Assembly (NCBI GenBank): GCA_019694955.1
Contig: JAIBAX010000006.1
Coordinates: 1-64,000 of the forward strand
Source of the DNA: Chitinophagales bacterium
Lineage (GTDB): Bacteria; Bacteroidota; Bacteroidia; Chitinophagales; JADIYW01
Length of the DNA stretch: 64,000 bases
Direction: 5' to 3'
Positions 1-64,000 of the stretch are shown here, piece by piece; the stretch's first letter is position 1; every line of letters begins with the position of its first letter. The position numbers and the translations under genes were made by a program. The notes under the pieces were generated by a model. That model worked only from the letters and a program-made list of their open reading frames with translations, made no database searches and was not told the DNA's origin.

Positions 1-2
1 AG

Positions 3-347
3 AAAGTGTTGCAGTTCTTGTTGGAGAACCCAACGGCAATTGTAGAAATATCATCACATACGGATGCGAGGGCTACCTTTGCTTATAATATTGATTTATC
101 GCAGCGAAGAGCCAATAGTGTGGTGAAATGGTTAATCAATCAGGGCATTCCTAAAGAAAGAATGAAACCTGTTGGATATGGGGAAACAAAAGTTCTCAAC
201 GGCTGTACGGATGGTGTCAGGTGTTCGGAATTTGAACACCAACGCAACAGAAGAACAGAATTTAGGGTCATCGGCGGTACTATCAACATCAAGTCTTTGG
301 AAAGATTGGATATGAATGTCGACCCTTGTAATAACTGTCCATTCTAA
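3..347 (+). CDS. OmpA-family peptidoglycan-binding protein, 3' end only
   Basis: The frame is open from the left edge, so only about the last 114 codons are visible. They form an OmpA/MotB-like C-terminal domain: ISSHTDARA, then SQRRANSVVKWLINQGI, GYGETKVLNGC and the terminal NRRTEFRVIG. In this family these residues bind peptidoglycan in the periplasm and tie an outer-membrane protein to the wall. A tail of about 25 residues follows and ends in DPCNNCPF with two cysteines. Domains further upstream (often TPR or PD40 in Bacteroidota) cannot be seen, so the full architecture is unknown. The family call is secure; the specific role is not. Confidence 0.88.
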   Translation, partial: KVLQFLLENPTAIVEISSHTDARATFAYNIDLSQRRANSVVKWLINQGIPKERMKPVGYGETKVLNGCTDGVRCSEFEHQRNRRTEFRVIGGTINIKSLERLDMNVDPCNNCPF

Positions 348-393
348 TGAAATTATAACGGTTTAGGTTGAAGGATTATCAGAAAAAATAATG

Positions 394-448
394 ATAAAAT
401 AGTCCGTTCGAAAAATCCAGTTCCCTGTTCAGATGTAGACCTGTGAAC
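394..448 (-). repeat. Stem-loop repeat element, copy 1
   Basis: Read on the minus strand this begins GTTC and has an imperfect 9-bp stem with a 4-base loop closed by GAAC. A tail AGGGAACTGGATTTTT then GGACTATTTTAT follows. It aligns without gaps to 18969-19023 on the plus strand: 31 of 37 bases match in the tail plus closing arm, while the stem interior differs. At two stem positions both partners differ between copies (A-T to T-A, A-T to G-C), which keeps pairing. That suggests selection on an RNA or DNA hairpin. The function is unknown. Confidence 0.6.
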
Positions 449-629
449 AGGAGTGGAGACAACTTTATAAATCATCCAGCTATTCTGCGGCAACGGGCGA
501 AATGGTAGCCCGGAATAGCGTGGGTAAGTGTGCAGGCATGAGGACTATAAATGTAGCACGTGTGTGCCGCCCTATTTATGCTCAGTAAAATTTGACAGCC
601 GAAATGAACTGATTTTTCAACTTTATTTA

Positions 630-637
630 TACATTTG
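630..637 (+). promoter_or_regulatory. Bacteroidota -7 box for the small lipoprotein gene
   Basis: TACATTTG fits the TAnnTTTG consensus used by the phylum's primary sigma factor. It lies 25 bases before the ATG at 663. No clear TTTG -33 box is seen. Confidence 0.5.
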
Positions 638-662
638 TATATTATCCATTAAAAAAAAGTTT

Positions 663-872
663 ATGAAAAAAATAACAATTTCGGGAGTAGCATTAATGCT
701 CATGTTATCATTAACGTCCTGCAAGAAAGATTATACATGCAGTTGTTCGCTTGGAGGCGTTGAATTGGAGAAAATCCAGTATAAAGACATGAAAAAATCA
801 GAAGCACAAGATAAGTGTGATGAAAAAAATGATATAGCCGTTTTGGTAGGTGGTTCTTGCTCTTTAGACTAA
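663..872 (+). CDS. Small cysteine-rich lipoprotein of unknown function
   Basis: A 69-residue product. Residues 1-19 form a lipoprotein signal peptide (MKKITISGVALMLML then SLTSC), so the mature protein begins at Cys19 and is lipid-anchored. The mature part is lysine-rich with four more cysteines (YTCSCS, DKCDEK, GGSCSLD) that could pair outside the cytoplasm. The frame is open further upstream to 528, but the ATG at 663 is chosen because it gives the lipobox and follows a -7 box. A hairpin terminator follows 19 bases after the stop, so it is probably monocistronic. No family recognised. Confidence 0.65.
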   Translation: MKKITISGVALMLMLSLTSCKKDYTCSCSLGGVELEKIQYKDMKKSEAQDKCDEKNDIAVLVGGSCSLD

Positions 873-891
873 TCACTCACTACAAATGATT

Positions 892-929
892 ACAGGACAT
901 TTTCCAGTAGGAGAGTGTCCTGTTTTTTT
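892..929 (+). terminator. Rho-independent terminator after the small lipoprotein
   Basis: ACAGGACA (892-899) pairs perfectly with TGTCCTGT (916-923), followed by a run of seven T. The next gene's -7 box starts only four bases after the T run. Confidence 0.8.
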
Positions 930-932
930 ATA

Positions 933-940
933 TACATTTG
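933..940 (+). promoter_or_regulatory. -7 box directly before a start codon (leaderless mRNA likely)
   Basis: TACATTTG ends five bases before the ATG at 945. In this promoter class transcription starts a few bases after the box, so the transcript would begin at or next to the start codon with no leader. Confidence 0.5.
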
Positions 941-944
941 TACG

Positions 945-1874
945 ATGCAAAATAAGAAAATACTAAATGGAGTTGTGTCCTTTCTAATAGGAGTGGTATT
1001 CATTATTTCAGGAATATCCAAAATTTCGCCGATAGAAGTATTCGAAATCTCACTCGTAGACAACCTGTTCATGAGTTGGGACGGTGCAAGAATAGTCGCC
1101 CGGTTACTGATTTCATTGGAACTAATTATTGGATTCTTGCTTATTTTTCAGATAAATCTCCGCAACCTCACCTATAAAATCTGCTTAGGGTTGCTAGGAT
1201 TTTTCAGCCTTTTTCTCATTTGGATGCTCTTCTATAAAGGCAATAATACAGATTGTGGTTGCTTTGGACAATGGTTGCCTATGACGCCTTTACAATCTTT
1301 AATAAAAAATGTGCTCCTACTCATGGGAATTTATTATCTTTTTAAACAAAAACACGGATGGGAAATTCCTTTTCAAAAAATTGCCGTTCCCGTATCCGCA
1401 ATTGCATTGACCTTGGCAGTTTTTATGCTCAACCCACTTGAATTTTATAATACTACTCCCTACAAAGAAGGTGAAATCGGTTATAAACTTCCCTTACATT
1501 TAGTATATGAAACGCCTAATAATCAACCACCATCTGAGCAATTGCAACAGGGGAAATGGGTCATTGCCGTATTAAGTTCGAGATGTCCTCATTGTACTAT
1601 TGCCGCCACTAAACTTGCCGTTATACATAAACAAAATCCTGATGTTCCTATATTCCTAATTATCAATGGTAAAGGAGAAGTTTATCAAGAATTCTTAGAA
1701 AAAACTGCCTGCTCGGATGTACCACACCAGAATTTTAATGGAAAAAATGAATTTGTACAACTTACCGGAATGGAGTTACCTGCCATTTATTTTGTTGAGA
1801 ATAGTATCGTCAAAAAACGACCTAATGCCGATCTTTTAGACGAAAGTGACATTAAAGCTTTCTTAGGAAATTAA
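945..1874 (+). CDS. DoxX/MauE-like membrane protein with C-terminal thioredoxin-like domain
   Basis: A 309-residue protein in two parts. Residues 5-165 contain about five membrane segments with a DCGCFG motif (103-108) in the third loop, as in MauE/DoxX-type proteins linked to disulfide formation. Residues about 195-309 look like a thioredoxin fold outside the membrane, with the active-site motif CPHC at 214-217 and a cis-proline-like LPAIYF. The likely role is thiol-disulfide chemistry on exported proteins, by analogy with fusions that pass electrons across the membrane; the substrate is unknown. The frame runs back to a GTG at 915 inside the preceding terminator, so the ATG at 945 is preferred. 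Confidence 0.75.
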   Translation: MQNKKILNGVVSFLIGVVFIISGISKISPIEVFEISLVDNLFMSWDGARIVARLLISLELIIGFLLIFQINLRNLTYKICLGLLGFFSLFLIWMLFYKGNNTDCGCFGQWLPMTPLQSLIKNVLLLMGIYYLFKQKHGWEIPFQKIAVPVSAIALTLAVFMLNPLEFYNTTPYKEGEIGYKLPLHLVYETPNNQPPSEQLQQGKWVIAVLSSRCPHCTIAATKLAVIHKQNPDVPIFLIINGKGEVYQEFLEKTACSDVPHQNFNGKNEFVQLTGMELPAIYFVENSIVKKRPNADLLDESDIKAFLGN

Positions 1875-1978
1875 GAAGTTTATTTTTAGATATTCAAAAA
1901 ATAAAAGGTGCTTTTGAACAAAATGAAGATTTATCCAGTATTGTAGATAATTTCTTGCACAATTTTAACCCAAAATAA
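1874..1978 (+). other. Possible remnant reading frame of unknown origin
   Basis: After the previous gene a different frame stays open for 34 codons with protein-like composition (LDIQKIKGAFEQNEDL, then SIVDNFLHNFNPK) and then stops. There is no start codon in frame after the preceding stop. It may be the tail of a lost gene or chance. Confidence 0.2.
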
Positions 1979-1985
1979 CGTTATA

Positions 1986-2019
1986 TTTGAGGCGTTTGTA
2001 AGTAGTTGTCTTATTTTTG
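1986..2019 (+). promoter_or_regulatory. Promoter of the PASTA protein gene
   Basis: TTTG (1986-1989), a 22-base spacer, then TATTTTTG (2012-2019) match the two Bacteroidota promoter boxes with a slightly long spacer. The ATG follows 41 bases after the -7 box. Confidence 0.45.
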
Positions 2020-2060
2020 TCAACTGCTGAATAAATTAAAAAATTAGAGACACTTACAGA

Positions 2061-2918
2061 ATGAGTATCAAAGGGTTATTGGGTAAAACAGGTATTTTAG
2101 GTGCTATCATTGGCATGATTATGATCATTGCCATTTTTTTAGTACTGCTAAACGTTTTTTTTGTAACGTATACCATGCACGGCAATTCAGTAAAAGTGCC
2201 AACAGTGGAAGGGCTTACCATGAAAGAAGCGAAAAAAGTGCTAAAAAAAGCAGGACTGAAAGTTGTTATTGCCGATTCAACTTTTAGGTTAGATGTTAAA
2301 CCCGGTTTGGTAATCGATCAAAGTCCGGGTACTGGAAACGAGGTAAAAAAGTATAGAAAAGTATATCTAACAGTATCTAGCTATACTCCTGAACCTGTAA
2401 AAATGCCTAATCTCATAGATAATTCAAGGCGACAAGCCATCCTCATTTTAGAAAGCTACGGACTAAAACTCGGTAGAGAAAATTATGTTCCGGATATTGC
2501 CAAAGATGCTGTTAGAGCCATGTATTATAAGGGAAAACCCTTAAAAGCTGGTGCAATCATTCCCAAAGGATCTATCGTGGATTTAGACCTTGGTGACGGT
2601 ATTGGCGACACCAAAGTAGATGTCCCGGATTTGATTGGCGGTTCTTATCTGGAGGCATTAGCCGTTTTGGAAGCCTATGGACTTCAACCAGGTATCATTA
2701 CTGCTCAGGGCACTATTACAGATACTTTAAACGCATTCATTTACTATCAGCAACCGGAGTATGGTACTGCTTATAAATTGAGTCCCGGAGACCCCATCAA
2801 TTTATTCATTATGCAGGAAATGCCTGATTTAGAGCAATTAGATAATGGAAATGCCGTTGATGCGGAAGAATTGGAAAAGATTCATAATGATCAGTTAAAA
2901 GATAAACCTCAAAATTAA
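2061..2918 (+). CDS. Membrane-anchored protein with three PASTA domains
   Basis: A 285-residue protein with a single membrane helix at about 12-36 followed by three extracytoplasmic PASTA repeats: about 44-108 (VKVPTVEGLTMKEA), 112-178 (VKMPNLIDNSRRQA) and 187-253 (VDVPDLIGGSYLEA). PASTA domains elsewhere occur in Ser/Thr kinases and penicillin-binding proteins and can sense cell-wall fragments. No kinase or transpeptidase domain is present, so this is a stand-alone PASTA protein, a common form in Bacteroidota. The last 30 residues are acidic and probably disordered. It is nine bases from the next gene and probably co-transcribed. Confidence 0.85.
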   Translation: MSIKGLLGKTGILGAIIGMIMIIAIFLVLLNVFFVTYTMHGNSVKVPTVEGLTMKEAKKVLKKAGLKVVIADSTFRLDVKPGLVIDQSPGTGNEVKKYRKVYLTVSSYTPEPVKMPNLIDNSRRQAILILESYGLKLGRENYVPDIAKDAVRAMYYKGKPLKAGAIIPKGSIVDLDLGDGIGDTKVDVPDLIGGSYLEALAVLEAYGLQPGIITAQGTITDTLNAFIYYQQPEYGTAYKLSPGDPINLFIMQEMPDLEQLDNGNAVDAEELEKIHNDQLKDKPQN

Positions 2919-2927
2919 ACCATAGCT

Positions 2928-4784
2928 ATGCAAAAGATAATCGCTATCATATTGCTCACCATTTGTTCTTTTGGTCTTTATGCCCAACATGAACAATTGG
3001 TTCCTTTGACCGAAAATGACATCTTATCAAAATATTCATGGAGCAATAAATATAGCACTTCACGCATCGCACCGCTAATACTGCCCGTTTTTGATGACTT
3101 TAATTACGCCGGTCCATTTGCTGACCCGCAAATCTGGATAGACTCTTTTGCCTATGTCAACAACCATTACCCTATTTTACCACCTTCAATCGGTGTAGCG
3201 ACTTTTGATGGGTTAAATGCTAATGGCAAACCATATTCACTGCTAGAGGTAAATGCTGTTGCCGATTACTTAACTTCACAACCCATTCTATTGAATGGAT
3301 TAACAAGCGATAGTTTGGTTTTTTTAAGTTTTATGTATCAGCCAATGGGTTTGGGGCAGCGTCCGGAAGCAAATCAAGATTTTTTAATGCTTGAATTTAA
3401 AGACCAAACAGACAACTGGATTGAACAATGGCGCACCTCCGGCGACAGCTCGAGGGCTTTCAAACAGGTATTTATTCCGCTCAGTAATGACTTTTTATAT
3501 GATGGATTTCAGTTTAGATTTAAAAATATCGCCAAAATCTCCGGTAATAACGACCACTTTCATGTAGATTATGTGGTTCTAGACAAAAACCGAGATACCA
3601 TACAAGAGCAATCGCCAAAGGACATGGCCTTTCAGAGCATTCCAACACCGCTTTTAAAAACTTATTATGCCATGCCTTACAATCAATTTGATTCTACCTT
3701 TTTAGCAGATCAAGTGACGATACAGGTGCGCAATAACTTCACCAATGCCACCACCGACTTCTTAGACAATTTCGAATCAAAGGAGTTAGCCACCAATACC
3801 GTATTGAGTAGTTATATCGGTTCTTCTGTTGACTTGGCACCTACTTCTGATAACACCTTTAATTATTCGAAATTCAATGTGCCAACCACCTTTTCCGGAG
3901 ATACGATTACCATTAGAACCACCTATTCATTCAACGTTTCTGCGGAAGCAGGCGCTGACCCCAAAGTTTTAGCAAATAATACCGTTGTTAAAGATCAGGT
4001 TTTCGCCAATTTCTTTTCCTATGATGATGGAACGGCAGAACGGGGCTATCGGTTGACAGACGTTACGGGCGGGCAAGTAGCCCTAAAATTTGATGCCAAA
4101 ACATTGGATACACTACAAGGAATAAAAGTACATTTTGCCAATTTAAACCGCGATTATAGCCTGTCCTTATTATCGGTTATTGTGTGGAAGCAAATTGGCG
4201 CAACCGATGAAATCTTATATAAGGAGGATTTGGTAAAGCTTTCAGACTTTAGAAAACCCGGAGGTATTGACGCTTTGAACGATTTCGCTTTTTATGACCT
4301 CAAAAAGCAGTTTATCTTAGATGGTTCTGATAAATTATTGGTACAAGGCACTTTCTATATCGGGTTTTTGTTCACAGATAAAGATAAATGGACAATCGGC
4401 TATGACCTCAATACAGATGGGTCGCAAAACATGTTTTATAATGTAGGAAATGGATGGGCGCAAACACAATTTCAAGGGTCTTTAATGGTGAATCCCATCC
4501 TTGGAAAGCCACTGCCTTGGGAGTTGACACCAGTCATACAACCCAAACAAACCATGACGTTTAAAATATATCCTAACCCTGCAAAAAACCAATTTTTCAT
4601 TGAAGGCATACAACATGAATCTATAGTAAATATTTACAATAGCATAGGTAGTTTGGTACATAGTGAACAAATTGCCGAAAGCAAAACAATTGACATTCAA
4701 GGACTTACAACAGGTCTCTATTTTATAGAGATTGAAGACTTGCAGCTCCATCAAAAGGGAAGCAGCAAACTCATCATCAGATGA
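2928..4784 (+). CDS. Secreted protein with type IX (Por) C-terminal sorting domain
   Basis: A 618-residue protein with an N-terminal signal peptide ending near FGLYAQ (residue 20). The body is beta-rich with no catalytic motif I recognise. The last ~75 residues are a T9SS type A sorting domain: FKIYPNPAKNQFFIEG, then VNIYNSIGSLVHSEQ, then GLTTGLYFIEI and a basic end. Such domains direct export across the outer membrane by the type IX system, with the tail removed on secretion. It lies directly downstream of the PASTA gene and is likely in the same operon. Its role at the cell surface is unknown. Confidence 0.85.
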   Translation: MQKIIAIILLTICSFGLYAQHEQLVPLTENDILSKYSWSNKYSTSRIAPLILPVFDDFNYAGPFADPQIWIDSFAYVNNHYPILPPSIGVATFDGLNANGKPYSLLEVNAVADYLTSQPILLNGLTSDSLVFLSFMYQPMGLGQRPEANQDFLMLEFKDQTDNWIEQWRTSGDSSRAFKQVFIPLSNDFLYDGFQFRFKNIAKISGNNDHFHVDYVVLDKNRDTIQEQSPKDMAFQSIPTPLLKTYYAMPYNQFDSTFLADQVTIQVRNNFTNATTDFLDNFESKELATNTVLSSYIGSSVDLAPTSDNTFNYSKFNVPTTFSGDTITIRTTYSFNVSAEAGADPKVLANNTVVKDQVFANFFSYDDGTAERGYRLTDVTGGQVALKFDAKTLDTLQGIKVHFANLNRDYSLSLLSVIVWKQIGATDEILYKEDLVKLSDFRKPGGIDALNDFAFYDLKKQFILDGSDKLLVQGTFYIGFLFTDKDKWTIGYDLNTDGSQNMFYNVGNGWAQTQFQGSLMVNPILGKPLPWELTPVIQPKQTMTFKIYPNPAKNQFFIEGIQHESIVNIYNSIGSLVHSEQIAESKTIDIQGLTTGLYFIEIEDLQLHQKGSSKLIIR

Positions 4785-4826
4785 TAGCATCCAAGCACTA
4801 AAAAAACCAAAACTAAAAACTTAATT

Positions 4827-4897
4827 CGGGCAATCCACCCTGAAGGGTGTCGGGCTTTCGTCGCACACGGTTGCTCCTCTATCCCTATTGCAGATGG
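4827..4897 (-). repeat. GC-rich dispersed repeat, copy 1
   Basis: On the minus strand this contains GGGATAGAGGAGCAACCGTG, then TGCGACGAAAGCCCG, with a small hairpin (CACCCT/AGGGTG) next to it. Its composition differs from the AT-rich surroundings. A related sequence with ACCGTGT and AGCG..CCCG blocks occurs at 18140-18192. Function unknown. Confidence 0.35.
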
Positions 4898-4975
4898 TTA
4901 TAATACATTGCTTTGTAACTTCAAAATATCTTATAAAAAATTGTTTCGAATGCTGGTATTTTAGCAAAAAAGGAT

Positions 4976-5194
4976 ATGGCACGAAGTACTTCTATTCTTT
5001 TAGGTGATTATTTTGAGAATTTCACTAATTAACAAATTGCCTCTGGAAAATATAGTTCAGTTAGCGAAGCTGTCCGAACCGCTTTGAGAATTTTTGAAGA
5101 GGAAGAAAATAAAACAAAATCGTCAGAATATATAATTAGCAACAAGAAGAATAATTTTAGCTATTCTTCGAAGAGTTTCTTAATTGTTTTGTGA
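4976..5194 (+). pseudogene. ParD-type antitoxin, broken by an in-frame stop
   Basis: The frame starts MARSTSILLGDYFENFTN, hits TAA at 5030-5032, and continues without shift as QIASGKYSSVSEAVRTALR, then IFEEEENK. This matches the ribbon-helix-helix ParD/CopG antitoxin pattern (MA..TS..LG..F..F, QIASGRY.S.SE.VR.ALR..EE.E). A single nonsense codon replaces a residue just before the conserved QIASG. After the stop the frame runs into the 3' end of the opposite gene and ends at 5192-5194. No ParE toxin follows, so this is a relic of a toxin-antitoxin pair. No other gene was found in 4785-5160. Confidence 0.75.
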
Positions 5195-8100
5195 TGCCCA
5201 TTATTTGCTACTTCATACACCTCTTCCAAAAAATCAGTGGAAATAGGGTTTGGATTAGGATATTTATGTTTTATCAAAAAATTTCTTAAAGCTAAATTCA
5301 CCTTATCTTCACCAATTAATTCACTTAGTTTATACATTGTTACCGCTCCTTTGGAATAAGAAATAGGTGTTAAATCGCCAGTCACTTTTATCAGAGGAAC
5401 GTCCCCTATAAAGCCCTTTTCATTTTCAAAAATTTCTTGATGAATTTTCACGTTTTCTTCGACTTTTTGCTTGCCATACATTTTTTTGAGCAACATCAAT
5501 TCGGTGTACATAGCCAATGTTTCCGTAAGCATCACATCACCCTCCCTATCATCGGGATTAATTTGCGTGTTGCCCCACCATAAATGTGATAATTCATGAC
5601 CTGCCAATTCATTAATCACATCTTGTTGTTGATCTGCATTGATGTTGCAATGGAACGTCATATTTTCTGTCATATAAATGGTTGCAGGATAAGCGGTAGC
5701 ATTAAATCCTTGGGTAAAACCTGAAATTTCAGCAAAACGAATGGTTTTAAACGGATATTCCCCAAAATTGGTTTCGCAATAATCCATCGTTATTTTAGCA
5801 TTTTTTATCAAATGTTCCACATTTTCAAAATGTAACGGATGATAATATACTTCGAATTTTTTTCCATTATATTGCTCTTTTTTTACTGCATATTCTGCCG
5901 AAGAGATGGCAAAACGAAACGGAATAGCTTCAATTTTAAACTGAAATACATTTCTGTCATTTTCTTTCCAATTTTTGATTAATTCTCCAATGCCAATTAC
6001 AGTTTGATTTGCCTCTGTAGAAACAGTCATATTTAGCGAAATAAAATCATTTTTTGGAACTTTCGGGGCATTCAATGGCTTGATTTGAGTTGGTTTTCCA
6101 AGATTATATTTTTCTCTAATCTTCTCGTTTTCAATCTCATTTGAAGCATTATATCCAATTTGAGGAAAATATCGACTAATCCTCATAAAACTTCCGTTTT
6201 TTACAATTGCGTTGAACGATTGATGTCCATTTATAGGTTTCCATTGGTAAAATAATTCAAAATCGAAACTCATTTTTTGATGAGGAAGCAATGCTTTTTT
6301 TAATCGAATTATTTGATATTGATTTTCAATATCAAACTTGCCGTTTTTAGTTTTCAAAATGGCATTTTTGATAATAAAATCGTCTGAAAAATTAATTAAG
6401 ATTTCCTCAATGGATTGCTGCGTTTTATTTTCTAAAATATAATTTCCCTTGATGACATAGGCATTTTTGGAAGGAAATAAGTCTATTCTTGTGGTAATAT
6501 TGGTTACGGTTGGTTGTGGTAGATTTTGAAAAATTTTGAATTTTTTTTCATAATTCGCTTGAGCCAATTCTGCTATATTTCTATCTTTTTCATGGTAACC
6601 GTCAATGATGGTATTTCCTAAAAGGAAAAGAAAACCGAGACTACAAACACTTGTTACCCAAAACGAAAATTGTTTAAGTGACTTTTTGGTTTGATGAATG
6701 AAATATAGCAAAACAAGAACGATCATAAAACCAAAAAGCAACCTTTGCAGAAAAACATTTTCATAACTTCCAAAACCATTCATATCGCTGTATTCAAAAG
6801 GAAGGGTATTCAAAAATTTCAATAGAGGATTTTTGATAATGACTTTTCCCAATTGAGAGGTCATCAATACCGTAAATATTCCAGAAACAGCTAAAGCAAG
6901 GTATTTATTTCTAATTATTTTCTGAAAAACCAAAACAAATCCACTCACAACAATCAGAGGAAAAGTAGTGTATAAGAAGATTTTAGCATAAATTTTCCAT
7001 TCTAGTATTAGATAACCGAAAACCCCTTGAAAAACAATTCCTTCTACAATTAAAACAACTGTTAAAACAAAACTCAATCCTATTAAGGTAAACCAAAGAG
7101 ACCAATATTTCATCGTAAAACTAGGCGTACTTTCTTCTATGTAATGGAAGTTTGAATTTTTGCTTCTCCAATACAAATCGTTTCCGTAAAAAACCAAAAT
7201 CAATGCACCCAACACATAAAAATTTTGAATAATTGTAGAAGCCATTAATCCAGTAGAAGCGTAACGTTGCGGCAAACGAATTCCTTTGTCGATTTCTGCA
7301 TACATTTCCATCCCAACAGCAAAGAGCAAACTCAAAATAATCAATACAAAAGGAATGCTCTTTACTATGTAGATTCCGTTCATTTTCGTAAAAGAAAAAA
7401 ACGCTTGAAGCCTAACTTTTGGTGATTTTTTTGTAGGAACAAACGCTAACGGGAAAGAAGAAATGATACTCGAAGTTTGTTTAACTTTGGATGATTTTTC
7501 TTTTTTAGAAACTGAAAAAAATTTAACCACTAAAATCAATAATAAAATAGAGATTACAAGAACCCCAATTCTGTTCGCCAATAAAACTCCACTTAACTGA
7601 AGTAGTTCTACATTTTTTTGTTCAATCGATAAGTGTGTTGTTTGATAAAAAAAAGCTGACAAACCAAACGGATCTACAATCGCCGAAATCATTTGTGCTT
7701 GTTTCGATTGTGGCAAATTGTTCGCCATAAATGGTGAGTTGGAATAAATCATACTTATCATATAAAAAACATAAACTAGCAAACCACTTACATGAATAAA
7801 TAACTTATTTTTCGTAAGCCAACCCACTGAAGTGGTAATAGTAACTAAGAAAAAGGTATTAATTGCGCTAAAAACAATAATAGGAAAGAGATAAAATAAA
7901 AAATTAAAATTGAGCATTTTTTCTCCATCTGAAGCCAATTCTCGGCCTATAAAAAAACTGAGGGTCAGCAAAATGGTAAAGCCCAAACTCAATAGAAAAA
8001 TAGAAAAAAAGCGACTCCAAAGAAATTGCCTTTTAGAAATAGGTAAAGAAAAATAGATAAGATTGAAATTGAAATCAATTTCTTGTAATGCCAATTGAGC

Positions 8101-8313
8101 AGAAAATATAGTGGAAAAAAAGAGGCTGGCTAAACTCAAAAATGCCGTAATATACGCTACTTGATAAGACGAATTATACGCTAAATTTTCGCTTAAAGTG
8201 AACCTTGCGTTACTTCCTCCAAATACTCCGAAAGCAATTAATATAATTAGTAAAAATAAAAATCTCCATGTTTTACTATACGCTTTTAAATCGAATAATA
8301 ATAAAGTCTTCAT
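5161..8313 (-). CDS. ABC transporter permease fused to M1-family aminopeptidase
   Basis: A 1050-residue fusion. The first ~600 residues hold two blocks of membrane helices like ABC-2 permeases. The C-terminal ~400 residues are an M1/gluzincin zinc peptidase with HELSHLWWGN (near residue 905), followed by the zinc-ligand Glu in MLTETLAMY. The HExxH-to-Glu spacing is two residues longer than in classical aminopeptidase N. It overlaps the ATPase gene by four bases, so the two form a transporter pair. The substrate is unknown; a membrane-tethered peptidase that trims exported or imported peptides is an inference. The last bases overlap the ParD relic on the other strand. Confidence 0.85.
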   Translation of the reverse strand: MKTLLLFDLKAYSKTWRFLFLLIILIAFGVFGGSNARFTLSENLAYNSSYQVAYITAFLSLASLFFSTIFSAQLALQEIDFNFNLIYFSLPISKRQFLWSRFFSIFLLSLGFTILLTLSFFIGRELASDGEKMLNFNFLFYLFPIIVFSAINTFFLVTITTSVGWLTKNKLFIHVSGLLVYVFYMISMIYSNSPFMANNLPQSKQAQMISAIVDPFGLSAFFYQTTHLSIEQKNVELLQLSGVLLANRIGVLVISILLLILVVKFFSVSKKEKSSKVKQTSSIISSFPLAFVPTKKSPKVRLQAFFSFTKMNGIYIVKSIPFVLIILSLLFAVGMEMYAEIDKGIRLPQRYASTGLMASTIIQNFYVLGALILVFYGNDLYWRSKNSNFHYIEESTPSFTMKYWSLWFTLIGLSFVLTVVLIVEGIVFQGVFGYLILEWKIYAKIFLYTTFPLIVVSGFVLVFQKIIRNKYLALAVSGIFTVLMTSQLGKVIIKNPLLKFLNTLPFEYSDMNGFGSYENVFLQRLLFGFMIVLVLLYFIHQTKKSLKQFSFWVTSVCSLGFLFLLGNTIIDGYHEKDRNIAELAQANYEKKFKIFQNLPQPTVTNITTRIDLFPSKNAYVIKGNYILENKTQQSIEEILINFSDDFIIKNAILKTKNGKFDIENQYQIIRLKKALLPHQKMSFDFELFYQWKPINGHQSFNAIVKNGSFMRISRYFPQIGYNASNEIENEKIREKYNLGKPTQIKPLNAPKVPKNDFISLNMTVSTEANQTVIGIGELIKNWKENDRNVFQFKIEAIPFRFAISSAEYAVKKEQYNGKKFEVYYHPLHFENVEHLIKNAKITMDYCETNFGEYPFKTIRFAEISGFTQGFNATAYPATIYMTENMTFHCNINADQQQDVINELAGHELSHLWWGNTQINPDDREGDVMLTETLAMYTELMLLKKMYGKQKVEENVKIHQEIFENEKGFIGDVPLIKVTGDLTPISYSKGAVTMYKLSELIGEDKVNLALRNFLIKHKYPNPNPISTDFLEEVYEVANNGHHKTIKKLFEE

Positions 8314-9185
8314 GAAGATACTTGATTTAAAGTTTTGAAATATACTTGTTCTAATGATGGATTTACCACTTCAAAATCCGGCAACATTTTTTCAGAAAAA
8401 ACTTGAATATTTAGCTTTCCGCCAATGTAGTGTGATGCAATCACGTTTGAAGAGGATTGATACTGTTCCAATTCTTCTTTTTGAATTTGCTTTTGCCAAA
8501 TTTTCCCATCAAGTTCATTTACAAAATCATTGGGTTTTCCTTGTAGTAATACTTTCCCGCCTTGCATAATCGCCATTTGAGAACACAGATTTCGAACATC
8601 TTCCACCAAATGTGTAGAAAGAATAACAATTCGTTCTGTCCCAATTTCAGAGAGCAATCCATTGAAACGATTTCTTTCTTCAGGATCTAAACCTGCAGTA
8701 GGTTCATCTACAATAATTATTTTTGGATTTCCGAGTAACGCCTGTACTACACCAAAACGCTGACGCATTCCGCCAGAAAACGTATATACTTCTTTGTTTT
8801 TTTGATTTATTAAATTGACTTTTTCTAGTAAAGATTCTATTTGTTTTTTGCGTTCAGTTTTATTAAAAACACCTTTCAGAATGGCAATGTGATTCAATAA
8901 ATCATAGGCTGATATTTTGGGATAAACACCAAAATCTTGTGGCAAAAATCCCAAAAACGCTCTAATAAACATCGGATTTTCTAAAATATTAATTCCATTG
9001 AGTAAAATTTCTCCAGAATCTGCAGTTTGCAAACCCACAATTGTGCGCATTAGTGATGATTTTCCGGCACCATTTGGCCCTAACAAACCAAACATTCCGT
9101 TTCCTATTTCTATCGAAATACCATTCAATGCTTTTACTCCATTTCCGTATGTTTTGGTAAGATTTTTTATGGATAATGTATTCAT
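8310..9185 (-). CDS. ABC transporter ATP-binding protein
   Basis: A 291-residue nucleotide-binding subunit. Visible motifs are Walker A GPNGAGKSS (about 36-44), the Q-loop region GFLPQDFG, the signature FSGGMRQR, Walker B IIIVDEPTAGLDPE and the switch His in LSTHLVEDV. It resembles ATPases paired with ABC-2 permeases. Its stop overlaps the start of the permease-peptidase by ATGA, indicating translational coupling. The C-terminal ~80 residues after the ATPase core may contact the permease. Confidence 0.93.
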   Translation of the reverse strand: MNTLSIKNLTKTYGNGVKALNGISIEIGNGMFGLLGPNGAGKSSLMRTIVGLQTADSGEILLNGINILENPMFIRAFLGFLPQDFGVYPKISAYDLLNHIAILKGVFNKTERKKQIESLLEKVNLINQKNKEVYTFSGGMRQRFGVVQALLGNPKIIIVDEPTAGLDPEERNRFNGLLSEIGTERIVILSTHLVEDVRNLCSQMAIMQGGKVLLQGKPNDFVNELDGKIWQKQIQKEELEQYQSSSNVIASHYIGGKLNIQVFSEKMLPDFEVVNPSLEQVYFKTLNQVSS

Positions 9186-9267
9186 TTTTATTATTTAAAA
9201 TTTAAGAAAGAACCCCCTCTTCAATAGCAATTATGCTACTGATTATATTATTTATATGTAATTAAAA

Positions 9268-9474
9268 TTAATCTTTTACATATTCTAAGATATCACCAGG
9301 TTGGCAATTTAGTGCTTTACAAATGGCATATAAAGTATCAAACCGTATACCTTTGGCCTTACCTGTTTTTAAAATGGATAAATTAGCTGGTGTGATATCC
9401 AAAATTTCTGCCAATTCTTTGCTTTGCATTTTTCGTTTGGCAAGCATCACGTCTATGTTTACAATTATTGGCAT
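9268..9474 (-). CDS. Small XRE/YozG-type helix-turn-helix regulator
   Basis: A 68-residue DNA-binding protein consisting of one Cro/C1-type HTH: VMLAKRKMQSKELAEILDIT, then PANLSILKTGKAKGIRFDTL, with YAICKALNCQPGDILEY at the end. The open frame extends upstream into the neighbour, but the ATG at 9474 gives the normal family length and lies two bases after the DUF2975 stop. DUF2975 plus YozG pairs are common and the HTH probably controls its own operon. The ABC genes begin 82 bases downstream on the same strand, so they may be one unit. Confidence 0.85.
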   Translation of the reverse strand: MPIIVNIDVMLAKRKMQSKELAEILDITPANLSILKTGKAKGIRFDTLYAICKALNCQPGDILEYVKD

Positions 9475-9476
9475 AA

Positions 9477-9995
9477 TTATATAAATAAGTCTTGTTCGTT
9501 TTGTAATTGCAATCCTTGCTTGAAAATAACGGCTAAAAAATAAGCAAACACACCAAGGAAAAAATGAATTACCGCCACCCATACTAGCCCTTCTTCAATT
9601 TTTCCGGCAAAAATTGAAGAGAGCAAAATAACAAGCCACGGTATTGTAAGATTGCCTGAATAAAACCATCTTAATTGATTTACTCCATACTTTGTAAATA
9701 GTTTAGGTTGTCTAAAAGCATTAAAAACATTGCTTGCCAGTAAAAAGAAGCCACCGTACAACCCAATTGGAATTAAAAAATTGAAAATTTTATATGCCCA
9801 ATTGTTTTCCCCATTCAAAAAAGGAGTTTCCGTAAACGGATAACAAACAGAAAAGAAATATCCATTTTCTCGAGTAATAAAACTCCATTTGGTAAGCAGA
9901 ACAATAAACGAATAGAAAGCTGTCAGCAAATATAATATGGCTAACAACTTCGTAATATAAAATAGGACAGCAGAAATATTTTTTACGTTTTTCAT
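9477..9995 (-). CDS. DUF2975 family membrane protein
   Basis: A 172-residue protein with about four membrane helices (near 13-35, 70-90, 112-132 and 140-162). Its position, directly upstream of a 68-residue YozG-like HTH gene and spaced by two bases, is the typical DUF2975 arrangement. The function of the family is not established. A signal-sensing membrane partner for the HTH regulator is an inference from the gene pairing. Confidence 0.75.
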   Translation of the reverse strand: MKNVKNISAVLFYITKLLAILYLLTAFYSFIVLLTKWSFITRENGYFFSVCYPFTETPFLNGENNWAYKIFNFLIPIGLYGGFFLLASNVFNAFRQPKLFTKYGVNQLRWFYSGNLTIPWLVILLSSIFAGKIEEGLVWVAVIHFFLGVFAYFLAVIFKQGLQLQNEQDLFI

Positions 9996-10145
9996 TTCTT
10001 AAAACTAAATTTATTTCTGCAAATATATATTTAATTATTGTAAAACAATAATTAATTTTATTATTTCCACCTATAAGTATTCTGATGGCATATTTTTAAA
10101 ACCAAAAAGGCCAACGCAGTTTATGATAAAAGTTCAATAACATAT

Positions 10146-10153
10146 TATCTTTG
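10146..10153 (+). promoter_or_regulatory. -7 box for the 189-residue unknown gene
   Basis: TATCTTTG fits TAnnTTTG and ends 21 bases before the ATG at 10175. No good -33 box is visible. Confidence 0.45.
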
Positions 10154-10174
10154 ATACATAGAAAAATACAACAT

Positions 10175-10744
10175 ATGCATATTAGTAAAGAACAAAATGA
10201 AGCGGCAAATGATATTTTAAAGCTCATTGCTTCAAAATTAGAAAATGAAAATAAAGAAATAAACACATTGGACGCCATTTCAACTTGTGCCAGACTTGCT
10301 GGAAGTCTATTGTTTAGATCCTTTGATTATAAAATCAGCGACGCCAAACCTGGAAGCGTTATTTTATCTGAAGAGGCTAATGAAAAAGGTCCTATTCTGG
10401 TTAATATTACCTACGCCGTTTTAGAAAGTTTAGGAGCCAACATGGACAACGAGAAAATGAGCGATAACTCTGACGAAGACACCACACTTAGTTATATCGA
10501 TGCCATCAATTTAGTGCAAAACGGGGTACACAAAATTATGAATAGACATGCACTATCTTTTGAAGAATTAGCCTACTCAACAGCTATTGCAACAGCGGTC
10601 ATCAGCGATATCTCCAACGAAGCGGGTTTCAGCAAAGCCGTTTACTACTATATTGAGGGTTCAAAAACTTATCCCCCAGATTTTACTGATTCGCAAACGG
10701 CAAATGTAAAAGAAAACAAAAAGCCATGGTGGAAAATATGGTGA
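10175..10744 (+). CDS. Hypothetical soluble protein, 189 residues
   Basis: No family recognised. The product has no signal peptide or membrane helix and is rich in predicted helices: KEQNEAANDILKLIASKLEN at the N terminus and FEELAYSTAIATAVISDISN near 130-150. A low-complexity tail ends in KKPWWKIW. A frame extends eight codons upstream to a TTG that overlaps the -7 box, so the ATG at 10175 is used. It stands alone between two minus-strand groups. Confidence 0.65.
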   Translation: MHISKEQNEAANDILKLIASKLENENKEINTLDAISTCARLAGSLLFRSFDYKISDAKPGSVILSEEANEKGPILVNITYAVLESLGANMDNEKMSDNSDEDTTLSYIDAINLVQNGVHKIMNRHALSFEELAYSTAIATAVISDISNEAGFSKAVYYYIEGSKTYPPDFTDSQTANVKENKKPWWKIW

Positions 10745-10832
10745 CAATTGGAAAGTGAAGCAAAGTAAGGTTTCAAGAATATATGTACAAAGACATGAAA
10801 GACTTTGCGACAAAATTATTTCAAGCTCCCAA

Positions 10833-11672
10833 TCAAATCTTTACAACCTTCGCCAATATGCTATTCGGTCTAATAAATGGTTGTAAGGTTTTCCAATCTA
10901 ATGTAAACGACGATGGCCCGGTGGCATAAGCAGCAATCTCGTAACTGTTATAGTAAAAACTGATACCTTTTTCGCTTATCGTGAAATTATCATTGAACTG
11001 AAACATGCCAAAGTCCTCCTCTGAATCGCCATCAGGAAAAACAAAATATCCCGCATCATCCAGCGGAACTTCGGGATGAACCTGCTGTTCTTCTCGAAAA
11101 GCATCTTCGGCAGGCGCTGCAAGATTAGGCTTCCAGCCATCTGTTAAAAGGCTGTCCAAAATTAGCTTATTGCCATATTTATCTACATTCACAAATAGGA
11201 GATAGGCATTAGGATGTGCTCCGCCAAGAAAAGAATGCTCACCCAAACCAAGCGTAAAAACCTCATTATCAATACTTTTTAATTGAACATCTCTTTCAAC
11301 AAACCATCCGATATCATAACCGGGTTCTGATTGCTGAAAAGAAATATAATCATTAAAAAAATCTGTGATGAACTGTTCCGGGGATGCCTTTCGCAGACCT
11401 TCACTCATATTGGCCAGTATAAAGTCCTCGATTATTGTTGTGAGGCTATCTTTTAACTGTTGTGTCGGTGCCGTAGACACCTGAGGAAATGAAAAACGCA
11501 CACTGGTACAAGACGCTCCCTGACAGGGTAAAATACTGGTATCTATTTTTATCCAATTAAAAGCCAGTGTATCTTCTTTTTCGGTAATGTGTGCGCCATC
11601 AGATGTTTCTTTATTTCTACAGGCATTGAAAAAAACGGTAATAACCGCTAGCAAAACAAATAATTTCTTCAT
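10833..11672 (-). CDS. DUF3298 (RsiV-like) lipoprotein
   Basis: A 279-residue lipoprotein with signal peptide and lipobox FFNAC (Cys18). The region 55-150 resembles the DUF4163 domain, and FLGGAHPNAYLLFVNVD at about 150 followed by a conserved C-terminal half is the DUF3298 signature found in the anti-sigma factor RsiV and many periplasmic proteins. There is no cytoplasmic anti-sigma segment, so it is not an RsiV orthologue. It is probably anchored in a membrane facing the periplasm. Function unknown. Confidence 0.75.
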   Translation of the reverse strand: MKKLFVLLAVITVFFNACRNKETSDGAHITEKEDTLAFNWIKIDTSILPCQGASCTSVRFSFPQVSTAPTQQLKDSLTTIIEDFILANMSEGLRKASPEQFITDFFNDYISFQQSEPGYDIGWFVERDVQLKSIDNEVFTLGLGEHSFLGGAHPNAYLLFVNVDKYGNKLILDSLLTDGWKPNLAAPAEDAFREEQQVHPEVPLDDAGYFVFPDGDSEEDFGMFQFNDNFTISEKGISFYYNSYEIAAYATGPSSFTLDWKTLQPFIRPNSILAKVVKI

Positions 11673-11774
11673 TAATCAATCTTATACTGCTCACAAAAAT
11701 ACTACTTCAGGGAAATAATAAGTAGTTAATTCCCTTAAATTACGTTATTGACTTCTACCGTAAATAAGCAAAGA

Positions 11775-12353
11775 CTAATTCATACTAGGCTTTAACTGCG
11801 GTATAACCGTTGATTTAACCTCCGTTGGTTTGGTTTGTCGCATTTCCATTTTTCGTTGCTTGCGCTCAATATCCTTCTTTTCTCTTTCCGTTCCCTTGTA
11901 TGGAACGCGCGTACCCATCACATAGTCCCACAATGGAAACGTCACACACCAATTTTTATCCTGATCTTGCCCCATATGATGGTCATAATGCCAAGGAAGG
12001 TATTTATATCCCCATTCCGGATTGAGGTGAGATTTCTTGTGTACACGAAAATAATTCCATTGAGAAAACCAGATGCCGGCAACAAAACCCGGAAATATGG
12101 GCAAAAGTGGCGTAAAAACCGCCGCACCGCCTACCAAGGTGGCAACTTCCTTGCTTTGTGGATTCCAAGATGTCCACCATGGCTTTTCATAATCGCTGTC
12201 TCTATATTCTTCCTGCATCACAGTCTTATGATGGATAGCCCAATGAAACCGCCAAAAACTGTCTTTTTTCTTACCTAGTCCATGCAACCAATACTTATGG
12301 ATGTACCATTCTCCGGCATTTGCCACTAAAAGTCCACTTAAAAAACCAAACAT
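11775..12353 (-). CDS. Fatty acid hydroxylase / sterol desaturase-like protein
   Basis: A 192-residue protein with histidine clusters of the di-iron membrane hydroxylase superfamily: HKYWLH (HX4H, about 19-24), HWAIHH (HX3HH, about 38-43), a later single His near the middle, and HYDHH (about 123-127). Two short hydrophobic segments (1-16 and about 70-95) fit a membrane-bound enzyme. Members hydroxylate or desaturate fatty acids, sterols or carotenoids with O2; the substrate cannot be read from sequence. It is divergent from the GNAT gene. A second, different member lies at 51801-52463. The C-terminal 40 residues are basic and probably flexible. Confidence 0.7.
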   Translation of the reverse strand: MFGFLSGLLVANAGEWYIHKYWLHGLGKKKDSFWRFHWAIHHKTVMQEEYRDSDYEKPWWTSWNPQSKEVATLVGGAAVFTPLLPIFPGFVAGIWFSQWNYFRVHKKSHLNPEWGYKYLPWHYDHHMGQDQDKNWCVTFPLWDYVMGTRVPYKGTEREKKDIERKQRKMEMRQTKPTEVKSTVIPQLKPSMN

Positions 12354-12411
12354 TTTCTATAATTTTAATTAAAATTAGGAAAAAACTTTCATACTTCGAA
12401 CTTTTTTAAGC

Positions 12412-12419
12412 TACTTTTG
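12412..12419 (+). promoter_or_regulatory. -7 box for the FemAB/GNAT gene
   Basis: TACTTTTG matches TAnnTTTG, 19 bases before the ATG at 12439. A TTTC at 12387-12390 is a weak -33 candidate with a 21-base spacer. Confidence 0.5.
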
Positions 12420-12438
12420 TTATTAAGTTTTCAGTACT

Positions 12439-13677
12439 ATGTCTAATATCGCAGGAGTAATTACCATCCAACAACATACATCCATCAGTCACATTTTACC
12501 TGACCTGAATCAAGACAATTACCAAACTCCACTTGTACAATACTTTAGCTATTTATATGCTTTAGAAAATGCAGCAGGTAGAAATTTTGAACCGGTATAC
12601 ATTACCTTTTCTGAAAATGATAAGATAAGAGCCATTGCCTATTTTCAGATCGTACACTTTAAGGGCAAAGAATTGAATTCTTTTCTGAATGAACCTGAAC
12701 AAAAAAAGGGATTCTCCGTATGCCTTAGACAAGCCTTTGGCAATTTACTGATTGGCAAGGTGGAAGAAATGGAGCTTAACCTCATGGCTTCCGGAAATCT
12801 ATTCATCACTGGTGATAAAGGGTTTTATTGTGCGAAGGATATTACTTCCATAGAAAAGGAAAGCATTTCCAGACAAGTCATTGATTATATAAAGAATAGG
12901 GTCATGGATGCAATGGAAGTAGGGACATTGCTTATCAGGGATTTTTACTCGGAGGATGATGGCTTCGACTTCTTGAAGAATATTGGGTTCGTAGGGTTTC
13001 CAACAGAACCGGACATGATGATGTCACTTCCGGCACATTGGAGCGATTTTCAAGAATATACAGAAGCATTATCTTCAAAATACAGGGTAAAATTAAAAAA
13101 GATAATGGAGCAAAGTGAGCGAGTAACCCTGCGCAAACTCAGCGCAGAAGAAGTTTCGGAGCAGGCGCATAAACTCTGGCAGCTGTATGAAAACGTTGCC
13201 AACCATTCAAACTTCAATTTATCATATCTTCCGACATCCTATTTCAGTGATACGCAAAAGTTTTATGGAGATCGTTTTCAAGTGTATGGTTACTATTTTG
13301 AAGAAAAATTAATAGGCTTCTCTTCCGTTTTTATATGCCATGAAAAAAATACATTGGAAGATCATTATATCGGCCTTGATTATGAGAATACATCTGATGT
13401 TAACCTATACCATAGAATGCTGTTCGACTTCATAAAGATTGCATTGGAACATCACCTCCAGCACATTCACTACGGGAGAACGGCAACAGAAATAAAAAGC
13501 TCAGTAGGTGCTGTACCACTAGAAATGAAAGCCTACATTTATCATAGCAGTAAACTTAAAAACTTCTTTTTAGCACCCATCACCAGAAATGTGAAAGCCA
13601 AAGAATATATCATTAGGAATCCTTTCAAGCAAACGGCAATAGAAGCAAAGACGATGGAAGTTGTTGTGAATGAATGA
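12439..13677 (+). CDS. FemAB-like / GNAT-fold acyltransferase
   Basis: A 412-residue soluble protein. The second half (about 210-370) looks like an Acetyltransf_6/FemAB-type GNAT domain: SSKYRVKLKKIMEQSE, the stretch YYFEEKLIGFSSVFICHEKN, and LEDHYIGLDYENTSDVNLYH ending in HIHYGRTATEIKSSVGA. This class transfers acyl or aminoacyl groups, and relatives act in peptidoglycan bridge or exopolysaccharide modification. The N-terminal 200 residues are less typical. The donor and acceptor are unknown. It is a single gene with its own promoter. Confidence 0.65.
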   Translation: MSNIAGVITIQQHTSISHILPDLNQDNYQTPLVQYFSYLYALENAAGRNFEPVYITFSENDKIRAIAYFQIVHFKGKELNSFLNEPEQKKGFSVCLRQAFGNLLIGKVEEMELNLMASGNLFITGDKGFYCAKDITSIEKESISRQVIDYIKNRVMDAMEVGTLLIRDFYSEDDGFDFLKNIGFVGFPTEPDMMMSLPAHWSDFQEYTEALSSKYRVKLKKIMEQSERVTLRKLSAEEVSEQAHKLWQLYENVANHSNFNLSYLPTSYFSDTQKFYGDRFQVYGYYFEEKLIGFSSVFICHEKNTLEDHYIGLDYENTSDVNLYHRMLFDFIKIALEHHLQHIHYGRTATEIKSSVGAVPLEMKAYIYHSSKLKNFFLAPITRNVKAKEYIIRNPFKQTAIEAKTMEVVVNE

Positions 13678-13703
13678 TATGAAATTGAATGCTTCTCTAT
13701 CAG

Positions 13704-14201
13704 TTATATATCACGGCTCATATCTTTTATTCCTAAATCGATTTTATCTGAATCTTGGTAAAATTTGTTTATTATTTTGCTAATCAATACTAAATTAAGT
13801 TCACCATGCGGCAAAGAAACACTTATTTCTTTATTGTGATGGATAGCTTTTATACAAAAATAATAAATGTTTCCGCCTTCGCCATCGGCGTGTCGGGCAA
13901 TATAAAAGTAGTAAACTTCTTCCCAATCGGTCAGACCAAGTTTTTTCGTCCAAATACCCTTTTTGGAGATGATGAGCAAAATACTATGATCCAAAGCCTT
14001 ATATAGACTATAAAAAATAAGAATAATAGGTATTAATAATTTCCAACAGTTCTCTAATTTGTAAGAATCCTGTTTAGTCTCAATAATAATGACCATCAAG
14101 ATGATAATATATAAAAAAATTAGCAGCCAATAAATGACTCCATCACTTTTAATTACAAAATTCTCCTTATCCTCCAATAATAATTGTAAATCCTTATCCA
14201 T
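13704..14201 (-). CDS. Small membrane protein with PH-like cytoplasmic domain
   Basis: A 165-residue protein with two adjacent membrane helices (about 23-42 and 53-75). A C-terminal domain follows (GIWTKKLGLTDWEEVYYFYI and on), which reads like the PH-type fold of STM3941-like small membrane proteins. Similar proteins are sometimes immunity partners of toxins, but no toxin lies next to it. It is convergent with the GNAT gene and 21 bases from MarR. Function unknown. Confidence 0.6.
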   Translation of the reverse strand: MDKDLQLLLEDKENFVIKSDGVIYWLLIFLYIIILMVIIIETKQDSYKLENCWKLLIPIILIFYSLYKALDHSILLIISKKGIWTKKLGLTDWEEVYYFYIARHADGEGGNIYYFCIKAIHHNKEISVSLPHGELNLVLISKIINKFYQDSDKIDLGIKDMSRDI

Positions 14202-14222
14202 CTTAATACATTGAGTAATGCA

Positions 14223-14762
14223 TTAACGCTTCCCAACACGTTTTGATTCCGACTTTATCTTTTCCGGTTGGTCGAGGTTTTGTTCTTTGAACTTTTGTAT
14301 GGCCACTGGTACTTGGTTCATTACTTCGAAAAATATCTTGAGTTTATCCGCAGGAATATCCTGAATGAGAAATTTCTCTAAGGTGAATACTGAGCGCAAT
14401 GCAAACTCGCGCAACTGCTTACCATAATCCGTGAGGAAAACGTTGACTTTGCGTTGATCCATTTTGTCGCCTCTTCTGACAATGATTTTATTCTTTTCAA
14501 GCGACTTTATGGTTCTGCTAAGGCTGTTCGGCTCCATACCTATACGTGGTGCTATTTTCGTCACCGGCGTACCCTCTTCATCAATGGCTAATAAAACAAA
14601 CGCCATAGAAATGGTGCCATCATATTGCGCCGCCATATCATTGCAAAGCTTCGCTAACGCAAACCAAGCCATCCTTATATTGGCTACCACCATCTTGGAG
14701 GATACATCCTCATACCATTCCTGACTTCTATTAATTTCCGGCATTATTTGTAAATTCACCAT
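14223..14762 (-). CDS. MarR-family transcriptional regulator
   Basis: A 179-residue winged-helix repressor. The core KIAPRIGMEPNSLSRTIKSL is the recognition helix region, and the wing is RRGDKMDQRKVNVFLTDYGK. It has an extra N-terminal segment and a basic C-terminal tail (KIKSESKRVGKR). Its start codon is 24 bases from the divergent PTPLA-like gene, and the predicted promoters of both genes overlap the opposite gene's start. It is therefore a good candidate to repress itself and the dehydratase gene. The ligand is unknown; an acyl-CoA or fatty acid is a guess from the neighbour. Confidence 0.88.
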   Translation of the reverse strand: MVNLQIMPEINRSQEWYEDVSSKMVVANIRMAWFALAKLCNDMAAQYDGTISMAFVLLAIDEEGTPVTKIAPRIGMEPNSLSRTIKSLEKNKIIVRRGDKMDQRKVNVFLTDYGKQLREFALRSVFTLEKFLIQDIPADKLKIFFEVMNQVPVAIQKFKEQNLDQPEKIKSESKRVGKR

Positions 14763-14778
14763 AAAGAACGTAAAATTA
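14747..14778 (+). promoter_or_regulatory. Promoter of the PTPLA-like gene, overlapping marR start
   Basis: TTTG (14747-14750), a 20-base spacer and TAAAATTA (14771-14778, six of eight consensus bases) end eight bases before the ATG at 14787. On the other strand CATTTTTG (14789-14782) is a near-consensus -7 box for marR. The two promoters therefore interlock. Confidence 0.4.
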
Positions 14779-14786
14779 TCGCAAAA

Positions 14787-15362
14787 ATGAATGCAGACAT
14801 TCGAAATTATTTGGTTGGATATAATTTCACCAGTGCCTTCCTGTGGTTATTCATAGGCATAGCGGTATGGTTTCAAGAAACTATGCTTCAGTGGAACTTA
14901 CTCTATATGTTGCTTATCATACAATCATTCGCATTTTTAGACATGTTGCATGCACTTAAGAAATGGGTGAAGACCAATCCGGTTCAAAGCTTTGTACAAA
15001 CGTCTGCCCGCATAATCATGATCTTATTAATGATTTGTATAGATGAAAGAAATATCAAGTTTAGTACGATAAAAATTACTACCACGATTTGGATGATTGC
15101 CGAAGTGGTGCGTTATGCGTACTACGGCTTTAACCTTTTAAAAAAAATAAACGTTTTCCAATTCTTGCGCTACCATCTTTTCATAGTTTTGTACCCGGCA
15201 GGTGTTTTATTGGAGTACATTATTGGCTACCAATTCCTCAAAACCCAATATTTTAAATGGAATTTCATCACCATTCTTGTCGGATTATTCTTCCTCTCCT
15301 ATATTTATTTCTTTCCAATACTATACAAGCATATGTTGAAACAAAGGAAACGATTGTATTAA
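14787..15362 (+). CDS. PTPLA/HACD-family 3-hydroxyacyl-CoA dehydratase-like membrane protein
   Basis: A 191-residue protein with about six membrane helices. It carries the PTPLA family pattern: YLVGYN at 8-13 (YLxxYN), LDMLHAL at 51-57 (LExLHxL), QTSAR at 71-75 (Q.SR), W..AEVVRY at 102-110, LRYHLFIVLYPAGVLLE at 127-143. Yeast Phs1 uses a Tyr and a Glu seven residues apart as catalytic pair; here Tyr136 and Glu143 match that spacing exactly. The eukaryotic enzymes dehydrate very-long-chain 3-hydroxyacyl-CoA in the ER membrane. A role in fatty acid elongation or modification in the bacterial membrane is inferred. Gene neighbours are a divergent MarR and, 1.3 kb on, a two-domain FabG. Confidence 0.82.
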   Translation: MNADIRNYLVGYNFTSAFLWLFIGIAVWFQETMLQWNLLYMLLIIQSFAFLDMLHALKKWVKTNPVQSFVQTSARIIMILLMICIDERNIKFSTIKITTTIWMIAEVVRYAYYGFNLLKKINVFQFLRYHLFIVLYPAGVLLEYIIGYQFLKTQYFKWNFITILVGLFFLSYIYFFPILYKHMLKQRKRLY

Positions 15363-15740
15363 GATTACAGGTAGTCTTTTGTATCACAAATTCGTCCACC
15401 GTTAACGGTCGTCCCGATGATTCGGGAGACCACCGTTGCTAAGAAGAACGTTAAAAAATGATTTTTTTGTATCACAAAGTTCCACAATGAAGGCACTAAG
15501 TTCGCAAAGGAAGCCACCTTTACGACAAAAGGCAAGATTTTATCTTGCAATCCGCAACAATCTTTCAAAAGGATTGTATGCTACACAAAGTTTCAAAACC
15601 ATACACTATATTCAGTTATATGGTATACACTTAGTATCGTGAAGAAGAAATACATGTTATGAACAAACCACATTAAAAAATAAACCTTTAAAAATCCTAC
15701 AACTAAACCTCCATAATTCATATCTTTCAAAAAATATTCA
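15363..15740. other. Intergenic region packed with hairpins and direct repeats
   Basis: No gene seen. A 14-base direct repeat TTTTGTATCACAAA occurs at 15377-15390 and 15465-15478. Between the copies lies a strong hairpin (GGTC-TCCCGA / TCGGGA-GACC, 15407-15431, one bulged G). Further hairpins are CAAGAT/ATCTTG (15533-15547) and ACAATC/GATTGT (15557-15577). Bases 15473-15510 match the CTTTGTG repeat family seen near 25820 and 40155. Confidence 0.5.
15407..15431. repeat. Hairpin between 14-base direct repeats
   Basis: Stem TCCCGA (15412-15417) / TCGGGA (15422-15427) with loop TGAT, extended by GGTC/GACC across a bulged G. There is no T run after it on either strand, so it is not an ordinary terminator. 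Confidence 0.5.
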
Positions 15741-16595
15741 ATGTATCAGATTGCACATAAAGGAACTTTAATATTTCTATTCAGTTTTGTTTTTCAGCCA
15801 ATTTTTGCCTCTAATGTTAATGTAGTGGATTCTTTAAAGTACTATTTTACTAAATACACCTATTATAGTGACTTTATTGATGAATTTTTGTCTTTTAGTG
15901 ATGAGGATTATTCAGATTTAAATAGAGAACTTTCTTTGGGATTCATTTATATGGATAATTATTTTACTATTGACAATAAGGAGTATTTATTAGAATCCAT
16001 CATTCGGAATGATAGCATTGCAAAAATCACCCTATATTCATTTAAAAGAAGTAAAAAGGAAGTACGCAATGGAGTACGCCCAAATAAGTTTACAGTAAAA
16101 ATACCTCTTATAAATCCCTTATTTGATGAATTAGTCAATTTTCATAAAGCTGTCAAAGGGGATTCTTTAAATTTGGAGAGGATTCACTTTGGAGATTTTG
16201 GATTTGCAGGTGGTAAAGGAGCCGTTAATGATATTTTTAAAAGGATTTATAAAAGAAAACAAAGATTCTCTGATAAAGAAATTTACCATCACTTAAATTC
16301 TCTTTATCCAGAGGATAGAATGTGGGGATATACAATTTATTACCTACAATCTATTTATGACATTAAGAACAAAGTCATAATTAATACTTATATTGAAAAA
16401 GAGAAATCACTAAATGATAATTTTATATTTTCACATGGTTGCCTAATTTCGACTGAAAGTGTTTTTTCATTTTTAACTTCAACCGAAGAAAAATACTCAA
16501 TTAAATTATTATTAGGATGCTATAGGTTTGATAAATATCATAATTACTCCAAATCTGGGAAAATTTTAGAATTATTATTCCCATACGAAGACTAA
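15741..16595 (+). CDS. Hypothetical exported protein, 284 residues
   Basis: No family recognised. Residues 1-23 are a signal peptide (TLIFLFSFVFQPIFA followed by SNVN), so the protein is exported. The mature part is rich in aromatic residues, Lys, Asp and Asn (YYFTKYTYYSDFIDEFLSF), with no cysteine pairs or catalytic motif I can name. Base composition is more AT-rich than the adjacent fabG. It stands alone behind a repeat-rich spacer, which could mean recent arrival. Confidence 0.6.
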   Translation: MYQIAHKGTLIFLFSFVFQPIFASNVNVVDSLKYYFTKYTYYSDFIDEFLSFSDEDYSDLNRELSLGFIYMDNYFTIDNKEYLLESIIRNDSIAKITLYSFKRSKKEVRNGVRPNKFTVKIPLINPLFDELVNFHKAVKGDSLNLERIHFGDFGFAGGKGAVNDIFKRIYKRKQRFSDKEIYHHLNSLYPEDRMWGYTIYYLQSIYDIKNKVIINTYIEKEKSLNDNFIFSHGCLISTESVFSFLTSTEEKYSIKLLLGCYRFDKYHNYSKSGKILELLFPYED

Positions 16596-16697
16596 ATGCA
16601 TTACATCCCTCACTTGTCATTTTATCATCAACTTTATACAACCTTAATACCAACAAATTCTATGAAATGCTTACTTTTACGATACAAAATATAGACT

Positions 16698-18053
16698 ATG
16701 AGTGATTATTTGCAAACCGGACCGTTGCGCAATATTGTGAAGACCTTAAAAATCCCTGTTCCTGTAATTTTAGATAGAGCGGAAATTGATGTGCCTATTA
16801 AAGAAGATGAGTTTTGGGGAAGAAAGATAAAAATTGATGGCACGCCCGAAAGTGCTTCTCTAAAAGCCTCATTTAAAAAGAAACTGGATGAAAGAGGTGT
16901 AGACTTCGTAGAAGGGGAAGGTATCGTAGAAGGGTTGGTATATATAGCACTAGCACCTTCAAAGATTGCAGATCTAAAACCTTTATATACCTTTATAAAC
17001 GCTAACCTTAAATCAGTAAAACCCAATGGCAGGGTGATTATTGTTGCTAAAAACTGGCAAGAAGGCGATCATCCGGAACAAAAGGCTGCACTACGCTCGC
17101 TAATAGGTTTTACAAAGGCCCTTGCTAAAGAATGTGGTGGTTTCGGGACAACCGTACAATTAGTATATGCTGAAGCACCACTATTTTCTAGTCATACAGG
17201 CTTTCTTGAAAAAGTGTTGCCGGTAGTACATTTCTTTCTTTCAAAAAGATCTTCGTTTATTACCGGACAGGTGATAGAAGTGAAAGATAGTGGCGTCGAT
17301 GAAAATGTACATTATTATCAAAGTCTGCAAGGAAAAATAGCCATCGTTACCGGAGGTGCCCGTGGTATTGGTGGCGATACGGTAAAATGCTTGGCTAGGG
17401 AAGGGGCGAAGGTTGTCATCGTAGATGTACCTGCTATGGAAAAAGATGGCAAGCAACTGGCAGAGCAAGTAGGTGGTGATTTTCTGGCGAAGGACATCAC
17501 TACACCAACAGCACCGAAAGAAATCAGGGATTATATTATCGCCAACTATGGCAATTTAGATATTTTGGTGAATAATGCAGGCGTTATCCGTGACAAGATG
17601 ATCGTCAACATGAAACCTGAACAATGGGATTTGGTATTGAATGTCAACTTGGAAGCGGCCATCAGGCTTACGGAAGCTTTCCTTGAAATCGGCATGAACC
17701 AAAATGGTCGCATTATCGGATTGTCTTCTATCAATGGAATTGCCGGTGCTGCGGGACAGACGAATTACTCTGCGTCTAAAGCGGGATTGATTGGCTATAT
17801 TCAGGCAATTGCGGAGCGCGAATGGATGCGCGGCATCACCGCCAACGCCATTGCCCCGGGGTTTATTGAAACACAAATGACAGAAAACCTGCCTTTCTTT
17901 ATCAAGGAAGGTGGAAGAAGATTGAGCGCACTCAAACAGGGTGGACTTCCTATCGATATAGCAGAAACGATTACCTTCCTATCGTCGCCGATGGCCAGCG
18001 GTATCAGCGGACAGGTGTTGCGTGTATGTGGTGGCAATTTTGTGGGTGCGTAG
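16698..18053 (+). CDS. Two-domain 3-oxoacyl-[ACP] reductase (high-molecular-weight FabG)
   Basis: A 451-residue protein, about 200 residues longer than ordinary FabG. The C-terminal half is a complete short-chain dehydrogenase: TGGARGIG at 218-225 (cofactor binding), NNAG at 292-295, Ser344, and YSASK with Tyr357 and Lys361. The N-terminal ~205 residues resemble a degenerate Rossmann domain with no glycine-rich loop, as in mycobacterial FabG4. The reaction is reduction of 3-oxoacyl thioesters, often CoA-linked in this subfamily. With the PTPLA-like dehydratase nearby it could supply the preceding step, but the two are not in one operon. Confidence 0.87.
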   Translation: MSDYLQTGPLRNIVKTLKIPVPVILDRAEIDVPIKEDEFWGRKIKIDGTPESASLKASFKKKLDERGVDFVEGEGIVEGLVYIALAPSKIADLKPLYTFINANLKSVKPNGRVIIVAKNWQEGDHPEQKAALRSLIGFTKALAKECGGFGTTVQLVYAEAPLFSSHTGFLEKVLPVVHFFLSKRSSFITGQVIEVKDSGVDENVHYYQSLQGKIAIVTGGARGIGGDTVKCLAREGAKVVIVDVPAMEKDGKQLAEQVGGDFLAKDITTPTAPKEIRDYIIANYGNLDILVNNAGVIRDKMIVNMKPEQWDLVLNVNLEAAIRLTEAFLEIGMNQNGRIIGLSSINGIAGAAGQTNYSASKAGLIGYIQAIAEREWMRGITANAIAPGFIETQMTENLPFFIKEGGRRLSALKQGGLPIDIAETITFLSSPMASGISGQVLRVCGGNFVGA

Positions 18054-18066
18054 TTATTTTCTTTAG

Positions 18067-18095
18067 ACCTAACAGGTTTTGAAGACCTGTCAGGT
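18067..18095 (+). terminator. Hairpin downstream of the two-domain FabG
   Basis: ACCTAACAGGT (18067-18077) pairs with ACCTGTCAGGT (18085-18095) with one mismatch and a 7-base loop. There is no strong T run, so it may act in another way, such as mRNA 3'-end protection. Confidence 0.45.
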
Positions 18096-18139
18096 GTATA
18101 ACCATCTCAACCCTTCAAGGGGTAAGTTAAGTCTTGCGC

Positions 18140-18192
18140 CAACGATGGGAGCGGTACCGTGTACAAGCGGACAGCGTGCCCGGGCGCCCACG
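18140..18192 (+). repeat. GC-rich dispersed repeat, copy 2
   Basis: GATGGGAGCGGTACCGTGTA and then CAAGCGGACAGCGTGCCCG resemble the minus strand of 4827-4897, sharing ACCGTGT and an AGC..CCCG block. It sits between two convergent genes and abuts the rhomboid stop codon. Confidence 0.3.
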
Positions 18193-18193
18193 C

Positions 18194-18835
18194 TTATTCT
18201 TCTAATTTCTTCAAAAAATCATCGAAAGTTTTGGTATCCGGTTCGTTTTCAATTCTTTCATATACTTCCGGCATCGGTAATTTTTTTCTAAACAAGTAGG
18301 CAGCGAGGATGCCGCCGATTCCACCAAAGAGATGTCCCTCCCAAGAGACGCCTTCTTGGATTGGGAGTATCCCCCAAACCATACCACCATAAAATATAGA
18401 CACCAAAGCAGCAATGGCAATAGATTTTACATCGTGCCTGAAAATGCCCATGAAAAAGAGAAATGCCGCAAAACCGTATATCAAACCGCTGGCGCCAATA
18501 TGATAAGAATTGCCTCTGGCAAACAGAAAAACGCCCAACCCAAAGCTGAGCCAAATTATCGCCATCGCATAATGCGCTATTCTCTCATACAAGGTGAACA
18601 TGAGTGTTCCTAAGACAAGAAAAGGTAAAGTATTGGATATGATGTGACCGAAGGCAGATTCTTTGGAGATGCCGTGTATGAAGGGTGAAAGAATAATTCC
18701 ATACCAATGAGAGAAATCGCGCGGATAAATGCCGAATTGCGCCAATGCTCCATTAAACGTCCAGTTAACGGCATGTACCATCCAAATAATCACCACGAAC
18801 AATGCCGGAAAAAAGAATGCCTTTTTTAGTCCCAT
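18194..18835 (-). CDS. Rhomboid-family intramembrane serine protease
   Basis: A 213-residue protein with about six membrane helices. The catalytic Ser is in GASG (114-117, Ser116) and the catalytic His in EGHLFGGIGG (His168). The HxxxN oxyanion motif appears as GHIISN (64-69). Rhomboids cut membrane helices of substrate proteins within the bilayer. The C-terminal 25 residues are a charged cytosolic tail. Physiological substrates cannot be predicted. It is convergent with fabG. Confidence 0.9.
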   Translation of the reverse strand: MGLKKAFFFPALFVVIIWMVHAVNWTFNGALAQFGIYPRDFSHWYGIILSPFIHGISKESAFGHIISNTLPFLVLGTLMFTLYERIAHYAMAIIWLSFGLGVFLFARGNSYHIGASGLIYGFAAFLFFMGIFRHDVKSIAIAALVSIFYGGMVWGILPIQEGVSWEGHLFGGIGGILAAYLFRKKLPMPEVYERIENEPDTKTFDDFLKKLEE

Positions 18836-18968
18836 CTTTTTTTGTTAAAAATACAAGGTTCTGGTGATAATCCAAAATTACAGAATGGAAAACTTCTCGT
18901 CTACGAAATGACTCTGTGCAACCAGCCATAAAATATGCAAATAATAACAAGATGATTTATAAAATAGT

Positions 18969-19023
18969 GTTCTCGTGTAGACACGAGAACAGGGAATTGG
19001 ATTTTATTCATGGACTATTTTAT
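18969..19023 (+). repeat. Stem-loop repeat element, copy 2
   Basis: GTTCTCGTG pairs perfectly with CACGAGAAC around the loop TAGA, followed by AGGGAATTGGATTTTA and GGACTATTTTAT. It is the gapless counterpart of 394-448. The stem is perfect here and slightly damaged there. Position 18969 lies 133 bases upstream of the rhomboid start, on the opposite strand. Confidence 0.6.
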
Positions 19024-19050
19024 AATTACTTTTGTGATAATATATTTTGC

Positions 19051-19091
19051 AATATGTTAAATAATTATTTACAATTATTATTTAACATATT
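19051..19091. repeat. Perfect 15-bp AT-rich inverted repeat
   Basis: AATATGTTAAATAAT (19051-19065) and ATTATTTAACATATT (19077-19091) are exact reverse complements around an 11-base loop. It lies 55 bases beyond the stop of the minus-strand aminotransferase, so it may end that transcript. It could also be a protein-binding palindrome. Confidence 0.5.
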
Positions 19092-19145
19092 AATCATAAG
19101 TAATTAATAATCAATAAATTATTTAATATAAAATAAATTTATACT

Positions 19146-20342
19146 TTACACCAATCTGGCACAAGCTTCTTTGATTCTTCTAAATGCTTCTTTGAGATTT
19201 TCTTCTGAAGCTGCATAAGAAAAACGGATGCAATCAGGCGCACCAAAGCCGTCGCCGGAGACTGCCGCTACGTGTGCTTCATTCAGCAAGAACATGGCAA
19301 AATCTTCGGCATTGCCAATGGTTTGTCCGTTTACTGATTTACCAAAATAATAGCTGATATCCGGAAAGAGGTAGAAAGCTCCGGTGGGCAAACCGCATTT
19401 GAAACCGGGAATATCTTTCATCAACTCAAACACCATATTTCTTCTTTGTTTGAATGCTTCTCTCATTTTATAGGTCGGTTCTAAAGAACCCAATAATGCG
19501 GCAATAGTTGCTCTTTGTGCTACCGAATTGGTACCGCTGGTCACTTGTCCTTGAAATTTGTCGCAGGCTTTTGCAATATATGCCGGAGCAGCAATATAAC
19601 CAATCCTCCAACCTGTCATCGCAAACCCTTTTGCCTGACCGTTTACTACGATGGTTCTATCTTTCATGGAAGGAAATTCAGCAATGCTGACGTGCTTTCC
19701 TTCATAATTCAGGAACTCATAGATTTCATCAGAAACCACATGTACATGAGGATGTTTCTCTAAAACGGCTACAAAAGAGGCTAATTCATCACGTGTGTAC
19801 ACTGCCCCGGTAGGATTGCAAGGAGAGGAGTATACCAAGAATTTTGTTTTTGGGGTAATGGCTGCTTCCAACTGGTCGGCAGTCATTTTGAAGCCGCTTT
19901 CTACGGACGTATTGATATATACCGGGATGCCATCGCAGTATTTAATTTGTTCGGGATAACTCACCCAAAAAGGTGCAGGTATAATCACCTCGTCGCCGGG
20001 ATTTACAAATGACGCAAAAACGTTGAAAAGGGATTGCTTGGCACCTGTTGAAATAACGATATTCTCTGGTTTGTATGCTAAATTATTATCGCGTTGCAAC
20101 TTAGCACATACTGCTTCTCTCAAGTCCATATAACCCGGTACCGGAGAGTAAGAATCGTATTTACCTGTATTGATTGCATCAATAGCTGCTTGGTGGATAT
20201 GATCAGGAGAAGAAAAATCGGGTTCTCCTAAGCTTAAGCTGATAACTTTCACTCCTTTGGCGGCCAACTCACGACTTAACTGTGCCATTTTTATGGTAGC
20301 CGACTCAGTAACACGGTTTAATGCGATAGATGTTTGCAACAT
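19146..20342 (-). CDS. Pyridoxal-phosphate aminotransferase, aspartate type (class I)
   Basis: A 398-residue fold-type I aminotransferase. Motifs are SLSLGEPDF (substrate region), YSPVPGYMDLREA, STGAKQSLFNVF (cofactor phosphate), APFWVSYPEQI, YSSPCNPTGAVY, VSDEIYEFL with the cofactor-binding Asp and Tyr, and NGQAKGFAMTGWRIGY, whose Lys forms the Schiff base. The final Arg that binds the carboxylate is in CIRFSYAAS. This matches the thermophile/Bacillus-type AspC subgroup. It exchanges amino groups between aspartate or glutamate and 2-oxo acids. The ATG at 20342 is chosen because it follows a good promoter; the longer frame is non-coding. Confidence 0.9.
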   Translation of the reverse strand: MLQTSIALNRVTESATIKMAQLSRELAAKGVKVISLSLGEPDFSSPDHIHQAAIDAINTGKYDSYSPVPGYMDLREAVCAKLQRDNNLAYKPENIVISTGAKQSLFNVFASFVNPGDEVIIPAPFWVSYPEQIKYCDGIPVYINTSVESGFKMTADQLEAAITPKTKFLVYSSPCNPTGAVYTRDELASFVAVLEKHPHVHVVSDEIYEFLNYEGKHVSIAEFPSMKDRTIVVNGQAKGFAMTGWRIGYIAAPAYIAKACDKFQGQVTSGTNSVAQRATIAALLGSLEPTYKMREAFKQRRNMVFELMKDIPGFKCGLPTGAFYLFPDISYYFGKSVNGQTIGNAEDFAMFLLNEAHVAAVSGDGFGAPDCIRFSYAASEENLKEAFRRIKEACARLV

Positions 20343-20358
20343 GATAATATATTTGTAA

Positions 20359-20390
20359 CAAAAGTAAAAAATCAAGCATGCGTCCACAAA
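20359..20390 (-). promoter_or_regulatory. Consensus promoter of the aminotransferase gene
   Basis: Read on the minus strand: TTTG (20390-20387), a 20-base spacer, TACTTTTG (20366-20359), then 16 bases to the ATG. It is the best full match to the Bacteroidota promoter in the window. Confidence 0.65.
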
Positions 20391-20458
20391 TTACTGATGT
20401 TGCGTTTATCTTAATTTTCAGACATCATGCAATAGATAAGATTGAAATCAATGGTGGC

Positions 20459-22123
20459 TTATCTTTTCTTTACCCAAGAGGCATCATAGTAGGCAAACAA
20501 GGCGTCGATATATTTTTCATCCTTTTTATAGATGTCTTTTAAAACAACTAATTTATCTTCATAATCGACAATGGCGGTAAAATACTTTAGAAACACCGGA
20601 ATATCTCTAGTGATAGGCACCTGTTTGGATTTTCCTTTATTGATGATGGTTCTCAATGAGTCGCCTGAGATGGTGTCATTGCTTTGTTTTGTTAAGATAA
20701 AAGCGCCGAAATCTACCGGATCTTTTAAACGCACACACCCATGGCTATATGCCCGATAGTCATTCGAGAACAATGATTTTGATGGTGTATCGTGGATATA
20801 TACAGCGTGGTCATTTTTGAAGTTGAACTTGATAACGCCCAAAGAATTTCCTTTTCCGGGAGGCTGTACTACTGACAACCATCCATTTTTGTGTCTGGTG
20901 ACTTTATATCCGCGTAGCGTTCCGGCTTTTATCCTTCCCATCATTTCTTTCTTAATAATGGATTGCGGTACCGACCAGGATGGAAGCAGTACAATATTTT
21001 CCAATTTGCTCTCAATTTCAGGGGTTTGGGTGTTGGTTTTTCCTACTACAACATTGTGTTTCCTTTCCAATGAGTCGTTTTTAATGTACCAAAGTTCAAA
21101 CTTGGGTATGTCTACGAAGATATATTCATTAGGCCATGTCTTTTTATTCATGTGTCTCCAACGATCCAAATTAAGGATGATGGTTTGAAACTTGTCGTAA
21201 TTGTCAACAGTGAGCGCATAACGCGTATTTTCTCCCGGTATTCCATCATCTTTCAAGTGATTGTCTCGTTGGAATTTCTTGAAGGCGGTATAAAAGGTTA
21301 CAGAGTCTTCAATAGTTGTTCCCGCCGGGAGGTATTTATGCCAAATTAAAGCCTTACAGACATCTTTCAATGCTCCGATCGAATCTACTTTATTATCTCT
21401 CACCTTAAGGTCGTTGGGTTGAAGATCTGTTGTTGATACAAACTTCACCAAAGCTTCTTTGAGTCGTTGATAATGAGGTATTTGCGGTTCAATAGCTGCT
21501 AGAGCGTCCTTTACTTGTTTGTCTTTAAGTGATTTGATTAAATCAATACCTTGAATTTTTTGGAGCGAATCAAAAGCATAGCTTACAGAAGCATAATGTT
21601 CATTTAAGATGCCGGAGTGGAGGTGTTTTCCGGCAAGGAGAAATGCGTATGTCATCGCAATATCTACATTTGCCATCCGAGAATGTTTTTCTTTGTCGCC
21701 CAAGGTGGCTAAAGTACTGTCTGTCAAGATGGTAAGTTTACCGACCTGATAAAAAGCATTGTTCAAACCTAGTCGTTGAGCAGTTTCAAAGAAATCCATT
21801 AATTCATGGCCTCTGGCATTAAGACCACTGTCTGCCATCCAGAAAGGTTGATAGCCGTTTGACTGATAAATTTCTCCAATATAATCTGCTGATTTAATTT
21901 TAAGATCGTCAGATAATTGTAGCATTCCTGTAGTGTCACCATTATCAAATATATCCTGTATCAGCGGAGCCAGTTCATTGCCAAAATTTCGCTCAGCTTT
22001 TGTAAGTGGAATGAGCGTTTCTTCTTCTTTGCCTTCTAAATTATTCTTCTTAGTTTTGCAACATAATATCAATAGACAAAGAGATCCGAAAAATAAAATT
22101 CTGAATGTTAGTTTTTTAAGCAT
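20459..22123 (-). CDS. L,D-transpeptidase (YcbB-like) lipoprotein
   Basis: A 554-residue protein. The N terminus is a lipoprotein-like signal (FGSLCLLILCC, Cys21/22). A scaffold domain follows, then a peptidoglycan-binding repeat near 280-310 (FQRDNHLKDDGIPGENTRYA), and a YkuD catalytic domain with IHDTPSK and YSHGCVRLKDP, the active Cys near residue 461. The order matches the LdtD/YcbB group, which forms 3-3 cross-links in peptidoglycan and is insensitive to many penicillins. It would act in the periplasm. It is divergent from the channel gene. Confidence 0.9.
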   Translation of the reverse strand: MLKKLTFRILFFGSLCLLILCCKTKKNNLEGKEEETLIPLTKAERNFGNELAPLIQDIFDNGDTTGMLQLSDDLKIKSADYIGEIYQSNGYQPFWMADSGLNARGHELMDFFETAQRLGLNNAFYQVGKLTILTDSTLATLGDKEKHSRMANVDIAMTYAFLLAGKHLHSGILNEHYASVSYAFDSLQKIQGIDLIKSLKDKQVKDALAAIEPQIPHYQRLKEALVKFVSTTDLQPNDLKVRDNKVDSIGALKDVCKALIWHKYLPAGTTIEDSVTFYTAFKKFQRDNHLKDDGIPGENTRYALTVDNYDKFQTIILNLDRWRHMNKKTWPNEYIFVDIPKFELWYIKNDSLERKHNVVVGKTNTQTPEIESKLENIVLLPSWSVPQSIIKKEMMGRIKAGTLRGYKVTRHKNGWLSVVQPPGKGNSLGVIKFNFKNDHAVYIHDTPSKSLFSNDYRAYSHGCVRLKDPVDFGAFILTKQSNDTISGDSLRTIINKGKSKQVPITRDIPVFLKYFTAIVDYEDKLVVLKDIYKKDEKYIDALFAYYDASWVKKR

Positions 22124-22215
22124 GATAAATATAAATATACAAATCTTTCGCCAAATTTCGCTTCATTTTAGTTGTAATTCACAATAATTTATTATCATAT
22201 CATTAACAATAGCGG

Positions 22216-23157
22216 ATGTCCATCTTTAAAAGATTCAAACAAGGAGATAAAGAGAATGCAGATGAGCTTGGATTCGGGAATAAGTATTCTACGGATTCTT
22301 ACAGGATGATTAATAAAGATGGAACATTTAACGTTCACAGAGAAGGCGGTTACAGACATCTTTATTATGAGTTGATAGAAATGTCGTGGTGGAAGTTTAT
22401 CACGCTGGTTTTTCTCTTCTATTTTGTCTTGAATACCCTTTTTGCATTGGGATATTTGCTTATCGGTGTTGACCAAATTGCAGAAGCAGAAACACATACA
22501 CCGATGCATCAATTTTTCTCTGCTTTTTTTTTGAGTGCGCAAACGCTGACAACTGTTGGATTTGGCTATTTCCGCCCAACAGGCATTGCTGCTAATTTCT
22601 TCGCATCTTTCGAAGCTTTCTTTGGGCTTTTGAGTTTTGCGCTCGCAACGGGGTTGTTGTATGGTCGGTTTTCAAAGCCAGAAGCCGGATTGATGTTTAC
22701 GCCATTTTGCATCATCGCTCCTTATAAAAACGAGATGAACTCTCTTCAATTTAGGTTGGCAAATAAATATGATAGTAACCTTATAGAACTAGAGGCTAGG
22801 ATGGTTTTTTCCATGATTGAAGAGCAAAACGGTGTCCTGAAACGCAGCTTTTATCCCTTAGAACTGGAAATGTCTGAGATTTATTACCTCTCTTTGAATT
22901 GGACGATTGTTCACCTCATTCAGGAAGATAGCCCTTTATATGGTAAGACCGCAGCCGATTTACATGCCGGAAAGGCAGAAATTATGGTGATGATAAAGGC
23001 CTTTAATGAAACCTTCTCACAGGTAGTACACGAAAGGACATCCTATAAATCAGATGAGATACATTGGAATAAGAAATTCTTGTTGCCATATACCGTTAAA
23101 AAAGGTGGAGCAACCATCTTTAATTTAGAGGAATTAGCGAAAACTGAAGATATGTAA
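22216..23157 (+). CDS. Inward-rectifier (Kir)-type potassium channel
   Basis: A 313-residue protein with the Kir architecture: an N-terminal slide-helix region ending SWWKF (about 57-61), a first membrane helix (62-85), a pore helix and filter SAQTLTTVGFGYF (108-119, filter TVGFG), a second membrane helix (about 124-150), and a beta-rich cytoplasmic domain from about 155 (FCIIAPYKNEMNSLQFRLAN and on). It resembles KirBac channels, which conduct K+. The filter has GFG where KirBacs often have GYG. It is followed one base later by the ATL gene. Confidence 0.88.
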   Translation: MSIFKRFKQGDKENADELGFGNKYSTDSYRMINKDGTFNVHREGGYRHLYYELIEMSWWKFITLVFLFYFVLNTLFALGYLLIGVDQIAEAETHTPMHQFFSAFFLSAQTLTTVGFGYFRPTGIAANFFASFEAFFGLLSFALATGLLYGRFSKPEAGLMFTPFCIIAPYKNEMNSLQFRLANKYDSNLIELEARMVFSMIEEQNGVLKRSFYPLELEMSEIYYLSLNWTIVHLIQEDSPLYGKTAADLHAGKAEIMVMIKAFNETFSQVVHERTSYKSDEIHWNKKFLLPYTVKKGGATIFNLEELAKTEDM

Positions 23158-23158
23158 T

Positions 23159-23497
23159 ATGGCTAAGGATAAAGTATTCTTCTTTGAAAACGTATATAAA
23201 CTTGTACGCATGGTTCCATACGGCAGGGTTACCACTTATGGTGATATTGCGAAGTATTTAGGCGCTTCTCCAAGAATGGTGGGTTGGGCGATGAATAGCA
23301 GCCATACGGCGCTTCCTCCTGTACCGGCGCACCGCGTAGTAAACAGGAATGGCTTATTGACCGGAAAGATGTTTTTCGAAACACCTACATTAATGCAACA
23401 ATTGCTCGAAAATGAGGGCTTGATAATTATCAATGATCAAATTCAAGATTTTGAAAAGTTGCGTTGGAATAGTTTTGAAGAAACCCTTTCGAAATAA
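23159..23497 (+). CDS. Alkyltransferase-like protein (MGMT fold without catalytic Cys)
   Basis: A 112-residue protein equal to the C-terminal DNA-binding domain of O6-alkylguanine-DNA alkyltransferase: PYGRVTTYGDIAKYLG (20-35), ASPRMVGWAMNSS with the arginine finger Arg39, and VPAHRVVNRNG. The active site is PAHR (56-59) where the repair enzyme has PCHR, so alkyl transfer is impossible. ATL proteins bind O6-alkylguanine in DNA, flip it and hand it to nucleotide excision repair. The start overlaps closely with the channel stop (one base apart), suggesting co-transcription without an evident functional link. Confidence 0.92.
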   Translation: MAKDKVFFFENVYKLVRMVPYGRVTTYGDIAKYLGASPRMVGWAMNSSHTALPPVPAHRVVNRNGLLTGKMFFETPTLMQQLLENEGLIIINDQIQDFEKLRWNSFEETLSK

Positions 23498-23498
23498 T

Positions 23499-24584
23499 TT
23501 ATTGCGCTTTGTAAAATGGCAATTTACATACTTGAGCCTTCAAAAGTTTGTCTCTAACTTTAATATAAACGACCTCACCAATAGCGGCCTTTTCTACAGG
23601 GACATAACCCAGTGCGATAGCTTTTTCGAGTGAAGGAGATTGCGTACCGGAGGTTACCTTTCCAATGACGGTACCATCTTCAGCACAGATTTCATAATCG
23701 TGCCTTGGAATACCTTTATCTATCATTTCAAGCCCCACCAATTTATTTTTTAATCCGTTGTTTTTTTGTTCTAATAATAGCTCTTTTCCCACAAAATCTT
23801 TGGTAAACTTAGTAACCCAACCCAGTCCGGCTTCTAAAGGAGAGGTGGTGTCGTTGATATCATTGCCATATAAACAAAATCCCATTTCAAGTCGAAGGGT
23901 GTCTCTACAACCTAATCCTACCGGTTTTATACCGAAGGGTTTGCCGGCATTAAATATGGCATGCCATACTTGTTCTGCATGCTCTTTTTTGAAGTATAAC
24001 TCAAAACCGCCTGCCCCTGTGTATCCGGTGGCGGAGATGATGACATTGTCGATTCCTGCAAGCTTGCCACGAACAAAAGAGTAGTATTTAATTGCGGCTA
24101 AATCAATATCTGTTAGCGGTTGAAGTGCATCGATGGCTTTAGGACCCTGTATGGCTAGCAAGGCTGTTTCATCGCTGATATCGTGTATTTCAACATTTTC
24201 TGTGTTGTGTTGTGCAATCCAGTTCCAGTCTTTCTCAATATTCGAAGCGTTGACTACCAACATATAATTTCCATCATCTAAGTGGTAAACCAGCAAATCA
24301 TCGACAATTCCGCCTTGTTCATTTGGGAAATAGGCATACATCGCCTGACCTAAAGCTAGTTTAGAGACATCATTTGAAACGATGTTTTGTAATAATTCCA
24401 AAGCACCACTTCCTTTCAATATAAATTCTCCCATGTGCGAGACGTCGAAAACACCTACAGCACGCCTAACGGTATGGTGTTCATCAATAATGCCACTGTA
24501 TGAAATGGGCATATTGTACCCGGCAAATGCCGCCATCTTTGCACCCAAGGCTTCGTGAATGGAAGTAAATGGTGTTAATTTCAT
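23499..24584 (-). CDS. gcvT: Glycine cleavage system T protein (aminomethyltransferase)
   Basis: A 361-residue protein of normal length. Characteristic segments are [66 protein letters not shown] with the catalytic-site Asp region, [13 protein letters not shown] and [20 protein letters not shown]. It transfers the methylene group from the aminomethyl-lipoyl H protein to tetrahydrofolate, releasing ammonia, in glycine breakdown. The other system components (gcvH, gcvP) are not in the window. It is convergent with the ATL gene, with one base between stops. Confidence 0.95.
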
Positions 24585-24614
24585 AAAAAATTAGATTTTT
24601 GTATAATTATTCAC

Positions 24615-24622
24615 CAAAAGTA
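24615..24622 (-). promoter_or_regulatory. -7 box for gcvT
   Basis: TACTTTTG on the minus strand, 30 bases upstream of the gcvT ATG. I checked the region 24601-24662 for a glycine riboswitch; there is too little room and no matching structure. Confidence 0.5.
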
Positions 24623-24662
24623 GGAATTATTAGTAAATTAACCCGTTTTAAATTTCAACAAT

Positions 24663-25586
24663 ATGCAACTTCCCAATCCCACCACGGTAGCCACTATCAG
24701 CACACTTATCAATGGAAAAGTTGAAGGAGATGGGCATGTCGTGATAACCGGTATGAATGAAGTGCATCGTACGAATACAGGAGATATAACTTTTGTTGAC
24801 CATAAAAAATTCCACCGCATTTGTGTTGCAAGTGATTGTTCTGCAATCATTACCAATGAAAAAATCACTACAGAAAAACCGCAGATTATCGTTGATAATC
24901 CTTTTTCTGCGTTTTGCTTTCTTTTGGAAAAATTTGGACAAAAGACAAAACCGGAAGTGGTGGCAGTGAATGGCAGTTTTATAGATAAAAGTGCCAAAGT
25001 AGGCGAGTCAACCATTATACACCCGGGGTGTTATATCGGTGCTGACGTAGTGATTGGCGAGCAATGTATTATTTATCCCAATGTAACCATTCAGTGTGCA
25101 ACTATTGGTGATCGTGTAATCATACACTCCGGAACGGTGGTAGGTGGGGATGCTTTTTATTATAAAAAATGGACGCAGCCAATTCCAAAATATGAGAAGT
25201 TTAAGAGCTATGGAAATGTAGTCATTAAAGAGGACGTTGAAATTGGGAGTTCATGCTCTATTGATAGGGGAGTTACTGCTTCCACCATTATTGGTGCCGG
25301 CACCAAGTTGGACAATCAAGTAATGGTGGGGCATGGCGTACATATAGGCAAAAACTGTTTACTGGCAGCGCAGGTAGGAATAGCCGGAAAAACCACCTTG
25401 GAAGATGATGTTATCCTTTGGGGGCAGGTAGGTGTATCGAAGAATTTGGTCTTGGGTAGAGGATGTGTTGTTCTTGCAAAATCTGGCGTATCAAAAAACC
25501 TAGAACCGGGGAAGACATATTTTGGTATTCCGGCAGAAGAAGCTAGAGCAAAGTGGAAGGAAATGGCAATGGCAAGGAGGAAATAA
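24663..25586 (+). CDS. LpxD-like UDP-3-O-acylglucosamine N-acyltransferase
   Basis: A 307-residue protein. The N-terminal ~100 residues form the LpxD uridine-binding domain (INGKVEGDGHVVITGMNEV, then GDITFVDHKKF). The rest is a left-handed beta helix of hexapeptide repeats (IHPGCYIGADVVIGEQCIIY and on). NQVMVGHGVHIG carries the His that acts as catalytic base in LpxD. It is about 35 residues shorter than E. coli LpxD and lacks the usual C-terminal helices. Bacteroidota often carry a second LpxD-like gene besides the one in the lipid A cluster; this is likely that paralogue. Its exact acceptor is uncertain. Confidence 0.85.
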   Translation: MQLPNPTTVATISTLINGKVEGDGHVVITGMNEVHRTNTGDITFVDHKKFHRICVASDCSAIITNEKITTEKPQIIVDNPFSAFCFLLEKFGQKTKPEVVAVNGSFIDKSAKVGESTIIHPGCYIGADVVIGEQCIIYPNVTIQCATIGDRVIIHSGTVVGGDAFYYKKWTQPIPKYEKFKSYGNVVIKEDVEIGSSCSIDRGVTASTIIGAGTKLDNQVMVGHGVHIGKNCLLAAQVGIAGKTTLEDDVILWGQVGVSKNLVLGRGCVVLAKSGVSKNLEPGKTYFGIPAEEARAKWKEMAMARRK

Positions 25587-25993
25587 TGGTGTCTTATTTC
25601 AAATTATCCCCGGTTTAGTGTTAGACTTTGTAGCGAAAGGAAATTATACAAAATAGCTATGAGGCAAGGAATTTTTCTCCCGCAGACATAGTAATAACTA
25701 CGTTGAGGACTGAAAAATGAGTACAGAAATAGATATGAAGTAGAATTTTCTTGCAGTAAATTTCTAATGCTGATTCTGGGATTATATAAAATCCAATCTC
25801 CTTATTCTGATTTCGATACCTTTGTGTTCTTAGTGCCTTCTTTACGAAACTTTGTTACAATAATCATCTATCAATATATGAAAACATCGTATCTCAAAGG
25901 CATTCATACAAGAAGAATTGACGAAGCGATACTTCGGCGCATAATTCCTACAGAACGAAAACCAGAACAGACTGTTTTTTTTTAATCTCTTTA
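25587..25993. other. Intergenic region with a CTTTGTG-family repeat
   Basis: No convincing gene in 407 bases. A frame at 25767-25985 encodes 72 residues but spans repeat DNA and lacks a recognisable product. Bases 25820-25857 (CTTTGTG, CTTAGTGCC, ACTTTGT blocks) match the family at 15473-15510 and 40155-40240. A small hairpin CGAAG/CTTCG lies at about 25923-25937. Confidence 0.45.
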
Positions 25994-27349
25994 TTAGCTA
26001 TCCAACTCATTCTCATGCTTCGCCCAAGTTTTCTTCCAGAAGCCGCCATAGAAAAATGCCAAACTAAATGTAATTGATACTACCCAATAGGTGATTTCTG
26101 CTGTCCATGCCAAAAGAAGGGACGTTTTTAGATAGTATATAAACACAATGATTTGAGTAATATATAACAGAGCGCCTATTATTTCGACAACAAACGAAAA
26201 GGTAGTTTTACCAATACCCATGATGCCGTTCAATAAAATTACGGCTATGCTCATGATCATTAATGCAATAAAAATGACGTAAACAATGGGGCGGGCAATA
26301 TCTATGAGGTGTTGTTGGTCAGTCAGCAGTTGAAATGATAATTTTGGTGCCAATAATAGGGGCAGGGAGAAGAACAATGACAATCCAAAGCTTACTGTAA
26401 CTACCCGCCAGATGGCAGGAAGGATGTCGTGATAATTGCGTTGCCCATAGATATTACTTGCAACGGTATTTGCTGCTGATGCCAATGACCAAGATGGAAT
26501 GCCGATAAATACATAAATCACTTTCAGCATGGAAGATGCCGCCAATGCTTCGGAACCCATTTTTTCTACTGATAAAAAGAAGATAAACCAACTTCCCAAT
26601 CCAAATGCATACTGAAAACATAAAGGAGCGCCCATCACTAGGAGTTCTTTGGTAAGGATTTTGCTAAATATCGGTTTTAGGTATAGGTAATATTCTCTAA
26701 TAAATCCTTTGTAGAACAGATAACCAATCATCACCAATAGCTCGAACGCTTCGGCAATGGCTGTCGCCGTGGCTGTTCCGGCGATACCCATGGGCGAAAA
26801 ACCGAACATCCCTTTCACTAAAATGCAATTCAATAAAAAATTGACAAGCGTCAGTACAATGATGGAAATGGATAAAATAAAAGTACGTCCGATGCCAGAA
26901 TAGAAAGCAATCAAAACGGCATTCATCATGCTGAACAAGAGTCCGTATAATCGGATATTGAAATAGGTATTCGCTTTCTCCAGTGTAAGCGGGTGTTTGA
27001 CGATTAAATCCAACAGATAATCGCTTCCTGCCCATGCTAAAAGGGTCATCAATACCCACATTATGGCCGCAATACCAACCACATGCCAAAAAACATTGCC
27101 AATGCTGCGAATATCATTTTCTCCTGATTTCCTTGCCACCAAAATCTGTCCTCCTTTGGTAAACCCAAAACATATCATCACAATAAGGATATACAACATT
27201 CCACCGAGGTTTACGCCACCCATTTCGGCTTCACCAACATGCCCCATAAAGGACATGTCTATCACCTGGTTGATGCTTTGTGCTACAGAACCCAAAATGA
27301 TGGGCAATGCAATATCAAAAATTTCTTTATATGTGCCTTTTATTTGCAA
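25994..27349 (-). CDS. MATE-family efflux transporter
   Basis: A 451-residue protein with twelve predicted membrane helices. The N-terminal start KGTYKEIFDIALPIILGSVA, then QVIDMSFMGHVGEAEMGGVN, is typical of the multidrug and toxin extrusion family, which exports cationic compounds in exchange for Na+ or H+. A second homologous half begins near residue 235 (FSKILTKELLVMGAPLCFQY). The substrate is not predictable. It is a single gene in its neighbourhood. Confidence 0.92.
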   Translation of the reverse strand: MQIKGTYKEIFDIALPIILGSVAQSINQVIDMSFMGHVGEAEMGGVNLGGMLYILIVMICFGFTKGGQILVARKSGENDIRSIGNVFWHVVGIAAIMWVLMTLLAWAGSDYLLDLIVKHPLTLEKANTYFNIRLYGLLFSMMNAVLIAFYSGIGRTFILSISIIVLTLVNFLLNCILVKGMFGFSPMGIAGTATATAIAEAFELLVMIGYLFYKGFIREYYLYLKPIFSKILTKELLVMGAPLCFQYAFGLGSWFIFFLSVEKMGSEALAASSMLKVIYVFIGIPSWSLASAANTVASNIYGQRNYHDILPAIWRVVTVSFGLSLFFSLPLLLAPKLSFQLLTDQQHLIDIARPIVYVIFIALMIMSIAVILLNGIMGIGKTTFSFVVEIIGALLYITQIIVFIYYLKTSLLLAWTAEITYWVVSITFSLAFFYGGFWKKTWAKHENELDS

Positions 27350-27467
27350 AACATGTCTGTTGTTGGGGCGAAATTACACTTATTTCCAAATACTATGTAG
27401 TTTCTTTCCAGCATGCACGAACACATGCTTACTAAGTCAAAAAACGTGCATTTTCTGGAATGACCAT

Positions 27468-28682
27468 TTAGCGCTTAATTTGTTTTCCAACTCTTTTTTC
27501 TTCTAATGAGTATATTTTTCGACCTAATTTGGCAAAAAATGGCAATCCAATACTATCGTATTCGTATATGCCGTCATTAAAAATTCCGTCACGATTACAA
27601 AGCATATTTACAGAAAGAAAGAAGCCAATTCCTTTCGATTTATTTTCAATATAGGCTATATCGGTTAAAAACCCATAAGCGTCTCCTACTTTGTTATAAA
27701 TCCGAATATCGTCCGGGATGCATTCTTTGCTGTCGCCAAACATAATGAATTTTACGTAGCTATCGTATAAGCTCGTATCTTGGTGATAAAAAGGGTCATT
27801 TTTGGGCAGTGAAGACATGGTACTCTTTAGAAAAGAATAATCTGATTTTGTAAGATTAAACTGTTGTTGTGCTGAAAATAATTCTGGAAACATAATCCGT
27901 TGAAGTAAACCATGCAACATGGGTAACGGAATGAAATTTTTCTCACTAAAATCAAACGGTTGCCGTACCAAACTATCGGAAGCATTATGAAATCCGCTAC
28001 CCAGTGTAGCATTTTTAGCGGAATGCTTAAAAGGGATTAGCGACTTTTGTTCAGTTTGTTGGTAAGTGGCACTACCATTGCAAATAATTCTGACGGGATT
28101 GGTATATCTGTTTTCCTCAAAACTAAAGCCACTAACGCCGACACGATGATTGATGGCAAAATTATCTTTCGGAAACCGCTTTTTTAATTCATTGTTGATA
28201 TATTCTTGTCCCAGAAATTCATATAACCTATTATAAGCATCGTTATCACTCACCAGAAATATCTTTTCGATGTATCTGCCAACGGTGGGTTGCCCAAGAG
28301 CGTGCGTAGTGTCTATAAGTGCTGCGCTTTGTGAAGGTCGGCTGCTATCGCTTAAGAAAATACAATCTTTATTAATTTCCGGATATTGCGACTTTAGTTC
28401 ATTTAATTTCTGTAATGCTAGGATGGTTATCGGTAATTTAACGGTACTGGCAGGGTAAAAATATGCCTGTTCATCTACATGAAATTGGTAAGTAACAAAA
28501 GTGGTATCTTGTAAATTAACAGAAGTATAAATAATCTGAACCTTATAAGAACTATCAGCAGCGATTTTTGCCAGAAATTTATCGTGCCGAATGACATCAT
28601 TCAATGGCGATACCGAACGACAAGAGGATAAATATCCAAATATTATCCATACGATGTAATATTTTATTTTGGAAAAACTCAT
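27468..28682 (-). CDS. Class A beta-lactamase-like serine hydrolase lipoprotein
   Basis: A 404-residue protein. The lipobox LSSC gives Cys21. Motifs of the penicillin-recognising fold are STVK (79-82, nucleophile Ser79 and Lys82), SDN (145-147) and KVG near residue 325 in place of KTG. It is about 100 residues longer than typical class A beta-lactamases and no clear omega-loop ExxLN was found. It may therefore be a carboxypeptidase-like or other serine hydrolase rather than a resistance enzyme. It would be anchored in the periplasm or on the surface. Confidence 0.78.
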   Translation of the reverse strand: MSFSKIKYYIVWIIFGYLSSCRSVSPLNDVIRHDKFLAKIAADSSYKVQIIYTSVNLQDTTFVTYQFHVDEQAYFYPASTVKLPITILALQKLNELKSQYPEINKDCIFLSDSSRPSQSAALIDTTHALGQPTVGRYIEKIFLVSDNDAYNRLYEFLGQEYINNELKKRFPKDNFAINHRVGVSGFSFEENRYTNPVRIICNGSATYQQTEQKSLIPFKHSAKNATLGSGFHNASDSLVRQPFDFSEKNFIPLPMLHGLLQRIMFPELFSAQQQFNLTKSDYSFLKSTMSSLPKNDPFYHQDTSLYDSYVKFIMFGDSKECIPDDIRIYNKVGDAYGFLTDIAYIENKSKGIGFFLSVNMLCNRDGIFNDGIYEYDSIGLPFFAKLGRKIYSLEEKRVGKQIKR

Positions 28683-28795
28683 GGAAAGCTAATGTAATAA
28701 TTTTGTTGGAATATAAACCCATCATCAGCAATACCGTACTATAATACTTAGCAGTATAAAGGTACGATAAGTGAACAAACATTGCTAAACGGCAA

Positions 28796-29140
28796 CTACT
28801 TTAAAAATGCCTCCACCAATTCAGGAGGTCGGGCGATGATGGCCTTTTTTCCTTTAATAATGATGGGGCGCTCGATGAGTATAGGGTTTTCAATGAGTAT
28901 ATCCACCCATTCCGTGTGTGAATAAGTCTTCCCATTATATTTTTCAAGGAAGACTTTTTCTTTTTTGCGAATGATTTCTTCTGGTTCTTTGCCCAATAGC
29001 TTCAGTAAGTTTTCGATGATTTCTTTAGAGAGCGGTTGTTTCAAGTATTCAAAAACCTGAAAAGGTTCTGTTTGTTTTTCCAACAATTCTAAGGCACATC
29101 GACTTTTACCACATCTGTTATTATGAAAAATTGTAATCAT
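28796..29140 (-). CDS. ArsC-family glutaredoxin-dependent reductase-like protein
   Basis: A 114-residue thioredoxin-fold protein. FHNNRCGKSRCALELL carries the catalytic Cys10 of the ArsC/YffB/Spx family. IERPIIIKGKKAIIARPPE supplies the arginines that bind the oxyanion in arsenate reductases. A second Cys at 14 is unusual for ArsC and could pair with Cys10. It starts three bases after the prfB stop in the pyrE operon, with no arsenic genes nearby, so a role other than arsenate reduction is quite possible. Confidence 0.82.
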   Translation of the reverse strand: MITIFHNNRCGKSRCALELLEKQTEPFQVFEYLKQPLSKEIIENLLKLLGKEPEEIIRKKEKVFLEKYNGKTYSHTEWVDILIENPILIERPIIIKGKKAIIARPPELVEAFLK

Positions 29141-29143
29141 TCG

Positions 29144-30224
29144 CTATACTGATTTATGTATTAAATAGGCTTTAATAAAAGGATTCAGGTCGCCGTCTAA
29201 AACTGCATCCGGGTTAGTAGACTTATAGTTGCTGCGCAAATCTTTTACCCATCTATCATCTAAAACATAGCTTCTTATTTGTGAACCCCATTCATTTTTC
29301 ATCTTTTGCGCTTCAATGGCATCACGTGCTTCAAGTTTTTTCTGTAACTCCAACTCATACAACCGTGAGCGCAACATTTTCATGGCAGTTTCTCTATTTT
29401 GTATTTGAGAACGCTCTTGTTGACATTCGCATACTACTCCGGAAGGGATATGGCGCACACGAACAGCAGATTCTGTTCGGTTAACATGCTGACCACCAGC
29501 ACCGGAAGCACGGAAGGTGTCCCATTCCAAATCAGCAGGATTGATAACAATTTCTATTGAGTCATCTACCAATGGATGTACAAAAACAGAACAAAAAGAA
29601 GTCATGCGCTTTCCTTGTGCATTAAAAGGGGATACCCGTACCAATCGATGGACACCGTTTTCACCTTTTAGCATACCATATGCATAATCGCCTTCAATTT
29701 CTAAGGACACAGATTTTATTCCTGCAACATCGCCTTCCTGATAATCCAGTTCCCTTACTTTATACCCGTTTTTCTGTGCCCACATGATATACATTCGCAT
29801 GAGCATGGCACCCCAATCACAACTTTCCGTCCCACCGGCACCGGCATTGATTTCTAAGATGGCATTAAAGGCATCCTCCTCATTGCGGAGTGTGGCCTTA
29901 AACTCTGTTTCCGCTAATTCTGCCATAACGAGCGTGTACTGTTGGTCGACTTCTTCTTCTGTCGCTTCCCCCAACTCCATGAATTCCTTGAGGACTATCA
30001 AGTCGTCAAATTTGGTAGCCACATTTTGGTAAACTTCCACCCAATGCTTATGTTGCTTGATTTCTTTCATCAAGGCTTGTGCTTCTAGTTGGTTGTCCCA
30101 GAAATTGGGTGCAAGTGTACGTGCTTCTTCGTTTTTAATTAATTCTATCCGATGAGCGACGTCAAAGATACCTCCCCAAAGACGTTACCTTGTCTGACAA
30201 GGTTTTAAATTGTTCATTAGTCAT
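29144..30224 (-). CDS. prfB: Peptide chain release factor 2, expressed by programmed +1 frameshift
   Basis: The gene begins at the ATG at 30224, one base after the DUF445 stop. Twenty codons (MTNEQFKTLSDKV then TSLGRYL) end in TGA at 30164-30162. Shifting by one base at CTT-TGA-C continues as DVAHRIELIKNEEARTL into the 309-residue frame from 30073, giving 359 residues. The site has the known recoding elements: GGGGAGG, the codon TAT, then CTT TGA C. Low RF2 makes ribosomes pause at the TGA and shift, so RF2 regulates its own synthesis. The GAGGQHVNRTESAVR region holds the catalytic GGQ motif. RF2 terminates translation at UGA and UAA. Calling only the 309-residue frame would lose 50 residues. 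Confidence 0.95.
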
Positions 30225-30225
30225 G

Positions 30226-30858
30226 TTAAATATTTACGCCTGATAATAACATTTGTATAATTCCTATGAGGAAGCCGAGAACGGCTCCTACGATTTCGAT
30301 AAACTTAAATTCTTTGTTGGTAATCGCTAAAAGCAGGTTTTCTAGCTTTTCATCTGAAAAATTATTGACTTTCTCAAAAACCATTTCTTGAATATCTACT
30401 TTTTCTTCAATCTTGTTGATGTATTTTTCAATAACGCCCGGCAAGGCCATTTCAATTTCTTCCACCGCCATTTGATGGAGGTTTTGAATAAAATTTTCTG
30501 AAATAAATACCTTTGCTATCGTCATACTTTCGACTTTCTCCCGGATAATTCTTTCCACATGCACAGAAATCTCATCTTTGAAATTAGCCATTGACTCCGG
30601 TTCTTGTAGCCTGTTTTTTATGTCATCAAAAGAAATCAAGTCCTTTTGCACAATTTTACCCAGATTGGTGGCGATATTTTTCTTATTCTTAGGAAATACA
30701 CCATGCAGGGTAAATACTTTGAGGTCGATGGGTTTTCTTGGGTGAAACAACATTTTTATTGCTAACCAGTTGGTTATCCATCCAATGAAAGCACCGATGA
30801 TGGGTATCAGCCAAAATTTAATTGTAGCGACGTCTATTGCTAAAAACATAATACTCAT
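30226..30858 (-). CDS. DUF445 family membrane protein
   Basis: A 210-residue protein. A membrane helix lies at about 10-30 (FWLIPIIGAFIGWITNWLAI), followed by the DUF445 signature KMLFHPRKPIDLKVFTLHGV, then FPKNKKNIATNLGKIVQKDL. A long amphipathic region and a second membrane helix at the end (VGAVLGFLIGIIQMLL) complete it. The ATG at 30858 overlaps the pyrE stop as ATGA, which fixes the start. Family function is unknown. It lies between pyrE and prfB in one operon. Confidence 0.85.
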   Translation of the reverse strand: MSIMFLAIDVATIKFWLIPIIGAFIGWITNWLAIKMLFHPRKPIDLKVFTLHGVFPKNKKNIATNLGKIVQKDLISFDDIKNRLQEPESMANFKDEISVHVERIIREKVESMTIAKVFISENFIQNLHQMAVEEIEMALPGVIEKYINKIEEKVDIQEMVFEKVNNFSDEKLENLLLAITNKEFKFIEIVGAVLGFLIGIIQMLLSGVNI

Positions 30859-31493
30859 TTTTGCCAGTCTCCGGGATTTTGACGCCACAAAGTTAAGGTT
30901 TCCAACATATCTTCTCCAATAAATCCTTTTTCTAAGCATACATTAACCAAAACTTCATAAGTGGTCAATGTTTTTAATAGGACATTTGCTTCCAAAAAAC
31001 GGGAAACTGCCTGTGGAAATTCGTAGGTATAGATGGCCACCATTCCACAAATTTGAGCACCTTGCTCACGTAAATCATCCACCGCTTGCAAGCTACTCAT
31101 ACCCGTAGAAATGACGTCTTCCACCACTAAAACTCGGGCATGCTCCGGCAATACACCTTCGATAGTATTCTTCATACCGTGCCCTTTGGGTTTATTGCGG
31201 ACATATACAAACGGCAATTCCAACACATCTGCCAATATAGCACCCCAAGGAATCCCCGCTGTGGCAACACCGGCGATGCAGTTATAGTCTGTAAAATCAG
31301 CTTTAGCAATTTCTAATAAGCCTGTTTTGACATAATTCCGTACGGTAGGGAAGGAAAGAATTTTTCTGTTGTCGCAATATACCGGAGATTTCCAACCGCT
31401 GGCCCAATTAAATGGATTTTGCGGGTTGAGTTGAATTGCTTTAATTTGCAACAAATTTTCTATTAACTGTTTTGAATAACCACTAAATTCCAT
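30855..31493 (-). CDS. pyrE: Orotate phosphoribosyltransferase
   Basis: A 212-residue enzyme of pyrimidine synthesis that joins orotate and PRPP to make OMP. The PRPP-binding motif is VLVVEDVISTGMSSLQAV (about 118-135). Others are FNWASGWKSPVYCDNR (orotate site), AGVATAGIPWGAILAD and VYVRNKPKGHGMKNTIEG with the flexible-loop lysines. Length is normal. It heads the operon pyrE-DUF445-prfB-arsC. Its start codon is two bases from the divergent Nudix start, and its -7 box lies inside the Nudix coding sequence. Confidence 0.95.
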   Translation of the reverse strand: MEFSGYSKQLIENLLQIKAIQLNPQNPFNWASGWKSPVYCDNRKILSFPTVRNYVKTGLLEIAKADFTDYNCIAGVATAGIPWGAILADVLELPFVYVRNKPKGHGMKNTIEGVLPEHARVLVVEDVISTGMSSLQAVDDLREQGAQICGMVAIYTYEFPQAVSRFLEANVLLKTLTTYEVLVNVCLEKGFIGEDMLETLTLWRQNPGDWQK

Positions 31494-31495
31494 AT

Positions 31496-32137
31496 ATGGC
31501 TCAAAAGTATAAATTTTTTATCAATAGTAAGCAGTTGTTCATAGTGGAAAATCCGGCTGTAGTAAGTGAAATTCTATTGCAAGAAGATATTTTCATCATT
31601 AAACCTTATCAAAAGGGGAAATTAGATAACTACCTCGATATCTTAAAAAGCGATCAAAACAATAGTAATTGGGTGATTTTTGGCAGTAATGCCCAAGAAA
31701 TTTATGAAGAAATATGTTCTAAATTTAAAATTATTCGCGCTGCCGGCGGCGTTGTTGAGAATGAATTCGGTGAAATATTATTGATTTTCAGGCGTGGATT
31801 TTGGGATTTGCCGAAAGGAAAAATAGAACAAGGGGAGCAACTGGATGAAGCAGCCATCAGGGAGGTCATGGAAGAAACCGGCATCGACAACATTACACTT
31901 GGCAAACAGCTATCTTTCAATGACTTAACAAATAAATGCACGCTACACACTTATTTTGAAAGAAACACATGGATCTTAAAGGAAAGCTATTGGTTTTATA
32001 TGAAAACAAACAAGCAAACCCTTCTGCCGCAGACTGAGGAAGATATCGAACAGGCTATTTGGGTGCATAAAGAAAAAATCAACGATTATTTTCCAAATAT
32101 GTATGGTTCTATTGTGGATGTTTTACATAATATCTAA
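31496..32137 (+). CDS. Nudix hydrolase
   Basis: A 213-residue protein. Residues 1-85 are an N-terminal domain without a recognisable motif. The Nudix fold follows with RAAGGVVENEFGEILLIFRR and the complete box GKIEQGEQLDEAAIREVMEE then TGI (GX5EX7REUXEEXGU), which binds Mg2+. The family hydrolyses nucleoside diphosphates linked to another group. The substrate cannot be read from sequence. It is divergent from pyrE with only two bases between start codons. Confidence 0.9.
   Translation: MAQKYKFFINSKQLFIVENPAVVSEILLQEDIFIIKPYQKGKLDNYLDILKSDQNNSNWVIFGSNAQEIYEEICSKFKIIRAAGGVVENEFGEILLIFRRGFWDLPKGKIEQGEQLDEAAIREVMEETGIDNITLGKQLSFNDLTNKCTLHTYFERNTWILKESYWFYMKTNKQTLLPQTEEDIEQAIWVHKEKINDYFPNMYGSIVDVLHNI
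31502..31509 (-). promoter_or_regulatory. -7 box of the pyrE operon inside the Nudix gene
   Basis: TACTTTTG on the minus strand lies within codons 3-5 of the Nudix gene and ends eight bases before the pyrE ATG. The leader would be only a few bases long. Confidence 0.45.
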
Positions 32138-32175
32138 ATTCTAAATCATAGTATGTATTGGATATCATAGGTTTG

Positions 32176-32919
32176 CTAACACCAAAACATTTGCGTTTCA
32201 TATAAGAATTCTATAACGCCTTGTCTTTGATATTTATTAAAAAGGATGGTTATTTCTTGCATCAAATGCTCATTATCAGCTCCTTCTTTCGGGCAGTATG
32301 AAGACGATAGCAATCTGCGTTTCAGGCTATTTAAATCTAATATCTGTTTATTTTCAGCAGTTGTTTTAAACATTTTTCGGGGAGAGAAAAATGTTATTAT
32401 ATCTTCTTCAAGGATATTCCTATGGTTAACAAATTTATACGATTCAATACTTTCATATAGAATTCGTTCATAATCCTTTTGAAATGGGCTATTGGTATTT
32501 CTCATATTCCAAACCAATGCTATATGTCCATTAGGTTTTAAAATTCTTTCAAACTCCACCTTACATTTATCTTTGTCAAACCAATGAAATGCTTGTCCGC
32601 AAAAAATAAGGTGCACACTTTTATCAGTGAGATGTGTCTCTTCAGCAGTACCGTCAATACTTATAAAATTTGGATATTTCTGTAACAAACGCTCGGCTGC
32701 GTGACGCATTTCTTTATTAGGTTCGATACCAAAAACTTTTAATTGTCTTTTTAGAAAAGGTATCGAGGATATACCCGTTCCGGATCCTATGTCAGCAACA
32801 ATTGTATGTTTGTCTAATTGAACACCTTTTCCCAATGCTTGAATGATTGTATCAGGATAGTCAGGGCGATACTGTATATAATCTTGCACCCTATCAGAAA
32901 AGCGCTCTGTGTTGCTCAT
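32176..32919 (-). CDS. Class I SAM-dependent methyltransferase
   Basis: A 247-residue enzyme with a Methyltransf_11/25-type fold. Motif I is VADIGSGTGISSIPFLKR (about 38-55), the acidic end of beta 2 is VFGIEPNKEM, and HLIFCGQAFHWFDKDKCKVE with FERILKPNGHIALVWN marks motifs post-I to III. The FHWFD segment is typical of small-molecule methyltransferases related to ubiquinone/trans-aconitate types. The acceptor is unknown. It is convergent with the Nudix gene. Confidence 0.88.
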   Translation of the reverse strand: MSNTERFSDRVQDYIQYRPDYPDTIIQALGKGVQLDKHTIVADIGSGTGISSIPFLKRQLKVFGIEPNKEMRHAAERLLQKYPNFISIDGTAEETHLTDKSVHLIFCGQAFHWFDKDKCKVEFERILKPNGHIALVWNMRNTNSPFQKDYERILYESIESYKFVNHRNILEEDIITFFSPRKMFKTTAENKQILDLNSLKRRLLSSSYCPKEGADNEHLMQEITILFNKYQRQGVIEFLYETQMFWC

Positions 32920-32950
32920 AACAAAATTTGTCTGAATATAGCATTAAATC

Positions 32951-32988
32951 AAAACAAAAGAGGCATTTCACTTTAGAAACGCCTCTTT
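32951..32988 (-). terminator. Terminator of the transhydrogenase operon
   Basis: On the minus strand AGAGGCGTTTC (32986-32976) pairs with GAAATGCCTCT (32969-32959) through ten Watson-Crick pairs and one G-T, followed by TTTTGTTTTG. Confidence 0.75.
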
Positions 32989-33006
32989 AATATATTTTTA
33001 TATTTG

Positions 33007-34422
33007 CTAATTAGCCTTTACTTCTGTCACTAATTGTTGCAGCACACTTTTAGCATCGCCGAATAGCATCCTTGTTTTATTTGAGAAGAACAACTCGTTT
33101 TCAATACCTGCATAACCCTTGTTCATACTTCTTTTGTTGACGATGATATTTTTTGCGCGCTCTACTTCCAAAATCGGCATACCATAGATAGGAGAGGCGG
33201 GGTTGTTTTTTGCAGCCGGATTAACAACGTCGTTTGCTCCTAAAATTAGTACAATATCAGTTGTATCGAACTCATCGTTGGCAGCATCCATTTCGAGTAA
33301 TTTATCATAAGAAACATCAGCTTCTGCCAGCAACACATTCATATGTCCCGGCATACGTCCAGCAACAGGATGAATGGCATATTTTACTTCTACACCTTTT
33401 TCTTCTAATTGTTTTTCCAGTTCATGGCAAGTATGTTGCGCCTGCGCTACGGCTAGACCATAACCGGGAACGATGATTACTTTCTTGGAATAGCTCATAT
33501 TGATAGCTGAATCTGAAACGGTAATTTCTTTGATGGTACCGCCCTCAGCTCCGCCACTGATAGCTGCAGCATTGCCGCCACCAAAAGCACCAAACACCAC
33601 ATTTGCCAATGAACGATTCATGGCATTACACATTAAAATGGTCAATAATGTTCCGGCGGCACCTACGAGAATACCTCCTGTTAACATTACAGAATTATTA
33701 TAAAGAAATCCGCCACATGCGGCAGCAACACCCGTAAAAGAATTCAACAAAGATATCACTACCGGCATATCTGCTCCACCAATGGGCATTACAAATACGA
33801 CACCATACAGTGCAGCACATGCCAAAAGGATATACATGAATGTAGGGGCTTGCGCAGGATCTTGCAATAAAAATACAACCGTAAATGCAAGTAACCCTAA
33901 TAATAAACCTACCGTAATGAATTTTTGTCCCGGAAGGCTTCTATCTTTAATTTTACCGTCCAGCTTGCCATAGGCAATCATACTACCCATAAATGACACA
34001 CTACCGATGAGCATGCCAAGTATAATGGTAATCACTTGCAAATTTAGGAGGCTTTCTCCTGAATGATTGTGCAAATAATGTTGCATTTCTATGATGGATA
34101 TGATAGCTGCGCACGCACCTCCCATACCATTGAACAGCGATACCATCTGCGGCATATCTGTCATTTTTACTTTTTTGGCAGAGAACGTTCCCAAAACGGT
34201 ACCAATGGCAATACCGCCAAAAATCCAAAGGTAATTCTTCAAATGACTACCATCTTCCGTTTGATATAGGAATATGGTGGCAAAAATAGCAATGAACATA
34301 CCCACAGCGGCGACCATATTACCTTTACGTGCACTTTCCGGTTTACTGAGCATCTTTAAACCTATGATAAAGGTTACAGATCCTATCAGGTATGCTATTT
34401 GGAGTAAATGATTTTCTAACAT
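33007..34422 (-). CDS. pntB: NAD(P) transhydrogenase beta subunit
   Basis: A 471-residue subunit. Residues 1-270 hold about nine membrane helices of the proton channel. The C-terminal ~180 residues are the NADP(H)-binding domain dIII, with IIVPGYGLAVAQAQHTCHEL (unusual Rossmann motif GxGxxxA), AIHPVAGRMPGHMNVLLAEA and VLILGANDVVNPAAKNNPAS, then KRSMNKGYAGIENELF. The enzyme couples hydride transfer between NADH and NADP+ to proton movement and supplies NADPH. It is the last gene of the three-gene operon. Confidence 0.96.
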   Translation of the reverse strand: MLENHLLQIAYLIGSVTFIIGLKMLSKPESARKGNMVAAVGMFIAIFATIFLYQTEDGSHLKNYLWIFGGIAIGTVLGTFSAKKVKMTDMPQMVSLFNGMGGACAAIISIIEMQHYLHNHSGESLLNLQVITIILGMLIGSVSFMGSMIAYGKLDGKIKDRSLPGQKFITVGLLLGLLAFTVVFLLQDPAQAPTFMYILLACAALYGVVFVMPIGGADMPVVISLLNSFTGVAAACGGFLYNNSVMLTGGILVGAAGTLLTILMCNAMNRSLANVVFGAFGGGNAAAISGGAEGGTIKEITVSDSAINMSYSKKVIIVPGYGLAVAQAQHTCHELEKQLEEKGVEVKYAIHPVAGRMPGHMNVLLAEADVSYDKLLEMDAANDEFDTTDIVLILGANDVVNPAAKNNPASPIYGMPILEVERAKNIIVNKRSMNKGYAGIENELFFSNKTRMLFGDAKSVLQQLVTEVKAN

Positions 34423-34448
34423 AATCTAACGTATTGATGTTTGATTGA

Positions 34449-34751
34449 TTATTTTTTCTTCTTTTTGAACATTTCCAGCATTCTATCGGTAACAACAAAT
34501 CCACCTACGACATTTAACGTACCTAGAATTACTGCTAAAAATCCAAGAATGATAGCTAATAAGTTATCTGCCTGACCCATAACGATGATGGAACCGATGA
34601 TGACGACACCATGTATGGCATTGGCACCTGACATGAGCGGGGTGTGCAATACGGAAGGCACTTTTTCTATCACTTCAATTCCCAAGAAAATGGAAAGGAT
34701 GACAATATAAACCATGTTCATATTATCTGAAAAAAACTGTAAAATTTCCAT
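34449..34751 (-). CDS. pntAB: NAD(P) transhydrogenase alpha subunit, membrane part
   Basis: A 100-residue protein with three to four membrane helices. It corresponds to the C-terminal membrane domain of E. coli PntA, encoded here as a separate gene. HTPLMSGANAIHGVVIIGSI is the conserved helix pair region. It joins PntB to form the proton path. The split alpha subunit is common outside enterobacteria. It lies 26 bases from pntB and seven from the first alpha gene. Confidence 0.94.
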   Translation of the reverse strand: MEILQFFSDNMNMVYIVILSIFLGIEVIEKVPSVLHTPLMSGANAIHGVVIIGSIIVMGQADNLLAIILGFLAVILGTLNVVGGFVVTDRMLEMFKKKKK

Positions 34752-34758
34752 AGCTATA

Positions 34759-35871
34759 TTAGTTTGTTTTTACACCATCGTGAACAATCTCGCCATTATG
34801 GCTGATACAACAACCTTTCACTAAATCGTCCTCAAAGTTCAGGTGGAGATTACCTTCTTTGTCGATGATTAATTTTAGGAAGTTGATGATATTCTTACCA
34901 TATAATTTACTGGCATCTGAAGAAGTATCGGAAGGAAGGGTAGAGTTTCCAACTATTTTTACGCCGTTGAAATCGACAATTTTGGCATTTTCCGTCAACT
35001 CGCAGTTACCACCAGTTGAAGCCGCCAAATCGATGATAACAGAACCTTGTTTCATTTTTTCGAGCATAGCTTTCGTTACCAAAATAGGTGCTTTTCTCCC
35101 TGGAATTTGTGCCGTTGTAATGACAATATCTGACTTGATAACATGTTCAAATATTTTTGCCGCCTGCTTCTGTTTATATTCTTCGGATTGCTCTACGGCA
35201 TAGCCACCTGCTTTGGAGGCATCTGCGGCACCTTCTACTTCTACGAATTTCGCTCCTAAGCTCATCACTTCTTCTTTTACGGCGGGTCTGGTGTCAAAAA
35301 CTTCTACGACCGCACCTAAACGCTTAGCGGTGGCAATAGCTTGAAGACCAGCCACTCCGGCACCTAAAATTAACACTTTTGCAGGTGTTACCGTTCCGGC
35401 TGCCGTCATCAGCATCGGAAATAGGCGAGGGTAGTGGTGTGCCGCCAGTATCACGGCTTTATATCCGGCTAAGTTTGCCTGTGAAGAAAGAACGTCCATC
35501 GCCTGTGCACGGGTAGTGCGTGGTATGGCATCTAAACTAAAAACACTCAATCCCTTAGAAGCGAATGTCGCCATCTTTTCTTTATTAAAAAGGGGTTGCA
35601 GTTGTGCCAACAAAACAGCTCCATTTTTGGCACTGTCGTCTTCTCTCAAGCCTTCGATACCGATAATGAGGTCGGCATTGGCGAGGATTTCTGTCCTTGA
35701 TTTGATGGATGCTTGTATATCTGCATAAGCGGTATCGCTGGCAAAGGCACCGTCTCCGGCACCGGATTCCACCCATACTTCGGCTTTCATGCCTATCAAT
35801 GTCTGCACGCTTTCGGGCAACATTGCCACCCGTTGATCGCCATTTTTCTCCTTTAATATCCCAACAATCAT
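34759..35871 (-). CDS. pntAA: NAD(P) transhydrogenase alpha subunit, NAD-binding part
   Basis: A 370-residue soluble subunit that binds NAD(H). KEKNGDQRVAMLPESVQTL at the start and the Rossmann motif VLILGAGVAGLQAIATAKRL (about 167-186) with VEVFDTRPAVKEEV define the alanine dehydrogenase/PNT family. TAQIPGRKAPILVTKAMLEK, then GSVIIDLAASTGGNCELT, is also conserved. It is the first gene of the operon. A -7 box TAACTTTG lies at 35899-35892. Confidence 0.95.
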   Translation of the reverse strand: MIVGILKEKNGDQRVAMLPESVQTLIGMKAEVWVESGAGDGAFASDTAYADIQASIKSRTEILANADLIIGIEGLREDDSAKNGAVLLAQLQPLFNKEKMATFASKGLSVFSLDAIPRTTRAQAMDVLSSQANLAGYKAVILAAHHYPRLFPMLMTAAGTVTPAKVLILGAGVAGLQAIATAKRLGAVVEVFDTRPAVKEEVMSLGAKFVEVEGAADASKAGGYAVEQSEEYKQKQAAKIFEHVIKSDIVITTAQIPGRKAPILVTKAMLEKMKQGSVIIDLAASTGGNCELTENAKIVDFNGVKIVGNSTLPSDTSSDASKLYGKNIINFLKLIIDKEGNLHLNFEDDLVKGCCISHNGEIVHDGVKTN

Positions 35872-35891
35872 GTAGTCTGAAATTAATTTTG

Positions 35892-35899
35892 CAAAGTTA
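35892..35899 (-). promoter_or_regulatory. -7 box of the transhydrogenase operon
   Basis: TAACTTTG on the minus strand, 20 bases before the ATG at 35871. No clear -33 box. Confidence 0.45.
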
Positions 35900-35999
35900 T
35901 TAGTTTAAACAGGAAGAAAAAACGCCTAATATTGTTAAAATCTTAACAATTTATCCTTACATTTTTATGTTCTAATAAAAAGAAGTATTTTTTTAGGAA

Positions 36000-36250
36000 T
36001 ATTAAACTAAGGCCATCAACTTTCCTGCCTTACCAAACTTGCTACTGTTCGATTTGTTCTGAAAGGCATGTCATAACACAGTACAGCGAGGATTTACAAT
36101 CCACTTCCATTACTTCCCTTCGTTGACAAATTCTTCAATTGCTTTGAACGACATTGTTCACGGGGATTCCAAATCCCCAACGTCTTATCTTCGACATGCG
36201 CTTGCGCTTAACATGTTGAAGAGCAGTGGGAAGTAGCTTTTATGTTCAAA
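36000..36250. repeat. REP-like palindromes in an otherwise empty spacer
   Basis: No gene was found between 35872 and 36250. Three hairpins stand out: GGATT-TAC-AATCC (36090-36102), GGGGATT-CCA-AATCCCC (36162-36178) and a 10-bp stem CTTCGACATG / CATGTTGAAG (36189-36198 with 36212-36221, one G-T pair). The first two share a GGATT/AATCC core like short REP sequences. AGTACAGCGA (36080-36089) equals the start of the minus strand of the hairpin unit repeated at 40243-41152. Confidence 0.45.
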
Positions 36251-36562
36251 TCAAGCGTCAAATTCTGCATAGTAAATTATCCTTTTCACTTTCTCATCGT
36301 CTGACTTGTATTCGACCGATTTTTGTATGTCTGCATAACAATCCTTAATAATGCTCATTTCTAAAAAATAATCAAATCCGGGACATTTGAAATTTTGTAT
36401 ATCAGCAATGTTCATTTCCATTTCGTCTAATGTTAATTTCAAAACCGTTGCTTCAGAATATATTTCAAATCTATCATTTAGCCTCTTTGCAAAAACCAAA
36501 TGCATAAACTCATCGGTGTCTTCATATTGATTACATTGTAATATAGCTTCTTTTAAGTCCAT
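36251..36562 (-). CDS. Hypothetical protein, 103 residues
   Basis: No family recognised. A small acidic soluble protein (MDLKEAILQCNQYEDTDE at the start, IIYYAEFDA at the end) without signal peptide. Its size and composition resemble immunity proteins found singly in Bacteroidota, but nothing proves it. A TTG 33 bases upstream would add 11 residues; the ATG at 36562 is preferred. It is followed by REP-like palindromes and lies 85 bases from the next unknown gene on the same strand. Confidence 0.55.
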   Translation of the reverse strand: MDLKEAILQCNQYEDTDEFMHLVFAKRLNDRFEIYSEATVLKLTLDEMEMNIADIQNFKCPGFDYFLEMSIIKDCYADIQKSVEYKSDDEKVKRIIYYAEFDA

Positions 36563-36647
36563 GATCTGCGTAAATAGTTTTTTTGTTAACGGCAATCGGA
36601 TTTGCTAAAATTTAAATTCTCTTTCTTATTTGAAACCATAACAAAGG

Positions 36648-37175
36648 TCAAGTTTGTCTGTACACGCTATTCTGATTAATTATTTTATCAATTAGTTCAG
36701 TATCATAACCACAAAGCACTTTGACAGGAATCTGAACATGATTTTTTATAAAGTCAAAATTTTCTTTCTGCGCAACACTGAATGAGACAATTTCAATAAT
36801 GTCCTTCCCTAAAGTTTTCTCCTCATAAGTGAAATTAACTGGAGAATAAGCATTAAATCCTAATATTTTTCTATCTCTTTTGCGTATGAAAAATGGCCAA
36901 TCATTTCTAAACTCGGGTGTATTTATAGCTTCACATCGGTATTTATAACTTAACGCAAATTTAGATTCGTTGATATAATCAACATCATCAATGCTATAAA
37001 TTGTAAATGATTCTGTACTAAACAAGTTTTCTAAAAAAATCAGTTCAGCCATTTCAAATGATTGACCATTTTTTAGTGTCATTTTACAGGGTAGTGTAAT
37101 TAACTGAGACTTCTCCGAGTTCTGAATTGTAAAACCGATACTAAATGCCTTGTCTAGAATGTGTTGCAAAATCAC
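36648..37175 (-). CDS. Hypothetical protein, 175 residues
   Basis: No family recognised. A soluble protein beginning with GTG at 37175 after AAGG. It is rich in beta-type segments (SQLITLPCKMTLKNGQSFEM and WPFFIRKRDRKILGFNAY) and has no signal peptide. Together with the gene at 36251 and the short frame at 37344 it forms a small group of orphan genes with high A+T next to repeats, a setting typical of recently acquired or decaying genes. Confidence 0.55.
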   Translation of the reverse strand: MILQHILDKAFSIGFTIQNSEKSQLITLPCKMTLKNGQSFEMAELIFLENLFSTESFTIYSIDDVDYINESKFALSYKYRCEAINTPEFRNDWPFFIRKRDRKILGFNAYSPVNFTYEEKTLGKDIIEIVSFSVAQKENFDFIKNHVQIPVKVLCGYDTELIDKIINQNSVYRQT

Positions 37176-37343
37176 CCTTAATATTTTATTTCAATTTCTG
37201 TATTATTTTGATTTAAACAACTGGTTTTCTATCCAAATCACTGTATGGATAATGTCCTGCTTCTTTGAATTTACGAATATATACATTTGGAGTGATGTTT
37301 CCAAGTTAAAAAGTTCAGTCGAATACTTACTGAGCAAGAACTA

Positions 37344-37499
37344 ATGCAATATTTTAATACAAAAAAACCATCAAGAAAGGAAATCGAAGATAATTTTGAC
37401 TTTTTTGATGATATCGAAAGAGGACATGGCGTTTGTATTATCGTTTATAAGGACAATCTCCCTGATGAAATTTTCTTTGCCGGATATTCATTTGATTAG
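37344..37499 (+). CDS. Short orphan protein or gene remnant, 51 residues
   Basis: The frame encodes MQYFNTKKPSRKEIEDNF, then DFFDDIERGHGVCII and VYKDNLPDEIFFAGYSFD, which reads as real protein. It overlaps by one base the end of another frame (protein-like from about 37260, TNIYIWSDVSKLKSSVEYLL), so the two may be halves of one gene split by a frameshift. No family recognised. Confidence 0.4.
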   Translation: MQYFNTKKPSRKEIEDNFDFFDDIERGHGVCIIVYKDNLPDEIFFAGYSFD

Positions 37500-37519
37500 A
37501 ATATCACAAGAACTGCCCA

Positions 37520-37861
37520 TCACTTTTTCTTTTTCTCGGGGGTTTTCTCCACAAACTCGTAACCTACCATCAACCAATACGTTATGTCTTCTTCGTTTGC
37601 CAATCCTTCTGGTTCAACGAACAAAAAACCTTTCATCGGTTTTCCCGTGAACTTCATTTCCTTACAATGCGAATTTTGTAAAAGTTCATCATATCGTTCA
37701 GCGATACACCTAACCATCAGTTCATCTTTCACAATACCTGCAAACATCTTTCCTTGCAACATAAAAGCTAGCCCGCCAAACATGCTCTTTTCGATAGCAT
37801 CGGGAGATGCTCGTGCGATTATTTCCCGCATTCTCGTTGCTAGGTGTTCATCAAAAGCCAT
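37520..37861 (-). CDS. TfoX/Sxy family N-terminal domain protein
   Basis: A 113-residue protein equal to the TfoX N-terminal domain: MREIIARASPDAIEKSMFGG, then LAFMLQGKMFAGIVKDELMV, and FTGKPMKGFLFVEPEG. In gamma-proteobacteria TfoX/Sxy is a competence regulator with two domains; single-domain versions are widespread and of unknown role. The C terminus is a lysine run. It follows the DUF1569 gene by two bases. Confidence 0.85.
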   Translation of the reverse strand: MAFDEHLATRMREIIARASPDAIEKSMFGGLAFMLQGKMFAGIVKDELMVRCIAERYDELLQNSHCKEMKFTGKPMKGFLFVEPEGLANEEDITYWLMVGYEFVEKTPEKKKK

Positions 37862-37863
37862 GT

Positions 37864-38304
37864 TTATACATTAAACTGCGTCAAGTGATGGTTCATATGT
37901 TTTCTGAACAAAACATCCCACTCCTCAAAGGTGAGGTCGCCAAAAATGGGGTGTGCGGTTGGCGAATACTTTGAAGCATCTATCGCATAAAATTCATTCA
38001 ATAATCCCACGAGTTTTGATTTTTCTAATTCAAAATTTTTTGGGTCTGCAACAATAAATGATTTATCTGTAGGAAGGTTCTTCTGAAACGGTCTATTGGA
38101 ATGAATCATAAAATTTTTAATCCATGTGCCAAAAAGTTTTCCTAAAACACTTTGCTTTAGATTGCGCTTACCCAATGCCTGCTCCAAGGAGACCTGTAGG
38201 TGTGCCAACATTTGTGCGGCATCCATTTTACCCCATTTTCTGGGCGTATCATATTGTAAACGGTTTAATCTTTCCAATAAAACCTCTTTTGTCATCTGAT
38301 CCAT
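37864..38304 (-). CDS. DUF1569 family protein (DinB-like fold)
   Basis: A 146-residue protein. WGKMDAAQMLAHLQVSLEQA at the start and HPIFGDLTFEEWDVLFRKHM with NHHLTQFNV at the end match DUF1569, whose His residues are placed as in DinB/YfiT metal-binding proteins. Function unknown, possibly a metal-dependent thiol transferase. The ATG at 38304 is chosen over a longer frame because it gives the usual family start. It lies downstream of pyrG on the same strand. Confidence 0.75.
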   Translation of the reverse strand: MDQMTKEVLLERLNRLQYDTPRKWGKMDAAQMLAHLQVSLEQALGKRNLKQSVLGKLFGTWIKNFMIHSNRPFQKNLPTDKSFIVADPKNFELEKSKLVGLLNEFYAIDASKYSPTAHPIFGDLTFEEWDVLFRKHMNHHLTQFNV

Positions 38305-38389
38305 AACAACCTTTTTAATTATTGACTTAAAGTTAGCAATTAAAATTGTACTGATACGCATTTATGCTATTTTCACGAAGCATTCACCA

Positions 38390-40048
<1,659 letters not shown>

Positions 40049-40119
40049 TTATATATTTCTCTAAAGCTACATATTTAATTGTCATTAATTTATTAATTGC
40101 AAGATGTGGGGATGGTTCA

Positions 40120-41155
40120 CTGTCATCGGTTCATAGTTCACCGTGTGAGGTCTCCTTGGTGTACTTTGTGAAAAATCTTGGCGTACTTTGTGGTTAAGGA
40201 ATATCACAAAGTCCTCTAAGCATACACAAAGTTTCCCAAAGTTGTCGCAGTACGCAATACGAATATCACTGTACTAATTTGGAAATGTGAGGATTTGAAA
40301 ATTGAAGATGTAGCTCTTGCTACAAGTGACAATAAAACTTAACCAATGTCGCAGTACGCAATACGAAGATCTCTGTACTAAAAAGTTCACAGTGGTCAGT
40401 TCACAGTTCACAGACATTTGTGGTTAAGGAATATCACAAAGTCCTCTAAGCATACACAAGTTTCCCAAAGTTGTCGCAGTACACAATACGAATATCGCTG
40501 TACTAAAAAGTTCACATTGGTCAGTTCACAGTTCACAGACATTTGGGAATGTGAGGATTTGAAAATTTGAAGATGTAGCTCTTGCTACTAATGACTAAAA
40601 AACTTAACCAATGTCGCACTACGCAATACGAATATCGCTGTACTAAAAAAGTTCACAGTTCACAGACATTTGTGGTTAAGGAATATCACAAAGTTGTCGC
40701 AATACGCAATACGAATATCGCTGTACTAAAAAAGTTCACAGTGGTCAGTTCATAGTTCACAGACATTTGGGAATGTGGAGACGTGGGAATCTTGGTGTAC
40801 TTTGTGAAAAATCTTGGCGTACTTTGTGGTTAAGGAATATCACAAAGTCCTCTATGCATACACAAGTTTCCCAAAGTTGTCGCAGTACACAATACGAATA
40901 TCGCTGTACTAACTAGGTTCACAGTGGTCAGTTCACAGACATTTGGGAATGTGAGGATTTGAAAATTTGAAGATGTAGGCTCCCGCTACTAATGACTAAA
41001 AAACTTAACCAATGGTCGCAGTACGCAATACGAATATCGCTGTACTAATTTGGAAATGGGAGGATTTGAAAATTTGAAGATGTAGCTCTTGCTACTAATG
41101 ACTAAAAAACTTAACCAATGGTCGCAGTACGCAATACGAATATCGCTGTACGAAA
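40120..41155. repeat. Modular repeat array of about 1 kb, eight copies of a hairpin unit
   Basis: This noncoding stretch is built from a few modules in varying order. Unit A (about 33 bases, core CAGTACGCAATACGAATATC then GCTGTAC) occurs eight times, near 40243, 40348, 40472, 40612, 40695, 40878, 41014 and 41120. Between copies lie unit C (GTGAGGATTTGAAAATTTG, then GTAGCTCTTGCTAC), unit D (AAAGTTCACAGTGGTCAGT with TTCACAG runs), and unit E (GTGGTTAAGGAATATCACA then AAGTCCTCTA). On the minus strand A folds as AGTAC-(A)-GCGATA, loop TTCG, TATTGC-GTACT. No frame longer than chance is present. Confidence 0.85.
40155..40242 (+). repeat. CTTTGTG-family module, first copy in the array
   Basis: Two near-repeats, CTTGGTGTACTTTGTGAAAA and CTTGGCGTACTTTGTGG, are followed by inverted CACAAAG and CCCAAAG blocks. 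A second almost identical copy is at 40791-40877. Related shorter copies occur at 15473-15510 and 25820-25857, so this is a genome-wide family rather than something local. Confidence 0.6.
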
Positions 41156-41204
41156 TACACGATATTATTTTTTACCGTAACTTTACACAAATATTTGATA
41201 TATC

Positions 41205-43235
41205 ATGCATTTAAACATTAGAAAATTTGGAATTGGCATTTTATGCCTACTGGGAATCATGAGTTCCTGTAAACAAAAAGGCACTGGAAAGACCGTTGGA
41301 TTTGATGTTTCCACGATGGACACTACCGTTTCTCCGTGTGATGATTTTGATCAGTTTGCCAATGGTGGCTGGAAGAAAAACACCAAAATCCCTTCCACGG
41401 AAGCTTCTTGGGGTGCTTTTGAAATCTTGAATAAAGAAAATGAAAGCAAGCAAAAAGGCATTATACAAGAAGTGCTGAATGGAAGCCATAAAAAAGGCTC
41501 TAATGGACAACTTATCAGTGATTTCTATAAATCTTATATGGACACAGTAACCATTGAAAAATTGGGTACATCCTCCATACAACCTTATTTTGACAAAATT
41601 GACAAAGCGACGAACTTCGATGACCTGCTCTATATCAATGGAACTCTACCCAATATGGATAACTTCTTTAATTATTATGTTGAAGCCGATTTAAAAGATA
41701 CTAAAGTTAACCAATTCTATATTGTACAAAGTGGTCTGGTAATGGGAGATAGGGAGTACTATCTTTCAAATGCGTCTGATATGGTGAGTATTCGTACAAA
41801 ATATATGAACTTCTTAAAAAACATGCATGTCTTAATTGGTCAAACGCCAGAGCAGTCCACCGTTTCTGCCAACACCATTTTTGCCTTGGAAAAGAAAATT
41901 GCAGAAATACATCTTGCCAAAGAAGAAATGCGTGACCCTGTAAAAACATACAATAAAAAATCATATGCAGAACTAAAAGCATTGGCAACCAATATCAATT
42001 TCGACAAATTCTTTGAAGGCTTAGGCAAAAAACCAACAGAAGTGTCTATTGATAATGTTGAGATTATTACAAAAACAAATGCTCTTATAAAAACTGTTCC
42101 GTTGGCAGATTGGAAAGCATATCTCAAATGGCAACTGTTAACCAACATGGCGCCCTACTTAAATAAGTCGTTGGAAAAAGAGCGTTTTGCTTTCTTCGGT
42201 ACAGTCATGAATGGCATTGCCGAACAAAAACCAAGAGATGAAAGAGGCTTGAGAAATGTAAATAGATCACTCGGTGAACCATTCGGAAAATTATTTGTAG
42301 AAAAATATTTCTCTGAAACTTCGAAAAAGAAAATTGGAGAAATGATAGAAAACCTTCGTTCAGTTTACAAGGAACGCGTTCAACAACTCGACTGGATGAC
42401 CGATTCTACAAAAATGGCCGCCGTAAAGAAATTGGATGCCTTCACCTATAAAATCGGCTATCCCAATAAATGGAAAGACTATTCCAAATTAGAAATTTCG
42501 GCAGATAAATTATTCGATAACGTAATAGCTATCAATCGCTATGAAACCAAGCTCATGTTAGACAAACTAGGGAAACCGGTGGATAAAGACGACTGGTTGA
42601 TGACACCACAATTGGTAAATGCTTATTACAATCCAACCAATAACGAGGTAGTATTTCCCGCTGGTATTCTTCAACCGCCATTTTATAATCCGGATGCTGA
42701 TGACGCCATCAACTACGGTGGTATTATGGCTGTCATTGGACATGAATTTACCCACGGTTTTGATGATCAAGGCAGTCAATTTGCTCCTGACGGAACGTTA
42801 AATGATTGGTGGACGGCTGAAGATAAGGCTAAATTTGCCGAAAAAACCAATAAACTTGTAGCGCACTATAATAAATTTGAGGTACTCCCCGGTTTATTCT
42901 GTAATGGTGAATTTACGCAAGGCGAGAACATTGCCGACCAAGGCGGTGTAATTTTGGCGTATTATGCATTGCTAAAATCATTAGAAGGAAAACCCGAACC
43001 AAAACCTATTGATGGCTATACCTATAAACAACGTTTCTTCTTGGGATGGGCGCAAGTATGGAGAGATTTATCAACAGATGAATCTTTAAAAAGCTTAGTG
43101 GCAACCAACCCACACGCACCAGCAAAAGCAAGGATAAATGCCACCCTTTCTAACCTCAAAGAATTTCATGACGCCTGGGGATGTACCTCCGGAAAAATGT
43201 GTACCCCAGAAGCAGAGAGAGCATTGGTCTGGTAA
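41205..43235 (+). CDS. M13-family (neprilysin/PepO-like) metallopeptidase lipoprotein
   Basis: A 676-residue zinc endopeptidase. The N terminus is a lipoprotein signal with IMSSC (Cys22). The zinc site is VIGHEFTHGFDDQG (HEXXH near residue 513), with the third ligand in GENIADQGG near 573 and the substrate-binding VNAYYNPTNNEV upstream. The C terminus MCTPEAERALVW is the M13 ending (CXXW-like). It would be anchored outside the cytoplasm and cut small peptides. It lies directly after the repeat array, so its promoter must sit in the last ~50 bases or inside the array. A strong terminator follows. Confidence 0.93.
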   Translation: MHLNIRKFGIGILCLLGIMSSCKQKGTGKTVGFDVSTMDTTVSPCDDFDQFANGGWKKNTKIPSTEASWGAFEILNKENESKQKGIIQEVLNGSHKKGSNGQLISDFYKSYMDTVTIEKLGTSSIQPYFDKIDKATNFDDLLYINGTLPNMDNFFNYYVEADLKDTKVNQFYIVQSGLVMGDREYYLSNASDMVSIRTKYMNFLKNMHVLIGQTPEQSTVSANTIFALEKKIAEIHLAKEEMRDPVKTYNKKSYAELKALATNINFDKFFEGLGKKPTEVSIDNVEIITKTNALIKTVPLADWKAYLKWQLLTNMAPYLNKSLEKERFAFFGTVMNGIAEQKPRDERGLRNVNRSLGEPFGKLFVEKYFSETSKKKIGEMIENLRSVYKERVQQLDWMTDSTKMAAVKKLDAFTYKIGYPNKWKDYSKLEISADKLFDNVIAINRYETKLMLDKLGKPVDKDDWLMTPQLVNAYYNPTNNEVVFPAGILQPPFYNPDADDAINYGGIMAVIGHEFTHGFDDQGSQFAPDGTLNDWWTAEDKAKFAEKTNKLVAHYNKFEVLPGLFCNGEFTQGENIADQGGVILAYYALLKSLEGKPEPKPIDGYTYKQRFFLGWAQVWRDLSTDESLKSLVATNPHAPAKARINATLSNLKEFHDAWGCTSGKMCTPEAERALVW

Positions 43236-43261
43236 TAACAAAAATTATATTCCTGAAAAAA

Positions 43262-43297
43262 TGTCCAAATAAAGATTCTTATTTGGACATTTTTTTT
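43262..43297 (+). terminator. Rho-independent terminator after the M13 peptidase
   Basis: TGTCCAAATAA (43262-43272) and TTATTTGGACA (43279-43289) pair perfectly around a 6-base loop, followed by eight T. Confidence 0.9.
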
Positions 43298-43324
43298 GTT
43301 AAAACCATAAAATACTTACCTTTG
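43295..43324 (+). promoter_or_regulatory. Promoter of the carboxylase cluster, leaderless start
   Basis: TTTG (43295-43298, formed by the end of the preceding terminator's T run), an 18-base spacer and TACCTTTG (43317-43324). The ATG at 43330 is five bases beyond the box, so transcription should begin at or next to the start codon. Confidence 0.55.
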
Positions 43325-43329
43325 CCAAC

Positions 43330-44880
43330 ATGACTCAAGAGGAGAAATTTAAGTTACTCAGTGAGAAGATTCAGGAAGCTGCTCTGGGAGGAGGAGTCAA
43401 AAGAATTCAAAGCCAACATTCCAAAGGCAAACTCACCGCAAGAGAACGAATAGAATTGCTTCTGGACAAAGGTTCCTTTGAAGAAACAGGAATGTTCGTT
43501 ACCCATCGCTCATCAGATTTTGGATTAGAAAACGAAAAATACCTCGGTGATGGCGTTGTAACAGGTTTCGGCACCATCCATGGCAGACATGTCTATGTTT
43601 TCTCTCAGGATTTTACTGTTTTTGGCGGTTCACTCTCAGAGACGCACGCAGAAAAAATATGCAAAATCATGGATATGGCCATGAAAACAGGTTCTCCTGT
43701 CATTGGTTTAAATGATTCAGGCGGTGCTAGAATTCAAGAAGGTGTCGTTTCATTAGGTGGTTATGCAGATATTTTCTACAGAAACGTACAATCATCAGGC
43801 GTAATACCGCAAATATCTGCCATCATGGGACCATGTGCAGGCGGCGCCGTTTACTCTCCAGCCATGACAGACTTCACCTTTATGGTAGAACATACTTCCT
43901 ATATGTTTGTTACCGGTCCCAATGTTGTGAAGACTGTCACACATGAAGAAGTGACCGCAGAAGAACTTGGTGGCGCACATACACATGCCTCCAAGTCAGG
44001 AGTAACACATTTTACTGCCAGAAATGAACTGGAATGCATAGAGATGGTTAAACAATTGCTCTCTTACATTCCACAAAATTGCGAAGAACAAGCACCTGTT
44101 TATCCATACAAAAGTGAAGATACTGAACTTAGACCAGCACTCAACACGCTTCTACCTACCAATCCTAATCAGCCTTACGACATGCGCGATGTAATAGGCC
44201 ATATCGTAGATAAGGAAACATTCTTTGAGGTACATAAAGAATATGCAGAAAATATCGTTGTTGGATTTGCGCTTTTAGGTGGTCGCAGTATTGGTATTGT
44301 TGCCAACCAACCTGCATTTTTAGCCGGTGTTTTAGATATTAATTCCTCGGTAAAGGCGGCACGTTTTACAAGATTTTGTGATGCCTTTAATGTGCCATTA
44401 TTGGTTCTGGTAGATGTTCCCGGATTCTTGCCAGGCACTGATCAGGAATGGAATGGCATCATCAGGCATGGTTCCAAACTATTATATGCACTGAGTGAAG
44501 CCACCGTACCTAAAGTAACCGTTATCACCAGAAAAGCCTATGGTGGCGCATATGATGTCATGAACTCCAAACACATCGGTGCAGACATGAACTTTGCATG
44601 GCCATCTGCTGAAATTGCCGTCATGGGGCCAAAAGGTGCAGCCGAAATTATCTTTAAAGAAGAAATAAAAAACGCAGAAAACCCTGAAGAAAAATTGCAA
44701 GAAAAAGTAGACGATTATACGCAAACATTTGCAAATCCCTACAGAGCGGCAGCAAGAGGATTTATTGATGAAGTAATAATTCCGGAACAAACCCGAATCA
44801 AATTGCTGAAATCTTTCAAAATGCTTGAAAATAAAGTCGTTAAACTTCCCAAAAAGAAACATGGAAACATCCCATTATAA
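43330..44880 (+). CDS. Acyl-CoA carboxylase, carboxyltransferase (beta) subunit
   Basis: A 516-residue protein of the PccB type. [19 protein letters not shown], then [40 protein letters not shown] and [17 protein letters not shown] form the N-terminal acyl-CoA half. [36 protein letters not shown] and [15 protein letters not shown] form the carboxybiotin half. It moves CO2 from biotin to propionyl-CoA or a similar acyl-CoA. The biotin carboxylase subunit is not in the window. It heads a run of eight plus-strand genes with short gaps. Confidence 0.93.
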
Positions 44881-44889
44881 AGCAAATAT

Positions 44890-45987
44890 ATGAGTGTAGA
44901 AAAAGTATATCAGATTTCTGACGAGGCAGAAAAATTCCTCGAATCGTACCTCAACAATCCTGCACCTACAGGAATGGAAGTGCAGGGGCAAAAGCTTTGG
45001 TTAGACTATATTAAACCAGCCGTTGATACGCATTTTGTTGACCATTATGGTACTGTTGTCGGTGTAATTAATCCTGACGCTCCATTCAAGGTAGTAATAG
45101 AAGCACATGCCGATGAAATATCTTGGTTTGTAAACTACATCAGCGATGATGGCTATATCAGTGTCATTCGCAATGGTGGTTCAGATCACATGATTGCACC
45201 AAGTAAACGAGTAAATTTCCATACCCGCAAAAATGGAATCGTTAAAGGAATTTTTGGTTGGCCTGCCATACATCTTCGCAATGGCGACAAAGACATTACA
45301 CCTTCCATAAAAAACATTACCATTGATGTTGGCGCAGCTACCAAAAAAGAAGTGGAAGACATGGGCATTCACGTCGGCACCATTTGCACTTACGAAGATG
45401 AATTCATCAAACTCAATGATAAATTTTATGTCGGAAGGGCATTGGACAACAGAATAGGCGGTTTTATGATTGCAGAAGTAGCCAGACTTATTAAGAAAGA
45501 AAACATACAACTTCCCTTTGGCTTGTATATAGTCAATTCTGTACAAGAAGAAGTAGGCTTAAGAGGTGCACAAATGATTGTTGAAACCATCCGCCCAAAT
45601 GTTGCCATCGTTACCGATGTTTGTCACGATACTACTACGCCCTTGATAGATAAAAAGGAAAATGGGGAGTTCAAGTGTGGAAAAGGCCCTGTCATTACCT
45701 ATGCTCCGGCGGTACACAATATCTTAAGAGATATCATCATTGATAAAGCGGAGGAATTGGAAATACCATTCCAAAGAGATGCTGCATCAAGGGTTACAGG
45801 TACAGATACCGATGCCTTCGCCTACGCAACCGGAGGAATACCATCTGCATTGATTTCCTTAGCATTAAAATATATGCACACTACAGTAGAGACAGTAGCC
45901 AAAGAAGATGTTGAGCATGTCATTCTATTGATTTTTGAATCCTTAAAAACGATTACACCGTGTACAAATTTCAAATACATTCATTGA
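44890..45987 (+). CDS. M42-family aminopeptidase
   Basis: A 365-residue di-metal peptidase of the FrvX/glutamyl aminopeptidase family. VVIEAHADEISWFVNYISDD gives the first metal-binding His-Asp, VGRALDNRIGGFMIAE the bridging Asp, NSVQEEVGLRGAQMI the catalytic Glu pair, and VTDVCHDTT with the late MHTTVETVAKEDVE the remaining ligands. Such enzymes form dodecameric cages and trim peptides in the cytoplasm. It follows the carboxylase gene by nine bases. Confidence 0.92.
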   Translation: MSVEKVYQISDEAEKFLESYLNNPAPTGMEVQGQKLWLDYIKPAVDTHFVDHYGTVVGVINPDAPFKVVIEAHADEISWFVNYISDDGYISVIRNGGSDHMIAPSKRVNFHTRKNGIVKGIFGWPAIHLRNGDKDITPSIKNITIDVGAATKKEVEDMGIHVGTICTYEDEFIKLNDKFYVGRALDNRIGGFMIAEVARLIKKENIQLPFGLYIVNSVQEEVGLRGAQMIVETIRPNVAIVTDVCHDTTTPLIDKKENGEFKCGKGPVITYAPAVHNILRDIIIDKAEELEIPFQRDAASRVTGTDTDAFAYATGGIPSALISLALKYMHTTVETVAKEDVEHVILLIFESLKTITPCTNFKYIH

Positions 45988-45991
45988 TGGT

Positions 45992-46897
45992 ATGCAGTTA
46001 ATTAAGAAGGCTTTTCAGTGGCTTATATTGACAAACCTATGGATCGCAATAGCGGCTACATCTTTTTTTTGGGCCAATTGTGTTATTCTCGGTATACATT
46101 TCCATAAAGTAGCTACACTATCCGGATTAATTTTCTTCTCTACTTGGTTTGTTTACCAATTGAGCCGACAAACCTATTTCAAAACACGTTCAGAACACTT
46201 CAATAAAGATGTATTATACTATTGGTTGGAGAAACATCAAGTATTTACTAAAGTTAGTATCGTTGTTTCAGGAATATTGACCTTGCTCTTTTACATTACA
46301 ATTACCAATAAAACAAAGATTCTGTTTGCCTGTATAGGTTTACTGGCATTACTTTATCCACTGCCACTCTTTAAGCAGACATCAGGCAAGCCTTTCACCA
46401 TAAGGAGTATTCCATACACTAAAATATTTATCATTGCCTTTGTATGGTCTTTCATTTCGGTAATTATCCCTGCCACGCAAACATCTATTATTATCACCAA
46501 TACCATGGGTGTATGCTACCTCTTTTTACGGCAATTTATGTTGATATTGTATATTACCCTTCCCTTCGACATCAATGATATGCAGATAGATCATAAGGAA
46601 GGATTAAAGACTATCCCATTAAAATTGGGGTACAGAAAAAGCCTCGTGTTGTTATGTATCTTATCCTTTGTCAATGCGATAATGACCTTTTCTATCTTTT
46701 TAATGCAAAAGAATTTTTGGTTTTTATTAGATTGGAGAGGTGCCACACTTACAGTAGTATTAAACATATTTGCACTTTTTATAGGTTTGTTTTATTCCAG
46801 AAGTGCACCCAAATGGGCTATCATGCTAATTTACGATGGCTATCTAATCGCCTATTTCATCATTATTTTTATTTTGAACAAAAATATATTAGTATAA
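45992..46897 (+). CDS. UbiA-like membrane protein with altered first Asp motif
   Basis: A 301-residue protein with eight to nine membrane helices. PFDINDMQIDHKEGLKTIPL, then KLG, around residue 190 is the second aspartate motif of UbiA prenyltransferases (DxxDxxxDxxxGxxTxPxxLG). The first motif (NDxxDxxxD) is not present where expected; that loop reads TWFVYQLSRQTYFKTRSEHF. Since both motifs normally bind Mg-diphosphate, activity as a standard prenyltransferase is doubtful. Such shorter relatives recur in Bacteroidota. Four bases separate it from the peptidase gene. Confidence 0.72.
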   Translation: MQLIKKAFQWLILTNLWIAIAATSFFWANCVILGIHFHKVATLSGLIFFSTWFVYQLSRQTYFKTRSEHFNKDVLYYWLEKHQVFTKVSIVVSGILTLLFYITITNKTKILFACIGLLALLYPLPLFKQTSGKPFTIRSIPYTKIFIIAFVWSFISVIIPATQTSIIITNTMGVCYLFLRQFMLILYITLPFDINDMQIDHKEGLKTIPLKLGYRKSLVLLCILSFVNAIMTFSIFLMQKNFWFLLDWRGATLTVVLNIFALFIGLFYSRSAPKWAIMLIYDGYLIAYFIIIFILNKNILV

Positions 46898-46919
46898 TTC
46901 AACAAAATAGTATGCTCGA

Positions 46920-47612
46920 ATGAAAAAAGTATATCGTAATGCAAGTGAGGCTATCTTTGATATTCAGGATGATGCAACACTGATGTTAGGCGGCTTTGGC
47001 TTATGTGGAATCCCAGAAAATTGCATCTCTGCTCTGATAGAAAAAGGTGTAAAAAACCTTACCTGTATTTCTAATAATGCCGGCGTAGATGATTTTGGTA
47101 TTGGATTGATGCTAAAAACAAGACAGGTAAAGAAAATGATATCTTCTTATGTGGGCGAAAATGCCGAATTCGAACGCCAACTCCTTTCTGGAGAATTGGA
47201 AGTAGATTTAATTCCTCAAGGCACCTTAGCTACCCGCATAGCGATGGCAGGCATGGGCATTCCTGCGTTTTTTACGCCTGCCGGATACGGAACAGAAATC
47301 GCTGAAGGCAAAGAAATCAGGGCCTTTAACGACAAAATGTACTTGATGGAACTGGCACTTCATGCCGACTTTTCTTTAGTAAAGGCATGGAAAGGCGATA
47401 CACTGGGCAATTTGGTATTTAGAAAAACAACCCGCAATTTCAGCGTACCCATGGCAAAGGCCGGAAATATTACCATTGTGGAAGTAGAAGAACTAGTAGA
47501 ACCGGGACAATTAGATCCTGATGATATACATGTTCCCGGAATTTATGTACATCGCATCTTCAAGGGTATAGATTATGAAAAAAGAATAGAAAGAAAAACG
47601 GTATCATTATAA
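46920..47612 (+). CDS. scoA: 3-oxoacid CoA-transferase subunit A
   Basis: A 230-residue subunit. [20 protein letters not shown], then [19 protein letters not shown] and the CoA-binding [20 protein letters not shown] with [14 protein letters not shown] are typical of SCOT/AtoD-type A subunits. [20 protein letters not shown] and TPAGYGT are also conserved. With subunit B it transfers CoA between succinyl-CoA and acetoacetate or similar acids. The clustering with acyl-CoA carboxylase suggests a ketone/short-chain acid pathway, which is inferred. Confidence 0.93.
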
Positions 47613-47622
47613 ATAATTTACG

Positions 47623-48279
47623 ATGGCTTTAGATAAATATGGGATAGCAAAAAGAATCGCTCAGGAACTACAGGATGGCTTTTATGTTAACTTAGGAATT
47701 GGCATACCTACACTGGTGGCCAATTATATTCCGGAAGGCATTTCTGTAATGTTCCAATCAGAAAATGGCATGTTAGGAATGGGTCCTTATCCACATGAAT
47801 CGGCAATTGATGCCGATTTAATCAATGCTGGTAAAGAAACCGTAACGGTATTGCCGGGAGGAGTGTTCTTCGATTCAGCAGAGAGTTTCGGCATGATTAG
47901 AGCGGGAAAAGTTGATCTTACTGTTTTAGGTGCTATGGAAGTAGCAGAGAATGGCGATATTGCTAACTGGAAGATTCCCGGAAAAATGGTAAAAGGAATG
48001 GGTGGTGCCATGGATCTTGTTGCCAGTGCAAAGAACATCATAGTAGCCATGCAACATACCAATCCCAAAGGCGAATCTAAACTCTTGCCAAAATGTTCTT
48101 TGCCACTTACCGGGGTAGGATGTGTGAAGAAAATCGTTTCAGACCTCGGTGTTTTTGATGTCAAAAATGGGGCATTCTACCTGTTAGAAAGAGCACCCGG
48201 CGTTACCGTTGAAGAAATTCAGGCAAAAACTGCCGGAAAATTAATTGTCGAGGGAGACATTCCGGAAATGCATCTATAA
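47623..48279 (+). CDS. scoB: 3-oxoacid CoA-transferase subunit B
   Basis: A 218-residue catalytic subunit. FQSENGMLGMGPYP (about 45-58) contains the active-site Glu that forms the glutamyl-CoA thioester. The start YGIAKRIAQELQDGFYVNLG then IGIPTLVANYIPEG and the GAMDLVASAKNIIVAMQHT region agree with the family. The stop codon directly precedes the TTG start of the next gene with no spacer. Confidence 0.94.
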   Translation: MALDKYGIAKRIAQELQDGFYVNLGIGIPTLVANYIPEGISVMFQSENGMLGMGPYPHESAIDADLINAGKETVTVLPGGVFFDSAESFGMIRAGKVDLTVLGAMEVAENGDIANWKIPGKMVKGMGGAMDLVASAKNIIVAMQHTNPKGESKLLPKCSLPLTGVGCVKKIVSDLGVFDVKNGAFYLLERAPGVTVEEIQAKTAGKLIVEGDIPEMHL

Positions 48280-49080
48280 TTGGAAGGACGTATCTGGTTT
48301 GAGCATAGATTTGTACAAGAAATTCCATCAAATGGAAACGATAAAGGCGTTTTCGAAACAATACTAGTCTTTAATAAACAGCCGCAATTTCTGGGAGACC
48401 ATGTGCAGCGATTGCAAAAAGGATTGGCATTTTTAGGTTTTCATTATGACGAAAATACTTTAACCGATATCATCTGCAAAAATATTTTTGCGCTCCAACA
48501 AGAGAACTTGGTCTTCAACAGATTTAGAATAGAATTTTTTATAGATACGGAACAAAATGTTAAATATTATTGTTTTGTAAAAAAAGATTACTTAATACTT
48601 GACAATGGCATTAAATTAGCTTTATTTTACAAAGCAAACCATTCAGGAGCAGATGAAAATAGATACCAATTATTTAAAAACAAAGACAGAACAGTTTATA
48701 ACTCGGCTCAAAAACATGCCGAAATGGAAGGCTGCTTTGATAGTATCCTTGTTACTCCTGAAAAAAATATTAGTGATACAAGTCGTTTCAATGTTTTTCT
48801 AATAAAGAATAATACCATTTTTACACCCCCTTTATCTGATACACCTTTGGATGGGATCCTTAGAAAAAACCTCCTAAGATTCTTACAGACCTACAATTAT
48901 AATTTTAGTGAAACATCTATTTACCTTGACAGTTTAAGCGAATACAAAGAGGTGTTCTTAACGAATGCCATCCGTGGAATAATTCCTGTACATGCTATCG
49001 GCAACCATGTTTACGAACAGGAGCAAACCTTACAACTCAAGTCGGCATTTGCTGAGCAGTTTCCCGCTTACCGAACCTAA
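48280..49080 (+). CDS. Class IV aminotransferase-fold enzyme (PabC/ADC lyase-like)
   Basis: A 266-residue PLP enzyme of fold type IV. GVFETILVFNKQPQFLGDHV with QRLQKGLAFLG is the N-terminal signature. YQLFKNKDRTVYNSAQKHA holds the likely Schiff-base Lys (KxxxR pattern), and ISDTSRFNVFLIKNNTIFTP followed by DTPLDGILRKNLL is the cofactor phosphate and C-terminal signature. Its length fits 4-amino-4-deoxychorismate lyase, which makes p-aminobenzoate for folate; a D-amino acid or branched-chain aminotransferase is possible. The start is TTG directly after the previous stop, since no in-frame ATG occurs near it. Confidence 0.78.
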   Translation: MEGRIWFEHRFVQEIPSNGNDKGVFETILVFNKQPQFLGDHVQRLQKGLAFLGFHYDENTLTDIICKNIFALQQENLVFNRFRIEFFIDTEQNVKYYCFVKKDYLILDNGIKLALFYKANHSGADENRYQLFKNKDRTVYNSAQKHAEMEGCFDSILVTPEKNISDTSRFNVFLIKNNTIFTPPLSDTPLDGILRKNLLRFLQTYNYNFSETSIYLDSLSEYKEVFLTNAIRGIIPVHAIGNHVYEQEQTLQLKSAFAEQFPAYRT

Positions 49081-49104
49081 TTTTGCTAAATTTGTTATCG
49101 CTTC

Positions 49105-50415
49105 ATGGAAGAAGTTGTTATTCATTGGTTTAGGAGAGATTTGCGCTTACATGACAATCATGCATTATATCGGGCATTGTCATCAGGGCTGAAAGTAGTG
49201 TGCATATTTATTTTTGATGAACACATTTTATCTGATTTAAAAGAAAATAAATCTGTCAAGCAATATGATAGGAGAATGATTTTCATCCGAAGCGCTTTGG
49301 ATGATATCAACGAACAACTCAGCAAATATGGGTCCTCGGTACAAGAATTCCACCATACACCCATAGAAGCATGAAAGACAATAGTTGCGTTATATCAGGT
49401 GAAAGCCGTCTATTATAACCATGATTATGAACCTTATGCCATTCAACGGGATCGCACCATGAAGGATTTCTTGACCGGCAAGGGAATTTCGAGTTTTTCT
49501 TTCAAAGACCAATGCTATTTTGAAAAACTAGAGGTTTGCAAAAAAGATGGGAACCCTTATACCGTCTACACGCCCTATAAAAATGCATGGTTAGAACGGT
49601 TTACATTGCAACCAAAAGAAAATTTCCCCAGTGAACATTTGCTAAATAATCTTTACCCCGTCCCACAATCATCTATTGCCCTTGACAAGCTAGGGTTTTT
49701 GGATGCAGTGGTTAGTTTTCCGTCCAAGAAAGTTGATACGGCATTGTTCAAAAACTATGGCGATACCAGAGACTACCCTGAACGGATGGGTACGTCCAGA
49801 CTCGGTGTACACCTTCGCTTTGGTACGATTAGCATCCGTAAGTTGATCTATCACGTTGAACCCCTCAATGCTACCTTTCTCAATGAACTTATCTGGCGGG
49901 ATTTTTACATGATGATATTGTCCAATTTCCCGCATGTGGTTGGGAAATCCTTCAAACCTGCCTATGATCAGATTCAATGGATAAATGATGCGTACCACAC
50001 ACAAGCCTGGAAGGAAGGAAATACCGGATATCCATTGGTGGATGCCGGTATGCGGGAATTGCTGGAAACCGGATATATGCACAATCGTGTAAGAATGGTG
50101 GTGGCCAGCTTTTTCACTAAGCACTTATTGGCGGATTGGAGAATAGGAGAGGCCTGGTTTGCCAAACATCTCCTAGATTTTGAGTTATCCTCTAATAATG
50201 GTGGATGGCAATGGGCAGCAGGTTCAGGTTGCGATGCAGCGCCCTATTTCAGGGTATTTAATCCCGTCTTGCAACAAGAGAAATTTGACAAGTCTATGCA
50301 TTACATAAAGACATGGATACCGGAATTTGGCACTCCAGATTATCCAATACCCATTGTTGAACACGAGTTTGCCCGAAAAAGAGCAATAGAAACGTATAAA
50401 AAATATTTGTCATGA
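49105..50415 (+). pseudogene. phrB: Deoxyribodipyrimidine photolyase interrupted by an in-frame TGA
   Basis: The frame encodes a complete class I photolyase of 436 codons apart from TGA at 49372-49374 (codon 90). The N-terminal part VVIHWFRRDLRLHDNHALYR binds the antenna cofactor. The second part continues KTIVALYQVKAVYYNHDYEP and has the FAD-domain signature NGGWQWAAGSGCDAAPYFRV then FNPVLQQEKFD. Homologues usually have Trp just after a similar EV/EI dipeptide, so the TGA is probably TGG changed by one base. The enzyme uses blue light to split pyrimidine dimers. As written the gene is broken, or readthrough or a sequencing error must be invoked. Confidence 0.85.
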
Positions 50416-50447
50416 TGGCATTTCAAAAAAAAATAGTATTTTAGAAT

Positions 50448-50969
50448 ATGAATTTGATATACATAATCATTGCCATCGCTTTTTATGTCTTTAAGATGTA
50501 TTCGGATGCTAAGAAAAAAGAAGAAGAGCAAAGAAAAAAGCGTCAGGTCAATACAGTGCCTACCATGCAACCTTATAAGAGCAAACCTGTTTTACCCAGT
50601 CAACCATTGCCACCGGTAGCGGTTGAAGACCCTTTTGAAAAGATGATTCGCGAGCTGAAAGAAACATATGTTGAAGAAAAACTACCCAGTGAGGAGGTCA
50701 AAGAAAACGAATTTGAAGCCCCGGTTTATGAGAATTTGGATGAGCGATTTCAGCAGCTTAAATTAGACAACATACCCACCGAGGAAGGAGGTTCGATTTT
50801 CAATGATAAAGATTGGATAGACGAACCCATGCATAAGAAAGTACTTGTTTCATCCCTAGTTGAACCTGATTACAGCAAGAAGCCAATATTTTTAAATGGC
50901 AAAGAAATCTCCCCCAAAGACCTCATCATCGCCAAGATAATCTTGGATAAGCCGTTGGGGTTATCGTAA
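50448..50969 (+). CDS. Hypothetical protein with N-terminal membrane anchor
   Basis: A 173-residue protein with one membrane helix at residues 2-18 (LIYIIIAIAFYVFKMY). A strongly charged segment follows (DAKKKEEEQRKKRQ) that would stay in the cytoplasm, then a proline-rich linker and an acidic C-terminal part. No family recognised. It ends the plus-strand gene run and may be co-transcribed with the photolyase gene 32 bases upstream. Confidence 0.6.
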   Translation: MNLIYIIIAIAFYVFKMYSDAKKKEEEQRKKRQVNTVPTMQPYKSKPVLPSQPLPPVAVEDPFEKMIRELKETYVEEKLPSEEVKENEFEAPVYENLDERFQQLKLDNIPTEEGGSIFNDKDWIDEPMHKKVLVSSLVEPDYSKKPIFLNGKEISPKDLIIAKIILDKPLGLS

Positions 50970-51109
50970 TGCTGTATCTTTTACTATTTTGAATAGATGT
51001 GATTATCATTTGCGTACAGCGACATCTTAAAATTTCCAAATCTACTGTGGGCTGTGTGACTTTCTGCCACGAATGCACGAATTAAGTTATAAGTACAGTA
51101 GAACAAGTC

Positions 51110-51173
51110 ATTCCCAAATTCTCACATTTCCACATTCTCACATTCTCACATTTCCAAATCTCCAAATTCTGAG
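51110..51173 (+). repeat. Tandem array of eight 8-base units
   Basis: Eight consecutive octamers of the pattern ATTCTCAC / ATTTCCAC / ATCTCCAA run from 51110 to 51173. The same motif, reversed, forms unit C of the array at 40120-41155 (GGAAATGTGAGGATTTGAAA), so the two loci share one repeat family. Just before it, GTACAGCGA (51014-51022) and GCCACGAATGCACGAATT (about 51067-51084) are other short repeat-like pieces. Confidence 0.65.
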
Positions 51174-51175
51174 GT

Positions 51176-51778
51176 TTATTGACAGGAGTCCTCATATAAA
51201 CTCATATACTCCCAAATAATATCTACCGCTTCTTGTTTCATATCTCTTTTCAATTCGGCATTCTGTTCAACTTGATTACATGCTTCGAATGCAGCACACC
51301 AATCTAAATCCAATTCACGTTGTGCTATAACTAATCCACGAATCATTTGAAATGTATAACTATTCGGCTGCTTCTTAACAGCCAAATCTAAAATTTTTAT
51401 GGCTGCTTCCGTAGAAAAATAATCGTCCATTTCTTTTAGATAACCAAAACATAGTAACTCATCAGCACTACATTTTGAAAGACTGAACCTTCTTTTACCA
51501 TATTTCTTTTTTAGGAAGTTTTCATAGAAGTCGGCATTTTTCTTACCATTGATATCCCAACCCAATGCATTAATCAACGCAACTTTTTGTTCAATGGGAT
51601 AATCTCCTGATAGAAATTCAGCAAAATTATTCGTCATAATACCGCCTTTTTCTGCTTCCCTTATGATGTCGATATCAAAGTATGCTTGACAAAAATAGGT
51701 AGAAGTAATAGGCGAATCACAAAAGCATGTTAAACTACTGCTGACTGCAAAAAATAACCACAAAATATATTTTTTCAT
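51176..51778 (-). CDS. Hypothetical exported protein, 200 residues
   Basis: No family recognised. Residues 1-21 form a signal peptide ending near FCDSP (a possible lipobox SLTCFC is less convincing). The mature part is helical and acidic with scattered cysteines: FEACNQVEQNAELKRDMKQE near the end resembles a helical-repeat or TPR-like structure. The stop codon lies against the octamer repeat array. It is 22 bases from the hydroxylase-like gene on the same strand and may be co-transcribed. Confidence 0.6.
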   Translation of the reverse strand: MKKYILWLFFAVSSSLTCFCDSPITSTYFCQAYFDIDIIREAEKGGIMTNNFAEFLSGDYPIEQKVALINALGWDINGKKNADFYENFLKKKYGKRRFSLSKCSADELLCFGYLKEMDDYFSTEAAIKILDLAVKKQPNSYTFQMIRGLVIAQRELDLDWCAAFEACNQVEQNAELKRDMKQEAVDIIWEYMSLYEDSCQ

Positions 51779-51800
51779 ATCAAATGTATTTACTCGAACC

Positions 51801-52463
51801 TTATAGTTTCTTATTTCGATAGTATGTTCCCATTATCCAATCAAATATTGGATAAGAGATATTGAAATTGAATTTTTGCATGAGTTGTGGGTGGTGATGA
51901 TTGAGGTGTAAACGACGAAGCGTACGCAATATTGGAAGTTTAGATATCCAATGTTCTTCTGGCAGATGATAGGAGAGATGAAACCATTCGTAATTCAAAA
52001 AATATCCAATCACCGTTGCCACAAACAATAAAGCCGCATTCTTCGACCAAACCCAAAAAAGTAATAGCCCAACCGGCAACGCAAACATTGCAAAAAAGAA
52101 TATAAATAGTACTGGAGGAAAAAGAATCATCTTAAAGTCTTTATTATTATCGCATTGCATTACCTCATTAGAAAAAAAGCGATGATGTTGTAATGTATGT
52201 CGTGTAAAGACCTTCTCCAAATATTTTCTCTTGTGATGCATCGGTCCTTTATGACCAAAGTACTCCGCAAAATTCCCGAATAAAAAAGAAAAAGGAATCA
52301 CCAACCATTCCAGCGGTCGGATATTATGAGTGAACAGTATGCATACAATAATTACCGTTAGGCAAGATATAGATGTAAATAAAAAGTGACCTATACCGGA
52401 ATAATGTTTACCGATTTCAGTTTTGCGGTAATGATTCCTAAATTCTATCGTATCCCTAGCCAT
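51801..52463 (-). CDS. Sterol desaturase / fatty acid hydroxylase-like membrane protein
   Basis: A 220-residue protein with about four membrane helices and His clusters of the di-iron hydroxylase superfamily: HKGPMHH (about 70-76), HTLQHHRFF (about 88-96), HLSYH (about 168-172) and HLNHHHPQ (about 192-199). The superfamily uses O2 and two irons to hydroxylate lipids; substrate unknown. It differs clearly in sequence from the 11775-12353 protein. It is divergent from the channel gene at 52608. Confidence 0.78.
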   Translation of the reverse strand: MARDTIEFRNHYRKTEIGKHYSGIGHFLFTSISCLTVIIVCILFTHNIRPLEWLVIPFSFLFGNFAEYFGHKGPMHHKRKYLEKVFTRHTLQHHRFFSNEVMQCDNNKDFKMILFPPVLFIFFFAMFALPVGLLLFWVWSKNAALLFVATVIGYFLNYEWFHLSYHLPEEHWISKLPILRTLRRLHLNHHHPQLMQKFNFNISYPIFDWIMGTYYRNKKL

Positions 52464-52552
52464 AAAATGCCTTTTAAGTTAAAAGTAAGGTAATATTAAA
52501 ATATATCCTAAAATTTATCGAAATGGGAAAGATTATTTTAAATATATGAATA

Positions 52553-52578
52553 TATTTTTGTGTATTTTATTATTTTTG
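52553..52578 (+). promoter_or_regulatory. Two candidate -7 boxes for the CASTOR-like channel gene
   Basis: TATTTTTG occurs at 52553-52560 and again at 52571-52578, 30 bases before the ATG. Only one is likely to be used. Confidence 0.4.
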
Positions 52579-52607
52579 ACCACCAATAACCACCAAATTT
52601 AAAAAAC

Positions 52608-54518
52608 ATGCAGAAAAAACAAGTATCCTTTAAAGAAAGATTCCGTTATAATTTTGAAAACACCATGTCCTCAGGACCGGGTGCTGTGATTAAATGGTTA
52701 GCCATTGTGTCATTAGTTTTGGTAGCCATCTGTGGACTATTAATTTTCATTTTTGGCATCAAGGACGCACCGGATGCCGAACAGCCGTTGGGGTTTTTCG
52801 AAGGCTCCTGGCAGAGTTTGATGGCAACCCTCGATTCCGGAACCATGGGTGGCGATGCCGGTTGGCCATTTCGGATCGTGCGTTTTCTTGCAACACTGGG
52901 CGGTATATTCATCATTTCTATATTAATAGGTACCATTTCTTCAGGAATAGATGAAAAAATTGATGAACTCAAAAAAGGACGCTCGAATGTTTTGGAGACC
53001 AATCACACACTAATATTGGGTTGGTCAGGCAAGATATTTTCTATCATCAACCAAATTGCAGAAGCGAATGCTAACCAAAAGAATCCGCGAATTGTTATTC
53101 TCGCCAATCAGGATAAAGTGGAAATGGAAGATGAAATCCGTTCAAAATGTACTAATCTCGGCAAAACAAAGATTGTTGTTAGAAGTGGTAGCCCTTTAGA
53201 GCCTACTGATATACAGGTAGTTAACCCAAATGAAGCGCGCTCAATTATTGTTTTAGCACCAGAAGAAGGCAATGCTGACACTGCCGTTATTAAATCCGTA
53301 TTAGCTATTACAAATGGTAAGAAAAGAAAGGCAGAAAAGTATCACATCGTGGCAGAAATTCAAGATGTGGCCAATATGGAAGCCGCAGAATTAGTAGGTG
53401 GAGATGAAGCTGTATTCGTATTGTCTGATGATGTTATTTCGAGAGTAACGGCGCAAACCTGCCGCCAATCGGGCTTAAGTATTGTTTATTCAGAATTATT
53501 GATGTTTGAAGGAGACGAAATATATTTCCAAAAGGAACCAGCTCTAGTAGGCAAAACATTTAAAGATGCCATTTTCGCTTATGAAGACTCATCAATAATT
53601 GGACTTTTTAAGCATAGTGGAGAGGTGTTGATTAACCCAAGCATGGACACACTGATAGCATCAGGAGATGAAATTATAGCCATATCTGAAGACGATGATA
53701 CGGTTGTTATTTCAGGTAAATCAAATTTTAACATTGATGAAAGATCCATAACTTCGGGAAATGTACCACATACCAATGTAGAGAAAACATTGATTTTAGG
53801 TTGGAACAATCGCGGTGAGAATATTATACGGGAGTTAGACAACTACGTAAAAGAAGGATCTGAAGTGGTAATCTTAGCAGATTTAGAAGGATTAGCGGAT
53901 CAAATTAACGATTTACAAAATACCTTATCCAACAATAAAGTGGTATTGCAACGTGGTAATATTACAGATAAAGCCACTTTAGAAAAACTACAGATAGAAA
54001 TATTTGACCATATCATCATCCTAAGTTATACCGAAAACATTGATATCCAAGAATCAGATGCGAAGACATTAATCTGTTTACTACACTTACGCAACCTTGC
54101 AGAGAAGCATGAGAAAGATTTCAGCATAGTATCAGAAATGTTGGATATTAGGAATCGTGAGTTGGCAGAAGTTGCAAAAGCAGATGATTTCATCGTCAGC
54201 GATAACCTTATCAGCTTGATGATGAGCCAATTGTCAGAAAATAAAGAGCTTAAAAAGGTTTATGATATCCTATTTACTGCTGAAGGCTCTGAGATGTACC
54301 TTAAGCCAGCATCAAACTATATTCTTCCTGGCAAAGAAGTAAACTTCTATACCTTGCTAGAAAGTGCGGCGCAAAAAGGAGAGATTGCCATCGGTTATCG
54401 TATTGCCAGCCAAAGCAGCGATGCGGAACATGTTTATGGTGTTGTAATTAATCCGCAGAAATCGAAGACATTTACGCTAACCTCAGAGGATAAAGTCATC
54501 GTTTTAGCGGAAGATTAG
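52608..54518 (+). CDS. CASTOR/POLLUX-type ion channel with two RCK domains
   Basis: A 636-residue protein. A membrane helix (about 25-50) precedes a pore-like region ESWQSL..-type segment GSWQSLMATLDSGTMGGDAG, then a second helix (about 90-112). TISSGIDEKIDELKKGRSNV and HTLILGWSGKIFSIINQIAE (near 131) start the first NAD-binding RCK domain; KTLILGWNNRGENIIRELDN (near 394) starts the second. This is the layout of the plant CASTOR/POLLUX channels and their bacterial relatives, which pass cations such as Ca2+ or K+. Ion choice here is unknown. It overlaps the next gene's stop by four bases. Confidence 0.85.
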   Translation: MQKKQVSFKERFRYNFENTMSSGPGAVIKWLAIVSLVLVAICGLLIFIFGIKDAPDAEQPLGFFEGSWQSLMATLDSGTMGGDAGWPFRIVRFLATLGGIFIISILIGTISSGIDEKIDELKKGRSNVLETNHTLILGWSGKIFSIINQIAEANANQKNPRIVILANQDKVEMEDEIRSKCTNLGKTKIVVRSGSPLEPTDIQVVNPNEARSIIVLAPEEGNADTAVIKSVLAITNGKKRKAEKYHIVAEIQDVANMEAAELVGGDEAVFVLSDDVISRVTAQTCRQSGLSIVYSELLMFEGDEIYFQKEPALVGKTFKDAIFAYEDSSIIGLFKHSGEVLINPSMDTLIASGDEIIAISEDDDTVVISGKSNFNIDERSITSGNVPHTNVEKTLILGWNNRGENIIRELDNYVKEGSEVVILADLEGLADQINDLQNTLSNNKVVLQRGNITDKATLEKLQIEIFDHIIILSYTENIDIQESDAKTLICLLHLRNLAEKHEKDFSIVSEMLDIRNRELAEVAKADDFIVSDNLISLMMSQLSENKELKKVYDILFTAEGSEMYLKPASNYILPGKEVNFYTLLESAAQKGEIAIGYRIASQSSDAEHVYGVVINPQKSKTFTLTSEDKVIVLAED

Positions 54519-54934
54519 TCCTCTTTGAAAAACAACCAAGCACCCACAAATCCAATGGTAGAAATGCCGAAACATATTTGTGGCGGTAAGAATGCATATT
54601 TGATTTCTATGACCATATTTATAAGCGCAAATACCATATTCAACAAGAGGAAGCCCTTCTTTTGCTGAAAGGATAGTCGGAAGAAAAAAATATTGATACA
54701 AGCCCAAAACAATGCAAACAAAGAGAATGTCCAACTAAAACAATCTAAAATATCCTCCATATTCACCGCAACAGGAGATGTTTGCACCATCGTCTTTGAG
54801 AGCATATCAAATAATTGCTGTTCTTCTGGTTTAGGTGGTTGCGTGAAACTGATAATATGACCTATGGTATGACCAATAAATGCCAGTATAATTCCTATAA
54901 TGGCAACAATATGAAATATTTTATAGCGTTTCAT
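54515..54934 (-). CDS. Small four-helix membrane protein
   Basis: A 139-residue protein with four membrane helices (about 5-28, 62-84, 90-112, 115-135). GHTIGHIISFTQPPKPEEQQ in the first loop holds two His residues, and the pattern resembles a group of small Bacteroidota membrane proteins with a GH..GH motif. Function unknown. It is convergent with the channel gene, overlapping by four bases. Confidence 0.6.
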   Translation of the reverse strand: MKRYKIFHIVAIIGIILAFIGHTIGHIISFTQPPKPEEQQLFDMLSKTMVQTSPVAVNMEDILDCFSWTFSLFALFWACINIFFFRLSFQQKKGFLLLNMVFALINMVIEIKYAFLPPQICFGISTIGFVGAWLFFKED

Positions 54935-54963
54935 AATAATAATTTTGATAAAAATAATAAATA

Positions 54964-55620
54964 ATGACAGATATGCGCAATAGGAACTTTCTCTTGATAT
55001 TTGTAGGATGCATGATAATCTATTTCAGCTGTGGAACAAAACCTGAAAAGAAAGGATGGTTTTACAAAAAGAACAGCATTCAAATACTATTATTGGGCAA
55101 TGTTGAAGATAAGGCAGTATGGGAGGTGAAAGATATGATTGCAACACAATTTCATCCGGATACTATCTTGTTAACACATGCACCATTGCCGGACTCATGT
55201 ATTACTACCATCAAAACAAAGCGATATAGAGCAGATAAATTATTGCGCTATTTAACGACCCGGAAAGATAAGTCAGCAACAAAATTAATTGCACTAACTG
55301 AGCAAGATATTTCTGTTACAAAGTACGGCGAAAAGGGAAAAATAAAATCCCCTACATATAAATATGCGGATTGGGGTATTATGGGATTGGCGTACAGGGG
55401 AGGAGGCGTTTGCATTGTATCCTGCTTCCGCTTACAAAGTGAAGATAAAAAGCTGTTTTATCAGCGATTGAGAAAAGTGTCGATGCATGAATTAGGGCAT
55501 AATTATGGTAACCCACATTGTTCTGATAAAACATGTGTGATGACGGATGCTGTAGAGCGTATTTCTACTGTTGATGGTGCGCAGGAATGGTTTTGTGAGA
55601 AATGTGAGAAAAAGATATAA
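54964..55620 (+). CDS. Archaemetzincin-type zinc protease lipoprotein
   Basis: A 218-residue metzincin. The active site matches the archaemetzincin signature HExxHxxGx3Cx4CxMx17CxxC exactly: HELGHNYGNPHCSDKTCVM from about residue 175, then 17 residues to CEKC near the C terminus. The first three ligands are the zinc histidines, and the four Cys bind a structural zinc. CVM supplies the metzincin Met-turn. Residues 1-23 look like a lipoprotein signal ending IYFSC (Cys23), so it should be exported and lipid-anchored, which is unusual because most family members lack export signals. An internal ATG at 54973 is an alternative start. Confidence 0.88.
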   Translation: MTDMRNRNFLLIFVGCMIIYFSCGTKPEKKGWFYKKNSIQILLLGNVEDKAVWEVKDMIATQFHPDTILLTHAPLPDSCITTIKTKRYRADKLLRYLTTRKDKSATKLIALTEQDISVTKYGEKGKIKSPTYKYADWGIMGLAYRGGGVCIVSCFRLQSEDKKLFYQRLRKVSMHELGHNYGNPHCSDKTCVMTDAVERISTVDGAQEWFCEKCEKKI

Positions 55621-55626
55621 TGGACT

Positions 55627-55670
55627 AACCTCGAGGGTTGATCAAAACAACCCTCGAGGTTATATTTTCT
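55627..55670 (+). terminator. Strong hairpin terminator after the archaemetzincin gene
   Basis: AACCTCGAGGGTTG (55627-55640) pairs perfectly with CAACCCTCGAGGTT (55648-55661) around a 7-base loop, then TATATTTTCT. The T run is short of perfect but the stem is very stable. Confidence 0.7.
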
Positions 55671-55733
55671 ACAAAGTATATTGTAAATCAAATGTTTATT
55701 GAATTTTACATTCATTATTTTACTATAAAATAC

Positions 55734-55754
55734 ATCAACCTCCGAGGTTGATTT
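55734..55754. repeat. Second CAACCTC-type palindrome
   Basis: ATCAACCTC and GAGGTTGAT are exact inverted copies around one C, followed by TT. The sequence shares AACCTC/GAGGTT with the terminator 80 bases earlier, so both may belong to one palindromic repeat family. Confidence 0.45.
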
Positions 55755-55809
55755 CGATAATGGCTATTTAAATTAATACCTCATTAATAATGGAATCAAA
55801 ATAAGCAAT

Positions 55810-55817
55810 TATTTTTG
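55810..55817 (+). promoter_or_regulatory. -7 box for the phosphatase-mqnA unit
   Basis: TATTTTTG fits TAnnTTTG, 16 bases before the TTG start at 55834. Confidence 0.4.
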
Positions 55818-55833
55818 TAACTAAATTACATGC

Positions 55834-56451
55834 TTGAAAAAGGAGATATACTTAATCAGACACGGACAAACCGATTATAACGTAAAAGGCATCGTGCAAG
55901 GTAAGGGTGTAGACTCGTCATTGAATGAAAGAGGCGTACAACAGGCAAGACATTTCTTTGACTTTTACCGTGAAGAAGGCTTTGAACATATATTTATTTC
56001 CAGCCTTAAAAGAACCCATCAAACGGTATTGCCATTTATTGACCATGGGCATTCTTATGAAATCAGCCCTTATTTAGACGAAATCGATTGGGGGATTTAT
56101 GAGGGGCAACTCCCAACACCGGAGATGCTGAAAAACTATACCGGAATCATCGCCCAATGGCGTTCCGGGGCATTAGATACTAAAATTCATGGAGGTGAAA
56201 GTGCTTTAGATCTATACATCCGCCAACAGCCATTCATAGAAATGATGCGCAGTATGGACTATAATAAGGTGCTGATATGTTCTCATGGAAGAGCCATCCG
56301 CTCCCTCTTGTGTGGCTTCCTCCAAGTTCCCTTACATGAAATGGATAATTTTGAACACACCAATACCTGTTTGTATAAGCTGGAGTACATCAATGGAGAC
56401 TTTAAGTTAGTATTAGCCAATGATATTCAACACCTGAATGGAAAAAATTAG
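55834..56451 (+). CDS. Histidine phosphatase family protein
   Basis: A 205-residue phosphoglycerate mutase-like enzyme. YLIRHGQTDYN holds the phospho-accepting His10 with Arg9; SSLKRTHQTVLPF, EIDWGIYEGQ and ICSHGRAIRSLLCGF (second catalytic His) complete the active site. It removes phosphate from a small molecule; fructose bisphosphatase-like or cobalamin-type activity cannot be distinguished. The start is TTG, since the nearby ATG is in another frame. Its last 14 bases overlap mqnA, so the two are translated together. Confidence 0.86.
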   Translation: MKKEIYLIRHGQTDYNVKGIVQGKGVDSSLNERGVQQARHFFDFYREEGFEHIFISSLKRTHQTVLPFIDHGHSYEISPYLDEIDWGIYEGQLPTPEMLKNYTGIIAQWRSGALDTKIHGGESALDLYIRQQPFIEMMRSMDYNKVLICSHGRAIRSLLCGFLQVPLHEMDNFEHTNTCLYKLEYINGDFKLVLANDIQHLNGKN

Positions 56452-57187
56452 AATATCTGCAGTTAATTACTTGAATACCAAGCCTTTTTTGCGAGGGCTT
56501 ATCGATACTAAAATTGTTGAGAACTACTCTTTATCACTAGATTATCCGGCAGAAAGTGCTAGAAAACTACTCGGTGGTGAGGTAGATATTGCGTTGGTTC
56601 CGGTAACGCAAATCTTCAAGTATTCCCACCTTATACCCGTCACAGACTACGGCATAGCGGCCTTAGGTGCTGTTAAAACAGTCATATTGTTTTCTGCATG
56701 TCCCATTGAAGAGATTGAAACAGTTTTGTTAGATTATCAGTCGAAGACTTCCGTTCTTTTAGTGCAAGTGTTGGCGAAAAAGAAATGGCAGATAACCCCA
56801 ACATTTATCCCGGCAGAAATGGGTTTTGAAAATCAGATAAATGGAAAAACTGCTGCCGTTGTTATCGGTGACCGTACTATATCCATGTTTGGCAAATATC
56901 CCTATGAATATGATCTCTCGGAACATTGGCACGAACATACCCATAAGGGTTTTGTCTTTGCCAGATGGACAAGCAATCGCCCGTTAGCGTCGGAAGTTGT
57001 AGAGCAATTGAATGAAGCCTTTTCCGTTGGGTTAACACATGTGGATGAGGTCGTTCATACATATCGCCATTTTGAAACCCCACATTTCTCTGTTGAGCAA
57101 TACCTGAAATCGAATATTCATTTTCGCATAAAAGAAATCCACCAGCAGGGACAAGACCTGTTTCAAAGCATTATCTCTACCTTGTAA
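56438..57187 (+). CDS. mqnA: Chorismate dehydratase of the futalosine pathway
   Basis: A 249-residue periplasmic-binding-fold enzyme. RISAVNYLNTKPFLRGLIDT at the start (the VxYLNxxPL signature) and LDYPAESARKLLGGEVDIAL with VPVTQIFKYSHLIPVTDYGI identify MqnA/DUF178. It turns chorismate into 3-enolpyruvyl-benzoate, the first step of menaquinone synthesis by the futalosine route. Other mqn genes are not in the window. The overlap with the phosphatase gene suggests coupling. Confidence 0.92.
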   Translation: MEKIRISAVNYLNTKPFLRGLIDTKIVENYSLSLDYPAESARKLLGGEVDIALVPVTQIFKYSHLIPVTDYGIAALGAVKTVILFSACPIEEIETVLLDYQSKTSVLLVQVLAKKKWQITPTFIPAEMGFENQINGKTAAVVIGDRTISMFGKYPYEYDLSEHWHEHTHKGFVFARWTSNRPLASEVVEQLNEAFSVGLTHVDEVVHTYRHFETPHFSVEQYLKSNIHFRIKEIHQQGQDLFQSIISTL

Positions 57188-57209
57188 TTTTGTTTTCATG
57201 TAAACAAAA
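57188..57209. terminator. Symmetric AT hairpin between mqnA and asparaginase
   Basis: TTTTGTTT (57188-57195) and AAACAAAA (57202-57209) pair between two convergent genes and could end both transcripts. The stem has only two G-C pairs, so strength is doubtful. Confidence 0.3.
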
Positions 57210-57240
57210 GCACTCAGGTCTTCAAATACTAAATCCGGAA

Positions 57241-58266
57241 TCAATCCACCATCATTTCACCCCGTAAATTCTTTTGAAAGAAGGTTTTTACTTTCGAAGG
57301 TGTAGAATATATGCCTAGCAGATACATTAACTTTGTGATGGCTGCTTCAAAAGTCAAGTCTTTGGCGCTGATTACGCCAATTTCTTCCAACATCTTAGAG
57401 GTTTCATACGTACCTTGAACAACGCCACCTTTAAGGCACTGGCTAACATTTACGACGACGATTCCTTTTTGAATGGCTTCTTTCAATAAGGCAATAAATT
57501 CCTTATTAGTAGGCGCATTCCCTGAGCCAAAGGTTTCAAGGACTAAACCGCGCAATCCGGGCGTAAGAAGAAGGTGTTCTATGGTATGATTGGAAATACC
57601 CGGAAATAAGCGCAAACTCAACACGTCATGACAAATTTGTTTATTTACTGTTAGTTTGCCTTTGTTTTTAGCAGGTGTAGAAACACCATAATATTGGATA
57701 TTAACACCGGCTTCAGCTAAAACAGGATAGTTAGGAGAGGAGAAGGCTTCGAATAAGGTGGCATTGGATTTAACTGCTCTATTACCGCGATACAGGTAAT
57801 ACTCAAAATAGATGACAACTTCTTGAATGATGGGTTTCCCTTTTTTGTGGGCATGGGCAATTTCTATAGCAGTAATCAAGTTTTCCCGTCCGTCCGTACG
57901 AATAATCCCCATCGGTAGCTGCGAACCCGTCAGAACGACAGGTTTGTCTAGATTTTCCAGTATGAAACTCAAGGCAGACGCAGTATATGCCATGGTATCT
58001 GAGCCGTGAAGTATTACAAACCCATTGTATTCATCATATTTCTCTTCTATGATGGTAGCAATTTCTACCCATATGGATGGCTGCATATTGCTCGAGTCAA
58101 TAGGGTTTTCCAGCGAAATGCTATCAATAGGAAAATTAAACCTACTTAATTCAGGGATATGTTTTCTCAAATTTTTAAAATTAAAAGGTTTTAGCGTCCC
58201 TGTTTCATAATCTTGAACCATACCGATAGTACCGCCCGTATAAATCAACAAAATTCCATTGCTCAT
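57241..58266 (-). CDS. ansA: Type I L-asparaginase
   Basis: A 341-residue amidohydrolase that converts asparagine to aspartate and ammonia. LLIYTGGTIGMVQDYETGTL holds the first catalytic Thr (about 13), and FVILHGSDTMAYTASALSF the second Thr-Asp pair. QLPMGIIRTDGRENLITAIE with a downstream YYLYRGNRAVKSNAT segment is typical. It lacks a signal peptide, so it is the cytoplasmic type I form. The open frame extends 37 codons upstream, but the ATG at 58266 gives the family start. Confidence 0.92.
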   Translation of the reverse strand: MSNGILLIYTGGTIGMVQDYETGTLKPFNFKNLRKHIPELSRFNFPIDSISLENPIDSSNMQPSIWVEIATIIEEKYDEYNGFVILHGSDTMAYTASALSFILENLDKPVVLTGSQLPMGIIRTDGRENLITAIEIAHAHKKGKPIIQEVVIYFEYYLYRGNRAVKSNATLFEAFSSPNYPVLAEAGVNIQYYGVSTPAKNKGKLTVNKQICHDVLSLRLFPGISNHTIEHLLLTPGLRGLVLETFGSGNAPTNKEFIALLKEAIQKGIVVVNVSQCLKGGVVQGTYETSKMLEEIGVISAKDLTFEAAITKLMYLLGIYSTPSKVKTFFQKNLRGEMMVD

Positions 58267-58375
58267 AGTATGTAAAAATAAATAAAATTTCGGACAGCAC
58301 TGCAAAAGGTAGAAAAACAGAAAAAGCATGGTATTCCCATTTTTTTTGCTTTTTTTTGTTGAATAATTTCTAATC

Positions 58376-58816
58376 ATGAAGAAAGTTTGGATAATTTTAA
58401 TTGCATTGATATTATTGGCAGGAGCTGCCTTTTTGGTTTATAAAAAAATGTATCGCCCGGTTGAAGCCATAGAAAGCTTAAAAGTAGATGTGAAAATTGA
58501 TGAGTCGGCATTGGTTGGGGAGTTTACAAAAGATCCGCAAGATGCCAATTTGAAGTATGGCGAGCGAGTGATTCAACTCATTGGCAATGTTCACAAAATT
58601 GAGCAGACAGATTCTTCTTTTACCATTATTTTAGATAAAGGAGAAGAGTATATAATTGCCGCCAGTGTTGTCAAGAATTCAATAGAAAAGGCAAAATTAG
58701 TCAAAGAAAAAGGTGATATCACCTTGATAGGACAATATAATGGATATTTGGAACCCGACAAAACATTTATGATGCCGGGGACCATTCAATTAAGTCGTTG
58801 TTATTTTCCTGATTAA
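58376..58816 (+). CDS. Membrane-anchored OB-fold (tRNA_anti-like) protein
   Basis: A 146-residue protein with one N-terminal membrane helix (about 3-22) and an OB-fold of the tRNA_anti-like group: RVIQLIGNVHKIEQTDSSFT, then IILDKGEEYIIAASVVKNS and GDITLIGQYNGYLEP. These occur widely in Bacteroidota as small exported proteins of unknown function. The C terminus has one Cys (RCYFPD). Followed 35 bases later by the cytochrome-like gene. Confidence 0.75.
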   Translation: MKKVWIILIALILLAGAAFLVYKKMYRPVEAIESLKVDVKIDESALVGEFTKDPQDANLKYGERVIQLIGNVHKIEQTDSSFTIILDKGEEYIIAASVVKNSIEKAKLVKEKGDITLIGQYNGYLEPDKTFMMPGTIQLSRCYFPD

Positions 58817-58851
58817 ACAATTTTTAAAGTATTTCGTTTATCAAAGGATAT

Positions 58852-59244
58852 ATGAGAAAGTTAAGTTTTTCAATAGTTTTCTTTTTTGCAGTTATTATCT
58901 GTTTTACAGCCTGTTATAATGACAACGAAGAAGATTTGTACGATGAGTACTTGGCAAATTGTACCGTAGAATCTGCTTCCTTCAAAGATGAAGTTAGCCT
59001 TATTTTTATCTCAAAATGCGATCGTTGTCATTCAGAAGCCAATGCACCCATCAACGGAGATAATATCAATTTGGATGGTTATGAAAAAATTGTTGCCTTC
59101 GAGAATAAGTATCCGGGTCTTTTGGTACGAAGTTTGAAACATGAAAGTGGCGTTGCAGCCATGCCTAAGGGAGAAAAGAAATTAGATGCTTGCAATGTGA
59201 GGAAGGTTGAATTTTGGGTATTGGACGGCATGAAAAATAATTAA
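58852..59244 (+). CDS. c-type cytochrome-like lipoprotein
   Basis: A 130-residue protein with lipobox FTAC (Cys21). SLIFISKCDRCHSEANAP contains CxxCH (about 56-60), the covalent heme site of cytochrome c. GVAAMPKGEKK near residue 104 offers the Met that would be the sixth heme ligand. A further Cys lies at 115. The layout fits the small cytochrome-like domains seen at the ends of Bacteroidota surface proteins. Electron transfer is inferred; no oxidase or reductase gene is next to it. YceI follows 17 bases later. Confidence 0.78.
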   Translation: MRKLSFSIVFFFAVIICFTACYNDNEEDLYDEYLANCTVESASFKDEVSLIFISKCDRCHSEANAPINGDNINLDGYEKIVAFENKYPGLLVRSLKHESGVAAMPKGEKKLDACNVRKVEFWVLDGMKNN

Positions 59245-59261
59245 CATATAAAAGTAAATAA

Positions 59262-59819
59262 ATGAGATTCGTATTTTTTCTATTCGCACTTATAACAAGT
59301 TTTAGTGTACAAGCACAAACCAATAAGTACACGACCAATTCAGGACATATATGGTTTTTTTCTGATGCTCCCTTGGAAGATATCACAGCGCACAACAAAC
59401 AAGTTCAAGTAATTCTTGATAAATCTACCGGAGATATGGCTTTTAAAGTGGTCATGAAAAATTATCTGTTTGACAAGGCAGAAATGCAAAAACATTTCAA
59501 TGAAAAGAATTGGCTGGACACGCAAACATACCCTAATTCAACATTTGAAGGAAAAATCACCAATTTAGCAGACGTCAATTTTGGTAAAGATGGTACTTAT
59601 AACGTAACCGTCACCGGAAAGTTAACGATGAAAGGCGTTGCTAAAACGATTACCCAGAAAGGAACAATAGAAGTAAAAGCAGGCAAAATTATTATGAAAG
59701 CCAAGTTTACGGTAGATGTAACCCAATACGGTGTGAAGATTCCGGCAGATAATGTTACAAAAATCAATAAAAATATAGAAATCAATATTGATGCAACGCT
59801 AGCACCTTACGTGCGATAA
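59262..59819 (+). CDS. YceI family protein
   Basis: A 185-residue exported protein. Residues 1-19 are a signal peptide ending SVQAQ. HIWFFSDAPLEDITAHNKQV, the MQKHFNEKNWLDTQTYPNST, FEGKITN run and YNVTVTGKLTMKGVAKTITQ match YceI, a lipocalin-like fold that binds isoprenoids or other long hydrophobic molecules. It would be periplasmic. Its closeness to the cytochrome-like lipoprotein suggests a joint role, possibly with quinone-like molecules, but this is a guess. Confidence 0.9.
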   Translation: MRFVFFLFALITSFSVQAQTNKYTTNSGHIWFFSDAPLEDITAHNKQVQVILDKSTGDMAFKVVMKNYLFDKAEMQKHFNEKNWLDTQTYPNSTFEGKITNLADVNFGKDGTYNVTVTGKLTMKGVAKTITQKGTIEVKAGKIIMKAKFTVDVTQYGVKIPADNVTKINKNIEINIDATLAPYVR

Positions 59820-59866
59820 TCCACAATTATTTTTAAGACATAATGCCTATTATCACTTCTTTTATC

Positions 59867-59874
59867 TATCTTTG
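59867..59874 (+). promoter_or_regulatory. -7 box for the TonB-C protein gene
   Basis: TATCTTTG fits TAnnTTTG, 20 bases before the GTG start at 59895. Confidence 0.45.
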
Positions 59875-59894
59875 GATAAACAGCGTCAATAGGA

Positions 59895-60290
59895 GTGAGT
59901 CGTTTACTTGTTAGAATATTAAACCTTAAGAGAACATTTATCTTTAAATGGAGTATCCTTGTAATTATTTGTTGTGGTTGTTTGTCAGTCTTTTCTCAAG
60001 GAAATCCAGTATATGAGCCGGAATATCCGGGAGGTATGGATGCGTTTTATCAATTTGTCTGGACGAAAACCGATAGCATATTAGATGCAAGACCACCTTA
60101 TAGTAAAATGAAAGGGAAAGTAGTCGCCACATTCACCGTAGATGCCAATGGGAAACCCGGAAATTTCATCATCCACAGATCCAATAACCCCGAATTAGAA
60201 GAAGTCGTCCTTCAAGCATTATACCTCCTTCCAAATTGGACACCCGGAAACGTGAAAAAAGATTACGAAATTCCTTTTGAGTTTAACTAA
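59895..60290 (+). CDS. Exported TonB C-terminal domain protein
   Basis: A 131-residue protein. A hydrophobic N-terminal segment (about 18-34, ending CLSVFSQG) acts as signal or anchor. The rest is a TonB_C domain: PEYPGGMDAFYQFVW, then MKGKVVATFTVDANGKPGNF and LEEVVLQALYLLPNWTPGNV. In TonB itself this domain contacts outer-membrane receptors. Short stand-alone copies without the long proline-rich spacer are common in Bacteroidota and may not drive transport. The start is GTG preceded by AGGA; no ATG fits. Confidence 0.78.
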   Translation: MSRLLVRILNLKRTFIFKWSILVIICCGCLSVFSQGNPVYEPEYPGGMDAFYQFVWTKTDSILDARPPYSKMKGKVVATFTVDANGKPGNFIIHRSNNPELEEVVLQALYLLPNWTPGNVKKDYEIPFEFN

Positions 60291-60465
60291 GTAATATAAA
60301 TTCTAATAACTAAAAACCCATACTAGATACTATAATTGGCGCCATTATGGCATACACCTCCTGAAATTTATACCCCAATCACTCATAACCAAAAACCTAA
60401 AACAAAATACTATAATTGTGGATACTTTAATGCCATTGTATAATGGTTTTCTTCTTTAAATTCCG

Positions 60466-60473
60466 TATTTTTG
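60466..60473 (+). promoter_or_regulatory. -7 box of gyrA
   Basis: TATTTTTG fits TAnnTTTG, 25 bases before the gyrA ATG. No clear -33 box. The spacer 60291-60498 otherwise has only two weak repeats of ATACTATAATTG. Confidence 0.45.
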
Positions 60474-60498
60474 CACACGTTTAAAACAAAACTACTAC

Positions 60499-63081
60499 AT
60501 GGAACAAGAAGAGGAAAGGAGAGGGAATATTATCCTCATAAATATTGAAGATGAAATGAAAACCGCCTACATCGATTACTCGATGTCGGTCATTGTGGCG
60601 CGTGCTTTACCTGATGTGAGAGATGGGCTAAAACCCGTACATAGAAGGGTATTATTCGGTATGCGCGAGTTGGGTTTAGCTTCTAATAAACCTTATAAAA
60701 AATCGGCAAGAATCGTAGGGGAGGTACTCGGTAAGTATCACCCACATGGTGATTCATCCGTTTATGACACGATGGTACGTATGGCACAAGATTGGACTTT
60801 ACGCTACCCACTTGTAGATGGACAAGGTAACTTTGGCTCTGTCGATGGAGATAGCCCGGCAGCCATGCGTTACACCGAAGCAAGATTCAAAAAAATAGCC
60901 GAGGAAATCATGGAAGACCTCGACAAAGATACAGTTGATTTTCAACTTAACTTTGACGATACACTGGAAGAGCCAACTGTTATGCCTACCCGGATACCAC
61001 AGCTATTGGTTAACGGAGCAACCGGTATTGCAGTAGGTATGGCCACAAATATGTTGCCACACAACCTCACCGAAGTAATCGATGGTACAATAGCATATAT
61101 CGATAATAAAGATATCTCCATTGATGAGTTATCCCAGTTCATTAAAGCTCCGGATTTCCCTACGGGAGGTACCATTTATGGCATCTCAGGCATAAAAGAA
61201 GCATATCATACAGGAAGAGGAAAGGTAAAGTTGAGAGCAAAGGCCACCATTGAGGAAGATAAGAGTGGCAGGATGCAAATCATCGTTACTGAAATTCCCT
61301 ACCAGGTCAATAAAGCCCTCATGATTAAGCGTACCGCAGATCTCGTCAATGAGAAGAAAATTGACGGCATCGTAGAAATTCGTGACGAATCAGACAGAAA
61401 TGGTTATAGAGTAGTATATGATTTGCGTAGAGATGCCAATCCAAATGTGGTACTGAATAACCTCTACGCGCATACCGATCTTCAGACATCTTACGGTATC
61501 AATAATATCGCCTTGGTGAACGGTAGACCTATGGTCTTGAATCTTAAAGACCTGATAAAGTACTTTGTTGAGTTCAGACATGAAGTCGTTATCAGGAGGA
61601 CAAAATACGAATTAGATCAAGCAGAAAAGAGAGCGCATATATTAGAAGGGTTATTGATAGCGCTGGATCATTTGGATGAAGTAATTGCATTGATACGTGC
61701 TTCCGCAGATGCCGAAATCGCCAAGGCTGGATTGATGAGTACCTTCCAACTCTCCGAAATTCAATCTAAAGCCATTCTGGAAATGCGTTTACAGCGCCTG
61801 ACAGGTTTGGAACGCGATAAAATCAAACAAGAGTACAAGGAAATCATGGAGTTGATTGCGAAACTCAAGGAAATCCTTGACCGTGAAGACCTAAGGATGC
61901 AAATTATTAAGGACGAGTTGTTGGAAGTGCAAAAGAAGTTTGGTGATGCCCGCCGTACCGAAATCATCATGCAAGGAGACGATATGAACATGGAAGACTT
62001 CATATCTGATGATGATATGGTGGTGACAATCAGTCATTTAGGATATATAAAAAGGACGTCACTAGCAGAGTATAAAGTGCAGAACAGAGGTGGGAGAGGT
62101 TCTATCGGTGGCAAAACCCGCGATGAAGATTTTATTGAACACCTGTTTTCAGCAACGGCACATAATTATATCCTTTTGTTTACAGAGCAGGGTAGGTGTT
62201 TTTGGTTACGTGTATATGAAATTCCGGAAGGTTCTAAAACATCTAAAGGAAGACCCATCCAAAATGTCATCAGCATACCAAACGACGATAAAATACGTGC
62301 CTACATTTGTATTAAAGATTTAAAAGACAAAGAATTTTTAGAAAGCCATTATATTATTATGGCGACAAAAAAAGGCGTAGTCAAGAAAACTTCCGTAGCA
62401 GAATATAGTCGCCCGAGAACCAATGGTATCAATGCCATCACGATCAGAGAAGGGGACGAGTTGCTTACTGCTGCTTTGACAAATGGCAATAGCGAAATCT
62501 TATTGGGCAGTAAAGCAGGATATGCAGTTAGGTTCCATGAAGCAGATGCACGTTCTATTGGTAGAACAGGTTCAGGCGTGAAAGGCATGACCTTGCGAAG
62601 TGAGAGCGATGAAGTGGTTGGCATGGTTTGTGTAGATAGTAGTGAAACAAAAAACCAACAAGTTCTTGTAGTATCTGAAACAGGTTTCGGGAAACGCACT
62701 TGGTTAGATGAACCGGATACAGGTGAGGCGGTGTATAGAGTGACCTCCAGAGGCGGAAAAGGTGTTAAAACCATTAACGTTACTGAACGCACCGGCAACC
62801 TAATTGCCATCATGAGTGTAAATGACACCGATGATTTAATGATCATAAGTCGCTCAGGATTAGCTATTAGGATATCATTAGATGGAGTAGGGGTTAAAGG
62901 AAGAGCAACGCAAGGAGTGAGCCTCATTAAGTTAAAAGGAGAAGATGCGATTGCTGCCATTACCAAAGTGCCTAGAGAAGAGGAAGAAGAAGAAGTAATT
63001 ACGGATGAAAATTCTTTAGAAGGAGATGTAAATAATCAATCAGAATCTACTGATAACGTTGAAGATGTGAATAACGAGTAA
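60499..63081 (+). CDS. gyrA: DNA gyrase subunit A
   Basis: An 860-residue type II topoisomerase subunit that cuts and rejoins DNA during negative supercoiling. [20 protein letters not shown], then [12 protein letters not shown] opens the winged-helix domain. [12 protein letters not shown] holds Ser86 and Asp90, the positions of E. coli Ser83 and Asp87, both in the quinolone-sensitive form. AAMRYTE carries the catalytic Tyr125. The C-terminal beta-pinwheel includes [11 protein letters not shown], a good GyrA-box, which supports gyrase over ParC. The last 35 residues are strongly acidic (EEEEEEV and on), a tail known to tune supercoiling in other gyrases. Confidence 0.97.
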
Positions 63082-63198
63082 TATTTATTATTTAATTAAA
63101 TGATTATAAGTAATTGATTTTTAATATTTAATAACTGTTTTTTAGAATAATAAATATTTAAATTTAAAATTAACTTTAAACTATATAAAACATTGGTA

Positions 63199-64000
63199 AT
63201 GAGAAAATTATTTATTTGTTTATTGAGTTTTGCTTCAATAACATTGCATGCTCAAAAAATGAAGGTCAATTCTGCCAGCTATGCCTTGGAAACAGGCAAT
63301 GTAGCGGATGCAAAAAAGAATATCGATGAAGCCGCTAATAATCCGGAGAGTGCGGCGCAAGCCAAGACATGGATGGTGAAAGGAGATGTTTACACAGCAA
63401 TCTACACGATGCAGCAACCGGTGAATCTATTCAAAGACAATCCTAACGCTTTATTCGAAGCAGAAAGCGCTTATAAAAAAGGGTATGAGTTGGAATTAAA
63501 AAAGAAAGGAGATTATACACCTAAATTTACCGATGTCAAAAATTTTATGGTCACAGAAGGTGCCAATCTTTTTGACAAAGATAAGTTTGAACAAGCTTAT
63601 AAGTACCTGAATGCCAGCCGAGAATTGAACTTATGGATGATGCAGCAAGGTCTTGATAAAACGTTTGATACAATTGCGTCCTTATATACAGCATATGCTG
63701 CCGGAAACTATGGAAATAATGTTGCGGCAAATGCAATTTATGAAGAATTGGTATACAAATATAAAGTACCTATGATGGAACCTTATAGCCAATTACTAGA
63801 CGCTTACATCTTGGAGAAAAACCCTAAGACGGAAGAGCTATTGACCATTGCACGTGCTAAGTTTCCGGAAGATAAGAATATCATGATTTCGGAAATCAAT
63901 TATTTTCTTTCAAAAGGAGAAAGCGAAAAAATCATCAATAAAATTAAAGATGCTATAAAGGTGGAGCCAAATAACGAAACTTTCTATTTCGTATTGGGCA
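63199..64000 (+). CDS. Exported TPR-type protein, 5' part only
   Basis: The frame starts at ATG 63199 and stays open to the right edge (267 codons). Residues 1-19 form a signal peptide (LFICLLSFASITLHAQ). The mature part is helical with repeat-like pairs: SASYALETGNVADAKKNIDE, LFEAESAYKKGYELELKKKG, NLFDKDKFEQAYKYLNASRE and NKIKDAIKVEPNNETFYFVL, as in tetratricopeptide repeats. Such proteins after gyrA are common in Bacteroidota. It probably acts in the periplasm as a scaffold; no partner is evident. The stop lies beyond the window. Confidence 0.8.
   Translation, partial: MRKLFICLLSFASITLHAQKMKVNSASYALETGNVADAKKNIDEAANNPESAAQAKTWMVKGDVYTAIYTMQQPVNLFKDNPNALFEAESAYKKGYELELKKKGDYTPKFTDVKNFMVTEGANLFDKDKFEQAYKYLNASRELNLWMMQQGLDKTFDTIASLYTAYAAGNYGNNVAANAIYEELVYKYKVPMMEPYSQLLDAYILEKNPKTEELLTIARAKFPEDKNIMISEINYFLSKGESEKIINKIKDAIKVEPNNETFYFVLG

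Follow-up and report, generated by a model that had tools for sequence, protein, structure and literature searches.

The locus raises the question of what the intergenic mosaic of short repeats (~1 kb) that separates two divergent genes, pyrG and an M13-family peptidase gene, represents and how it arose. The window (the whole stretch of 64 000 nt that was analysed) was compared with the remainder of its genome and with relatives. The stretch is one of ~36 dispersed noncoding mosaic arrays, which probably grow by tandem duplication and by homology-anchored copying between arrays.

Organization of the array

No ORF of at least 80 aa was found between pyrG and the M13 peptidase gene (gene calls were simple ORF picks), in agreement with the noncoding 1-kb array of the original prediction. 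All eight copies of the ~33 nt unit A described there were recovered on the minus strand with three mismatches or fewer (100 shuffles gave none), and the A-to-A spacing of 83 to 183 nt was the same when re-measured. The modules found at the locus were A, B, C, E, H and 'gtgaac', and the features are located as follows.

38390-40006, minus strand: pyrG (CTP synthase), flanking gene, start MAKFIF; identity from the protein sequence and the earlier note
40115-41155, minus strand: entire mosaic array, strand assigned from unit A
41121-41151, minus strand: unit A, copy 1 in A-strand order (0 mismatches to the consensus)
41015-41045, minus strand: unit A
40879-40909, minus strand: unit A, C-to-T copy within a duplicated 90-nt block
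40696-40726, minus strand: unit A
40613-40643, minus strand: unit A
40473-40503, minus strand: unit A, C-to-T copy within a duplicated 90-nt block
40348-40378, minus strand: unit A, 2 mismatches
40244-40274, minus strand: unit A
40276-40348, minus strand: H and C module, CAAATTTTC words and GTAGC/GCTAC hairpin (family D2)
40541-40613, 40941-41013 and 41048-41120: additional copies of the H and C module (family D2)
40187-40212: core of the E module, cacaaag words, imperfect palindrome (family D7 and fold)
40417-40442, 40669-40694 and 40823-40848: identical copies of the E core (family D7)
40152-40192, second copy at 40788-40828: remaining half of the E palindrome, with cttggcgtactttgtg present twice (family D9)
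40385-40411, minus strand: B word, GTGAACTGTGAACTGACCACTGTGAAC read on the A strand (family D5)
40115-40141, 40510-40536, 40734-40760 and 40917-40943: additional copies of the B word (family D5)
40941-41151, minus strand: 106-nt cassette duplicated in tandem, 95% matches
41205-43235, plus strand: M13-family peptidase gene, flanking, ATG at 41205

Read along the A strand, A is followed by C or E, usually then by H and B, and then by the next A; the hairpin claimed for unit C is present. The 90-nt blocks at 40417-40506 and 40823-40912 are 99% identical and contain copies 3 and 6 of unit A. The change to a G-T pair reported in these two copies is real; as both lie within the duplicated block, it is most simply one mutation that was subsequently duplicated, rather than two separate changes that preserve pairing. 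The last A ends ~50 nt before the peptidase ATG, as had been described. The promoter region of pyrG, which the array was also thought to fill, is not filled by it, since the repeats end at ~40115, ~110 nt short of the pyrG ATG (40006..40004).

Distribution of unit A in the genome and the phylum

Confinement of unit A to this locus had been named as one observation that would count against the original prediction; it is in fact dispersed genome-wide, occurring ~69 times in the 4.1-Mb Bacteroidota genome at ~36 noncoding loci, among other short words with a period of 7-8. The 69 copies were counted within 467 kb read around the 67 genome-wide matches to the A query, a few of which match the gttcac part only. 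Nearly all A loci lie outside predicted genes, and most of the few ORF calls that are overlapped are short and doubtful. The arrays consist of degenerate words with a 7-8-nt period (A, B, C, E, F, H and others) in a common strand polarity, with autocorrelation peaks at lags 7, 8, 14, 16 and 24. The loci were selected for containing A, which inflates the copy numbers given for other words.

Among 395 genomes of the phylum the A core was detected only in the source genome, 22 times per strand, and was absent from the other 394. A 74-nt query yielded nothing A-like in 40 relatives, which include no genome of the same genus; four weak matches in G009 cover the gttcac part only.

Further repeats were observed. 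An array of the same words without A (six H and two F matches on one strand) lies at 50969-51176 of the window, with convergent genes around it. At 15473-15517 a cacaaag-type word, CACAAAGTTCCACAAGGAAGC, forms a short tandem repeat of 2.1 copies, and at 55625-55750 there is a palindrome cluster, AACCTCCGAGGTT / CAACCCTCGAGGTT, which is abundant in many other fetched loci and constitutes a separate dispersed repeat family. Elsewhere, CCTAAAGGGGGAAACCTCACTGAAAC is present nine times at L024:9150-10110 (G000:C74), with a spacing of mostly 70-80 nt.

Growth of the arrays and exchange between loci

At the level of sequence comparison, both local tandem duplication and exchange between loci are established for the arrays. 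A copies from one locus resemble each other more closely (0.897) than copies from different loci do (0.816), a difference matched by none of 1000 permutations, and the window and C57 loci have 521 nt in common at 89% identity. Together with the tandem duplication, the likeness within loci and the blocks common to different loci support the repeat-expansion reading that the original prediction had offered as one possibility. New words may be copied in from other arrays by gene conversion or template switching anchored in homology or microhomology. A shared word would set the register during such copying, and orientation would thereby be kept. Unit A is probably a recurring junction unit, often situated close to the 5' edge of an array. 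The simplest reading is that the array is repeat DNA, neutral or selfish, which the genome tolerates in its intergenic space.

Two A loci at G000:C57:48050 and 53620, with 5.6 kb between them, have identical sequence around A, which suggests a local duplication.

Strand polarity of the arrays

Every multi-copy A cluster is unidirectional and head-to-tail, and the same polarity extends to the words around it. Counts on the A strand and the opposite strand were 113:6 for GTGAAC, 111:6 for CCAAAT, 53:0 for CACATCT, 47:0 for CAAATTC, 36:1 for CACGAAT and 26:0 for TTTTTAGT; the E word, which is palindromic, was the only even one (16:14). Inter-locus matches that include A necessarily fall on the same strand, and A was therefore masked, leaving 776 same-strand and no opposite-strand matches (234 locus pairs, 33 loci); the unmasked figures were 1763 and 0. 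Eight array-like intergenic stretches lacking A gave four concordant and no discordant pairs of word types, one of these stretches being nearly a duplicate of an A locus. G003 belongs to a different genus within the family; seven arrays in it, built of largely different words, gave 96 same-strand matches and none opposite, or 68:0 with the H word masked.

A single polarity for many word types at more than 30 loci, together with a relative that follows the same rule with other words, represents a strong constraint on array formation. The rule excludes that each word inserted freely, in whichever orientation. The A strand bears no relation to GC skew or to gene strand bias, so that a strand tied to the direction of replication, as judged by GC skew, is unsupported. 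Passive copying does not strictly require opposite-strand matches to be absent altogether, which counts against the copying explanation; the rigid polarity is the interesting feature of the arrays.

Folding of unit A and gene context

The consensus A folded as RNA at -10.6 kcal/mol (z -2.1; -1.3 for a common variant, which folded less well), with little or no excess stability on the opposite strand or with DNA parameters. The fold has the bulged A, UUCG loop and G-U pairs that had been predicted, and its stem has 12 pairs, near the 11 bp claimed. Covariation was not found. Among 61 distinct A copies, standard pairs occupied 84.6% of cells against 84.2% with partners shuffled, a value reached by 101 of 500 shuffles, and two-sided changes in the stem numbered 2 against 2.0 in shuffles. 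Columns 3, 6, 27 and 28 of the lower stem vary freely and the lower stem is often broken. An Rfam scan of the window gave no match. The proposal of a structured RNA thus fails its main test, and a hairpin lacking compensating mutations makes the array look like a self-copying patchwork. The hairpin is probably a by-product of the near-repeat sequence TATTCG-TATTGCG-TACTGCG, not kept as a structure.

The flanking genes were co-directional at 16, convergent at 11 and divergent at 9 of the 36 A loci, compared with 78, 34 and 37 of all 130-1500-nt intergenic stretches of the same DNA. The gene context of A loci is without promoter bias, and the suggestion of a protein-binding array at promoters draws no support from it, 11 of the 36 loci lying between convergent genes, near background. 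In a scan of the window, matches to the Bacteroidota promoter pattern (-33/-7) were at chance level, with none inside the array; sigma-70 and terminator scans were at or below chance. By a sign test (p 0.004), the first A lies closer to the 5' gene edge than the last A to the 3' edge (medians 78 and 238 nt). This hint of a defined insertion polarity also counts against the copying explanation.

A second M13-family peptidase gene (G000:C25:12098-14227) has an A unit and a word array just upstream (A at 12098-12130, gene at 12254). The closest homologues of the M13 peptidase in public named genomes are ~50% identical and mostly from Chitinophaga; the assignment to Bacteroidota was inferred from these homologues.

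Alternative explanations

Several other origins were weighed against growth by duplication and copying between arrays. A small mobile repeat of the cyanobacterial kind, in which A itself moves and words gather around it, is rather unlikely. Its clear 5' and 3' limits, its confinement to one genome and the two singletons lying apart from recognised words (L021:7581 and L035:14115) are what such an element would leave, but, unlike free insertion, A is hardly ever found reversed relative to the remaining non-palindromic words. Furthermore, pyrG adjoins the M13 gene at none of 80 public loci and in none of the relatives examined (flanks read for ~1.5 kb), and consequently no pair of filled and empty sites was found. 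Somewhat more doubtful is a directional copying process that starts from unit A, generates arrays of genome-specific words, all of one polarity, in the spaces between genes, and also operates, with a different vocabulary, in another genus of the family; if true, it would account for all 776 of the 776 inter-locus matches being same-strand. A REP-like element, with a RAYT (REP-associated tyrosine transposase) moving the A hairpin in the form of single-stranded DNA, appears improbable. Unit A is noncoding, dispersed, foldable and of high copy number, and the genome has three REP-type transposase genes (one RAYT that passes the NCBIfam cut-off and a weaker pair of Y1 genes), yet none is flanked by A in the stretches read, where other array words are isolated short matches only, and the best RAYT is surrounded by a different palindrome, tcttcgacatgttcagcg... 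REPINs and BIMEs are inverted, whereas no inverted A pair was present in any multi-copy cluster. A GTAG/GTGG tetranucleotide was not found at the foot of the A stem, most copies having TTAGT or TTCGT there. The decay of the stem without compensation, the slight self-complementarity of the H and B words and the indifference of the A strand to GC skew also argue against a REP-like origin.

That the array acts as a regulatory element or structured RNA on pyrG and the peptidase gene is very unlikely. It does lie between divergent genes, the other M13-family gene likewise has an upstream A, and A, C and E are foldable (A-strand z about -2 to -3); against this stand the lack of covariation and of an Rfam match, gene orientations compared with background, and the absence of A from relatives. 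An artefact of assembly, conceivable in a repetitive draft of 103 contigs, can be given hardly any weight, as the arrays vary between loci, sit inside contigs and carry individual substitutions. Growth by tandem duplication and copying between arrays is the preferred reading.

Transposase and reverse transcriptase genes were also noted in the genome. The RAYT gene at L009:900-2700 (G000:C103; NCBIfam NF047646, 104.7 bits) lies amid repeated palindromes, cttcgacatgttcagcgtaagcgcatgtcgaag and ttcaaagttgcaaactttgaa, probably the REP family that belongs to it. Genes for two retron-like reverse transcriptases are located at G000:C6:27903 and C86:37082 (best PADLOC models RT_XIII and RT-Protease_XI); a link with the arrays was rejected, no A, H, B or F words being found beside either.

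Comparison with known repeat systems

Short intergenic repeat words are widespread in bacteria and poorly explained. Elhai and colleagues reportedly described, in 2008, cyanobacterial small dispersed repeats as a very small dispersed unit among short tandem repeats. Unit A is likewise very small, dispersed and set among short repeats; the cyanobacterial elements insert into empty sites, whereas for unit A neither a filled and empty site pair nor a syntenic relative was found.

The arrays resemble REP, REPIN and BIME elements with RAYT (PMC3116915, PMC2817692, PMC6006769) in being short, extragenic, hairpin-capable and clustered. Unlike these, unit A is arranged head-to-tail, its palindrome is not maintained and it does not flank RAYT genes.

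For Bacteroidota, the literature search on such arrays found only the heptamer repeats of PMC4679880. Short tandem heptamer repeats (GGGNATC, TAACTGA) are known from cyanobacteria, Xanthomonas and Beggiatoaceae, and have been reported in a few Bacteroidetes; they are intergenic, dispersed and variable in copy number (PMC4692102, PMC4679880). The present arrays are similarly intergenic, dispersed (36 loci, with few exceptions outside predicted genes) and variable in copy number, with a period of ~7 (autocorrelation lag 7, also 8, 14 and 16). The BOGUAY TAACTGA repeats lie mostly just upstream of start codons, whereas the present arrays have no promoter-side bias. The heptamer repeats are near-perfect copies of one heptamer, whereas the arrays described here combine mixed degenerate words in one polarity with a 33-nt unit A.
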